In this document: piece by piece, positions 1-42,980 of the stretch | Layout: every line of letters starts with the position of its first letter | How positions within the stretch are numbered: position 1 is the first letter of the stretch | Source: a virus | DNA: 42,980 nt | Virus record (IMG/VR): IMGVR_UViG_3300025110_000031 | Span: 1 to 42,980 of that record | Direction: 5' to 3' (one strand) | Translations under genes and position numbers: made by a program | The notes under the pieces: generated by a model | Told to the model about the DNA's origin: nothing | The model's input: only the letters and a program-made list of their open reading frames with translations | The model's database searches: none

Positions 1-235
1 TCTCTTTGATTTTTGTGATCGGCAGCGCAAATCCAGCGATGTCCGATACAAATCTAATACCGTCTTTTTCAAAAAAATAATTCAGTCCATAACACAGTTC
101 CGCTTCTTTCGAGTTCAGGCTTCTGACCGGAATGCCATCAACCTTGACGAGGCCGCGAGTGATTGCTGTGCGACGATCAAGAACAGCCTGTTCAATAATC
201 GCGCACAGCAATCGCTTAACGCCGTAATCGTCCAT
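1..235 (-). CDS. Hypothetical protein, N-terminal part (runs off the left edge)
   Basis: I do not recognise this protein. The first 78 codons are visible, from an ATG at 235 (MDDYGVKRLLCAII...), five bases after the stop of the SSB-like gene upstream, so it belongs to the same minus-strand operon. An ATG four bases earlier hits a stop after seven codons, which settles the start. No stop occurs before the edge. If the window is closed into a circle, the split codon completes as ATA and the frame continues for 26 more codons to the TAG at 42898-42900, giving a 105-residue soluble protein with no visible signal peptide or membrane segment. Confidence 0.65.
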   Translation of the reverse strand, partial: MDDYGVKRLLCAIIEQAVLDRRTAITRGLVKVDGIPVRSLNSKEAELCYGLNYFFEKDGIRFVSDIAGFALPITKIKE

Positions 236-240
236 CCATT

Positions 241-759
241 TTAGTATGGAACGTCATCGGGGTTCGTAACTGAATCAACGTACCCACCTTCGACTGGAGA
301 CATTGTGATTCCGCTAGTGCCCTCTACCAAATCCACAATTTGAATACTCTCCAGATAACAGCTTACGGCTGGAGCCTTGGGGTCTTTGCCCGACTTAACC
401 GTGACGTTAGCCACCGTTCCGGGGCCAATCCGTTTAAGTAGCTGCTCTTTAGCCTCGCCCTTAATTTCGCGACCTGAGGAATCAAAGAGCCCAAACTCGA
501 ACTTGGTGCGCGATGTGCGGTAGTGCCCCCACTCCGGGGTTGGCTTGGCAGCTCCCTCCCTATCGATCCGATCTTTCCCGTGCTTGTACGGAACCCCGAT
601 CTCGTCGAGCTTTGCGGTGTTCTCATCATCAATTTTTGAGATTTGAACACCGTATGCCCCATTTGACTGTGGATCAGGCTCCGCGAGGTGCGGGTAGTTC
701 AGGGTGACGTTGTTGATTTGGCGGCGTCCGCCGATTTCTGCTTCGTTTTTCTTAGCCAT
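241..759 (-). CDS. Single-stranded DNA-binding protein-like (DUF2815/gp2.5-like)
   Basis: Probably coats single-stranded DNA during phage replication and recombination. The 172-residue protein starts with a basic stretch (MAKKNEAEIGGRRQ), then has a beta-rich body with NVTLNYPHLAEPD near residues 17-29 and GAYGVQISK, which resembles the opening of phage SSB-like DUF2815 proteins. The C-terminus (TNPDDVPY) is acidic and ends in an aromatic residue, like the protein-docking tip of bacterial SSB (DDDIPF) and T7 gp2.5. It lies eight bases after the RusA-like gene in an operon that also holds DnaB, which fits. No clear Shine-Dalgarno (SD) sequence precedes the ATG; the spacer is A-rich. The family call rests on pattern, not alignment. 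Confidence 0.6.
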   Translation of the reverse strand: MAKKNEAEIGGRRQINNVTLNYPHLAEPDPQSNGAYGVQISKIDDENTAKLDEIGVPYKHGKDRIDREGAAKPTPEWGHYRTSRTKFEFGLFDSSGREIKGEAKEQLLKRIGPGTVANVTVKSGKDPKAPAVSCYLESIQIVDLVEGTSGITMSPVEGGYVDSVTNPDDVPY

Positions 760-767
760 ATTTTTGT

Positions 768-1103
768 TTAGTTTTTTATTTTTCTCAGTGTGATGAGGAG
801 ACCTTCCTCACCTTTGGGAACTTTTCGTACGCGAATGATTTTCATCGGAATCTCTTTCCAGTTGTCATCAGTCGGAAGGGATTTTGGTAATGCAGTCGCA
901 GACTGTGGCGAGCACTCCGTCGAGGTCTCTGCGGCGGTTGTCTGACACAAGGACTTCCACATATAGGACATAGCCTCCGTAGCCCGTACCATCCAAGCAT
1001 GTACCTTCGGCTCCGTGATCAAGCGGCCACGCGCTATCATTTTCCGGTTTTTGAAAGCCGGGCAATGACCCATCCCTGTAATGTGAAATACTATGTCCTT
1101 CAT
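768..1103 (-). CDS. RusA-like Holliday junction resolvase, split over two frames
   Basis: RusA enzymes cut Holliday junctions. This frame has 111 codons, and its ATG overlaps the DnaB stop as TAATG, indicating translational coupling. Residues 11-45 look like a RusA N-terminus (GHCPAFKNRKMIARGRLI, then a WMVRATEAM helix). Residues 79-108 look like a RusA C-terminus (DDNWKEI, then KGEEGLLITL). The middle, residues 46-78, is Ser/Thr/Gln-rich and lacks the catalytic Asp cluster. That cluster (RRRDLDGVLATVCD) is present in the -1 frame at 871-963. A canonical enzyme would need a -1 shift near 961-970 and a +1 shift near 866-880. Alternatives are an assembly error pair or a natural variant family translated straight through; I recall similar variants but cannot confirm them here. 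Confidence 0.6.
   Translation of the reverse strand: MKDIVFHITGMGHCPAFKNRKMIARGRLITEPKVHAWMVRATEAMSYMWKSLCQTTAAETSTECSPQSATALPKSLPTDDNWKEIPMKIIRVRKVPKGEEGLLITLRKIKN
871..963 (-). other. Alternative-frame segment encoding the canonical RusA catalytic motif
   Basis: In the -1 frame relative to the RusA-like gene, this stretch encodes a beta strand YVEVLVSD followed by NRRRDLDGVLATVCDCI. This matches the RusA family pattern of a basic run, D-x-D and then a helix, with acidic residues that bind the catalytic metal. The frame is open from 1110 and stops at 868-870, inside the codons for the DD of the main frame. The two frames therefore meet exactly where a RusA protein should pass from the catalytic helix to its DD motif. 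Confidence 0.6.
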
Positions 1104-2446
1104 TAAGCATGACTCAGTTCAAAGTCTGGGTGCTTAGGGCGCTCCATCTCGACATACGGCGCATCAACTCTTGGGTTTACATAGCGCGTGTATTGAGGTT
1201 GGAACTCCAGATCCACAATGGCGCATGGGCCGTTGCGGTTTTTAGCGATGTTTAACTGGGTCAAATCAGACTCAGCATCTTCGCGGTAAAGGAACGCGAC
1301 CAAGTCGGCGTCTTGCTCTAAGGAGCCAGAGTCCCGAAGGTCAGAGAGTCGCGGGCTGCGAGCTTGCTGATCGTTTGCCCGGCTCAGTTGGGAGAGCGCC
1401 AAGATCGGAACATCCAACTGTATCGACAGCGCCTTGAGTTGCGCTGAAACTTCAGCCACCTCGCGCTCACGCTTCTCAGCGCGGCCATGAATTAACTGAA
1501 TGTAATCAACAACGATGAGCTTGCAGCCGTATTTATTTACAAGCTGGCGGATTCGGGCTGATGCCTCAGAGATTCCTATGCCCGAAGCATCATCAATATG
1601 AATACCGGAGTTGGCCACCTTGGAGTAGGCGACAGTAAGTTTCTTCAGGTCGCGCTCGCTGAGTTGTCCGTTGCGAAGATTGCGACCATCGATCTCAGCC
1701 ATTGAAGAGAATGTCCGCAGCATCAGCGCGGTCGATTTCATTTCCAAAGACATCACGCCAACTGGGATTCCTTGCTCGACGGCGAGGTTCTGGGCGATGC
1801 ACATCGCGAGGGATGTCTTCCCCATCGATGGCCGGGCTGCTAGGATCAGGTATTCGCCACCATGCAAACCAGTCGTGAGGCGGTCGAAGGCGGAGAAGCC
1901 AGTTGCTAAACCAGTACACTCGCCCGTGTGGGCGTGCGCCTGTTCGATAATACGAAGGGTCTCTTGGGCGATATCCTTCGTACTGACCTCCCCGCCTCGA
2001 CCTACATGAAGAAGACCCGTGAGGGTTGATCCGAGCTTCTCCAGCTTCTCTTCATCACCACCACCTGTTTCGCCTAAAATATTTTGCAGCTCATACGAAC
2101 CCTTTTGGATTCTCCGTAGTTGAACCTTGTTGCTCAGAACCCGGAGCGCCTCAGGCAGATGGGCGGCGCTGGCGACCGTGTTTTCTAAATCGGCCAAATA
2201 GGCTATGCCCCCAACAGCCTCCTTACTGCCGTGGATTTCCTCAGCGCGACTGAGAATTGAAAGTTTATCAATAACGCGCCCGGAGTCGGCCATGTCCACC
2301 ATGATCTCGTAGAGATTCATGTGGCGTAGTTCAAAGAATGCATCGGATCCGATGGCCTTCGTCACGTCATCCAAACAGGATGGCTCTTGTAAAACGCAGC
2401 CAAGAACGGCCCGCTCCTCCTCAATGTTGTTTATCAGTAGTTCCAC
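1103..2446 (-). CDS. dnaB: DnaB-type replicative DNA helicase
   Basis: Hexameric 5'-3' helicase that unwinds DNA at the phage replication fork. The 447-residue protein has the N-terminal helical domain (residues about 1-105, starting EEERAVLGCVLQ), a linker, and a RecA-like motor. Walker A is ARPSMGKTS at 204-212, SLEM is near 233, Walker B is LIVVDYIQL at 310-318, and LALSQLSR follows at 349-356, then DLRDSGSLEQDAD. The start is GTG at 2446, preceded by an excellent SD (AAGGAGGG, six-base spacer). It overlaps the end of the upstream RHH gene by 26 bases and shares one base with the RusA-like start. No primase domain or separate primase or loader is seen, so host primase is probably used. Confidence 0.95.
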   Translation of the reverse strand: MELLINNIEEERAVLGCVLQEPSCLDDVTKAIGSDAFFELRHMNLYEIMVDMADSGRVIDKLSILSRAEEIHGSKEAVGGIAYLADLENTVASAAHLPEALRVLSNKVQLRRIQKGSYELQNILGETGGGDEEKLEKLGSTLTGLLHVGRGGEVSTKDIAQETLRIIEQAHAHTGECTGLATGFSAFDRLTTGLHGGEYLILAARPSMGKTSLAMCIAQNLAVEQGIPVGVMSLEMKSTALMLRTFSSMAEIDGRNLRNGQLSERDLKKLTVAYSKVANSGIHIDDASGIGISEASARIRQLVNKYGCKLIVVDYIQLIHGRAEKREREVAEVSAQLKALSIQLDVPILALSQLSRANDQQARSPRLSDLRDSGSLEQDADLVAFLYREDAESDLTQLNIAKNRNGPCAIVDLEFQPQYTRYVNPRVDAPYVEMERPKHPDFELSHA

Positions 2447-2615
2447 AGTTAACCCTCCTTTTTTTCTCTATGCCCTCGCGGCAAAGCCGCCGAATTACGT
2501 CACTTCGAGTCGTTTCCCACTCCTTGGCTAGACATTCAATGTCCAACAGGAGTTTAGGAGGGAAACGTAGGGCAATTGATTGTTTCTTTGGCACTTCCAC
2601 CTTGGAGGGGAACAC
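2421..2615 (-). CDS. Ribbon-helix-helix (Arc/CopG-type) DNA-binding protein
   Basis: Likely a dimeric transcriptional regulator and the first gene of the DnaB-RusA-SSB operon. The 64-residue product has a beta strand (QSIALRF), helix 1 (PKLLLDIECLAKEWE) and helix 2 (TRSDVIRRLCREGIEKK), the RHH order in which the strand contacts the DNA major groove. The start is uncertain: no ATG exists in frame, GTG at 2615 gives the full length, and GTG codons at 2600 and 2594 are alternatives, none with a good SD. Its end overlaps the DnaB start by 26 bases. It diverges from another RHH gene across a 120-base region containing the palindrome CATTGCAATG, a candidate operator. Confidence 0.7.
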   Translation of the reverse strand: MFPSKVEVPKKQSIALRFPPKLLLDIECLAKEWETTRSDVIRRLCREGIEKKRRVNCGTTDKQH

Positions 2616-2645
2616 TACACTCGTATGACGGACGAGTCAACTACG

Positions 2646-2655
2646 CATTGCAATG
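2646..2655. promoter_or_regulatory. 10-bp palindrome, candidate operator between divergent RHH genes
   Basis: CATTGCAATG is a perfect palindrome between the divergent RHH genes. The 13-mer containing it (2643-2655) matches 12 of 13 bases of a sequence inside the integrase promoter at 4363-4375. The related CGCACGCATTAC lies on the minus strand just before the plus-strand RHH start (about 2723-2734). Confidence 0.45.
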
Positions 2656-2681
2656 AAATGCAAAATACTTACTAACATGGG

Positions 2682-2710
2682 TTGACGGAACCTGGGGTCA
2701 GTGATAAATC
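2682..2710 (+). promoter_or_regulatory. Candidate sigma70 promoter for the plus-strand RHH gene
   Basis: TTGACG at 2682-2687 is followed by a 17-base spacer and TAAATC at 2705-2710, about 26 bases before the ATG at 2736. The -35 is good and the -10 is weak. It is the best candidate I see for the rightward gene. Confidence 0.35.
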
Positions 2711-2735
2711 TTTCGTCAGTTTGTAATGCGTGCGT

Positions 2736-2933
2736 ATGGCGAAGAAGGCGAATAGTTCAAAAGAATTGAAGACCGCAACGGCTTTGCGGCTTGAAAAGGA
2801 TATGATTCGGCGCATCGACGAGGTGGCGAAGCTACAAAATTCTAGTCGGACAACTGTGATCGAGCAGTGCCTAGAGTCCGGTCTCCCGAAGCTGAAGAAG
2901 TTTTTTGAGGAGTTTCAGGAAGGCCGAGACTAA
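2736..2933 (+). CDS. Ribbon-helix-helix DNA-binding protein
   Basis: Small basic DNA-binding protein, likely a repressor or regulator. From the ATG at 2736 (MAKKANSSKELK) it has 65 residues; an in-frame GTG at 2730 would add two. The core reads as strand (TATALRLEK), helix 1 (DMIRRIDEVAKLQN) and helix 2 (SRTTVIEQCLESGLPKLKKFF), a clear RHH pattern. It is transcribed away from the replication operon, and its last 92 bases overlap tail-to-tail with another small RHH-like gene on the minus strand. As a short regulator divergent from the early operon and next to the integrase, it is one candidate for a lysogeny-control protein, which is inference from position. Confidence 0.7.
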   Translation: MAKKANSSKELKTATALRLEKDMIRRIDEVAKLQNSSRTTVIEQCLESGLPKLKKFFEEFQEGRD

Positions 2934-3039
2934 TCGCAATTTCCGAAAGCGATTCCACCGAAACGCCCGTTTTCCCTGAAAGAGTCTTTAGGTCAGATAT
3001 AATCTGATCGTTAATCAAAACTGTATTAATTTGAGTCAT
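2842..3039 (-). CDS. Possible third ribbon-helix-helix protein
   Basis: A 65-residue protein from ATG at 3039 (MTQINTVLINDQ). Residues 3-11 could form the strand, 12-25 (IISDLKTLSGKTG) helix 1 and 26-40 (SVESLSEIAISLGL) helix 2, followed by a polar Ser/Thr tail. AGGTG lies seven bases before the ATG, a better ribosome site than most genes nearby, which is why I accept it although 92 bases overlap the opposite RHH gene. It follows the integrase on the same strand. A perfect inverted repeat (CATTGATA and TATCAATG) covers its start codon and SD. In the long reading frame an upstream start is possible but would lack an SD. Confidence 0.5.
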   Translation of the reverse strand: MTQINTVLINDQIISDLKTLSGKTGVSVESLSEIAISLGLPETPQKTSSASGDRTLGTARSQLSD

Positions 3040-3058
3040 TGATATGCACCTATCAATG
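3037..3058. promoter_or_regulatory. Perfect 8-bp inverted repeat over the start of the third RHH gene
   Basis: CATTGATA (3037-3044) and TATCAATG (3051-3058) flank a six-base loop. On the minus-strand mRNA the AGGTG ribosome site spans the stem-loop edge and the ATG is in the 3' stem, so folding would hide the start. As DNA it is also a plausible operator for a dimeric RHH protein. Confidence 0.5.
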
Positions 3059-3105
3059 CGCTGGGGTGGGGGCATCTCATTGCATATACAAAAACTTAGC
3101 AACCC

Positions 3106-4248
3106 CTAATTGTTTATTTTCTGCACATTTGGCAAAACACCCCAATATTCAGCGGCCCTTTTGGGCTTAACAACCGTCCGGTAGTGCTTAAAAAGCATAT
3201 CGTAATCCCCGTGGCCAAGGTTCTGAATCACCTTTTCCTTACCGTCAACGGGTAGGGAGTAGCTTGCAAAGCAGTGCCGAGCGGCATCGTGCGGCCAAAA
3301 CCCTAGAACCTTCTTGGCTTGGTTCCATCCGTTATCCCAGTTGGTCACTGGAGTGGGCTGATCCTTGGCGAACTTGAGCCACGCCACTAGGGTTGGATTC
3401 ATCTCAATGTATCGGCGCTGTCGATCTTTGGCGTGGGCCGCCGGGACGAACAGCAGATTCTCCTCAAAATCAACATGGCCCCAGTCAAACAAGCTGGCCT
3501 CTCGGTCGGGGCGCAGCCCGGCAAAGAATAGGGCGGCGGCGCGGGGTGTCATGTCCGGGCGGTTTTCGACGATCCAGTCCATGACCTTACGCACTTCCTT
3601 GGGAGTCAGAATCTGGGCCTCAGCCTCGACCTCCTTTAGTTCATCGATGCTGGGCTTAAAGGTCGGGATTTCGTCGCCGACATTTTTCCCCACGATGTGG
3701 TTTTCTTTGGCCCAATTCAGGAAATTTTTAATCTCAGTCAGGTAGCCATTCTTGGTTCGCGCCCGCGCTGGCTTTTGCCCGGTCTTATCGGTCAGTCTGT
3801 CCAACCAGTTTTTAATGATGGCCTTGTCCAGCTCGACAACTAGGCGAACATTGGTGGCCGCCTCCCATCGCCGGATTACCGAGCGAAGGTTTTTGAAGGA
3901 AGCATGACCGATCTGCGCCTCGCGCTCCTTTAGAAACAAATCGATTGCCTCGTTGAACTTCTCCGCCACCGGAGAATTGGCGATGTAGTCGGCATAATAA
4001 TCAACGGCCTCCAGTACCGAGAACCTCATCTCGGAGGCGCGGGCAGATGCCAACACCAGCTCGGCACGCTGAACTGAGGATAGCGAAGCCAAGTCCTCAC
4101 CAAGCCGGGAGTTGGCTGAGGTTAGCTCATCCATTCTGGATTGGGCCTCTTTGCGGCTGAGGAAATATTTGCGATGGCGCTTTCCACCAGATGCATAATT
4201 CAGGACAAATCGGTGGCCTCCTTTTGTGTTTTCGCTATAGATTTTCAT
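3106..4248 (-). CDS. int: Tyrosine recombinase / phage integrase
   Basis: Catalyses site-specific integration and excision at the adjacent attP. In 380 residues there is an N-terminal arm-binding part, a core-binding SAM-like domain (about 95-190: FKNLRSVIRRWEA...YLTEIKNFLNWA) and a catalytic domain with R246 (GLRPDRE), K274 (AHAKDRQ), H320 and R324 (PHDAARH), H346 (LGHGD) and the nucleophile Y356 (KHYRTVV). The ending, AAEYWGVLP, resembles integrases I associate with Verrucomicrobiota. The start is ATG at 4248; its upstream bases (ACCTGACGAGTA) form a 12-base repeat also found beyond the attP core. Transcription likely comes from the promoter at 4353-4379. I see no excisionase by sequence; a small RHH protein could fill that role. 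Confidence 0.95.
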   Translation of the reverse strand: MKIYSENTKGGHRFVLNYASGGKRHRKYFLSRKEAQSRMDELTSANSRLGEDLASLSSVQRAELVLASARASEMRFSVLEAVDYYADYIANSPVAEKFNEAIDLFLKEREAQIGHASFKNLRSVIRRWEAATNVRLVVELDKAIIKNWLDRLTDKTGQKPARARTKNGYLTEIKNFLNWAKENHIVGKNVGDEIPTFKPSIDELKEVEAEAQILTPKEVRKVMDWIVENRPDMTPRAAALFFAGLRPDREASLFDWGHVDFEENLLFVPAAHAKDRQRRYIEMNPTLVAWLKFAKDQPTPVTNWDNGWNQAKKVLGFWPHDAARHCFASYSLPVDGKEKVIQNLGHGDYDMLFKHYRTVVKPKRAAEYWGVLPNVQKINN

Positions 4249-4260
4249 TACTCGTCAGGT
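4249..4260 (+). repeat. 12-bp direct repeat, copy 1 (TACTCGTCAGGT)
   Basis: An exact copy of the sequence at 4609-4620, placed immediately before the integrase start codon. Its core CTCGTCAGG is also in the tRNA-like attP core at 4481-4489 in the opposite orientation. It is a candidate recombinase-binding site. Confidence 0.5.
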
Positions 4261-4335
4261 TCTGATACGGCGGAGTTTCGCCACGCGCCGACAAGCGGCA
4301 GCAAATTATCTCCAGTTTTACGCACTCCACTGTTC

Positions 4336-4379
4336 ATGCGTGTCAGGTGCAATGTATAACACACGCATTGCATTGTCAA
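4336..4379 (-). promoter_or_regulatory. Integrase promoter with nested inverted repeats
   Basis: Read on the minus strand, TTGACA (4374-4379) and TATACA (4353-4358) are separated by 15 bases, slightly short for sigma70. Two inverted repeats overlie them: TGCAATG/CATTGCA (4348-4354, 4366-4372) and ATGCGTGT/ACACGCAT (4336-4343, 4361-4368). This arrangement is typical of a repressor-controlled promoter. The leader to the integrase ATG is about 95 bases. Confidence 0.55.
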
Positions 4380-4441
4380 GGGGCCACGAAAATACAGAAT
4401 AACACTGATATACAGAGCTAATCTGCTAGAGGAAGGGATTT

Positions 4442-4459
4442 AGAAACAAAAAAGTTTCT
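4442..4459. repeat. A-tract inverted repeat beside the attP core
   Basis: AGAAAC and GTTTCT flank six A residues. A similar arrangement (AAGAA, A-tract, TTCTT) occurs at 4632-4646 on the other side of the core. Bent A-tracts flanking a core are common at sites bound by integrase arms or IHF/HU; that role is inferred. Confidence 0.4.
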
Positions 4460-4471
4460 GGGAGAAAAAAA

Positions 4472-4512
<41 letters not shown>

Positions 4513-4519
4513 TCAAATC

Positions 4520-4528
4520 GATATATCA
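4520..4528 (-). promoter_or_regulatory. Candidate extended -10 promoter upstream of the half-tRNA
   Basis: TGATATATC on the minus strand fits an extended -10 (TG, one base, TATATC) and ends seven bases before the tRNA 5' end. No convincing -35 is visible. After integration it could drive the hybrid initiator tRNA. Confidence 0.35.
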
Positions 4529-4576
4529 GTTCTCAAAGCTAGACTCTCCTCTTCCCTCACTAGCCGTGAAACACCT

Positions 4577-4596
4577 TTGTCGCCGTAAATCGACAA
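4577..4596. repeat. Inverted repeat TTGTCG/CGACAA in the attP arm
   Basis: A perfect six-base inverted repeat with an eight-base spacer, between the half-tRNA and the second direct repeat. It could bind a dimeric protein. Confidence 0.35.
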
Positions 4597-4608
4597 CGGG
4601 CGAGACCC

Positions 4609-4620
4609 TACTCGTCAGGT
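4609..4620 (+). repeat. 12-bp direct repeat, copy 2 (TACTCGTCAGGT)
   Basis: Identical to 4249-4260 and in the same orientation, 360 bases away. The two copies bracket the integrase promoter and attP core. Confidence 0.5.
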
Positions 4621-4756
4621 AATCGGCTAACAAGAAAAAAGTTCTTAGCACCGCGCCACTCCTTTGATATAAACGAGGTGGAGCTGAATCTCCTTAAACT
4701 TCAACCGATGGATCTAAATTAAATATCGGGCTTCGATCCAAGCTCGTCGGCCTAAT

Positions 4757-4805
4757 CCCGTTGGCTTCGGGGATAACGGAAGGGATGGCATCATCCCCGT
4801 TGGCT
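4757..4805 (+). promoter_or_regulatory. Structured leader of the capsid gene
   Basis: CCCGTTGGCT occurs at 4757-4766 and again at 4796-4805, with a perfect GGGATG-GCAT-CATCCC hairpin (4782-4797) running into the second copy. A TATAAT hexamer at 4833-4838 has no matching -35 and lies so close to the ATG that it would leave only a leader of about ten bases, so I do not call it a promoter. Confidence 0.35.
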
Positions 4806-4854
4806 GGCGCGTATTCTCTTCCTCAACACACATATAATTAGGAATTAGAATACT

Positions 4855-6099
4855 ATGGCTTGTGACACATTTGGAGCACTGCGAGTGCTATCCGAGAGCC
4901 TCGGCGATCACATTATGCGCCGCGCTTCTCATAAATCCGTGTGGTTGAACGCGATGCCCCGTGGAACGTATAAGAACGGAACCGGGCTGACTCAAACCAC
5001 TTTCACTGTTGAGAACACCGAAGTCTACGATACTGAGGAAAGCTGGAATGACATCAGTCTTTCTGCTGGCTCCTTAGTTCCCGGCTCTGACACCGCAGTG
5101 GCTGGCACACCTTCCACCCAAGGCGCTTGCGCTATTGAATGGAACGATGTGACAACTGGTTTCACTGAGCGTCAATACTCTCTGAAAAAATTCGGCCTTC
5201 GCGGAGATGTTATCTGCGCGGACGATCTCACGTTTGCGTGGCAAGCGCAGAGCTTCTTGGCTGCTTATCAGCAAGAACTCGCCAAGCGTGCCCAGCGCAC
5301 ATGGGAGCTGAAATACTTCAACGAGTATGTGAACCTCGTTCCCAAAGTAAGTTGTACTGGCACGCTCGCCGCGCCAGAGATCGTTACCGACTCCACCGAA
5401 GGTCTGCCCAGCGCCGCTACCATGACGCTGACCCAGCCCGCTGTGGGTCTAACCCAAGAAGCACTTGACCAAGTCGCCGTTAGCCTCATCGAGGGCGGAG
5501 CGACTGAAGGTGATTCCAATGGGTTCATTACGCTCGGCGCTGAAGGCCCAGTCTTCCCGCTGCTGCTTGGCATGGAAGCCTCGGCTAAGATCGCCAAGAA
5601 TAACGATAAGCTCCGCGAGGACTTGCGTTACGGCGAGCCGAACGAACTGCTGAAACGGATGGGAGCCAGTCGTATCCTTGGTAATATGCGCCATGTGGTT
5701 ACGACCCAGCCCGCCCGCTACCGTCAGGATCCAAACAACGCTGGTGCTTATATCCGCATTGCTCCTTACATTGAGGCCAACGCCTCGAAGGGTAAGAAGG
5801 CGGTGGTAAACCCAGAGTACGTCTCCAAAGATGCGACTACTGGCGCACCTTACGAGGCCGCCGTTGTGCTGAATCCGAGCGTGTTCACCTCTGAAGTGGT
5901 GAAGCCCGTTAACTCGGCTGCTGGCATGAACTGGACTCCGAAGGCTTACAGCGGTGAATGGAAGTTCATCGTTGGCGGTGACATCATCTGTGACCAGAAC
6001 GATCCTACCGGACGCCTTGGCAGACACTTCGCAGAGTACGCCTGTGCGATTCGCCCGGTTCGTCCTGAAGATGGTCGCATCATCCTCTTCGAGCGTTAA
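4855..6099 (+). CDS. Major capsid protein
   Basis: Forms the icosahedral head. The 414-residue protein has an alpha/beta composition without membrane segments, an N-terminal arm, long insertions rich in Thr/Gly, a helical stretch (QSFLAAYQQELAKRAQRTWELKYFNEYVNLVP, about 130-162) resembling the spine region of phage capsid proteins, and a C-terminal GGDIICDQNDPTGRLGRHFAEYACAIRPV typical of the closing strands. AGGA lies ten bases before the ATG. It follows the attP region, and a very strong terminator follows it, as expected for the most abundant virion protein. Scaffold and portal are encoded on the opposite strand and converge on it, which is unusual. I could not assign it to a named capsid family. 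Confidence 0.8.
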   Translation: MACDTFGALRVLSESLGDHIMRRASHKSVWLNAMPRGTYKNGTGLTQTTFTVENTEVYDTEESWNDISLSAGSLVPGSDTAVAGTPSTQGACAIEWNDVTTGFTERQYSLKKFGLRGDVICADDLTFAWQAQSFLAAYQQELAKRAQRTWELKYFNEYVNLVPKVSCTGTLAAPEIVTDSTEGLPSAATMTLTQPAVGLTQEALDQVAVSLIEGGATEGDSNGFITLGAEGPVFPLLLGMEASAKIAKNNDKLREDLRYGEPNELLKRMGASRILGNMRHVVTTQPARYRQDPNNAGAYIRIAPYIEANASKGKKAVVNPEYVSKDATTGAPYEAAVVLNPSVFTSEVVKPVNSAAGMNWTPKAYSGEWKFIVGGDIICDQNDPTGRLGRHFAEYACAIRPVRPEDGRIILFER

Positions 6100-6113
6100 A
6101 TCATCATCATCAC

Positions 6114-6145
6114 GGGAGCCCTCCTTACGGGGGGCTCCCTCTTTT
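6114..6145 (+). terminator. Strong intrinsic terminator after the capsid gene
   Basis: An 11-bp stem (GGGAGCCCTCC with GGGGGGCTCCC, one G-U pair) closes a TTAC loop and is followed by TCTTTT. It should end most capsid transcripts and lower expression of the lysis genes immediately downstream. Confidence 0.9.
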
Positions 6146-6155
6146 GGGTTAACGC

Positions 6156-6329
6156 ATGGAAGAAACAATCGAGTGGTTTAAGGTGCTGGGGGTAAACACC
6201 TCAGTGTTTGCCGCAGTTAGCCTCGACCAACTTGAAACCTCGCTTTCAATTGTAGCCTTGGCCATGACGGCTGTCTGGACAGGGGTTAAAATTTGGAAGC
6301 TCTTAAAATCCGATGAAAAAGAAAACTAA
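6156..6329 (+). CDS. Small membrane protein, holin-like
   Basis: A 57-residue protein (MEETIEWFKVLGVN...). One hydrophobic segment spans about residues 27-46 (ETSLSIVALAMTAVWTGVKIW), with a short polar N-terminus and a basic, then acidic C-tail (KLLKSDEKEN). Size, topology and position at the head of the lysis cassette suggest a holin or accessory lysis protein that permeabilises the inner membrane. It has no clear SD and starts ten bases after the terminator. Small phage membrane proteins are hard to tell apart, so the role is inferred from context. Confidence 0.6.
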   Translation: MEETIEWFKVLGVNTSVFAAVSLDQLETSLSIVALAMTAVWTGVKIWKLLKSDEKEN

Positions 6330-6346
6330 AAAGAAGGGAAAGAAAA

Positions 6347-6568
6347 ATGGCAGCTACTAAGAAAGATCTGAAGCCGGGATACCGAAGCTCAGAGTTCTGG
6401 TTAATGGCAGTCGCCCAACTTTGCTCGCTGGCCTATGCCAGTGGGGCAATCGCGCCTGAAGGCACAACCACGCTGGAGCGCATGATCGCGCTGGTCGCGG
6501 GTGTTGTTGCCAGCCTTGGATATAACCACGGCAGAGCCCAAGTTAAGGCTGTGGCAGAAGAGAAGTGA
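6347..6568 (+). CDS. Holin-like membrane protein
   Basis: A 73-residue protein with two hydrophobic segments, about residues 17-36 (FWLMAVAQLCSLAYASGAI) and 45-61 (MIALVAGVVASLGYNHG), a basic N-terminus (AATKKDLKPGYRSSEF) and a charged C-tail (AEEK). This matches small class II-type holins of Gram-negative phages. AAGGGAAAG lies a few bases before the ATG as ribosome site. Its TGA overlaps the GTG start of the next gene, so the lysis genes are coupled. Of the two membrane proteins here, this one looks more like the main holin. Confidence 0.65.
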   Translation: MAATKKDLKPGYRSSEFWLMAVAQLCSLAYASGAIAPEGTTTLERMIALVAGVVASLGYNHGRAQVKAVAEEK

Positions 6569-6792
6569 GTATTCTCCTCGCAGCCGCCAAAGGGCTTGCA
6601 TCACTCCCAAGCCTTGTCGATTCAGTGAATGGACTGGTCGATAGGCTTGGGGCTTTAGAAAAAGCGATCAATGAAAAACAAGTTCAGGAACGTCTTTCTA
6701 ATAAGCGCACTCGTAATTCTGCTGCTATCAAGCGGGTGCTTGCACGCTCGTCTGGATCGGAGTCAGGAACTCCTGAACCACCCTCAATTTGA
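6565..6792 (+). CDS. Probable inner spanin-like (Rz-like) protein
   Basis: A 75-residue protein starting at GTG 6565, overlapping the preceding stop (GTGA). Residues 2-25 are hydrophobic to amphipathic (ILLAAAKGLASLPSLVDSVNGLV), followed by a charged helix with heptad character (DRLGALEKAINEKQVQERL) and a basic Ser/Pro-rich tail. A lipoprotein gene begins inside it in another frame, the classic Rz/Rz1 layout, so I read it as the inner-membrane partner. The N-terminal segment is a weak membrane anchor for an i-spanin, so the call depends mainly on the nested neighbour. Confidence 0.5.
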   Translation: MSILLAAAKGLASLPSLVDSVNGLVDRLGALEKAINEKQVQERLSNKRTRNSAAIKRVLARSSGSESGTPEPPSI

Positions 6793-6877
6793 GTCAGCAG
6801 TCCTTGCTGCTCCCGCATTCGTTGAAAAGGCTCTGGAAATTGTGGTCGAACTCGAAGCGGAGATTGAGCGCAAATGA
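6671..6877 (+). CDS. Outer spanin lipoprotein (Rz1-like)
   Basis: A 68-residue lipoprotein precursor: basic start (MKNKFRN), hydrophobic core and lipobox LSSGC with lipidated Cys23. The mature part (LHARLDRSQELLNHPQ...EKALEIVVELEAEIERK) is a short helix-rich periplasmic domain ending in an acidic coiled-coil-like segment. The outer spanin links outer and inner membrane and fuses them in the last step of lysis of a Gram-negative cell. It starts inside the preceding gene in a different frame and runs 85 bases past it; its TGA overlaps the ATG of the nuclease gene. Confidence 0.75.
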   Translation: MKNKFRNVFLISALVILLLSSGCLHARLDRSQELLNHPQFESAVLAAPAFVEKALEIVVELEAEIERK

Positions 6878-7320
6878 CATCGGGAAGCGCCTCGAACAAA
6901 CCTCATGGAGGCGCAGCCGAACTTCTTGTGGCGCACGAACTAATGGAGCACGGATTTGGGGTCTGCATCCCGCTCGGCGATTCTGAGCCTTACGACCTCA
7001 TCGCCACCTCAGGCAAAAAGATTAGTCGGATCCAAGTTAAGTCGAGCCGTGCAGCATCAAAGCATGGGACTTATCGAGTGATGTTCGCGCATGGCCGGAA
7101 GACAAAGGTCATGTACACCCCTGATCAGACCGACTTCATAGCCGCCGTTCTTTATTACGACACCACTACCGCGATCTATATTATCCCGGTAAAGGATATC
7201 AAAACACTGAAGGGAATTTTCTACGATGTAGGAAAGCACCCCCGATATCCCCAAAAGTGGCCAGCTTGTAAATGGGAAGACTATCGGGGGCGCTATGATT
7301 TACTTACCTCTAGCCGTTAA
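6874..7320 (+). CDS. PD-(D/E)XK nuclease (Holliday-resolvase-like fold)
   Basis: A 148-residue metal-dependent nuclease. The catalytic pattern is visible: E16 in GGAAELLVAHELMEHGF, D41 in EPYDLIA, then Q54-V-K56 in RIQVKSS, as in group I intron-associated and related PD-(D/E)XK endonucleases. A PVKDIKTLKG segment and a C-terminal basic region follow. It could cut host or competing DNA, act in packaging or resolve branched DNA; the sequence does not decide. It starts in an ATGA overlap with the o-spanin gene, so it is expressed late with lysis. Its last 11 bases overlap the scaffold gene on the other strand. Confidence 0.75.
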   Translation: MTSGSASNKPHGGAAELLVAHELMEHGFGVCIPLGDSEPYDLIATSGKKISRIQVKSSRAASKHGTYRVMFAHGRKTKVMYTPDQTDFIAAVLYYDTTTAIYIIPVKDIKTLKGIFYDVGKHPRYPQKWPACKWEDYRGRYDLLTSSR

Positions 7321-8455
7321 GGCTCATCCCGGTCATCTCGGCAAACTGCTCATCAAAAGTTTTGGCCGTCGATGAACTGTCTGGCGGTGTGTCAGATGTG
7401 GTCGCAGTCGGGGTCGCATCAGCGATATCTTTATTCTTACCGCGCAACCGATTGTTCAACTCCATAAGTTGCACGGCCTTCTTGTAATAGTGAGGCCCGG
7501 CAGAAGCCCAATGCACTGCCTCAATGATTTCCTCCTTAGTAGATTTACCGCTAAAGAGCTTTCTTGCTGAGTCAACTCGCTGGCGCACTTCATCGTTCCA
7601 TGAGTCATCCCCATCGCGAGGAGTAAACGCCTCAATTGTATCGGCAAACTCCGAGCTGATATTGTTGAACACCTTATCATCAGCCTTTATTGCGGCTTCA
7701 GCTTCTGCGTTCTGACGCTCCATGAGCTGGCTGTATGATAGGTCAGCGTCCTTGAGCGCCTGATCTTTGTCAGCGCGAACCTCGTCCATCCTAGTCAGTA
7801 ACGCGCCCATGCGTGCTTGCTGGGTTGACGTAAGCTCGACCATGATTTCTTCGATCTGCTGGTTCCGGTAGGCAGACTCGTTCATTGCAACCAGTTCGCC
7901 CATGCGTGCGGCGTATTCTTCGCCAACAGCGGCCTTAGCCCCAGAGACAATTTGATCGATCTTGTTTTGGAACTTCTGCTGGAACTCCGGGTGACGCTCA
8001 AGATTGGACATCTTCAGTTGCTCGGACATGTAGTCCCGCTCCTTTTTGATATCCTCTAGCATGGTGTTCACATCAGAGTTATCCATGCCTTCGAGTTTAG
8101 CCCTCAGCTCCTCAAGCTCCGCTTTAACAGCATCGCGCTCATTGCGGACATTGTCTCGCTCTTGCTTGATCTTCTTGAAGTTGGCCGCTGCCGGGGAATC
8201 CACCTCTTCCTCGGCCTTAGGCTCTGGCTCAGGTGCGGATTCCTCAGGAAGTTCTTTGCCTTCCTGAGCGGCTTCCAGCGTCTCAAGAAAGGAGGTTTCA
8301 AACTCCTTATCTAGCTGGTCTTCGCTTAACTCCGCTTCGGGGGCTGGCTGTTGTTCAGGTTCAGCGACCGGGGCAGCCTCTGTGGTTTCGACCGGAGCTT
8401 CTGCTTCAAAATTTACAGGCTCTAGTCCTTCTAGGGATGCAGCTATTTTTGCCAT
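7310..8455 (-). CDS. Capsid scaffolding protein
   Basis: A 381-residue, very acidic, largely helical protein. Residues 15-90 are Pro/Glu/Ala-rich, with probable coiled coils at about 90-145 (FKKIKQERDNVRNERDAVKAEL...) and 200-260. It has no catalytic motifs and a flexible Thr/Ser-rich stretch before the C-terminus (FDEQFAEMTGMSLNG). This composition and its position directly downstream of the portal operon are typical of podovirus scaffolding proteins, which guide capsid assembly and then leave the prohead. No maturation protease is evident, so exit rather than cleavage is likely. It is unusual in lying on the strand opposite the capsid gene. Confidence 0.8.
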   Translation of the reverse strand: MAKIAASLEGLEPVNFEAEAPVETTEAAPVAEPEQQPAPEAELSEDQLDKEFETSFLETLEAAQEGKELPEESAPEPEPKAEEEVDSPAAANFKKIKQERDNVRNERDAVKAELEELRAKLEGMDNSDVNTMLEDIKKERDYMSEQLKMSNLERHPEFQQKFQNKIDQIVSGAKAAVGEEYAARMGELVAMNESAYRNQQIEEIMVELTSTQQARMGALLTRMDEVRADKDQALKDADLSYSQLMERQNAEAEAAIKADDKVFNNISSEFADTIEAFTPRDGDDSWNDEVRQRVDSARKLFSGKSTKEEIIEAVHWASAGPHYYKKAVQLMELNNRLRGKNKDIADATPTATTSDTPPDSSSTAKTFDEQFAEMTGMSLNG

Positions 8456-8460
8456 AATAA

Positions 8461-8754
8461 TTAACCGTTATTAGATTCAGCGAATGTTGAGCTAACCTCT
8501 TCCTGTGTGGGGATAGGGGTCGCCATTACCTTGAGCATCGCAATGCACTGCCTATGCCCGATGTCAGCGCCATACGCATATTTAAATGCGTTGTCATCTG
8601 TGCCAACAACGGGGAGCGGTCGTGTGCTTGGAGCTTCGTTTTCTAAGACCCGCAGCATTTGCTGCATGGGTTTGGATTCTAATACTTTCTTGGCGGCCCG
8701 AACCAAATCTGCATTTGATCGGTACTCACCCAGTTTCATGTCAGTCATCATCAT
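8461..8754 (-). CDS. Hypothetical protein between portal and scaffold
   Basis: I do not recognise this protein of about 97 residues (MTDMKLGEYRSNADLVRAAKKVLESKPMQQML...). It is soluble, with a basic helical N-terminal half and a central GTDDNAFKYAYGADIGHRQCIAMLKV segment. The start is one of several consecutive ATGs (8754, 8751, 8748) overlapping the stop of the upstream gene. A TTG at 8757 is less likely. Position suggests a virion assembly accessory. Confidence 0.65.
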   Translation of the reverse strand: MMMTDMKLGEYRSNADLVRAAKKVLESKPMQQMLRVLENEAPSTRPLPVVGTDDNAFKYAYGADIGHRQCIAMLKVMATPIPTQEEVSSTFAESNNG

Positions 8755-8938
8755 CAATTAGTATTTCTAGTTTTGTTATTAGCCGGGCAGATTGCTGTAT
8801 CCCGGCCAAAGCCTCGCGCCGTTGATCACCCTCCGGGGCCATCTCGACCATTAATTCCCTCGCCTTGATGTCATCATGGAGAAGTTCATAAATGTATTCG
8901 ATTTCAGTTGAGTCTAGGGTGAATTTATTGGCGCTCAT
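8741..8938 (-). CDS. Hypothetical small helical protein
   Basis: A 65-residue acidic, helical protein (MSANKFTLDSTEIEYIYELLHDDIKARELMVEM...) ending in four Asp residues. The ATG overlaps the portal stop (ATGA), so it is translationally coupled to the portal. No known domain is recognised. The sequence encoding its Asp tail also contains the start codons of the next gene. Confidence 0.65.
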   Translation of the reverse strand: MSANKFTLDSTEIEYIYELLHDDIKARELMVEMAPEGDQRREALAGIQQSARLITKLEILIDDDD

Positions 8939-11181
8939 AAGTTTTGTTTTAGGTCTTTATTCGCGAGGTCAGTCGCGCTTTTTGCATCTTTGATGGCAAT
9001 GTCAGTCGCCATCTTGCGTTCCTTGCGGGATATATCATTCTCAGTTTTAGCATCCCGCCGCGCTTCATCGCGCTCGAACCGGGCCTGAGCAAGTTGATCC
9101 TTTGGATCCATGCCGCCCTGAATTGCTTGCATCTCAGCCATAGCCTGTTGCTGCTCCGCCATAGCTTGTTGCTCGGCTTCCGCTGCCCGTTGGGCCTCTT
9201 GCATCAACTGGTCAGCTATGGATTGCAGCTCCTTCAGGATTGCTGAGTATTCATCAACCAGTGACTTCCTGGTGGCATCCTTCTCGATCTCCATTAAGTG
9301 AGCGGCGCAATGCTGCACCATCAGGGATAGATACTGTCCTAGCTCGGAAGGATCGGCCTGACCCGCAATCTGAGCAATCTCTTGCCCGGCGGCTAAGTGA
9401 ACCTCCAAGTGGACTGCGTGCATATCCCCACCAGCCACAGGGATTTGCATACCCTGTTTGAGGAGGATGTTTTCTTTCACAGCTTCCTGTTGCTGTTCTT
9501 GTTGATCGATGTCCTCTTCTGGAGTGGGGTAGTATCGCTTAACATTGTGATGGCCAGCGAGTGATGCGATGTGATCTTCAATCACGCGAGTCCGCCCAGT
9601 CTCAGGCAGCATTGGCAGCACATTCATCAATTGATTGGAGATGGCGCGGCGCTCCATTGCCGAGCCTTGCCCGGTCGTGCGGGTGGCGGCCACCGATATG
9701 ATCTTGGTAAGCGCGGCGCGAGGCACTCCCCGGTCAATACACGCCTTCTGGAACTTAATAGCGGAGACTCCGCCAGCCATGTCCTCCGTTAGATCAGGGT
9801 TGGAAGCCCGGCGGTAACGCTCCTTAAAGAACGAATCAAGCTGCCTGTAGTAGCGGTTTAGCTGCGTCTTACCGAGCGTCGATTGCTGCGAAACAATCGC
9901 GTCAATCTCAGTGGCCGTCCGGGGGTTCCCGCCCTTCTCAAGGTTCTGTCGGTATTGACTCAAGTTCGATTGCAGCACGCCCTCAAGATCGGCTTGCACC
10001 GCCATTGGCGCATCCAGCACCCCGGCACTGGTGGTTTGCACAACATTAAACCCGGACGGGGTAAGTGAGTACGGCCCCATTTGAACAAAAGATGCTTTGT
10101 TTAAATCGTTTGGGCTGTCTGCTTTGAAATGGATAGCGCTCCGTGCTATGGCGGCATCGACCAGCGTGCAACGTAATCTATTCTTCAATTCAAGGGGGCT
10201 ATACATCTTAACGCCAAGCCCTTTACATGCGTGATAATTGCCGTCTCCTTTGTCATAGAAAAACACATGGAGACATTGCTCCCAACCCTCGTATCTATTC
10301 TGCTTGCGGAAAAGGAACTGAGGTTCAGCCGAACCCTCGGCAATCATGCAATGGGAGATCGCACCTTCAGGGTACTCATCGGTGGGATGCTCTCGGTAAA
10401 AGATATGAGCCACCGGAACGGTGTCGCACTTGGACGAAAAGGCGAGGTCGTTGTTACGAATCTGCTGCTGGTAATATTCCCAGTCGGCCTTATTGCCGTT
10501 CTCTCCGGCGGGGGCAGCATCAGCGATGGCCCGCTTGGCTTCTTTAAGATTCCACCCGGCATTAACTGCGGCTTCTTCCTTACGGATAAAGCTATATAGT
10601 TCATGGACTGCGTAGTTGTTCCGAACCACAGCTACCTCAAAATCGCTGACATTAGACTTCGATCCGTCAGGAACGAGAAGGTTGCCGCTCTTAATCGGGC
10701 GGCAGCGCCAGTCTAGGGAATCCTCAAATAGGATTGGCCCCGTCCCGTACAGAACCATTTCGTGCTGCGAGAGCTGCATTAAGTAATCGAAGTCATGGTC
10801 ATCCCGCTGCAACTTGTCGAACTCTTCGGTAATGATCCGGCTGTATTCGGATGAATCATCGGGATCGCCGTGCTCAACTTTGATCGTGGCAAAATGTGGA
10901 ACCTCAGAAAATACATCGTAAAATGCAGAGCACGCCATCCCAAGAAAGGTTTCAGCCTCGCGCCAATTCACATTGGTTCGGAAAGATTGCCCGTTCTTGC
11001 GAAGGTCGCTGGGGTTGTACGGGGCATTCCCATCAACCAAGCCCTTTACCTTGGCTCGCACGGCTGAACGCTGCTCATCGGCTCGGATCATTGTCCGAAC
11101 CATATCAGCCGCATCAACGGGGTTTTTAACACGGGACGCTGGTATGGCCCCGCTATCGGAAATGTTTTCAAGCTCCATCAT
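8935..11181 (-). CDS. Portal (head-tail connector) protein
   Basis: Forms the dodecameric ring at one vertex through which DNA is packaged and ejected. From the ATG at 11181 (MMELENISDSGAIP) the protein has about 748 residues, in the range of large podovirus portals. Early sequence (NPSDLRKNGQSFRTNVNWREAETFLGMACSAFYDVF) and the central YGTGPILFEDSLDWRCRPIKSGNLL look like portal clip and wing regions. The C-terminal 130 residues are a Gln/Ala-rich coiled coil (AEAEQQAMAEQQQAM), as in portals with a long barrel. GGAAG precedes the ATG. A longer reading from 11217 would lie inside the upstream gene, so I chose 11181. Confidence 0.85.
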   Translation of the reverse strand: MMELENISDSGAIPASRVKNPVDAADMVRTMIRADEQRSAVRAKVKGLVDGNAPYNPSDLRKNGQSFRTNVNWREAETFLGMACSAFYDVFSEVPHFATIKVEHGDPDDSSEYSRIITEEFDKLQRDDHDFDYLMQLSQHEMVLYGTGPILFEDSLDWRCRPIKSGNLLVPDGSKSNVSDFEVAVVRNNYAVHELYSFIRKEEAAVNAGWNLKEAKRAIADAAPAGENGNKADWEYYQQQIRNNDLAFSSKCDTVPVAHIFYREHPTDEYPEGAISHCMIAEGSAEPQFLFRKQNRYEGWEQCLHVFFYDKGDGNYHACKGLGVKMYSPLELKNRLRCTLVDAAIARSAIHFKADSPNDLNKASFVQMGPYSLTPSGFNVVQTTSAGVLDAPMAVQADLEGVLQSNLSQYRQNLEKGGNPRTATEIDAIVSQQSTLGKTQLNRYYRQLDSFFKERYRRASNPDLTEDMAGGVSAIKFQKACIDRGVPRAALTKIISVAATRTTGQGSAMERRAISNQLMNVLPMLPETGRTRVIEDHIASLAGHHNVKRYYPTPEEDIDQQEQQQEAVKENILLKQGMQIPVAGGDMHAVHLEVHLAAGQEIAQIAGQADPSELGQYLSLMVQHCAAHLMEIEKDATRKSLVDEYSAILKELQSIADQLMQEAQRAAEAEQQAMAEQQQAMAEMQAIQGGMDPKDQLAQARFERDEARRDAKTENDISRKERKMATDIAIKDAKSATDLANKDLKQNL

Positions 11182-11776
11182 TTTTCTTTTTCTTCCAGCA
11201 GTGATCAGGGAGCGCATTATTAATGGACTCCTTGACGTTGTTTTGTAGGATATCTAGGGGGAACCACACTTGAGCTTTATTGAAGCAACCGCAATAAGCG
11301 CATGACTCAAGTTTCTCATCGTGGTCGGTTTTATCTGTTCCGGTTAATGTTGTAATCAGCGAGGCAACCCGCTTGCTGTTGCAGCCGGAGCACCCCATCG
11401 CCTTCACATTAGCATTACACCCGGCACAAATTAAGGCTCTTCGGTTGGCTTCCTCCTTATCGACCCGTGGATTTCCCTTTAGAATGGATTCCCCCAAAGT
11501 CTTGGTAAACCTCATCACGTCAGCAAAGCCAAGCTGGCGAGGGCTAACCTGAGCCTTAACCTGTTTGCACGCATCCCTGTCTAGCTGCAAACAAATCTGC
11601 ATCTCGATCTCCGCCTCATAGTCAATACTTAGCGGGTAGCCATTGGCCTGTCGGTGATTCTTAACTAGCTCGCATAACTGATTAAAGCTATGGGCCGCAA
11701 TGGTTACCCCCGATTCGCGCTGCGTGTAACGCCACCCGCCGGGGGGTACGATGTTTCTATTCTTGAGAGCTAACAT
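11168..11776 (-). CDS. Cys-rich, zinc-finger-like protein between terminase and portal
   Basis: A 202-residue protein with eight or more cysteines in metal-binding spacing: CAGC, then CSGC, then CAYCGC, between about residues 116 and 165. These probably form one or two zinc-binding knuckles. The N-terminal half has IDYEAEIEMQICLQLDRDAC and RQLGFADVMRFTKTLGESIL helices. It overlaps terminase by 20 bases and portal by 14, within the packaging operon, so a role in DNA recognition or packaging is plausible but inferred. A similar gene sits at this place in some marine podophages as far as I recall. Confidence 0.65.
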   Translation of the reverse strand: MLALKNRNIVPPGGWRYTQRESGVTIAAHSFNQLCELVKNHRQANGYPLSIDYEAEIEMQICLQLDRDACKQVKAQVSPRQLGFADVMRFTKTLGESILKGNPRVDKEEANRRALICAGCNANVKAMGCSGCNSKRVASLITTLTGTDKTDHDEKLESCAYCGCFNKAQVWFPLDILQNNVKESINNALPDHCWKKKKNDGA

Positions 11777-13436
11777 ACATGTTGTCCTGTTGGTAAATTA
11801 GATCATTGGATTTAACTAAATCTTCCCACCGTTGGTCGGCGTCCGTGCGGATTCCGACAGCGCCCGCGCCCTTTCGCCGCGCCATCTCCACAACCAAAGC
11901 GGCGGCGTCACCTAAGTCAGGGCTTTTCCCCGTGCGAGCTTTCATGTCGGTTTTACGCTCTACGACAATCTTCCGCTTTTGGTCATCAAACATTCTGGTG
12001 CAAAGCTCCACTACAGTATCTTTATCCATGCCTCTCACAGTATCGCGGATCACCCACTCCCTTACGGAGAACCACAGTTCAGTAACCTTGTTGGCGTATG
12101 CATCACAAGACGGCCTTGGGTCTTGGTCGGAAACAGGCTTATCAGATGCCTTGCCACCAAACTCAATGCGCTGAATCAGAGATGACCATTCATTTGAAAT
12201 GATATCGCAAAGGCCGCCGCCTTCTCCTGTCGCATCGATTGCTAGATTATCCGGTGAGACATTGCGGGCAATGCAGTGATCCCTTACTTGCCGGGCAATC
12301 TGGAAGTGTACTGGCTCCTTAGATGAGGCATTGATCTTAATGGTAATGGTCTCAGTGAACTCGATGGCCATCTTACCTGACTCAAGGTCTCCGTATTTGG
12401 CGAACTTTAAGATGCATCGGTCGCCGCCGAACGCCGGATCAAGCCCGGCAATCATCTCAAAGTTGCGACTAAAGACGTGGCTCCCGGCCATAACGCTGTA
12501 TTTATGGCACATGGTTTCAGACAAAACCGTCTTAACCACGCCCTCAGGAGCCCAGAATCCCCGCGAATACTTCCAGAACTTAGGCGATGACTCGCCCTCG
12601 AACTCTATGGCTTGGCGTAGTTGATCTGGAGTAATCAGAAATTCCCACTTGGTCTTACCAGCGCGTACATTCGGCGAGTCCATTCCATCGAACCGATAGC
12701 ACATGCCTCTCTTGGTTTTCCATTGGAGGGTTTCTATCCCTACAGTATCCCAGCCATCGACTGGCTCACTGAATCGGCCATGCTCGTCGAGCTTCGATTG
12801 TGGGTTACCAATTGCTAGAAACTTAAATTCCCGGCAGCCCTTACTAAGGTTGGAAGCGGCGCTGAACGCAGCGGATGGACAATCTGTAGCCTCATCAACT
12901 ATGGCCATTACCCTTGTGTTGTGAATACCTTGGATATTTGCGACCGCTTTGGTCTCAGATCCATCAAGTACCGCCACAGCAAATATAGCAGAAGTATCGT
13001 CACCCGGCTGGCTCTGGAGGGTGGTCTTGGAGTCCACTAACTTGCCGGGAAATGTCCCGTTAGCTGTCCTCAGGAGCCCCTGAATGTTTGCCCAGCTCCG
13101 CTTTCGGATCATCTTTGCTGTCGTTGAGGTCAGGATCACCGTAGAATTTGTCGGATCGGCCAGCCACCAGATCATGGCAAACATCGCACTGGCGTAGGTC
13201 TTTCCGCTCGCCGCGCACCCCGTCCAACTTATCCAATCGTTTTCGCATAGGGACTCAAGCTGCCGTTCAAGCCACGGGTTCCAGATGGTATCCGGCCAAA
13301 CTATGTTAATCGCATTTACACAATGCTGATAAGTGCCAAGGCCACCTTGCGCGACAGTTCTCTTTTCGCGGAAGCACCACAGCTCAACTTCTAGCTGGCT
13401 AAGTGGGTGCTCAAATTTAAGTCCGTAAGTGTCCAC
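11757..13436 (-). CDS. terL: Terminase large subunit
   Basis: ATP-driven motor and nuclease that packages DNA into proheads. From a GTG at 13436 it has 559 residues. Walker A is GCAASGKT at 73-80 and Walker B VMAIVDEATD at 176-185. The C-terminal RNase H-like nuclease shows acidic residues in GLDPAFGGD, NLAIDATGEG and DLGDAAAL. The open frame continues upstream to 13622, but that part overlaps the divergent fibre gene and is Cys-rich and unlike terminase, so I use the GTG; an ATG at 13514 is possible but overlaps the fibre start. No small terminase was recognised; the small unknown genes nearby are candidates. Confidence 0.92.
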   Translation of the reverse strand: MDTYGLKFEHPLSQLEVELWCFREKRTVAQGGLGTYQHCVNAINIVWPDTIWNPWLERQLESLCENDWISWTGCAASGKTYASAMFAMIWWLADPTNSTVILTSTTAKMIRKRSWANIQGLLRTANGTFPGKLVDSKTTLQSQPGDDTSAIFAVAVLDGSETKAVANIQGIHNTRVMAIVDEATDCPSAAFSAASNLSKGCREFKFLAIGNPQSKLDEHGRFSEPVDGWDTVGIETLQWKTKRGMCYRFDGMDSPNVRAGKTKWEFLITPDQLRQAIEFEGESSPKFWKYSRGFWAPEGVVKTVLSETMCHKYSVMAGSHVFSRNFEMIAGLDPAFGGDRCILKFAKYGDLESGKMAIEFTETITIKINASSKEPVHFQIARQVRDHCIARNVSPDNLAIDATGEGGGLCDIISNEWSSLIQRIEFGGKASDKPVSDQDPRPSCDAYANKVTELWFSVREWVIRDTVRGMDKDTVVELCTRMFDDQKRKIVVERKTDMKARTGKSPDLGDAAALVVEMARRKGAGAVGIRTDADQRWEDLVKSNDLIYQQDNMYVSSQE

Positions 13437-13501
13437 CTTGATAAATAACACCAAATATCTACAATGCTTGTTAAGTGGTATTTGTAGACAGGCATTAAAG
13501 C
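13437..13501. promoter_or_regulatory. Divergent intergenic region between terminase and fibre
   Basis: Only 65 bases separate two oppositely oriented late operons. The stretch is A/T-rich and contains a CTACAA/TTGTAG inverted repeat (about 4-5 helical turns between outer ends). It must hold or overlap both promoters, but I find no convincing sigma70 hexamers, so a phage-specific activator may be needed. Confidence 0.35.
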
Positions 13502-16500
13502 ATGAGTAGATCATTACCCTCCGGCCAACAGGGCGGCTCTGAATTTGGCAGTGACGGCATCCCTGTTCAGGGGAATGCCAACTTCTCAGCGGCGGCAAAT
13601 GTTCCGGTAACTGGCGGCTCAACAGACATGGGGCACAACCATCCGGCTTCGGACATTGTGTCAGGAATAATGGATCCGGCCCGGCTGGGCCTTGGGGCCG
13701 CCAGCAATCAAACTTTTTTGCGGGGCGACAACCAGTGGGTGGCGTGGCCTAGCTATACTTTGCAGCAATTGTTTGCGGGCCTGGGGGCTGACGCGCCAAT
13801 TACCTATGATGCTGCGACCTATAAATTTGGGTGGGCCGGGACAACTACGGATGTCCCAGAAGGTACTAACGAATATTTCACGGACGCTCGCGCTAGATCA
13901 GCGGTCTCGGCCTCAGGAGAACTAACTTACAACTCCGCCACGGGCGTCTTTTCTTATTTGCACCCGACCTCGACTCCGATCAATGAATCGAATACGGGCG
14001 GGATTGTGCTCAATGCCCTAAGCACAAACACTCTTGGCCATGTCACTTCTGTCGGCACGGTTAATTTAGATTCTAGATATAAGCTGGCTACATGGTCTGA
14101 GACTGATCCGACTGTTGGCTCTCATATCAAAGCAATCACCACCCAAGACATAGCCAACTGGAATTTAGCCCACCAGAACACCGGAACTGGCGGCGGCGGG
14201 ATTACCACAGAGCTTGACCCCACGGTGTTTGCTCACATCAAGGCAATTGCCGTGGCGGATATCGCCAACTGGAATGCCGCTCATGGCTGGGGAGACCATT
14301 CACTTGAGGGCTACCTAAAGATCGAGACCGACCCCAATGTTGGCTCTCATATCAAGTCAATTTCAACCAGCAACATAGTCCATTGGAACTCGGCCTATGG
14401 CTGGGGAGACCACTCTCTTGCTGGCTACCTTACCTCTTACACCGAAACTGACCCCACCGTCCCGGCTCATGTAAAAGGTATTACCACCGCAAAGATTACT
14501 AACTGGGATGACGCTCATGGCTGGGGCGACCATTCTCAGGCTGGCTACTTAACCGCTGCATCGGCGGAAACTGATCCGACTGTGCCCGCCCATGTGAAGG
14601 CGATCACCGCCGCCAAAATTACTAACTGGGATACGGCACATGGTTGGGGCGATCACGGGGCCGAGGGTTACTTAAAGTATGAGCTTGATCCCACCGTCCC
14701 GGCGCACGTCAAAGCCATAACCACAGCAAGCATAGCCAACTGGAATACCGCTTATGGCTGGGGTGACCACGGCGCTGCTGGATACCTAACTTCATTTACC
14801 GAAACGGATCCAACGGTTCCGGCCCATGTAAAATCAATTTCGACCCAAGACAAAACAAACTGGAATGCTGCCCACGGCTGGGGCGATCACAGCACCGAAG
14901 GGTATCTCAAGGTTGAAGTTGATCCGAATGTGGCCACGCACATTAAGACGATCACCACAGCCAACATAGTTAATTGGAACTCGGCGCATAGCTGGGGAGA
15001 TCACAGCACTGAGGGGTACTTAAAGTCTTTTACAGAAACGGATCCAACAGTCCCGGCCCATGTTAAAGCCATTACGACTGGAAAGGTTTCAAACTGGGAT
15101 ACTGCCTACGGATGGGGCGACCATGCTGCCGCCGGATATATTACCCAGCAAGCGGCGGAAACTGATCCCACTGTTCCCGCTTATGTTAAGTCGATTACTT
15201 CTCAAGAGAAGACGAACTGGAATACGGCCTATGGCTGGGGAGACCACGCTACCGCCGGATATATTACTCAGGTAAATGCCGAGACCGACCCAACCGTTGC
15301 TGCCCACATCAAGGCCATTACCACCACCAACATCACAAATTGGAACTTGGCCCACGGGTGGGGGGATCATGGCACTGAGGGTTACATTAAAAGTTTTACC
15401 GAGGCTGACCCAACTGTTCCTAGCCACGTTAAAAGCATAACGCTCCAGAACTTACTGCAATGGAACACGGCCTACGGATGGGGGGATCATGCTAACGCTG
15501 GCTACCTTACCTCTTATACCGAGACAGATCCGACAGTACCAACGCACGTCAAGGCGATCACCACCTCAAAAATTGCCAATTGGAACACAGCCCACGGATG
15601 GGGAGATCATTCAGCCCAAGGCTACCTTACCTCCTTTACCGAAACTGACCCGACCGTTCCGGCCCATGTTAAGGCGATTACGACTACTCAAAAAACTAAC
15701 TGGGATGCGGCTCATAGCTGGGGCGATCACAGCACTGAAGGCTACCTAAAAACCTTTAATGAGGCCGACCCCACAGTCCCGGCGCATGTCAAGGCGATCA
15801 CCGCTACTAAGGTTACTAACTGGGATACGGCCCACGGCTGGGGAGATCACAGCACTGAGGGCTACCTGAAGTCGTTTACTGAGACAGACCCAACCGTTGC
15901 CGCCCACATTAAAGCCATCACTACGGCTAACATAACCAACTGGAACTTAGCTCATGGCTGGGGAGATCACGGCACGGAGGGTTACCTAAAATCATTTACC
16001 GAGACTGACCCAACGGTTCCGGCGCACGTTAAGCTGATACAGCTACAGAACCTTGTTCAATGGTTTGCTGCTTATAGCTGGGGCGATCATTCCACACAGG
16101 GCTACCTTAAAGTCGAGACCGATCCCACGGTTCCCAATCATGTAAAAGCAATTTCCGCACAGAAGATATCAAACTGGGATTCGGCATTTGCATCGATCAG
16201 CAGCATTACCGCTGGCGGGATCGTCACGCAAGAAACTGACCCGACTGTTGCGGCCCATGTTAAGGGCATCACCGCGCAAGAGATTACTAACTGGAACCTA
16301 GCTCACGGCTGGGGAGACCACGGTACTGAGGGTTACATCAAGACCGAGACAGACCCAACTGTCCCTGTCCACGTTAAGACGATAATCGCCCAAGACATTA
16401 CCGAGTGGGATACAGCTTACGGTTGGGGCGATCACGGCGCTGCTGGATATCTCACATCTGAGACTGACCCAACTGTCCCGGCTCACGTTAAAGCAATTAC

Positions 16501-19393
16501 GACTGGGAAAATTTCTAACTGGGACGCAGCTCATGGGTGGGGCGATCACGGCGCTGCCGGATATCTTACAGCCGAAACCGACCCAACAGTTCCCGCCCAT
16601 GTTAAGGCGATCACGACTGCAAAGGTTGGCGAGTGGGACTCAGCGTTTAGCTGGGGCGACCACGGTACTGAGGGATATTTAAAAACAGAATCCGACCCAA
16701 CTGTCCCGGCGCACGTCAAGGCCATCACAGCCGCCAAGATTACTAACTGGGACGCTGCTCACGGGTGGGGAGATCACGGCACCGCTGGCTATCTTACGTC
16801 ATTTACTGAGACTGATCCCACTGTTCCAGCACATGTCAAAGCAATCACAGCCGCCAAGATTACTGATTGGAATACTGCCTATAGCTGGGGAGACCATTCC
16901 CTCGCTGGATATCTCACCAGTTTCACGGAAGCTGACCCAACCGTCCCGGCGCATGTTAAGGCGATCACTACTCAGAAGATAACCGACTGGGATACGGCCT
17001 TTGGCTGGGGTAACCACGCTACGCAAAACTACCTGACCAGCTTCACGGAGACTGATCCGACTGTCCCGGCCCATGTCAAAGCCATTACGACTGGAAAGAT
17101 TGCGGAGTGGAACACGGCCTACGGCTGGGGAGACCACGCTGCTGCTGGCTATCTAGTAAATTACACTGAATCTGATCCCACCGTCCCTCAGCACGTCAAA
17201 AACATAACCACAGTAAAAATTGGAAACTGGGATGCAGCTCACGGGTGGGGGGATCATAGCGTAGAAAACTATCTAAAGACAGAGTCAGACCCGACTGTTC
17301 CGGCTCATGTAAAATCGATTACTTCTCAAGAGAAGACGAACTGGAATACGGCCTACGGTTGGGGTGATCATTCCCAGGCTGGCTACTTAACCTCTGCATC
17401 GGCTGAAACAGACCCAACAGTTCCGGCGCACGTTAAAGCAATTACGACCACCAAGATCACTAATTGGGATGCGGCTCATGGTTGGGGTGATCATGGCGCG
17501 GCTGGCTACCTGACCAGCTTTACTGAAACCGACCCGACCGTCCCGTCCCACGTTAAAGCGATCACGACCCAGAAGATAACTGACTGGGACACAGCCTTTG
17601 GGTGGGGCGATCATGGGGCCGCTGGCTACTTAACTAGCTTTACGGAAGCAGATCCAACCGTCCCGGCGCACGTCAAGGCCATCACTGCGATCAACATTTC
17701 CAACTGGAACACTGCTCACGGATGGGGCGATCACAGCGCCGCCGGGTATCTTACGTCTGCAAGCGCCGCCTCCACTTACCACCCTCTAGGCGGCAGTTCG
17801 ACTACTGACTTAGTTGTCCGAGACCTCACCGTTCACGGAACAACCCTCACCAAGGACACCGAAGAGGTTAACATCGGCGACAACATAGTTCGCCTTAATG
17901 CAGAGGAAACCGGGACACCAACTGACAATGCCGGGATAGAGGTGGAGCGCGGCACTTCTACTAATGTATCAATCCGCTGGAACGAGAGCACTGACAAGTG
18001 GCAGTTCACAAACGATGGCTCAACTTACAGTGACCTTGGAACTGGCGGCGGCTCGAATGTATCGGCATCTGATATCGCCAACTGGAATACCGCTTATGGC
18101 TGGGGCGATCACTCACTTGCTGGCTATCTAACCAGCTTTACCGAGACCGATCCCACAGTCCCGGCCCATGTTAAAGCAATCACATCCGCTAAAATTAGCA
18201 ACTGGGATACAGCGTATGGATGGGGAGACCACAGCGGCGCTGGCTATCTAACCAGCTTCACCGAGACAGACCCAACCGTTCCCAGCCACGTCAAGGCAAT
18301 CACCACCACTAATATAGCCAACTGGAATTTGGCACACGGGTGGGGAGATCACTCTCAGGCTGGGTATCTTTCTAGTTTTTCGGAGACTGACCCCACCGTC
18401 CCGTCCCATGTCAAGGCCATCACGACCACTGATATTTCCAATTGGAATACAGCACACGGATGGGGAGACCACTCGCAAGCTGGCTACTTAACATCGATGT
18501 CGGCGGAAACCGATCCGACTGTGCCGGGCCACGTTAAGTCAATTACGACCACTAACATCTCCCACTGGAACACAGCCTATGGCTGGGGAGACCACGCTCA
18601 GGCCGGGTATTCGACCACAAATGGGCACATTGTCCACAATCAAGGGACTCAATTATCAGGCCAGTCCACTAATCTGGACGTATCTGGTAACGATATTGAG
18701 GCGCGAGGGGTTTCACTTGGCACTCAGATCAGGTCTATAGATGGCGTATTCAAGAGGATGTCCGTTGGGGTGGGAGACCACGGCGAGAAGACCGTTGTTG
18801 AGGCCGACCGACAACTAAACATCACGTCAGAATTTGTCCTGACCGGAAGCGCCGCTGGAGGATCAACTGAGATCAGGCTGGAGGAAGATGGGGAATTGGT
18901 GCTGATCAACCCCGCTGGAAACTATGCGCCTCGCGCTGTCGGTGGGCTCACGCACGTTGTTGTCCAAGAAACTAAGCTGCTCACCGAGATCATAGCCTCT
19001 GGCACTTCAAAGATGATCGACGATCTAAAGGTTTCGATAATGCCAGCATCCTCCAATAGCCGATTCCTGGTGGATATTACAATCCAAGCAGACTCAACAG
19101 ACGAGGTTGCCTTTACGGTTTACCGGAAAAAACTTTTGCAACAAAGCGTGGTGGGAACCTTGCCTCAGGTGGGCAACGCCGGGCATGTCGCCCATTTCGG
19201 CGGCAAACCGAACGGGGTGTCTGCTTACAACTATAAGATAATCGACTCACCAGCGACTATGGATCTCCTCGAATATATGGTAGAAGTGGAGCCAATAGGA
19301 ACTTCGTCGGCTTACATAAATCGCGCCGCGACTGAAAGTTCCACGACCGGAAGATACACATCCACAATAACCGTCACTGAATTAGCGCAATGA
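13502..19393 (+). CDS. Long tail fibre with about 34 WGDH repeats
   Basis: A 1963-residue structural protein, probably a trimeric fibre. The N-terminus (to about residue 200) includes a VPEGTNEYFTDARARSAV segment known from fibres of marine T4-like phages. Residues about 200-1420 and 1520-1705 are tandem units of roughly 34-37 residues with the theme ETDPTVPAHVKAITT, then a variable helix and NWNTAHGWGDHSxAGYL; I count 29 and 5 WGDH motifs, plus one degenerate unit. Between the arrays is an LTVHGTTLTKD...GIEVERGT...WQFTNDG domain. The last 150 residues form a beta-sandwich-like domain (SNSRFLVDITIQ... YTSTITVTELAQ) shared with a later gene. The weak SD AGG lies nine bases before the ATG. Confidence 0.88.
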   Translation: MSRSLPSGQQGGSEFGSDGIPVQGNANFSAAANVPVTGGSTDMGHNHPASDIVSGIMDPARLGLGAASNQTFLRGDNQWVAWPSYTLQQLFAGLGADAPITYDAATYKFGWAGTTTDVPEGTNEYFTDARARSAVSASGELTYNSATGVFSYLHPTSTPINESNTGGIVLNALSTNTLGHVTSVGTVNLDSRYKLATWSETDPTVGSHIKAITTQDIANWNLAHQNTGTGGGGITTELDPTVFAHIKAIAVADIANWNAAHGWGDHSLEGYLKIETDPNVGSHIKSISTSNIVHWNSAYGWGDHSLAGYLTSYTETDPTVPAHVKGITTAKITNWDDAHGWGDHSQAGYLTAASAETDPTVPAHVKAITAAKITNWDTAHGWGDHGAEGYLKYELDPTVPAHVKAITTASIANWNTAYGWGDHGAAGYLTSFTETDPTVPAHVKSISTQDKTNWNAAHGWGDHSTEGYLKVEVDPNVATHIKTITTANIVNWNSAHSWGDHSTEGYLKSFTETDPTVPAHVKAITTGKVSNWDTAYGWGDHAAAGYITQQAAETDPTVPAYVKSITSQEKTNWNTAYGWGDHATAGYITQVNAETDPTVAAHIKAITTTNITNWNLAHGWGDHGTEGYIKSFTEADPTVPSHVKSITLQNLLQWNTAYGWGDHANAGYLTSYTETDPTVPTHVKAITTSKIANWNTAHGWGDHSAQGYLTSFTETDPTVPAHVKAITTTQKTNWDAAHSWGDHSTEGYLKTFNEADPTVPAHVKAITATKVTNWDTAHGWGDHSTEGYLKSFTETDPTVAAHIKAITTANITNWNLAHGWGDHGTEGYLKSFTETDPTVPAHVKLIQLQNLVQWFAAYSWGDHSTQGYLKVETDPTVPNHVKAISAQKISNWDSAFASISSITAGGIVTQETDPTVAAHVKGITAQEITNWNLAHGWGDHGTEGYIKTETDPTVPVHVKTIIAQDITEWDTAYGWGDHGAAGYLTSETDPTVPAHVKAITTGKISNWDAAHGWGDHGAAGYLTAETDPTVPAHVKAITTAKVGEWDSAFSWGDHGTEGYLKTESDPTVPAHVKAITAAKITNWDAAHGWGDHGTAGYLTSFTETDPTVPAHVKAITAAKITDWNTAYSWGDHSLAGYLTSFTEADPTVPAHVKAITTQKITDWDTAFGWGNHATQNYLTSFTETDPTVPAHVKAITTGKIAEWNTAYGWGDHAAAGYLVNYTESDPTVPQHVKNITTVKIGNWDAAHGWGDHSVENYLKTESDPTVPAHVKSITSQEKTNWNTAYGWGDHSQAGYLTSASAETDPTVPAHVKAITTTKITNWDAAHGWGDHGAAGYLTSFTETDPTVPSHVKAITTQKITDWDTAFGWGDHGAAGYLTSFTEADPTVPAHVKAITAINISNWNTAHGWGDHSAAGYLTSASAASTYHPLGGSSTTDLVVRDLTVHGTTLTKDTEEVNIGDNIVRLNAEETGTPTDNAGIEVERGTSTNVSIRWNESTDKWQFTNDGSTYSDLGTGGGSNVSASDIANWNTAYGWGDHSLAGYLTSFTETDPTVPAHVKAITSAKISNWDTAYGWGDHSGAGYLTSFTETDPTVPSHVKAITTTNIANWNLAHGWGDHSQAGYLSSFSETDPTVPSHVKAITTTDISNWNTAHGWGDHSQAGYLTSMSAETDPTVPGHVKSITTTNISHWNTAYGWGDHAQAGYSTTNGHIVHNQGTQLSGQSTNLDVSGNDIEARGVSLGTQIRSIDGVFKRMSVGVGDHGEKTVVEADRQLNITSEFVLTGSAAGGSTEIRLEEDGELVLINPAGNYAPRAVGGLTHVVVQETKLLTEIIASGTSKMIDDLKVSIMPASSNSRFLVDITIQADSTDEVAFTVYRKKLLQQSVVGTLPQVGNAGHVAHFGGKPNGVSAYNYKIIDSPATMDLLEYMVEVEPIGTSSAYINRAATESSTTGRYTSTITVTELAQ
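14098..17770 (+). repeat. First array of fibre repeats (29 WGDH units)
   Basis: Tandem coding units of about 102-117 bases. Protein identity between units is high, but codons differ widely: WGDH alone is written TGGGGAGACCAT, TGGGGCGATCAC, TGGGGGGATCAT and more. One exact 41-base stretch is shared by distant units (15191-15231 and 17315-17355), suggesting occasional unit duplication. Confidence 0.9.
18063..18620 (+). repeat. Second array of fibre repeats (5 WGDH units)
   Basis: Five further units of the same type after the GIEVERG-type domain, ending in a variant unit (AQAGYSTTNGHI). Confidence 0.88.
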
Positions 19394-20076
19394 GTAGAGT
19401 TGTATTTCAGAACCTAGTTAGCCCGATGGCCGACACCACGTCTGGCCTTTGCCAACTGTACGCGAAGACTGATGGGCGGCTTTGGATGAAGAACGGAACT
19501 GACCCAGAGACACCGATCTCCTCCCTGACTGATCACGTCATTCAAAACAACATCGTCAACCTTGCCATGCGGCACGCTCAGTTGACGGGGCTTGAGGAGG
19601 TGGAGCTTGAGACCGGAGTGGTTCACAGCTTCAGCCAGTCCTCCCTTAGCGGCTTAGACCTCACAGCATCTGGCACTTACTATGATCACTCGGCCCTCGG
19701 CACAAATGCGCTGGGAGCCAACTTAGGGTGCATCGGCGCTCCCACGGGTAATGACTTATATGTCTGCTCTGATGCCTTAACTACCCCGAACACTGCGTAC
19801 CTCTGCACGTTAATGATCTTCGCTAACACCAACAGCGTTTCAACAGTGGCGCTGAATACAGAAATCAAGGGGGCGCTATCAAGGGATGGGGGCAGCACAT
19901 TTACTGACGTAACTTTAGAGCATAAAGGGAACTGGGGCACTGGTTCATGGCCGATCTATGTGGCACGCGATGTGTCGATGTCCGCCTCGACCACTCTTAA
20001 ATACAAGCTGCACATCGATCAGGGTACGAACTACCAGATACACGGGGCAGCCATGAGTTACAGAGATAATGGCTAG
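19390..20076 (+). CDS. Tail fibre-associated structural protein
   Basis: A 228-residue protein starting in an ATGA overlap with the fibre gene. Its N-terminus (SRVVFQNLVSPMADTTSGLCQLYAKTDGRLWMKNG) resembles that of the next protein (ARVIFPNLGNYTPP...GQIYLKNDDAYLKLYG), so both likely share an attachment domain. The rest is beta-rich (SGTYYDHSALGTNALGANLG... TLKYKLHIDQG), compatible with a jelly-roll or receptor-binding head. It has no enzymatic motif. It is probably a fibre tip or adaptor bound to the long fibre. Confidence 0.65.
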   Translation: MSRVVFQNLVSPMADTTSGLCQLYAKTDGRLWMKNGTDPETPISSLTDHVIQNNIVNLAMRHAQLTGLEEVELETGVVHSFSQSSLSGLDLTASGTYYDHSALGTNALGANLGCIGAPTGNDLYVCSDALTTPNTAYLCTLMIFANTNSVSTVALNTEIKGALSRDGGSTFTDVTLEHKGNWGTGSWPIYVARDVSMSASTTLKYKLHIDQGTNYQIHGAAMSYRDNG

Positions 20077-22174
20077 GGTAATCTTTCCAAATCTAGGCAA
20101 CTATACGCCGCCCGACCACTCTGCTGGTACGGGCCAAATCTATTTAAAAAATGATGATGCGTATCTGAAGCTGTATGGCCAGAACGAAAGGCTTCTTGGG
20201 GGCGGGTCTGGCTTAGTTAAGCAGTACAAGAATGTGACGCTTTGCGGTAGCGCCGATTACAGTCAACCAAATGACGCTGAAGTTCTTTTAACCACAGTAA
20301 GCTACACCCCCACATCAGCGTCATCTAAGATTGAGATAAGATTTACGATTAACGCATCAGTCGAGTCTGGTAAGTGGCTTGGGGTAAAGCTGTTCAGGGA
20401 CGGCAATCTCATCGGCATCCCGGCGGCAGTGACAAACCATGAGTCAGTTCACTCAGCCGTGTATGGGGTAGGCACTGACAACATCAATCAGGTAAGCCTT
20501 ACTTTTGTTGACGAGCCGAACACTACCAGCCCTTTTCTTTATGGAATTGTTTTAAAATCAGACGGGGATTATTCAGTTAATAAGGTCAGGAACTCTCCAA
20601 CTGGATCCCCGGTTACGATGGGAACCCTGACCATTACGGAATACGAGGGCAGCCTAGTATCCAATACCGACTGCGGCGCATCGGTAACCACAACTCTTGG
20701 CGGCGGCGGTGGTGATGGCGGCGGCGGAGGAGGTGGCGGAGGTGGCGGTGGCACGCAATACACCGGAGCAAAATACTTGGTTGGCTACCCATGTGGTTAC
20801 CACCCAAGTCACCAGCAAGGGAACTCAGGTTATTGGCTACCGATTGACAATTCTAATAACGTCAGCGGCATTTCGGTGGGCGACATTGTTGAGTACACCG
20901 ATTGGCAAGGCGTCTCTAAGTGTGCTGAAGTTTATGCAATTTACACTGCTTCGTCCACCTTTACCTCGGACGGCACGATTGATGCGGTTTACTCAGCTTG
21001 CGGCGATTGCCATCTTGCGATAGGTGCTTGTGACACATACTCGACCTTAGGGACAGTGACCCACACTCAAACTGGGTCATACCACACCAATGCTGGCGGC
21101 GGCTATTTTTCAGATGTAAAATTCTATGCCACTAATCCTGTTAGCACAGATACTCGACTAGAAATTGAGCAAAAACTTGGGGGAAGATCAGTTGCAGCTT
21201 ACCAAGGCAAGCCTTACAACACGATGCACGGCGCAAATGCCCAGATTGGAAGCGGGATTCAAGCGCAGCACTTTTTCGATGGCCCCTCTGGTAGCAATTG
21301 CTTCAATGCCGCGACAGAAACTTTAGAGTTCAGATTAGTGGTGAAGTGCGGTGGCGTTGATTCCTCGACCGTCACTGGCGTAACACCGACCGCAGCAAAC
21401 TGGGTAACCACCAGCACGACATACGGCCCGTGGCAATCAGTGACCATTGACCACGCTTCGGCTGGGTGGCAATGCGCCACGGGTGGCGGCAGTAACTTTG
21501 AGGTCACCGATTGCTCTAGCGGATCGACTGCGATCATCGATGACAGCGGAGGCTACGGCATAAGCGTGGGCGACTTCGTGGATTGGTACGACAATAGCGG
21601 TAACGGGCCATTCTGCGCGGAGGTTACGGCTACTTCATCCGGCACGGCCACCGGATCAGCTTATGGCGGCACTTACACAGACTGCTCCGATTGCGCGTCG
21701 AGCAATGGCCTTCCGAATAACACCCTCTACACAGCCACGGATTGTAATAATCCGTCCACAACCTACATCCTCGAAGACACCACATACAATGTCTACCCCT
21801 CTACTGGCGATGTGGTTCTAGTCTACATGAACTCAGGGGACTATGCGTGCGTATCAATTACCGGAACAACGTCATCTGGAACCGCAGTAGGGTATCTTGA
21901 ATACACCGAAAACAACTGCGCGGACTGCCTAAGTAATAACGGGCTCCAACAGCACGAAGTCGAGGACTGCAATTCAAGTGCGACACACATCGTCTCTGAC
22001 TCGTCGGGAATGGTTTACAGCGTTGGCGATGTGATTAGCTACTCCGACAAAGCCACTGGCTCGACCTATTATTGCGGCACGGTAACGGCACTTAATGTAA
22101 CGGGTACTGCTCTCTATGAATATAGCAGCGGATACGATAACTGCACTAACTGCACCAACGATGAAGGATTATGA
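20069..22174 (+). CDS. Virion protein with poly-Gly linker and four Cys-rich repeats
   Basis: A 701-residue protein. Residues 1-45 are the attachment-like N-terminus shared with the previous gene; about 50-205 form a beta-sandwich like the end of the long fibre (SASSKIEIRFTINASVESG... TITEYEG). A Gly run with one Asp (about residues 211-229) follows, then four Cys-rich repeats: a residue-marked Cys, VGDxV strand, a mid-unit Cys, a Gly-Thr-rich stretch and a closing YxDCxxC. Two units are separated by a unique domain (about 325-465, with HANAQIGSGIQAQHFFDG). The cysteines probably form disulfides outside the cell. The start overlaps the previous stop. Confidence 0.7.
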   Translation: MARVIFPNLGNYTPPDHSAGTGQIYLKNDDAYLKLYGQNERLLGGGSGLVKQYKNVTLCGSADYSQPNDAEVLLTTVSYTPTSASSKIEIRFTINASVESGKWLGVKLFRDGNLIGIPAAVTNHESVHSAVYGVGTDNINQVSLTFVDEPNTTSPFLYGIVLKSDGDYSVNKVRNSPTGSPVTMGTLTITEYEGSLVSNTDCGASVTTTLGGGGGDGGGGGGGGGGGGTQYTGAKYLVGYPCGYHPSHQQGNSGYWLPIDNSNNVSGISVGDIVEYTDWQGVSKCAEVYAIYTASSTFTSDGTIDAVYSACGDCHLAIGACDTYSTLGTVTHTQTGSYHTNAGGGYFSDVKFYATNPVSTDTRLEIEQKLGGRSVAAYQGKPYNTMHGANAQIGSGIQAQHFFDGPSGSNCFNAATETLEFRLVVKCGGVDSSTVTGVTPTAANWVTTSTTYGPWQSVTIDHASAGWQCATGGGSNFEVTDCSSGSTAIIDDSGGYGISVGDFVDWYDNSGNGPFCAEVTATSSGTATGSAYGGTYTDCSDCASSNGLPNNTLYTATDCNNPSTTYILEDTTYNVYPSTGDVVLVYMNSGDYACVSITGTTSSGTAVGYLEYTENNCADCLSNNGLQQHEVEDCNSSATHIVSDSSGMVYSVGDVISYSDKATGSTYYCGTVTALNVTGTALYEYSSGYDNCTNCTNDEGL

Positions 22175-22962
22175 TTAAGGACAGGGAGAGCGAGCGAAGA
22201 ATGATTCTGCGCGATGCGCCTTTGCCCGGTGGGGTTGGCCCAACGCAGACTCATTTGTATATGAACGGATCCAAGCTGATGGGTCAGCAGTACAATCAGC
22301 CCTCAGTTCCGGTAATAGATTTCGCAGCAATCCCAGCAACCGTGCCAGCCGGGGCCATCGCGCCCTATGTGGCAGATGTCGCGCCTGACGGATGGGGGCT
22401 GTGTGACGGGGCAGCTTACGACACCTATGAGTACCGCCTACTTCATAGCCGAATCAGCGATAAGTTCGGGGGCGCGGCTTATCAAGCGGGCGTTTCCAAT
22501 ATGCCCAATGCCGGGCTTACTTTTAATGTCCCTGACTTTCGCGGCAAAACCATGCTGATGGCAGACCCTCAGTCGGGCCACGCCGCTGCGGTCGGGGATG
22601 CTGGTGGGCACAATGAGCGAGCCCCGCTTGTGGAGCACAACCACGCCGTCAACTCAACTAATAGCAACGCCGCCAGCAGTAGTTCATCGATCTTAGATTT
22701 AGATAACCGAACTGTCGGGCCAGTTACTTTGGCGCAAGGCGAGGAGGTTATTGAGATGCTAGGCTTTGTTGGCCCAGTTACAAACTTAACTGCCCTTGCT
22801 GGCGGTTCTGCTGGGCATCAGCTTACCCCCGTCACAACATATGGCCAAATGGGCCTGAGCGGCACGATTACTACGGATAACACAGGAACCGCAATACCTT
22901 CTAACGACACCCGGAATCTACCGCCTTACATAGCGGTGCAATATATCATAAGGTTAGTCTGA
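22171..22962 (+). CDS. Tail collar domain protein
   Basis: A 263-residue protein with the phage tail collar domain (PF07484 type). The domain is seen as PAGAIAPYVADVAPDGWGLCDGAAYDTYEYRLLHSRI, FNVPDFRGKTMLMAD, then GGHNERAPLVEHNHAVN and a closing RNLPPYIAVQYIIRL. Such proteins sit at fibre or tail tips, and the His-rich HNH loop may bind metal in the trimer. It starts in an ATGA overlap with the upstream gene. Two bases separate it from the next gene. A second collar protein is encoded at 27744. Confidence 0.85.
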   Translation: MIKDRESERRMILRDAPLPGGVGPTQTHLYMNGSKLMGQQYNQPSVPVIDFAAIPATVPAGAIAPYVADVAPDGWGLCDGAAYDTYEYRLLHSRISDKFGGAAYQAGVSNMPNAGLTFNVPDFRGKTMLMADPQSGHAAAVGDAGGHNERAPLVEHNHAVNSTNSNAASSSSSILDLDNRTVGPVTLAQGEEVIEMLGFVGPVTNLTALAGGSAGHQLTPVTTYGQMGLSGTITTDNTGTAIPSNDTRNLPPYIAVQYIIRLV

Positions 22963-22963
22963 A

Positions 22964-24775
22964 ATGGCTATTTACGAGCGAGGCAGAAAGTCTGATGGAG
23001 TCATCTCGATGGAGGGGGGAATGGACGGCGGCCTGTCTCCGTCTCTGATTAAAAAGAATCAATGCGCCTACGCTGAGAACACTACATTCAGGGGAGGGTA
23101 CGCCAAGACTCGCCCGGCTTTTCGCAATGTCCCTTTAGATGGTGGCGCTGATGCCACCGCCATGCTGGCCGCTAAGTTTCAAGGGGCTGGGCATTACGAC
23201 GAATCCAGCTACCAGCACATCATAGTAGTAGCTGGGGGCAACGTATATAAGGTAAGCCCTCCCGCTTCTGGTGAGGTCTGGACTGTAACTGACATCACGG
23301 GCACGGCTATCCTGAGTGCCACCGTTGAGCGGGTTCACATTGTTCAAGCAGATGCATATCTGATTATTCAGGACGGCCAGAATCAGCCCTTTATATTTGG
23401 GTTCGGAATGGCCGCCGGGCGCAACAGTGACCCGGCTACCAAGGAAGTACCAATCGGCACTGGCCCGATGGCCTATGGAAATGGGCGGCTCTGGGTCGCA
23501 ATCAATAGGTACTTTGTAGCGGGCGACATCCTGGGAGGGACGAGCAACGTCATAACCTTTTCCGAGAACTCCTATATCGATGGCGGCGGTGCGTTCTCAG
23601 TGCCACAGGGCGTTGGGAAAATTACCGCTATGGAATTTCTAACCTCAGCGAACACCCCTCAGGGCAAGTCGGAGCTGATGGTGTACACAAGTGACGGCGC
23701 TTTCTCCGTCAATGTCCCACCAGACCGCTATGATTGGTACGCCTTGACCGACCCCGTGCAGCGGGTTGTGCTCGCCAACTCAGGGGCAATGAGTCAAGCC
23801 AGCACGGTATCGGTCAACAGTGATCAGTATATCCGTAGCCGGGATGGGGTTCGGTCTCTCAAGCAAGCCCTTGCCGGGGAGGTTAGCCAGCCAACCAATT
23901 CGCCAATAAGCCGTGAGGTTCGCTCCGTACTGGAGACGGATGCCCAGACTTGGCTTCAATATTCTAGTGCTGTCCTGTTCGAGAATCGCTACCTACTAAC
24001 GACCGGGGCTACCCAACACGCAACCAGCGGCATCTCTTTCGGGTCGCTGGTTGCGTTGGACTTTGATCCTATGAATGGCGCTCGCTATAAGCAGCCGCCA
24101 GTATGGGATGGCGTCTGGAAAATGGCGCTTGAGGATAGTGGTGTCAGCAATGACATGCGCTTCCTCCAGATTTTTACTGGCCGATTCGATGAGGCCCAGC
24201 GGTGCTTTGCCGCAGTGGTTCGCCCTGATCATACATGGGGAATCTGGGAGCTGGCTGGGCCACGTCAGGGTAGGCACGATGCAGACACCAGCGATGGTGG
24301 CACGACATGGGGGTACACCAGAATCACATCAGTCATTGAGACCCCGTCTTTCTCTTTTGGTGAAATAGGCTCGGCCAAGAAGCTAGAGTCCGGTGACCTA
24401 TGGGTTGACTCGATTGCCGGGGAGGTCACGTTCACCACTCACTTCCGCCCAGACCAGTACCCTTGTTGGGTCGGCTGGCAGACTTGGGCTGTGTCAGCAG
24501 AGGAGTGCCTGACTGTTGAGGATTGCGATGATGTCTGTGCGCCCAAGTTGCAATACCGCCCACGCATGAGGATTGCCCGCCCAAGCGACGAGGTCGAGGT
24601 CGCCACTAAGAAGCCTTACAATTACGGGTGGGAATTTTCCGCGAGGCTAGAGTGGAAGGGGCACGCCCGTCTAAAACTTTTCCGGTTCAACGTCAGGGAG
24701 ACCGAAGAGGAATCTTACTCTGACGTGATCAACGCGAACCCAACCCAATACAAGATTGACTGCGATTGTACATAG
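22964..24775 (+). CDS. Virion structural protein, probable tail or neck component
   Basis: A 603-residue protein beginning ERGRKSDGVISMEGGMDGGLSPSLIKKNQCAYAENTTFRGGYAKTRPAF. This opening, a Gly-rich loop followed by a genome-wide typical 'NxxxRGGxxKTRPA' motif, recurs in structural proteins of marine podophages as I recall. The body is beta-rich with repeated short strands (IIVVAGGNVYKVSPP..., ELMVYTSDGAFSVNVPPD) suggesting a propeller-like fold. Cysteines cluster near 515-530 (EECLTVEDCDDVCAP). It has no enzymatic motif. Position among fibre and collar genes makes it a tail or nozzle component; the precise role is unknown. Confidence 0.65.
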   Translation: MAIYERGRKSDGVISMEGGMDGGLSPSLIKKNQCAYAENTTFRGGYAKTRPAFRNVPLDGGADATAMLAAKFQGAGHYDESSYQHIIVVAGGNVYKVSPPASGEVWTVTDITGTAILSATVERVHIVQADAYLIIQDGQNQPFIFGFGMAAGRNSDPATKEVPIGTGPMAYGNGRLWVAINRYFVAGDILGGTSNVITFSENSYIDGGGAFSVPQGVGKITAMEFLTSANTPQGKSELMVYTSDGAFSVNVPPDRYDWYALTDPVQRVVLANSGAMSQASTVSVNSDQYIRSRDGVRSLKQALAGEVSQPTNSPISREVRSVLETDAQTWLQYSSAVLFENRYLLTTGATQHATSGISFGSLVALDFDPMNGARYKQPPVWDGVWKMALEDSGVSNDMRFLQIFTGRFDEAQRCFAAVVRPDHTWGIWELAGPRQGRHDADTSDGGTTWGYTRITSVIETPSFSFGEIGSAKKLESGDLWVDSIAGEVTFTTHFRPDQYPCWVGWQTWAVSAEECLTVEDCDDVCAPKLQYRPRMRIARPSDEVEVATKKPYNYGWEFSARLEWKGHARLKLFRFNVRETEEESYSDVINANPTQYKIDCDCT

Positions 24776-24777
24776 GT

Positions 24778-27741
24778 ATGAGTGACCGATTCAACAGACC
24801 ATTCCCTAATTCAGGCGGCAACGCTGGCCCTCAAGACGAGTTTAACGACCCTTTGGTTCCTGTTAACCCCGTGCCCTCGGACATAGGGACGCCGTACAAC
24901 CAGATTAGTTCCCGGTCAGGCAATCATGGCATTACCACTTTTGACAGAGACAACGGAATGATAGGGCGGCGCGTAGGCCGATGGGGGCACACCCTAAAAT
25001 TTGTGCGTTGCGACAATCAAGACGCCGCCGGACGCCAAGAGATACTAAACATTCCAGCAGTTGTCCCGGTGTGGAGGCTTTGGCTTAACGGTCAACCAGT
25101 AGAGAACACTGTCTATAAAGTGCTTAACGCTGATGGATCAGAACATGGCTGCTTTCGTTATGAGGGATTCCAGCGCGGTGCATTTAATGTGGATCTAGCG
25201 GCGCTTCCGGGCGCTGCCGCTCAGTGCGGGGATTGCGATGTTGATCACGGCCAAGCCTTCACTGTGCTGGACTGCAACAACAATGAGATAAAACTTTCAG
25301 ATGCAAACGGGGAACACGGCAACGACTTCTTCCTTAACGACATCATAGAGATAACAGTTGATGGCGCTCAAAATTCCGTCTGCGTTATTGTCGGCGAGAA
25401 GTTCGATCTAAATGCCGGGGAAGATTTAGGATTCGCATATACGTTTAGCCGTGTCATTGGCGGGCAGAACGAGGACTGCACGGCTTGTGATATTCTTACT
25501 GGCTACATTGTTAAGAAGTGCGGCACTAACGACAATGTGTATATCGACGATCCCAATGGGAACTACCAAGCGGCATGGGTTGATCAGGTGCATGAGTTTG
25601 CGCCTAATGGAGGAGGGTCAAACTACTGTGCTGAGATTGTTAGTGCAGAGTCGGGCATGGCCATCGACATTCAGAACAGCAACACCTACACCGCCCCCGG
25701 CGACACATGGGTGCAGCTACGGGGTGGGCAAAATGACTGCTCGGTGTGCGATGACATCGATGGATATATAATTCAGCCGTGCAGTGGCTCCGGCTTTGTG
25801 TTCCTTGCTTACGAAGCTAATGAAGCGGCGCTTTCTAACGGTGATGTCTACCTATTTACCAACTCGAATACTGGCGTTACTGAATGTTACACAATTACTC
25901 AGCAGTATTCTGCACAGGAAACAGAGATCACGGCTGCTACCCAAGAGAACCCACCCCAATTCGCAGACGGGCGTGGCCATTTTGTTCGCGGAGCCCAGAA
26001 AGCCAACTGCCAATCGTGTGCGCCAGTGGCCGGGTGTCCTGATTCCACAGCAAACAACTATGATGCGGCGGCAGATGGCTGCGAAGTTAATGGTGTAGTT
26101 GTCGCTGGCGACACTAGCTGCTGCAACTACCCTCCGGTAAACCCAGTTAACTTAGTGCCGTGGTCTGCGTGTCCGAGCACGGGGTATTTTCATATTGGAA
26201 ATGCCAACCAACAGTCTCTTGATATTTACGGCATCGGGCCATTCCGGCACGGTGCATACGATGGTACTACCTCATCTTGGAACACAAGGTGGTATGCAGA
26301 TCCAAATTATAAATTCCAAGGATATGCCGGAGAGCAAACCCACGAAGGCCAACAAGTTGGTTGGTACTTAGTAAGGAAACTTTTGCCCGGAGATCAATAT
26401 GAATATGAGTTAGCTTTCGCCGGGCAAGATACAATGTGCGGACTCGTGGAGAATTACACTGTCGCGTATCTCCCAAATCAGGGCGGAGTCGATATGATTT
26501 TCAGCTCAAGCCTAAAGTCTGCCACGGCTCCTACTAACGCGAATCAGGTTGAATGGGAAATTTATGATGGTGGATTTGAGACACTTCATAAAGCCATTGC
26601 TGCGTTGCTTGGAGTTACTGGCGGAGGAACAGGCAAGGGCGGAGCCACTCAGCCCGCAGTATTGCTTAGGCCGTGCGACGAGTATTATAGGTACGGAGAC
26701 CCGGACGAATGCTGGGATGATAAGGAAACTTGCTACTATGTTGGAGCACTTGGCAACGGAGTCGTAGGTGGGGGCGTTGAAGGTTGCGGGGTTGCGCTTG
26801 TAGAAGAGGGTGATGATGACGGAACCCAACCAGCTTGTGGTAACTACAGAGATTGGGGTAACGCTGACCCTCGCAACACATTTGTTGCTGGGCTTTACGG
26901 CGTAGGGAGCCTGTCTGTCGGAGATAAGGTTCATATCTACAGAGGGAATGATCCTACCCAGGAAGGAACCCCGGCTGGAACCGCAATTAGTCAGGCACAA
27001 ATATCCAACTCAGACATCTGTGAGGTTATCGAGGTTAATTTAAAGCTAAACGCGCTACTTGATGGTCACCATATCTCCACTGAAGGCTGGGCTTGCGGCA
27101 ACCCGCAAGGAACCGATTGCCTTGATATGATTCGGAACGCCTTGGGCGATCCGCAATGGGGCGCTAACGCTGTGTATTGCGGAACAGAGTTTAGTTATTA
27201 CAAGTTACTTGTATGCGGGGATGGACAAGTCCGCTACTTGCGACTCAACCAAGATCACGCTGATCACCCTCTCGGAATTGGAGACGTTGTCGCGTTTACC
27301 AGTATGGGTGGATCTCTTACTGGTGGAGTTGGGTGCGGCACAATAAATCAAACGCTTACTGAGGAGGAGTTCAGGGCGAAGGATGCGGGATTCAAGGTTA
27401 CTTACTTAGATAAGACTAACGAAAATACCACGATGGAATACACCGACTGCGATGACTGCATGAACCCCGGTGGCGGGGGCGGTGGCGGTGGCGGCGGTGG
27501 CACTACCATCTATTACGAAGCAAACGAATGTGTGACAGGCCAAAGTGTTGAGCTTCACGACATCAATGGTAATGGGCCTTTCAGCGTTGGTAACGTGGTC
27601 GTTGCTGACGATAACGGCACTTATCTTTGCGTAACGATTACAGCAGATAACATAGACCCTGAAATTGCGCCAACTATTGAGGCGATATCCGACTTGAGTG
27701 ATTGCAATAATTGCCTGAACACGATTGGAGGGGTTCCTTAG
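24778..27741 (+). CDS. Large Cys-rich repeat virion protein
   Basis: A 987-residue protein from ATG 24778 (MSDRFNRPFPNSGG); a TTG at 24766 is a less likely start. After a unique N-terminus (about 1-155) come at least five Cys-rich units like those at 20069-22174, closing in EDCTAC, NDCSVC, ANCQSC, TDCDDC and SDCNNC. A CPDSTANNYDAAADGCE...SCCNY element after the third unit resembles short Cys motifs of marine adhesins. A poly-Gly run (near 27470-27500) precedes the last unit. A unique central domain lies about residues 460-650. Exposed, disulfide-rich and repetitive, it is likely an adhesive or receptor-binding virion protein. No signal peptide is seen. Confidence 0.68.
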   Translation: MSDRFNRPFPNSGGNAGPQDEFNDPLVPVNPVPSDIGTPYNQISSRSGNHGITTFDRDNGMIGRRVGRWGHTLKFVRCDNQDAAGRQEILNIPAVVPVWRLWLNGQPVENTVYKVLNADGSEHGCFRYEGFQRGAFNVDLAALPGAAAQCGDCDVDHGQAFTVLDCNNNEIKLSDANGEHGNDFFLNDIIEITVDGAQNSVCVIVGEKFDLNAGEDLGFAYTFSRVIGGQNEDCTACDILTGYIVKKCGTNDNVYIDDPNGNYQAAWVDQVHEFAPNGGGSNYCAEIVSAESGMAIDIQNSNTYTAPGDTWVQLRGGQNDCSVCDDIDGYIIQPCSGSGFVFLAYEANEAALSNGDVYLFTNSNTGVTECYTITQQYSAQETEITAATQENPPQFADGRGHFVRGAQKANCQSCAPVAGCPDSTANNYDAAADGCEVNGVVVAGDTSCCNYPPVNPVNLVPWSACPSTGYFHIGNANQQSLDIYGIGPFRHGAYDGTTSSWNTRWYADPNYKFQGYAGEQTHEGQQVGWYLVRKLLPGDQYEYELAFAGQDTMCGLVENYTVAYLPNQGGVDMIFSSSLKSATAPTNANQVEWEIYDGGFETLHKAIAALLGVTGGGTGKGGATQPAVLLRPCDEYYRYGDPDECWDDKETCYYVGALGNGVVGGGVEGCGVALVEEGDDDGTQPACGNYRDWGNADPRNTFVAGLYGVGSLSVGDKVHIYRGNDPTQEGTPAGTAISQAQISNSDICEVIEVNLKLNALLDGHHISTEGWACGNPQGTDCLDMIRNALGDPQWGANAVYCGTEFSYYKLLVCGDGQVRYLRLNQDHADHPLGIGDVVAFTSMGGSLTGGVGCGTINQTLTEEEFRAKDAGFKVTYLDKTNENTTMEYTDCDDCMNPGGGGGGGGGGGTTIYYEANECVTGQSVELHDINGNGPFSVGNVVVADDNGTYLCVTITADNIDPEIAPTIEAISDLSDCNNCLNTIGGVP

Positions 27742-27743
27742 AC

Positions 27744-28535
27744 ATGGCTAATCAAATAACCAACAACGCAAGCCTCACTGTTACAGGGCAAACATTCTCA
27801 TCAACTGAGTGCCCGTCATCCCCGGCTGATCTGCACGCCCTCTTCAGCACCCACACCACGGTGACTGACAAGGGCGCTGCCACTGTGGTCAGCGAGACCG
27901 CGCCAACGCAGTCTGACTTCGACAAGCTGTGGCTTCGCGTTGACTCATCAGGGAACCCGTTCGCAGTTTACTTTAGAAACCCAACCAACCAGAGGTGGGA
28001 GCCAGCTAACGGAGTGCCGATTGGTTCGGTGCAAATGTATGCCGGGACATCCTTGCCTAACGGCTGGCTTGATTGTGACGGGGCCGAGTACGACAGCACC
28101 GATGCTCTCTATGAGATGTTGTTTGAGCATATTGGCACGGGTTTCAACACAGGCAGCGAGGCTGCTGGGATGTTTAAGGTTCCCGATTTCCGTGGGAGGA
28201 TGCCCGTTGGCGCTGGGGCTGGGGCCAATCTAACATCCAGAGCGGTTGGAGACAGCGGCGGCGCGGAGAGTTCAAGCCTAACTGAGGCCCACATCCCTCC
28301 TCACCACCACGAAATCCGATTCAATGATACATCCGCTGGGGCGGTGGCAGCCAATGTTACGTCTCATGGAGCATCTGGGGGAGGCAAAGTGGTCGCGGGC
28401 AGTGAGGGGGCAGAGAACATAGATCCACTTTATACCCGCGAGGAAATTAGTCCGGTTGGAGGCGGCGTAACCCAGACCCCATTGGACACAATTTCCCCGT
28501 ACCTCACCACCATGCATATGATTCGATACATGTAG
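27744..28535 (+). CDS. Second tail collar domain protein
   Basis: A 263-residue protein from ATG 27744 (MANQITNNASLTVTGQTF), chosen because GGAGG lies about ten bases upstream. The collar domain is clear: PIGSVQMYAGTSLPNGWLDCDGAEYDSTDALYEML, FKVPDFRGRMPVGAGAG, GGAESSSLTEAHIPPHHHEI and ISPYLTTMHMIRYM. It is a paralogue in type, not in close sequence, of the collar protein at 22171. The HHH cluster resembles the metal-binding loop of short tail fibres. It is the last gene before an apparent promoter. Confidence 0.85.
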   Translation: MANQITNNASLTVTGQTFSSTECPSSPADLHALFSTHTTVTDKGAATVVSETAPTQSDFDKLWLRVDSSGNPFAVYFRNPTNQRWEPANGVPIGSVQMYAGTSLPNGWLDCDGAEYDSTDALYEMLFEHIGTGFNTGSEAAGMFKVPDFRGRMPVGAGAGANLTSRAVGDSGGAESSSLTEAHIPPHHHEIRFNDTSAGAVAANVTSHGASGGGKVVAGSEGAENIDPLYTREEISPVGGGVTQTPLDTISPYLTTMHMIRYM

Positions 28536-28536
28536 G

Positions 28537-28565
28537 ATGACAATGTCATGCGTTTCATGTATAAA
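28537..28565 (+). promoter_or_regulatory. Sigma70-like promoter with palindrome on the -35
   Basis: ATGACA (28537-28542), a 17-base spacer and TATAAA (28560-28565) lie just before the gene at 28580. A perfect palindrome ATGACA-A-TGTCAT (28537-28549) covers the -35. The predicted transcript would have a leader under ten bases, so it may be nearly leaderless. Confidence 0.5.
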
Positions 28566-28579
28566 ATGAAAGTTGAATA

Positions 28580-29569
28580 ATGAAGCTAACCTTAGGAGAC
28601 GTTCGAGCCGGAATCGCCAAGGTGTTATCCCTACCTGAGGATGACATTAGGGTAATACGCTTTATCAACGAAGCCCAGCAGCGCCTAGCATACAAAGGAA
28701 AATGGCAAGGCACGCTGGCAAAGTATGTAGTCACCCAGTCCGCCGGGCTAATTACTTGGCCCCGGCAATTAGAGACAATCGAAGCTGCGGCCATCGACAG
28801 CAACCCAGCGGTAGTGAGGAATCGCTGGTATGAGTTCGTCGAATCTGGGCCGGGGCTTGTGGATGCATCGGGTGCTGACGCCTCGACCCTGATTGACCGG
28901 GGCGAGGCCGTCACTTTCTCAGACATTGAAACCACTGGTAACCCCAAGAAGCTGAAGTTCTATTCGACTGCCGGGGTTGATGACGGTGGTCTGGAGCTAC
29001 TGATTCAGGGGTACGACTGGGATGGCAACTGGGTTCGGAACAAGGTGTCCAACACATGGATGGACGGCGAGGTGTTAACGCTGCCAGCGGCTGGAGGCTC
29101 CGGCTACGTCCTTAGCACCTCAAACTATTCTGCGATCACCGGGATTCAGAAGACCGTGACTGGCGGTAATATTAAGCTGGAGGAATTAGACACCGTCACA
29201 TCAGTAGTCCGAGAGATTGGTGAATATGAACCGACCGAGGTTCGCCCCGTGTATCGGCGCTCCATGATTCCCGGCTTATCTGATTCCCAGGCCAAGACAG
29301 TAACGGTAATCGGAAAAATGCGATTCATCCCAGCGGTTGTGGATGCGGATTGGCTATACATCTCATACGAGGCAGCCTTGAAGCTGATGGTTCAGGCCAT
29401 CGATAAGGAGGAAAAGAATTTACTGGAAGAATCTTTTGCCTACGAGGCCAAGGCATTGAGCCTCATGCAAGACCAACTATCACATCACTTGGGTGACGGC
29501 GCGGTGGCCGTTCCCAGAGTTCAGGGCGGAGAAGTCTTCGCTGGTGGAGGAGTCCCAAACCTACAATAG
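28580..29569 (+). CDS. Probable head-tail connector / tail tube-like protein
   Basis: A 329-residue protein. The N-terminus (LTLGDVRAGIAKVLSLPEDDIRVIRFINEAQQRLAYKGKWQGTLAKYVV) has the 'FINEAQQRL' helix common in podovirus neck and tail-tubular proteins. The centre is beta-rich (GLELLIQGYDWDGNWVRNKV, then VREIGEYEPTEVRPVYR). The C-terminal helix (EAALKLMVQAIDKEEKNLLEESFAYEAKALSLMQDQL) fits a connector helix. It opens the internal-protein operon. I infer an adaptor between portal and tail; the exact family is not certain. There is no good SD before the ATG. Confidence 0.6.
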   Translation: MKLTLGDVRAGIAKVLSLPEDDIRVIRFINEAQQRLAYKGKWQGTLAKYVVTQSAGLITWPRQLETIEAAAIDSNPAVVRNRWYEFVESGPGLVDASGADASTLIDRGEAVTFSDIETTGNPKKLKFYSTAGVDDGGLELLIQGYDWDGNWVRNKVSNTWMDGEVLTLPAAGGSGYVLSTSNYSAITGIQKTVTGGNIKLEELDTVTSVVREIGEYEPTEVRPVYRRSMIPGLSDSQAKTVTVIGKMRFIPAVVDADWLYISYEAALKLMVQAIDKEEKNLLEESFAYEAKALSLMQDQLSHHLGDGAVAVPRVQGGEVFAGGGVPNLQ

Positions 29570-29572
29570 AAC

Positions 29573-30310
29573 ATGAGCGCATACGGAACTAAGCAGAAAC
29601 CCACAACGAGGAAGCCTGTGTCCTTAGATGAGGAACAGGCGGCGGCGATTAGTGGCAACAAGGAGAACCTTGATGACATCAAGAGCCTCGCCTCCGAAGC
29701 AAGCTCTGCCGATACCGACACCCTGATAAACGAGATTGAGAAATTCTTTCCGGGCTTCAGTAGTATGACGGGCAAGGCTAGTGAGGTAATCGGGAATTAT
29801 CTTTCGGGGAATATTTCAGATGACGTTCAGAAGCAGATGGCTGACCGCGCCGCTTCTCGCGGCATCAGCACTGGTACGGCTGGCTCTCAGTTCTCCGGGT
29901 TCCAAGAGCTTAGGAACTACGGCACGACGATGATGGCGATGCAGCAGCAAGGCGTTCAGATGGTGAACCAAGCTGCTCAAGTAGCTAAGTCGATGGTCAA
30001 CCCGATGAGCGTGACCTCACTGTTCCAGACGCCAGCGCAGAGAGCGCAGTTAGCTCAGTCCGAATCTGATCGCAACGCATCAATTGATTCACACAACGCT
30101 GCCATCGCAGCCGCCCCGAACCCCGGCCAGATAGCCGCCTTAGAGGACGCACGGATGAGGCAGATCGCTGGCATCCAGACTAGGAACGCAGTCACCATGT
30201 CGAACATGGCAAACTTCTCAGCGTCTAGGGGAACATCCATCTACGATAGTTTGAATCGCCGAGGAAGTTTAAGAGACAGACTAAGGTCGCAAGGTTCAAG
30301 AATCGTTTAG
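29573..30310 (+). CDS. Internal virion-type protein (small)
   Basis: A 245-residue hydrophilic, Ala/Gln/Ser-rich protein. Residues 60-160 (FFPGFSSMTGKASEVIGNYLSGNISDDVQKQMADRAASRGISTGTAGSQFSGF...) contain a motif-like segment I have seen in phage structural proteins with short helices, then a Met/Gln-rich helix (MMAMQQQGVQMVNQAAQ). It has a basic C-terminus (RGSLRDRLRSQGSRIV). It follows the connector gene by four bases and precedes two larger internal-type proteins, a T7-like arrangement of ejection proteins. The role is inferred from position. Confidence 0.55.
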   Translation: MSAYGTKQKPTTRKPVSLDEEQAAAISGNKENLDDIKSLASEASSADTDTLINEIEKFFPGFSSMTGKASEVIGNYLSGNISDDVQKQMADRAASRGISTGTAGSQFSGFQELRNYGTTMMAMQQQGVQMVNQAAQVAKSMVNPMSVTSLFQTPAQRAQLAQSESDRNASIDSHNAAIAAAPNPGQIAALEDARMRQIAGIQTRNAVTMSNMANFSASRGTSIYDSLNRRGSLRDRLRSQGSRIV

Positions 30311-30321
30311 GATAGACAGCC

Positions 30322-31743
30322 ATGAACTTATCTAAAGCACAGCAATACATTCCAGACGTAACCCGCGCAGCCCGTGCGGGTGCTGCTATTGGCAATGAGA
30401 CGGCGAACCAGCTTCGTGCCTTCTCCGCTCTGGGCCAACAGATGCGCGAGAGCAATGCCCGTACTGCAATGGCGCAAGAAGATCAGGCAATGAACTTGCG
30501 TGAGCGCCAGCAACGTATGAGCCAGTCAGCCGATCTGCACCCTTACCAGATTCTACAGGCTCAGGAGTCGATACAATCTAATGTGCTTAATAATGAGCGC
30601 ATGGCGCAGCAAATTCGCACCAATGAAATAATGTTCCCGCTGAAAATTGAGGAGCAATTGGCTCGCAACGAGGAAGCAGAACAGGACGCTACCAAGAAGG
30701 CAATGGATTTAAACGAGCGCAGAGAATCCAACTTGCAGCGGGGCAGCTTTGAAAGCTACAGAAGAAAGCTGATGAACTGGGATTCGTTGCCTGACGATGT
30801 TAAGGCCGAGACCCCTGTGCCAATGCCGGAGACAGAGTTTACTGGGGCAACAGCCACCACGGTGGCCCAGTATATCAGCAGAGCGAACGCAGATAAAAGG
30901 CGAGCCACCAGCACCACAACGGAATCAAAACTGGAGGACGTGAAAGAACAGCGCATGATGGAGCTGGCTAGTGAGGGGCATGGCGACCTTGCCACAATGA
31001 AAGAGAATCCTGGGGAGGTGCTTGTGGCTGCGAACAGGAGGGCGGAGGCTCAAGCGTCTAGGATTATGTCGAGCTACAGGGACGCGAACGGCAATGAGTT
31101 TTCGCAAGGCGTCATTATGGATTATGCCCGGCGATATCAGAATACTCAGGGCGACCTAGATGTTCAGTCGCTGGTAGCCAATCTTAATCGTAATGCAAAG
31201 TTAATAGAGGGGGCCGGACGTGGGCCGATGAGAAGCGATGAGCTGATCAAGGAAACAAACAAGATGGCCAAGGACATCTACGATAGCGCCGATTTCGAGG
31301 GCACATATGCCGAAGCTATTCAACAGGCTAGGCAGATCATGGCTGATTATTCGCCTAGTGAGCGCAACCTAAGTGGGCTGGATGAGGCGTTTCGTGGAGC
31401 GCCAGCGCCCAGTGCCCCTGACCCTAAGACTGAGCAGATAGAAGTCACAGCAGTGGAAAAGGATGCTATTTCTAAAATTATTGAGACTCACGCAAAGGAC
31501 ACGCCACCCATAATGGTCGCTGCTTATAGTAAGTGGAGCAATACGTTAAAAGATAAAGGGATGTCGGTTAAGAAATCTCCCAATGAACCTCGCAAAGTTG
31601 GAGACAGAAAGGTCGGTGAAATTTATTGGCAAGACATTGAGGTAAAAGGTGAAGGGTTTATCACGACTGCATGGACATACAATTCGCTATCGGACGTAAA
31701 CAATTCTCGGCGTCAGATGGTTTATCGAAGTGACGTGAAGTAG
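30322..31743 (+). CDS. Internal virion-type protein (medium)
   Basis: A 473-residue, almost entirely helical and highly charged protein (AARAGAAIGNETANQLRAFSALGQQMRESNARTAMAQEDQAMNLRERQ...), with many Arg/Gln/Glu heptads and no membrane segment. It resembles the middle ejection proteins of podoviruses (T7 gp15-like in layout, not in sequence). The C-terminal 90 residues become globular (DKGMSVKKSPNEPRKVGDRKVGEIYWQDIEVKGEGFITTAW). Fourteen bases separate it from the giant gene, whose ATG has an AGAAGGA ribosome site. It likely forms part of the trans-envelope DNA ejection channel. Confidence 0.6.
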   Translation: MNLSKAQQYIPDVTRAARAGAAIGNETANQLRAFSALGQQMRESNARTAMAQEDQAMNLRERQQRMSQSADLHPYQILQAQESIQSNVLNNERMAQQIRTNEIMFPLKIEEQLARNEEAEQDATKKAMDLNERRESNLQRGSFESYRRKLMNWDSLPDDVKAETPVPMPETEFTGATATTVAQYISRANADKRRATSTTTESKLEDVKEQRMMELASEGHGDLATMKENPGEVLVAANRRAEAQASRIMSSYRDANGNEFSQGVIMDYARRYQNTQGDLDVQSLVANLNRNAKLIEGAGRGPMRSDELIKETNKMAKDIYDSADFEGTYAEAIQQARQIMADYSPSERNLSGLDEAFRGAPAPSAPDPKTEQIEVTAVEKDAISKIIETHAKDTPPIMVAAYSKWSNTLKDKGMSVKKSPNEPRKVGDRKVGEIYWQDIEVKGEGFITTAWTYNSLSDVNNSRRQMVYRSDVK

Positions 31744-31756
31744 CCAGAAGGATTAC

Positions 31757-34700
31757 ATGGCAAAACTTTCAGACTCAGAGTTACTAGGGCTTCTTGATCC
31801 GCAAGATGATCCACAAGTTTCTAGCCAGCCTAAAACCTTAGAAGAGTATATTGCTCTTCACGGGCAAGAAGGGAGAAATAAGTGGGAAAGGCGAGACCAG
31901 AAGCGTTACGCCAGATCACTGCGGCTTGGCCCAATTGAGTCTGGGGTTAGCAGCTTCGTAAGCAAAGGCATAGGTTCAATCACTGGCGGAACCCTCAAGG
32001 GGGCTGGTATTCTTAGTGAGTGGGGCAGTACCTTGGCCACTAATGAAATTGCGGCCCCCGTCATGTCATGGGTAACTGGCAAGCCCGCTGACAGGCTTGA
32101 CCCCGCGACTGAGAAGAACGTGCTCTATCAAATGGGCGAAAGCCTTGAGGGAATTTTTAACAAGGCTCTTCCTACAAACCCGATCCATGACACTAAGTTC
32201 TGGTCTGGGGCATTGCCTCAGGGGCTGGGTTCAGCCGTTGGCTTTATTGGCACAGGCGGTATCATTGGCACTGTGACTCGCGGTGCTAGGGCAACGCAAG
32301 CTGCCAATGTTGCGACGAAACTGAGCGCCGCGCCGAAGCTATCCCCGGCCCTGTCAGCATCACTCAACAAGCTCCAGTCATCTATCAAGAGATACGACCA
32401 CCTTAGAGGCGTTGGTATCGCTGGCTTCATGGTGAATGGTTCAGAGGGTTTTGAGGATGCGCGGTTTCATATCTTTGAAAAGGCCCGCAAGGAGGGTCGG
32501 GAGCCTACCGACAAGGAGCTGAATGATCTTTATTCCACCTTTATCATCAACGGTATCGGCGGTCTTTCAGAGGTAGTCGGTGCAACTGCGCTTGGCGTCC
32601 GCATGTTCAGCTCCTTGGATAAAGCTACAGGGGGTGCGTGGGGTGACCTGTCCAGCAATTGGCTTGGCAGAATAATAGGTGGCGCGGCAGTCGAGGCGAC
32701 TCAGGAATCATTCCAAACCGGGTTACTTAATTACACCGCATCAACGCTTGTTGGTTACGATGAAGGCCGCGAGATTGCCGAGCATGTTCCTCAGGCTGCC
32801 GGGGTTGGCGGTGCTGTCGGCGCAATCTTCGGTGCTATATCGATGGCGGGTGGCCGCCGCGCTCGCTTGCACCAACGGATGCGTGAGCTTAGGCAAAACG
32901 CTGTTGAGCTAGAGGCTGCGGGTAGCCCGAAGATGGCCGAGGTTCATCGCGCTAAAGCAGATGAGATTTTAGAGGAGCTGAAAAAAGACCTAAGCTCTCC
33001 AGCTCCAGAGGAAGGTAACGCAGCCAATCGCCCTGTGAACGCTGGTCAGATTTCTACCAGCGGCGCTTTCCCACGCAAGGGAGACAGTGCTACTTCGTCA
33101 GACGAGGTGTCTACGAAGGCTCGGAACCGGGTTTACCTAGATCGCACCGACCCAAACAATCCTTTCTGGGTTGTGGACGTCGATGCGAACGCGACCACTG
33201 AAGAAATTCAGGCAGCGCAAGCGGCCATCACTGATGCCAGCACACGCAGCACCTCAAATAATTTAACCTATGAGATTTTCAAGAACGGCACTGCGCGGAT
33301 CACCGACTCCGAAGGCAACCTGATCGAGGCTGGTCAGGAGCAAGTCGTAACGCAGCCAACATCCCCCGCCCGGATTGAGTACAACGGGATTAAGATCGAA
33401 ACCGGGGAAGTAAATGTAACGGACAGCGATGCTAACCTTGCCATATCCAAGCTGCTCCCGGCGCTTGAAGCTAAGGCGCGGGCGCTGGGGTTAAATCCTA
33501 GCGAGCTAACCCTAAGGCTTAACCGTGGGTCGGGCGGGATCAACGCCCGCGCCAACGACATTGGTGTCGTAGATATCGACGTTGATTGGTTCAACAAGGT
33601 CGAGCAGAAGTTTGGGGCCAAGGCTCAAGAGTTTTTCACACGCGCAGCAGACGAAGAGATTAGGCACATCGCCCACAACAAGGCGATGCAGTCTGACTTC
33701 CTTGCTGAAGGCGGCAAAGAGGCAGACGTTGAGGGCTTCCTAGCCTACCGTGCGGAGAGGCTCCAGAAGATTTGGCAGTCAGTTTCCGAGGAAGAGAAAT
33801 CCAAGCTGATAAAAGCACGGGGCGGGCGGGGAGGGGTGGATAATGACGTTCAGCTTGGGTCTGAGTACATCCGGTATAAGTGGCAGCAAATCTCTGATGG
33901 CAAGGTTACTGAGGAATCCTTTGCGAAGGAGCCGGGCGCAATCAGGAGTGCCATCGAATCCTTGTTGCGTTACCTGAAGAATTTAACTGGGGTAAACCTG
34001 AGCGCCGAGGTTGAAGCTGAGATCAAGTCGGTTGAAAAGTTTCTATCTAAAGTTAAGCCAGCCACAACTAGCGAATCGACCAGTGCTGAGTCGGCTGCTG
34101 TAAACGAGGACAGGATTTTCTCCCGGCCAACTGAGTCAACCCCGGCTTATGAGGAGCGGCCTGTGCGGGAAAATGAAAAACCTCTGAAAGATAAACTCAG
34201 GGAGGTGGCGAATAGGGCAGTTAATAAAGCGGCTCGCAACGGAACAGTTTTTGCTGAGAACAAAGATGAGGCGCTTGGTTTTGTTGAAGCGGAATTGCTG
34301 GACGTGGCTGACAAAGGGTACTTTGATGAGATGGGTGATTCAGAGGCGGAGGCTAAGGCATCCGTTATTGCCAACCGAAGTGTAACAAATTTCCTTAGAG
34401 AAAGGTTGGGGCGGACTGGTAAAAAGGCGGCCCTTGAAACGGCGAAATCATTGAACGAGCCAGTGCCCGGCAGCGAAGGCGTAACTGAGGGCGACCGGAT
34501 GCAAGACACAAAATTCTCCACGCCAGAGGAGGAGGCCGCATATCAGGACAAGGTCAAAGCGGTTGGTGAGGCGCTGTCGAGGATGGATCCAGACCTCAAG
34601 CTAATAAAGACAGACGCAATTGAGCACGGTGGGGCCAACAACCGTAACCCCAGGAAGGGAGAGGAGGGCACGACAGCAGCGGCGGCACAGGCTAGGTTAG

Positions 34701-37700
34701 ACTTAACCCCGGATCAGTACCGTGCTCGCCGCAAGAAAGCTGATAAACAATTTAACGAAAAACTTAGCGAGGTCACAGGGGTTCCGATTAAGAATCTTAC
34801 TGACGCAGAGTCGTGGGCCTTTGACCCCCTTGACGATAATGAATTATCGACCTATGATGTCGCCAGTGAAATCCAAAGGGACAGCGTCACCGGAGCAAGG
34901 ACAGCAATCCTCCCCCCAGCAGAAGCCGACAGCTTGGCTAAAGCGGGAATGGGAAAAGAGAGGATTGCCACCAACGGGGCCGACTTTACGGACGCAGCCC
35001 GCCGATACCAGTCAGCTATATTCCAGTCTATCCGAAATTATGGAGAGTCCATCGCCAACTTCTATGGATACACTGACAGGCGAAAAGGTGAAATAGCCAC
35101 TTGGGCTCTTCTCAATAATAAAACTAAGCGACTGCTCCCCCGGATCATGCCGAACGGCACGGTCATTGATGTGTCTCCTGAGCTGGTCAAGAACCTAGAG
35201 ACACTCCGCGAAATCATTCCCAGCATCGAGCCAGATGCGATCTACAAAAACCTTGGCCCGGCTTTGAGTGCCGGGGCAGAAGCCGAGGTGTTCGTGGATA
35301 AGGAGGCTCAGGTTGTTTACAAGGTGCTAAGTACCGAGAAGGACGGCGGCATCGGACTGGCAACCCCCGTTGAAAAATTTATCGCAGAAGATCGACCGGA
35401 GTTCATGCCCTCCTACAGAGGGGTTAACAAGCCCGGCGACAGGCAAACCTTAAATGATATTGCCCATAGGTATCGGATCCAAAACAATCATGGCGGATTT
35501 GTTTTCACTGAGATTGCCGGGGTAATAGAGGGGCGTGGCTTAGTTGTTAAGCAACGATTTATAAACGGCGCTCCCAGTTATGATGTGCAAGGCAATGCTA
35601 GGTTAGCGGGGCTGACTAGCATGTCACCGAACAGGGTTAACGAAAAACATCTACTACCCCCGGTTACGTTTATTACTGTGGATGGAGATCGCGCATTTGT
35701 TCATGGAGATTTAGATGGTGGCGGAAATATTTTCATAGGTGAAAAGGACGGCGATCTATACCTCATTGATGTGTTGAGCCGGGAGTTGAGTGAGGAAGAG
35801 AAAGCGTTTCCAGAGATTGCAAGGGACATCGAGAGGGCGGCGGCTGTAAAGCAGTACGGCTCCGAGTCATTCGCGTTTAACCCGCTCGACATTGATCTTG
35901 ATAACCTGAGTGCGGCAGAGCGAAAGGCCGTGGACAAGCTCGAACAAGACGCGAAGAAGAAGCCGAACGCAACGCCTCGTGATACATACCTTGCTGTTGC
36001 CGCAATGCGGATGAGGGATGATTTAATTCCTGTAGAAATTTACGGGGAAATAGTTGAGGAGCGTGACCCGTGGCTCGATAAAAGGAAAGATGCGAAGGGT
36101 GAGGGAGTCTCAACGGCTAAAGATTTAATGGGCTTCCTTGGAGTGCCCAAGGTTGACGGCGAGATAAATCAAATCATGGATTATCTGCCGGGGGTTGTGC
36201 TCAAAACGGATAAGCCTACACCCGAACAGGTTGAAAGAACCAAGAAAAAAAAGAGCAAGGTTCTGCGTGCTGTGAAGGACGGCACTCCGGTGGAAATACG
36301 GATCGACATCAATGCGTTTAATAATTCGGACGCAGACGGTAACCCAGTCTATGTGGTCACCATCCATGAGTCCTCGGACGGGGAGTCAAGCGTAGGAAAA
36401 CCGATCTCTTATGTCCCTGTTGCTCGGATCAAGGATTTTACTACGGTTGTCCGGTTTGTGACCGACTCCGATCTGGCTCCCGGCAAGCGTAAGAAGCCAG
36501 AGGATATTGCGGCGGGGATGCGGAAGGTTCCATTGGCTACGACAAAGGGTCTGGCCGCCGGGACAAAGCTAACTCCAAAGCAAATGCTGGAGTTACTTGA
36601 TGGACGCAAGTGGATCGAGGCTGGGTTCAATCCCGTTCGATCCAGTGAGTTTGTTGATGTCCGCACAGGTGACGTAATCCTTGGCGGGGATGAGGCTGTC
36701 CACGTTGGGTCTAGAATTTTCGTGAAAAGAAAAGGGGCGAAGATTCAGAAGAAAGCCGACCGCCCAACGGGTAAACTTTCTGACGCCGAGTCCTATGCCT
36801 ATGACCCATTGTCCGGGGGGATGACTGAAACCGAGTCCAGCGAAGAGGCAACCCCGGAGCAAGTAGATTATGTGGTCGGCGATGCGGCAAAAGTAAAAGA
36901 AGGATTCGGAGATTTCTGGGATAAAGCTGGAAGGCTAATCAGTGGAGGTTACTTGTCCGTGGTGGACACCCTTGAGCGAATAGGGTTCAAGCCCCTCGCG
37001 GATATGATCAATGATTATCAGATCAAGATCGGAGAATACCAAGGCAAGCTGATGGCCCCGATCCGTGGCTGGCGGCGCGGCAAAACCACCGAGGAAATTA
37101 ACGCAGCATACCGACAGGTCGAAGCGTTCTTTGGTTTGCGTGAGGACTATGGGTCAGAGTCTGACATCCATTACCTACTGAACCAGCACTCCGCCGAGAA
37201 GGATCGTCAGGCCCGGCGCAACCCAGATGACCGTGACTATACAAGGCTGAATGAGATTTCCGGGGAAATAGATTTGAGGATAAGGCACAGCGCACGCCGC
37301 GCCCGGAGACGGGCCGAGCGTTACCGGGAAAGCATGAGTCCCGAAGCACAGGAGTTGCTTGGCATTATTGAGGACACCGCAGAGATCACTGGGCAAATAT
37401 CACAGGACTTAAATATCTTGGTTAAGGACGGCGGAACCTATCGCCCCATGAGAAACCTTGGCCGGAAGCACTACCCACGCCGATTCTCTGAGCGAGTTAA
37501 CGAAGTGATCCAGTCGAGGAACCTTGACCCCGCCTTGTTCCAGTCTCTCAAGGACGCATTGATCCGTGATGGCGTTGTAGAAAGTGACACCGCCGCCGAG
37601 GAATACCTGAGCAGCATGATCCTCATGGGCGAAATGTCCGGCGGAGATCGCATGGCCAACGTGGAGCTGGCCCGTGGGGTGAGGTTACCCCGCGAGTTCT

Positions 37701-39508
37701 ACGACACCAGCGTGGATGGTTACATTGATTTTATCTACGGATTTTCTGAGCGTGCTGCACAGGTTCAGTCATTCGGGCAGTCAACAGACACCGAGACTGA
37801 TGCGTTTGGCGCAGCGATCAACGCTGCAAAGGGCGACCGTGTGGTGCGGGAGTACCTCCAGGCTGTGGCCAATGACGTGTATCGTCGCAGACCAGTACGC
37901 ACCGGGCTTGATAAAACTTTCGAGAGGTCGGTGTCATGGACTGGTGTGCTGTACTTGTCCGGCCCGTTCACTGCTGTTCGAGATTTTGTTTCGGGCGTCA
38001 TGCTAACGGTGGAGCAATACGGAATCTCAAATTCAGCGGAGCCAATTTACCGGGCGCTGCTTGATCAGGCTGCGGCTGTTGCGGAGATGGCTAGGTCGGG
38101 AGCCAAGAATGATTGGCAAGGCATAGACCCTGACATTGTTATCGAGGCTGAGAACATGGGTGCAATTCGGGATGACTTCCTGAGCGCACAGTTCCTAGAC
38201 CAGCGCCTTGATCCTACAAATAGTATTGACCAGAAGACGCAGCTTGTAGCGAACAAGGCTCTGTTTTTTAAGCAGCAGATGGACAGGCTGGCCCGTGGAG
38301 TTACGATGGGGGCTTCGCTTAACTGGCTGCGGAGCGCCATACAAATCTACAGGAACGGCCCCAACTCACCGTCAGCTCGTAGGCGAATAGAGTCGCTGAT
38401 GAGGTTGAGGTTTACTGAAGCTCAGGCCATTCAGTTACTGGAGGGCCGTGCGGGTTTGGTCGAAGAATTTGCGCGGCGCAGTGTGGCTGAGAAGCAGTAC
38501 ACCTACAGCTTGGCGCAGCACCCTCTGTTCATCGGCGCTTCCAGCCCGGTGATGAAGCTGATGTTCCAGTTCCAGCGTTGGTCTTTCCAGCGTGGCCGGG
38601 ACGTTATTCGCAATGTTGTTAGCCCGGCTGTGGATATGGTAAGGAAGGGTAAGACCGGAGACCCGATGCCTTTGATCAGGTTCATGGGGATGGGGCTTCT
38701 GTTTGGTGAGCTGCTAAAATGGCTGATGGAACTCTTCACCGACAGAGAGGATCGCACCGCGACCAACGAGGAGATTCTTAACTCGGATAAAAAGGCTGGG
38801 AAAATTTTTGAACGTGTAATTCAGAACTACGTTTTCACCGGGGCCACTGGGTTTTTAGGTGAGTATTATATGATGTTCCATGAGCTGACGAAGCGTGGCC
38901 CAAGGTTCAAAGACCCGTGGAATCCGCCGTTATTTAATTTAGCGCAAGACATGGAGGGGTTTTACCGAAACGTCTACCAGAAGGGTCTGTCCATTGACAC
39001 CATAGGCCAAGAAGCTCAGAGGCTTGGCCGCAGCCTACCGATTGCTAACCAAATTGAAGGCTTGGTGCGCGGCACGCATAGAAGTTTGTTTGATACGGAC
39101 TCGCAAGGGACATGGGCCGCACGCCGGGATTTGTTTTACACACGGAACATGGCACGCCGATTCGGCGAGGAGACAGGCATTGATGTTGAGTCAAAATTCT
39201 CTGGCCAGTTTGCTCAGGATAAATACTCCACGCAAAAACAGAACCTCAAGGAGGCTCTGTTGATTGGGGATATCGATGCTGCACGGGCCGCAAAGGACGC
39301 CTTGCTTGAGGCCGGGATGAATCGGCGCTCACTGCAATCCGTTGTGCGAAGCAACCAACCTATTAGGATTGGAATGCAAACAAGGGATGACACTCAGCGC
39401 CAGTTCAAGAAGTGGCTCAACAAGACGGTTCCTTCTCAGGCTCACCGGGTGAATCGGATCCAGAATCGCTACAATCAGACGGCCCGGAAACTGCGGCTGA
39501 TGAATTAA
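31757..39508 (+). CDS. Giant internal virion (polyvalent-type) protein with kinase-like domain
   Basis: A 2583-residue protein, probably ejected into the host with the DNA. An N-terminal region of Gly/Ala-rich hydrophobic helices (about 120-370) may insert in membranes. About 540-680 contains DEEIRHIAH at 632-640, reminiscent of zincin helices but without a full HExxH. About 830-990 has helix pairs (VIANRSVTNFLRERLGR; ALSRMDPDLKLI) faintly sigma-like. About 1165-1345 is protein-kinase-like: SAGAEAEVF, K1189 in VVYKVLS, H1316-G-D1318 with N1324, then D1338 in LYLIDV. The C-terminal third is helical (LYLSGPFTAVRDFVSGVMLT; QHPLFIGASSPVMKLMFQF) with a membrane-like FMGMGLLFGELLKWLMELF near 2310, similar to associated domains of large polyvalent proteins. 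Confidence 0.75.
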   Translation: MAKLSDSELLGLLDPQDDPQVSSQPKTLEEYIALHGQEGRNKWERRDQKRYARSLRLGPIESGVSSFVSKGIGSITGGTLKGAGILSEWGSTLATNEIAAPVMSWVTGKPADRLDPATEKNVLYQMGESLEGIFNKALPTNPIHDTKFWSGALPQGLGSAVGFIGTGGIIGTVTRGARATQAANVATKLSAAPKLSPALSASLNKLQSSIKRYDHLRGVGIAGFMVNGSEGFEDARFHIFEKARKEGREPTDKELNDLYSTFIINGIGGLSEVVGATALGVRMFSSLDKATGGAWGDLSSNWLGRIIGGAAVEATQESFQTGLLNYTASTLVGYDEGREIAEHVPQAAGVGGAVGAIFGAISMAGGRRARLHQRMRELRQNAVELEAAGSPKMAEVHRAKADEILEELKKDLSSPAPEEGNAANRPVNAGQISTSGAFPRKGDSATSSDEVSTKARNRVYLDRTDPNNPFWVVDVDANATTEEIQAAQAAITDASTRSTSNNLTYEIFKNGTARITDSEGNLIEAGQEQVVTQPTSPARIEYNGIKIETGEVNVTDSDANLAISKLLPALEAKARALGLNPSELTLRLNRGSGGINARANDIGVVDIDVDWFNKVEQKFGAKAQEFFTRAADEEIRHIAHNKAMQSDFLAEGGKEADVEGFLAYRAERLQKIWQSVSEEEKSKLIKARGGRGGVDNDVQLGSEYIRYKWQQISDGKVTEESFAKEPGAIRSAIESLLRYLKNLTGVNLSAEVEAEIKSVEKFLSKVKPATTSESTSAESAAVNEDRIFSRPTESTPAYEERPVRENEKPLKDKLREVANRAVNKAARNGTVFAENKDEALGFVEAELLDVADKGYFDEMGDSEAEAKASVIANRSVTNFLRERLGRTGKKAALETAKSLNEPVPGSEGVTEGDRMQDTKFSTPEEEAAYQDKVKAVGEALSRMDPDLKLIKTDAIEHGGANNRNPRKGEEGTTAAAAQARLDLTPDQYRARRKKADKQFNEKLSEVTGVPIKNLTDAESWAFDPLDDNELSTYDVASEIQRDSVTGARTAILPPAEADSLAKAGMGKERIATNGADFTDAARRYQSAIFQSIRNYGESIANFYGYTDRRKGEIATWALLNNKTKRLLPRIMPNGTVIDVSPELVKNLETLREIIPSIEPDAIYKNLGPALSAGAEAEVFVDKEAQVVYKVLSTEKDGGIGLATPVEKFIAEDRPEFMPSYRGVNKPGDRQTLNDIAHRYRIQNNHGGFVFTEIAGVIEGRGLVVKQRFINGAPSYDVQGNARLAGLTSMSPNRVNEKHLLPPVTFITVDGDRAFVHGDLDGGGNIFIGEKDGDLYLIDVLSRELSEEEKAFPEIARDIERAAAVKQYGSESFAFNPLDIDLDNLSAAERKAVDKLEQDAKKKPNATPRDTYLAVAAMRMRDDLIPVEIYGEIVEERDPWLDKRKDAKGEGVSTAKDLMGFLGVPKVDGEINQIMDYLPGVVLKTDKPTPEQVERTKKKKSKVLRAVKDGTPVEIRIDINAFNNSDADGNPVYVVTIHESSDGESSVGKPISYVPVARIKDFTTVVRFVTDSDLAPGKRKKPEDIAAGMRKVPLATTKGLAAGTKLTPKQMLELLDGRKWIEAGFNPVRSSEFVDVRTGDVILGGDEAVHVGSRIFVKRKGAKIQKKADRPTGKLSDAESYAYDPLSGGMTETESSEEATPEQVDYVVGDAAKVKEGFGDFWDKAGRLISGGYLSVVDTLERIGFKPLADMINDYQIKIGEYQGKLMAPIRGWRRGKTTEEINAAYRQVEAFFGLREDYGSESDIHYLLNQHSAEKDRQARRNPDDRDYTRLNEISGEIDLRIRHSARRARRRAERYRESMSPEAQELLGIIEDTAEITGQISQDLNILVKDGGTYRPMRNLGRKHYPRRFSERVNEVIQSRNLDPALFQSLKDALIRDGVVESDTAAEEYLSSMILMGEMSGGDRMANVELARGVRLPREFYDTSVDGYIDFIYGFSERAAQVQSFGQSTDTETDAFGAAINAAKGDRVVREYLQAVANDVYRRRPVRTGLDKTFERSVSWTGVLYLSGPFTAVRDFVSGVMLTVEQYGISNSAEPIYRALLDQAAAVAEMARSGAKNDWQGIDPDIVIEAENMGAIRDDFLSAQFLDQRLDPTNSIDQKTQLVANKALFFKQQMDRLARGVTMGASLNWLRSAIQIYRNGPNSPSARRRIESLMRLRFTEAQAIQLLEGRAGLVEEFARRSVAEKQYTYSLAQHPLFIGASSPVMKLMFQFQRWSFQRGRDVIRNVVSPAVDMVRKGKTGDPMPLIRFMGMGLLFGELLKWLMELFTDREDRTATNEEILNSDKKAGKIFERVIQNYVFTGATGFLGEYYMMFHELTKRGPRFKDPWNPPLFNLAQDMEGFYRNVYQKGLSIDTIGQEAQRLGRSLPIANQIEGLVRGTHRSLFDTDSQGTWAARRDLFYTRNMARRFGEETGIDVESKFSGQFAQDKYSTQKQNLKEALLIGDIDAARAAKDALLEAGMNRRSLQSVVRSNQPIRIGMQTRDDTQRQFKKWLNKTVPSQAHRVNRIQNRYNQTARKLRLMN

Positions 39509-39710
39509 GCATCGCGATGATTTGCTCAGGTGTTTCCTTGACGCCAAGCCAGTCAGTTCCGCCGACCGACTCATCCCCTATGGTATGGACATAAGCCCCG
39601 GCATCGTTGTGTCCGTAGGCTGGGCCAGAGAACCATGTTATGTGCCGCTTGTTTACCCACCGCTTCCGCCCGGTCTCTGACCAGTGAACAGTAATGAATT
39701 GTTCTGACAT
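39417..39710 (-). CDS. Small FlbD-like protein overlapping the giant gene
   Basis: A 97-residue protein. Residues 1-70 (EQFITVHWSETGRKRWVNKRHITWF, then GTDWLGVKETPEQIIAML) follow the pattern of FlbD-type small beta proteins: a strand, 'VN..HI', a loop and 'VKETPEEI'. The tail (residues 72-97) is a Ser/Pro/Asp/Glu-rich disordered segment encoded over the last 92 bases of the giant gene on the other strand. AAGGTGA lies five bases before the ATG. It is the last gene of the leftward small-gene operon. Function is unknown. Confidence 0.6.
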   Translation of the reverse strand: MSEQFITVHWSETGRKRWVNKRHITWFSGPAYGHNDAGAYVHTIGDESVGGTDWLGVKETPEQIIAMLNSSAAVSGPSDCSDSGSDSPGEPEKEPSC

Positions 39711-39719
39711 TGCATCACC

Positions 39720-39911
39720 TTAATTTATGGTGACGATGTCAGAGCAATTGCCCACAGGCTCTATGTCTGACATGCCGAGGTTGTCGGGGGCATCAGGGTT
39801 CTTATCCCGATGTTGTTTAACGGCCAAGGCTGCTGCCCTGAAAAAGTCAGAGCAATAGACTTCTTCCTTGGCCCCGTTGTTTAGTGTTACTAGGTATGCG
39901 TTGGTTTCCAT
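39720..39911 (-). CDS. Hypothetical small protein
   Basis: A 63-residue protein (METNAYLVTLNNGAKEEVYCSDFFRAAALAVKQH...) not recognised. A strand-turn-strand start is followed by a helix FFRAAALAVKQHRD and an acidic tail. It is closely packed between neighbours (nine-base gaps) on the same strand, so it is probably expressed. Confidence 0.55.
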   Translation of the reverse strand: METNAYLVTLNNGAKEEVYCSDFFRAAALAVKQHRDKNPDAPDNLGMSDIEPVGNCSDIVTIN

Positions 39912-39914
39912 AAT

Positions 39915-40151
39915 TTAAAAATCTCGTTCGATGTAATTGATGTGGGAGCGATTAGCTACCCAATCGAATAGCTCAGGCTCATCGCTCTTGAGGAAACAAA
40001 CCTTGCCCGTGAAGTCGTAATCCCTATTCATAATAATGACTTCCACTTCCGAACCCTTTAGCTCCCAAGAAAATCCCAGTTTCTTAATTTTTTGAACGCA
40101 GTAATATCGCCTAGTCGAGCGGGTTTCCCCGTTCACTTTTATGTACTTCAC
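39915..40151 (-). CDS. Hypothetical small basic protein
   Basis: A 78-residue protein with GTG start in a GTGA overlap with the upstream stop. It begins KYIKVNGETRSTRRYYCVQKIKKLGFSWELKGSEVEV, a beta-hairpin-like basic segment, and ends FDWVANRSHINYIERDF. I recognise no domain. The ribosome site GAGGTGG is inside the last codons of the upstream gene, a junction repeated at 40382-40404. Confidence 0.55.
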   Translation of the reverse strand: MKYIKVNGETRSTRRYYCVQKIKKLGFSWELKGSEVEVIIMNRDYDFTGKVCFLKSDEPELFDWVANRSHINYIERDF

Positions 40152-40384
40152 TTCTCCACCTCCTCGTTCATGTCTCGGTATTTAATCTCCTCAAGTTTGA
40201 TGCCCTTCACATCATGGTATTTAATTAAGGCGGCTTGATCATCCGATCCAGCTCTCACCATGTGGTCAACGGAAAATGCTTTATCGCTGCCGTACCCTTC
40301 ATGGCGTGGGTCTAGGGGGTTAGAAGAAACCCAAGGCGTCCCAGCATGATAAGCCCGGTAGGTTATGTAAATTGGATACCTCAC
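40148..40384 (-). CDS. Hypothetical small protein
   Basis: A 78-residue protein from a GTG at 40384 (RYPIYITYRAYHAGTPWVSSNPLDPRH...), chosen over a longer reading because GTGA overlaps the upstream stop and GAGGTGG lies just before. The body has short strands, then GSDDQAALIKYHDVKGIKLEEIKYRDMNEEVEK. No family is recognised. The C-terminal EEVEK codons carry the ribosome site for the next gene. Confidence 0.55.
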   Translation of the reverse strand: MRYPIYITYRAYHAGTPWVSSNPLDPRHEGYGSDKAFSVDHMVRAGSDDQAALIKYHDVKGIKLEEIKYRDMNEEVEK

Positions 40385-40626
40385 TTCGCCACCTCCTCGA
40401 TCATCTCCACGCACTGATGGCAGATGCCAATCGGCGCGGCGTTCTTCAGTGCCCACAACTCAGCGAGGCTGATCGTGGTGTCGGTTTTGCATCCCTTCAG
40501 GCGCAGCACCAGCATCCCGCCACCTTGGCTAGGAGCTAGGCCAGCGACTAGGTTGCGCTCGACCCCGTTCGAGTCGGTGACCACTGTCTCCGACTCCCTC
40601 GTAATTTCTGATGTCAGTTTTGTCAT
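40381..40626 (-). CDS. Hypothetical small protein
   Basis: An 81-residue protein from ATG 40626 (TKLTSEITRESETVVTDSNGVERNLV...). The open frame runs upstream to 40740 but that part lies inside the endolysin gene. The ATG follows a 38-base element also found before the gene at 42823. The C-terminal part has a CHQCVEMIEEVAK ending with one CxxC. Function unknown. Confidence 0.55.
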   Translation of the reverse strand: MTKLTSEITRESETVVTDSNGVERNLVAGLAPSQGGGMLVLRLKGCKTDTTISLAELWALKNAAPIGICHQCVEMIEEVAK

Positions 40627-40661
40627 CCCTTTGTATTCGTCTGAATTTATTTCGTGCGGGG
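40624..40661 (-). promoter_or_regulatory. 38-base conserved leader, copy A
   Basis: On the minus strand: CCCCGCACGAAA, eight mostly variable bases, then GACGAATACAAAGGGATG, ending in the start codon of the gene at 40626. It matches the leader at 42821-42858 at 30 of 38 positions without gaps. It could be a promoter, regulator site or translation element. Confidence 0.6.
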
Positions 40662-40663
40662 TT

Positions 40664-41074
40664 TTATTTTCCAAGCGCACTCTTAACCTTGCGCCAATGA
40701 GGCAAGGTCGATTTGCGTAGGTGGCCAGCCGGGCCGCCATTGTGAATCCGGGCCAGCTTCTCCCAGCCGCCGTTCACCAAGGCGTCCTTGGCGTAGCGCC
40801 TCATGTACGCTGTGACCACGCGCCGGGAGTAGGCAAGGTCGGCACACTGCTCGTACCTCCCCGGCACTCTTGAGTCCACCCAGTAGGCCCGGCCTATCTG
40901 GAGTGGCCCAAGGCTGCGCCCGTTGTCACCCAGGAGTTGGCCTGTCCTCCCGCTGGCCTCTACATAGTGCAGCGCATTTATGAATCGGCCATAGTCCCTG
41001 TGCGGGGTGGCTTTGTCCTCGGCCAGCCCGATTACCGGGGCGAGGAGCATGGTTGCGATGGTTAATGGTTTCAT
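40664..41074 (-). CDS. Endolysin, lysozyme/transglycosylase-like, with signal peptide
   Basis: Cuts peptidoglycan glycan strands at lysis. The 136-residue protein has an N-terminal signal (MKPLTIATMLLAPVIGLAED) for Sec export and a lysozyme-like fold: catalytic E39 in LHYVEASGRTG, then SLGPLQIGRAYW (54-65), CADLAYSRRVVTAYMRRYA and HNGGPAGHLRKSTLPHW (111-127), a layout of GH23/lysozyme-superfamily goose-type enzymes. I associate this variety with Verrucomicrobiota and their phages. A signal peptide means export may not need the holin pore. It is encoded about 34 kb from the holin-spanin cassette, or about 8 kb if the map is circular. Confidence 0.8.
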   Translation of the reverse strand: MKPLTIATMLLAPVIGLAEDKATPHRDYGRFINALHYVEASGRTGQLLGDNGRSLGPLQIGRAYWVDSRVPGRYEQCADLAYSRRVVTAYMRRYAKDALVNGGWEKLARIHNGGPAGHLRKSTLPHWRKVKSALGK

Positions 41075-41078
41075 AATT

Positions 41079-41606
41079 TCAGTGTGCGTAGAAAAGAACT
41101 ACAAGCTCATCGCCCCAGCCCCGTTTAAATTGGCGCAGCATTTCCAGAGCTACGCTGAATCGTCGGTAAGGCAATTCGCCCTTGTCCAGATCAGTGTCGA
41201 TCTCAGTTTCTAGGAGACTGATGACCTCCTTGATGGGCACAGGCCGAAGCCCGTTGCCGTGATTGTCCAATCGAAACACATCGCCGCATAGGTCTTGGGC
41301 AAACCGCTCTTCGGCGGTAGGCTCTCGGTCTCGGTCTTCCCCGTAGAGCGTAGTGTACGTTGAACTAGCGACTGTGGCATTATGTATCTCCCCCTTGGGT
41401 TCGGCGTGCAGCCAGTAGCCCTTGCCGTGGCTGTAGGAGTGCCGATGGATGCGGTCATAAAGAGTCCCGCTTCCTATGCCACACAAGTCTAGCTCGGCGA
41501 CCTTGTGGACGCACTTCCCTTTACCAAGTCCCATCTTTTTCTCGGACGCAGTCTGAAAATCGTTTTTCCAGCACTCGCCCACGATCATTGTTATGTGGTA
41601 TCCCAT
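41079..41606 (-). CDS. Hypothetical protein
   Basis: A 175-residue protein from ATG 41606 (GYHITMIVGECWKNDFQTASEKKMGLGKG...). The frame extends to 41702 inside the upstream gene, but AAGGA precedes 41606 at the usual distance. It contains LYDRIHRHSYSHGKGYWLHAEP (His-rich, Gly-rich) and an acidic stretch, then a C-terminal helix (RFSVALEMLRQFKRGWGDELVVLFYAH). No family recognised. Confidence 0.6.
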   Translation of the reverse strand: MGYHITMIVGECWKNDFQTASEKKMGLGKGKCVHKVAELDLCGIGSGTLYDRIHRHSYSHGKGYWLHAEPKGEIHNATVASSTYTTLYGEDRDREPTAEERFAQDLCGDVFRLDNHGNGLRPVPIKEVISLLETEIDTDLDKGELPYRRFSVALEMLRQFKRGWGDELVVLFYAH

Positions 41607-41608
41607 GA

Positions 41609-42091
41609 TTATATTTCCTTCAAACTTATGCCGGGCAGCAACGGCAACTCGCTTATGACTTCGAGCCAATGCATCGTCATGTCCCCGGAGAACGGATTCC
41701 AATTAATAGCAGCGCCCTTGGCCTCGAACTTTAATTGGCAATTAATAACCCTCTTCAAGAAGCCCTTCCACTGATTGAGGTTCTCGATGTTGCGTTTAAA
41801 GTCTGCAAGCATGGCTTTGTGGCTAACTTTTTTCTTTATTTGCTCCTGAGAATCGATCAGTCGATCAGTTAGGCCGACCATCTCAGTCAATGAATCCGGG
41901 CCGATGTGACCGCCGTTCAGGATTCTGCCGAGCAGCTTATCGTCATTCTCGGTGTGTACTTGCTTTGTGTAGTACATGGTTTTCAGTATCACCGCGATTT
42001 TGTAGATGGCATCGGCGACAATGTAGTTGTCAGACCATTCATTCCTGACTTCCCTCGGTGACGGAGCCACCCATTTTTTCTGTAGTTCCAT
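41609..42091 (-). CDS. Hypothetical protein
   Basis: A 160-residue, mostly helical protein from ATG 42091 (ELQKKWVAPSPREVRNEWSDNYIVADAIYKIAVILKT...). The start follows GGAGG in the last codons of the upstream gene. Repeated Leu/Ile heptads (LTEMVGLTDRLIDSQEQIKKKV) suggest a coiled coil. Its end (SLKEI) encodes the ribosome site for the next gene. No function assigned. Confidence 0.6.
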   Translation of the reverse strand: MELQKKWVAPSPREVRNEWSDNYIVADAIYKIAVILKTMYYTKQVHTENDDKLLGRILNGGHIGPDSLTEMVGLTDRLIDSQEQIKKKVSHKAMLADFKRNIENLNQWKGFLKRVINCQLKFEAKGAAINWNPFSGDMTMHWLEVISELPLLPGISLKEI

Positions 42092-42093
42092 AA

Positions 42094-42327
42094 TTATTTT
42101 TCCTCCAATTCTTTTGCCGCTTCCCAAGCGAGGTCATCGCACCGCTCCACGGAGTCGAGGTAGCGGGGGGAGTCCGTTATCTCCAGCCCCTTCGATTCTA
42201 TTCGGTCGATTAGATCGGCCTGACTTTCAAGGGCGGAGTCAAGGCGGAGTATCCCTTCAGTCTGGACTCCACGTTCCTTGGCCTTGTCCACCATTTCGTA
42301 GCAATCCAATATCGTTAGGTTCTCCAT
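42094..42327 (-). CDS. Hypothetical acidic helical protein
   Basis: A 77-residue helical, acidic protein (ENLTILDCYEMVDKAKERGVQTEGILRLDSALESQADL...). The GGAGGGCAAATAATCATGG junction precedes it. No domain is recognised. Its terminal EEK codons form the ribosome site for the next gene. Confidence 0.6.
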   Translation of the reverse strand: MENLTILDCYEMVDKAKERGVQTEGILRLDSALESQADLIDRIESKGLEITDSPRYLDSVERCDDLAWEAAKELEEK

Positions 42328-42329
42328 GA

Positions 42330-42488
42330 TTATTTGCCCTCCTTGTCTAAATCCTCTGACTTAAAAGGCTCGTGGGCGCGGCCACACTTGGGGCAAGGAT
42401 CATCGCAAGTGGCAGTCCACTGCATTTCCCAAGCCTCATCGCACTCCATGCACTGGTAGTGGTTTAAGTAAAACGGTTGGTGTCCCAT
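42330..42488 (-). CDS. Small zinc-ribbon protein
   Basis: A 52-residue protein from ATG 42488 (GHQPFYLNHYQCMECDEAWEM...). Two CxxC pairs (CMEC and CPKC) with a further Cys between them form a typical rubredoxin-like zinc ribbon, probably for nucleic acid or protein binding. The frame extends to 42587 within the upstream gene, but the GGAGG ribosome site shows the ATG at 42488 is used. Its end (KEGK) carries the next SD. Confidence 0.65.
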   Translation of the reverse strand: MGHQPFYLNHYQCMECDEAWEMQWTATCDDPCPKCGRAHEPFKSEDLDKEGK

Positions 42489-42490
42489 GA

Positions 42491-42823
42491 TTATTTGCCC
42501 TCCACGTTTAGGTATAATGCTTTCTTCCGAGTGGCAAAGGTCACCACGCCACCAGTGGCCATAATCTGCTTGGCCTTGTTGAACCAAATGCGCTTGTCAC
42601 CCCGGCCCTTGGCGCGGTAACAGCTAACCTCGACAAACCCAAGGTCAGTGTCCTTGCTTTTCATCCGGGCCTTGATACGCACCTTGCCATCCTTGCCCGG
42701 TGTCAGCTTGTCGTAATCGACAATGCCGTTGTCCTTGAGGAACGCCCGAACGGTTGCGGGGCAGTCGCAGATGCTTTTGTTCAGCATCGTTTGAGTAAGT
42801 TTAATAGTCGGTTTCTGTTTCAT
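42491..42823 (-). CDS. Hypothetical basic protein
   Basis: A 110-residue basic protein (KQKPTIKLTQTMLNKSICDCPATVRAFLKDNGIVDYDKL...). The middle (GKVRIKARMKSKDTDLGFVEVSCYRAKGRGDKRIWFNKAKQ) is strand-rich and positively charged, which could bind nucleic acid. It is the first gene after the 38-base leader (copy B) and a strong hairpin, and so may open the leftward operon. No family recognised. Confidence 0.6.
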   Translation of the reverse strand: MKQKPTIKLTQTMLNKSICDCPATVRAFLKDNGIVDYDKLTPGKDGKVRIKARMKSKDTDLGFVEVSCYRAKGRGDKRIWFNKAKQIMATGGVVTFATRKKALYLNVEGK

Positions 42824-42858
42824 CTCTTTATATTCGTCAGTTTAAGTTTCGTGCGGGG
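42821..42858 (-). promoter_or_regulatory. 38-base conserved leader, copy B
   Basis: The minus-strand pieces are CCCCGCACGAAA and GACGAATATAAAGAGATG with eight bases between. It matches the copy before 40626 at 30 of 38 positions. Its outer end overlaps the 13-bp hairpin at 42855-42890. Confidence 0.6.
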
Positions 42859-42890
42859 CGAGGGCCGTGTGATGAATCGGCCCCCGCCCC
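42855..42890 (-). terminator. 13-bp GC-rich hairpin, possible terminator
   Basis: GGGGCGAGGGCCG (42855-42867) pairs with CGGCCCCCGCCCC (42878-42890) around a ten-base loop, with one G-U or mismatch depending on strand. It lies eight bases after the stop of the edge gene on the minus strand but has no T-tract, so termination may be partial or it may act as an RNA structure. Confidence 0.5.
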
Positions 42891-42897
42891 ATTCGGG

Positions 42898-42980
42898 CTA
42901 CGCAGCGAACGCGATCTGGCACTCGTCAATCTGCTCGGCAGTATAACGATCAGACAGACGCCCCAGTGCGGCCTTGTGTA
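42898..42980 (-). CDS. Hypothetical protein, C-terminal part (continues from the left edge on a circular map)
   Basis: The last 26 codons (HKAALGRLSDRYTAEQIDECQIAFAA) end in TAG at 42898-42900. Frame and phase fit the broken gene at 1-235 exactly when the ends are joined. The segment looks like an amphipathic helix pair. No function is assigned. Confidence 0.6.
   Translation of the reverse strand, partial: HKAALGRLSDRYTAEQIDECQIAFAA

Follow-up and report, generated by a model that had tools for sequence, protein, structure and literature searches.

Gene pairs in overlapping reading frames whose products act together are known from phages, an example being the embedded two-component genes for the spanins Rz and Rz1 of phage lambda. 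In programmed frameshift genes, such as those of phage tail assembly chaperones and IS elements, homology continues in another reading frame. The locus described here consists of two overlapping frames, f0 and B, which carry different parts of a RusA-like resolvase. With Rz/Rz1 it would share the joint action of the products of overlapping frames, but Rz and Rz1 are separate folds, whereas here the pieces of one fold appear to be interleaved. With programmed frameshift genes it has in common that homology crosses frames, but it lacks a conserved slippery site, both of its frames are open nearly throughout and have starts of their own, and the RusA segments overlap in the DNA. The RusA family itself (E. 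coli RusA, 1Q8R/2H8C/2H8E; phrog_34) shares with the locus the strands and helix of the N-terminal core (N-core), the RRRDLD segment, the DD pair, the C-terminal strands and the setting in a phage replication module; the differences are that the segments are split over two frames of the same DNA, that no complete single ORF exists, and that the equivalent of Lys76 is unconserved. The known enzyme, by contrast with the f0/B locus, is a homodimer built from a single chain of 120 residues.

The window, i.e. the whole stretch of DNA that was analysed, is a virus record of 42,980 bases, and the locus lies on its minus strand (Table 1). Frame f0 (MKDIVFHITGMGHCPAFKN...TDDNWKEIPMKIIRVRKVPKGEEGLLITL) has an N-terminus (GHCPAFKNRKMIARGRLITEPKVHAWM) and a C-terminus (DDNWKEIP...KGEEG) that resemble RusA. 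Frame B, the -1 frame relative to f0, encodes YVEVLVSDNRRRDLDGVLATVCDCI and ends (...YVLYVEVLVSDNRRRDLDGVLATVCDCITKIPSD) at the point where f0 reads DDNW. An earlier sequence-only reading had placed the ends of RusA in f0, the catalytic motif in the -1 frame and the stop of B at DDNW, all of which is confirmed by translation. Beyond that reading, B is also open upstream as far as an ATG of its own, seven bases before the ATG of f0.

Table 1. Positions of the f0/B locus, its parts and its neighbours in the window
Feature	Position	Strand	Remarks
ORF f0, 111 aa: RusA-like N-part, shadow linker, RusA-like C-part	768..1103, stop 768-770	-	ATG at 1103; protein conserved in 42 aligned relatives
ORF B, 80 aa: first half unconserved, then RusA catalytic strand and helix	868..1110	-	ATG at 1110, stop TGA 870-868
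f0 residues 4-52, RusA N-core: three strands and 21-residue helix alpha1 (GHCPAFKNRK..LITEPKVHAWMVRATEAMSYMWKSL)	948..1094	-	AlphaFold2; evolves as f0 codons
B residues 47-74, RusA strand and catalytic helix YVLYVEVLVSDNRRRDLDGVLATVCDCI	889..972	-	Evolves as B codons
Catalytic Asp codons in B	927-925 and 921-919	-	
Dual-read stretch, RusA structure recognisable in both frames: end of f0 helix alpha1, start of B catalytic strand	948..972	-	
f0 shadow of the catalytic part (CQTTAAETSTECSPQSATALPKSLP): predicted disordered, conserved beyond the requirement of B	873..947	-	pLDDT, simulated identity
f0 residues 76-111, RusA C-part LPTDDNWKEIPMKIIRVRKVPKGEEGLLITLRKI; DD pair matches the region of the third catalytic Asp	771..878	-	
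dnaB, replicative helicase, directly upstream	1103..2446	-	Pfam DnaB_C E=1.8e-82; TAA stop overlaps the f0 ATG (TAATG)
172-aa ORF, downstream of f0	241..759	-	No Pfam match in the window copy

In the relative L003, the ORF at the place equivalent to the 172-aa ORF has a weak match to the Enc34 ssDNA-binding protein (E=5e-4, below the curated cut-off). Some further features of the window should be mentioned. A 380-aa ORF (3106-4248, minus strand) has a C-terminus like that of tyrosine recombinases (HDAARHCFASY...LGHGDYDMLFKHYRTVV) and no Pfam match, and is possibly a divergent phage integrase. Small divergent ORFs at 2421-2615 (minus) and 2730-2933 (plus) resemble ribbon-helix-helix regulators, the minus-strand ORF being without a Pfam match. 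Two very large ORFs of 1963 and 2583 aa lie on the plus strand of this 43-kb phage contig (13502-19393 and 31757-39508).

A profile of 14 composites, each consisting of the f0 N-part, the B middle and the f0 C-part, matches E. coli RusA (1Q8R) with E=0.0013, and the B profile alone does so with E=0.0029, both matches being weak in absolute terms. The RusA-like resolvases of phrog_34 were matched by 13 of the 14 member composites (best E 1.2e-7). Against RusA families, the straight-through f0 proteins of 42 members gave no match. No composite reached the threshold of the Pfam RusA model, so that the evidence for homology comes from PHROGs, from the profile search of the PDB and from the motif. 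AlphaFold2 predicts strands at residues 4-9, 21-24 and 27-30 of f0, a helix at 32-52, disorder at 61-77 and a C-terminal strand; block means are mostly 80-89 over residues 4-52, and pLDDT falls below 50 at residues 61-77. When this model was compared with 350,542 PDB chains, E. coli RusA took the first three places, although the E-values (0.8-2.9) were weak. For B, a leader helix and the catalytic helix are predicted, with the strand region unpaired.

The RDxDG motif is nearly invariant in B, the exceptions being L109 and L119 (RDASG/RDNSG). The DD pair, in the region of the third catalytic aspartate (Asp91), is encoded in f0 in members with two frame switches and in B in members with a single switch, while L118 has KD. 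Lys76 is catalytic and essential in E. coli RusA (Bolt 2000, as cited in PMC3485210); its equivalent is not conserved, B having Ala or other residues at that position. No single polypeptide showed RusA homology over the N-core, the catalytic part and the C-part, and only the two-frame composite matches. Judged by sequence, the parts are those of RusA, yet the gene falls outside basic membership of the RusA family, because no single ORF holds the whole enzyme.

The family is one of environmental phages. It comprises about 50 genes, which form 24 clusters (nucleotide identity below 70%), and every relative found, including those with no more than about 35% protein identity, has the two-frame layout. 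The f0 protein as query led to L003 (58% identity), where the layout is the same. Searches with parts of the locus gave the same picture: the DNA pattern of the B motif alone was found in 41 viral stretches, and in nearly all real members f0 encodes both the N-part and the C-part, and B the catalytic part between them; the f0 N-core alone found 34 loci, of which those newly met were inspected and have the two-frame layout; and the B catalytic segment alone found 38 loci, all two-frame. A single-frame copy of the family was not found with f0-only, B-only or pattern queries. In L029, L047, L053 and L075 (L047 being cut by the contig end before the N-part) the C-part is encoded in B and not in f0, so that one switch takes the place of two.

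Outside viral records the family was hardly met. A pattern search of 84,980 bacterial and archaeal species genomes yielded only two members, one from a bin of Hydrogenedentota and one from a Turneriella bin; of the 27 pattern matches in bacterial genomes, all but L068 and L075 are spurious. The f0 profile finds L068 in its whole genome at E=1.8e-36, and f0 searches of 68 genomes from the phylum of L068 and of 388 genomes from another phylum found only L068 itself and no match, respectively. No members were found in the cultured-phage and plasmid collections INPHARED and PLSDB. A match of the f0 protein in the Gordonia phage RemRem, antisense to a CDS, was discarded as chance. The sequence-only reading had mentioned database proteins with a straight-through middle, and the searches found that such proteins exist, as homologues.

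It was then asked how often a second frame stays open when the synonymous codons of the coding frame are randomised. Across the catalytic segment, f0 is open in 24/24 clusters, whereas 4.9 are expected (P=4e-21), and across the f0-coded N-core B is open in 24/24 clusters versus 4.2 expected (P=3e-21). The third frame behaves as chance predicts and is open in 2 and 2 clusters (expected 2.9 and 4.0). For all members of the first set the counts were 42/42 for f0 (5.4 expected) and 39/40 for B (6.2 expected); as a control, long neighbouring genes gave 85 open windows with 82 expected. Within the N-core, a third-base T that would create a stop in B occurs at 2/193 codons, versus 109/583 at other codons. 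The avoidance of B stops extends for about 12 codons after DD (5/119 versus 42/208) and is then gone (20/103 versus 17/83). One member, L045, has two B stops within the N-core.

The N-core and the C-part vary like f0 codons, and the middle varies like B codons, amino-acid identity over the middle being 0.64 in B and 0.48 in f0. The codons of the three motif arginines are AGR/AGY in a ratio of 41/1 versus CGR/CGY in a ratio of 56/28 (p=3e-5, uncorrected for relatedness), a skew that is explained by the amino acids of B and not by f0. Nevertheless, f0 also appears constrained over the middle: its identity is 0.412, versus 0.242 +- 0.004 in simulations that preserved B and the openness of f0, with peaks of selection at a consensus S-Q-L-x-S-L-x-Q-T (z up to 33) in the dual-read stretch and just after it. 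The shadow of the N-core in B has little beyond stop avoidance (identity 0.329 versus 0.289 simulated). It should be noted that the identity simulations take no account of common descent at synonymous sites, where change is close to saturation, and that the openness test on 24 clusters is much less exposed to this. As the excess over simulated identity indicates, f0 is under amino-acid selection inside the catalytic region too, and sequence evolution establishes two overlapping protein-coding frames. The suggestion that the off-frame motif is conserved and under selection was thus borne out by the relatives, the openness of both frames and the codon variation; in the comparison of homologues for purifying selection in both frames, both proved to be selected as proteins, and no homologue with a one-frame-only layout was found.

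Each frame typically has its own start. In most members B has a start of its own and a conserved leader upstream of the f0 ATG (MPTWTQSELENYERLCGH or MPRWTAEELKAYEDR), and f0 usually has its own ATG; in the group of L010, a GTG for B precedes the f0 ATG by four bases (GTGAATG). L035 and L049 have a B start only inside the N-core and, like others, are without the B leader, and L045 has one only at an ATG adjoining the catalytic part. An ATG/GTG at -48 as the sole B start was rejected, since the open B frame reaches far upstream in nearly all members and since several have no start at -48. Most start sites of the family are without a Shine-Dalgarno motif; in L029, an AAGGAG (1834-1839) precedes a TTG (f0) and an ATG (B) that are five bases apart and could share it. 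The leader, M[PGA]xW[TS]xExxxxYxxR, is a predicted helix that is conserved without a counterpart in f0 (L026, L030, L036-L039, L051, L055, L058, L105-L114). A search of phages with the leader gave no match. The leader may serve to dock another replication protein.

The best explanation, which we regard as probable, is that f0 and B are two fully overlapping genes, both translated, the products of which jointly supply one RusA-type nuclease fold. Since the two open frames carry different and complementary pieces of RusA, the enzyme is probably assembled from two proteins, and we infer a two-chain assembly into a RusA-type nuclease. The more specific form of this explanation, to which we give little better than an even chance, is an interleaved split enzyme: strands and helices would be encoded alternately by the two frames, two co-translated chains would interlock to form the active site, and some nucleotides would be used twice, for helix alpha1 of one chain and for the catalytic strand of its partner. 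Translation of f0 and B would begin at neighbouring starts on one message, after dnaB. Strands 1-3, helix alpha1 and the last strands would come from the f0 chain, and the catalytic strand and the DLD helix from the B chain; neither chain alone would hold all catalytic aspartates. In single-switch members the B chain would carry the last strands as well, and this is consistent with an assembled enzyme that is cut at different loops. The assembled enzyme may serve Holliday-junction or fork processing in the phage replication module, with DnaB upstream and a possible ssDNA-binding protein downstream.

The strongest competing explanation, although unlikely in our view, is programmed double frameshifting: translation would start in f0, slip by -1 into B before the catalytic strand and return by +1 near DD, giving one continuous RusA, and members with the C-part in B would need the first slip only. 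The order f0-B-f0 in which the composites match RusA would be accounted for, as would the four members that need only one -1 switch. A -1 heptamer near the first switch is present in 17 of the 48-50 members (17/48, with about 7 expected), mostly within groups of close relatives, so that frameshifting is possible in some members. However, a conserved slippery site near the first switch was not found, the window has no heptamer there, and RNAalifold yielded no consensus RNA structure from -60 to +66 around the switch. Three successive +1 shifts were also considered and dropped, as the third frame carries stops there.

The lengths of the RusA pieces also speak against a simple pair of shifts. To cover the RusA homology, f0 must be read to the end of helix alpha1, and B must be read from a point about 12 codons ahead of the motif. 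These segments overlap by about 9 codons, so that part of the enzyme would be missing after a simple -1/+1 shift. With a simple -1 shift, about 23 residues separate the helix Trp from the first catalytic Asp, whereas a count on the known E. coli RusA sequence gives about 36; even a composite that uses the overlap twice falls about four residues short of RusA. In three members, overlap-twice composites scored higher than simple-shift composites (28.8 versus 24.9, 26.7 versus 20.2 and 21.0 versus 16.8 bits), and they extend the RusA match into the N-core. Frameshifting would, in addition, have no need for the avoidance of B stops far upstream of the first switch and for 12 codons past the second, for a start and leader of B, or for selection on f0 that continues past the switch. 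The earlier reading had left the choice between double recoding and two proteins from one gene; the latter is the better option, and double recoding is not favoured in view of the B stop avoidance, the start and leader of B, the f0 selection past the switch, the overlapping pieces and the single-switch relatives.

Less likely still is a pair of overlapping genes with separate functions, in which f0 would be a catalytically dead relative of RusA, for example a regulator or a junction-binding protein, and B a separate small protein, without a joint enzyme. Selection on both frames as proteins would be expected, and the RRRDLD motif is indeed missing from f0. However, the RusA segments in f0 and B are complementary and not duplicate, the unpaired strand and the helix predicted for B would not be expected to fold alone, and in single-switch members the C-part has moved to B while the N-core and the catalytic part are still kept apart. 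A constraint at the nucleotide level, such as RNA structure or codon bias, that mimics dual coding while only one composite protein matters is very improbable: synonymous sites in the middle do vary less than free sites, but the cluster openness test largely refutes it, stops being avoided in exactly one extra frame, and neither the missing conserved RNA structure nor the choice of AGR over AGY, which tracks the amino acids of B, agrees with it. A sequencing or assembly error or a decayed gene, suggested by a frame break that looks like a pair of indels, is refuted by the selection on both frames and by the recurrence of the break in about 50 genes, which come from many contigs as well as from two bacterial genome bins, and the earlier judgement that simple sequencing error was unlikely has held up.

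No literature on RusA frameshifting, a split RusA or such an arrangement was found in a search that had many subscription journals and the bioRxiv preprints outside its scope; PRFect (PMC10885494) lists RusA/RuvC in passing only. With respect to annotation, an ordinary single-frame RusA (ATLPWPPSVNHYW...DRRRRDLDNILKAVLDALVHAGVLQDDSQVSG) is present but unannotated in the Thermus phage Riverbug (PQ109080.1, L086; 1346-1700), where the record calls Riverbug_39 in a different frame over it. At the f0/B locus, a gene finder that allows one frame per locus would list f0 as hypothetical and overlook the nuclease. If recoding should operate instead of two-chain assembly, the family would show a double shift that is conserved although no known slippery signal accompanies it, and this would be equally unexpected. 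If the two chains do interlock, the locus would represent a naturally split enzyme whose parts are encoded in frames that overlap fully, and dual-coding evolution, co-translational assembly and the control of a potentially toxic resolvase would become directly testable.
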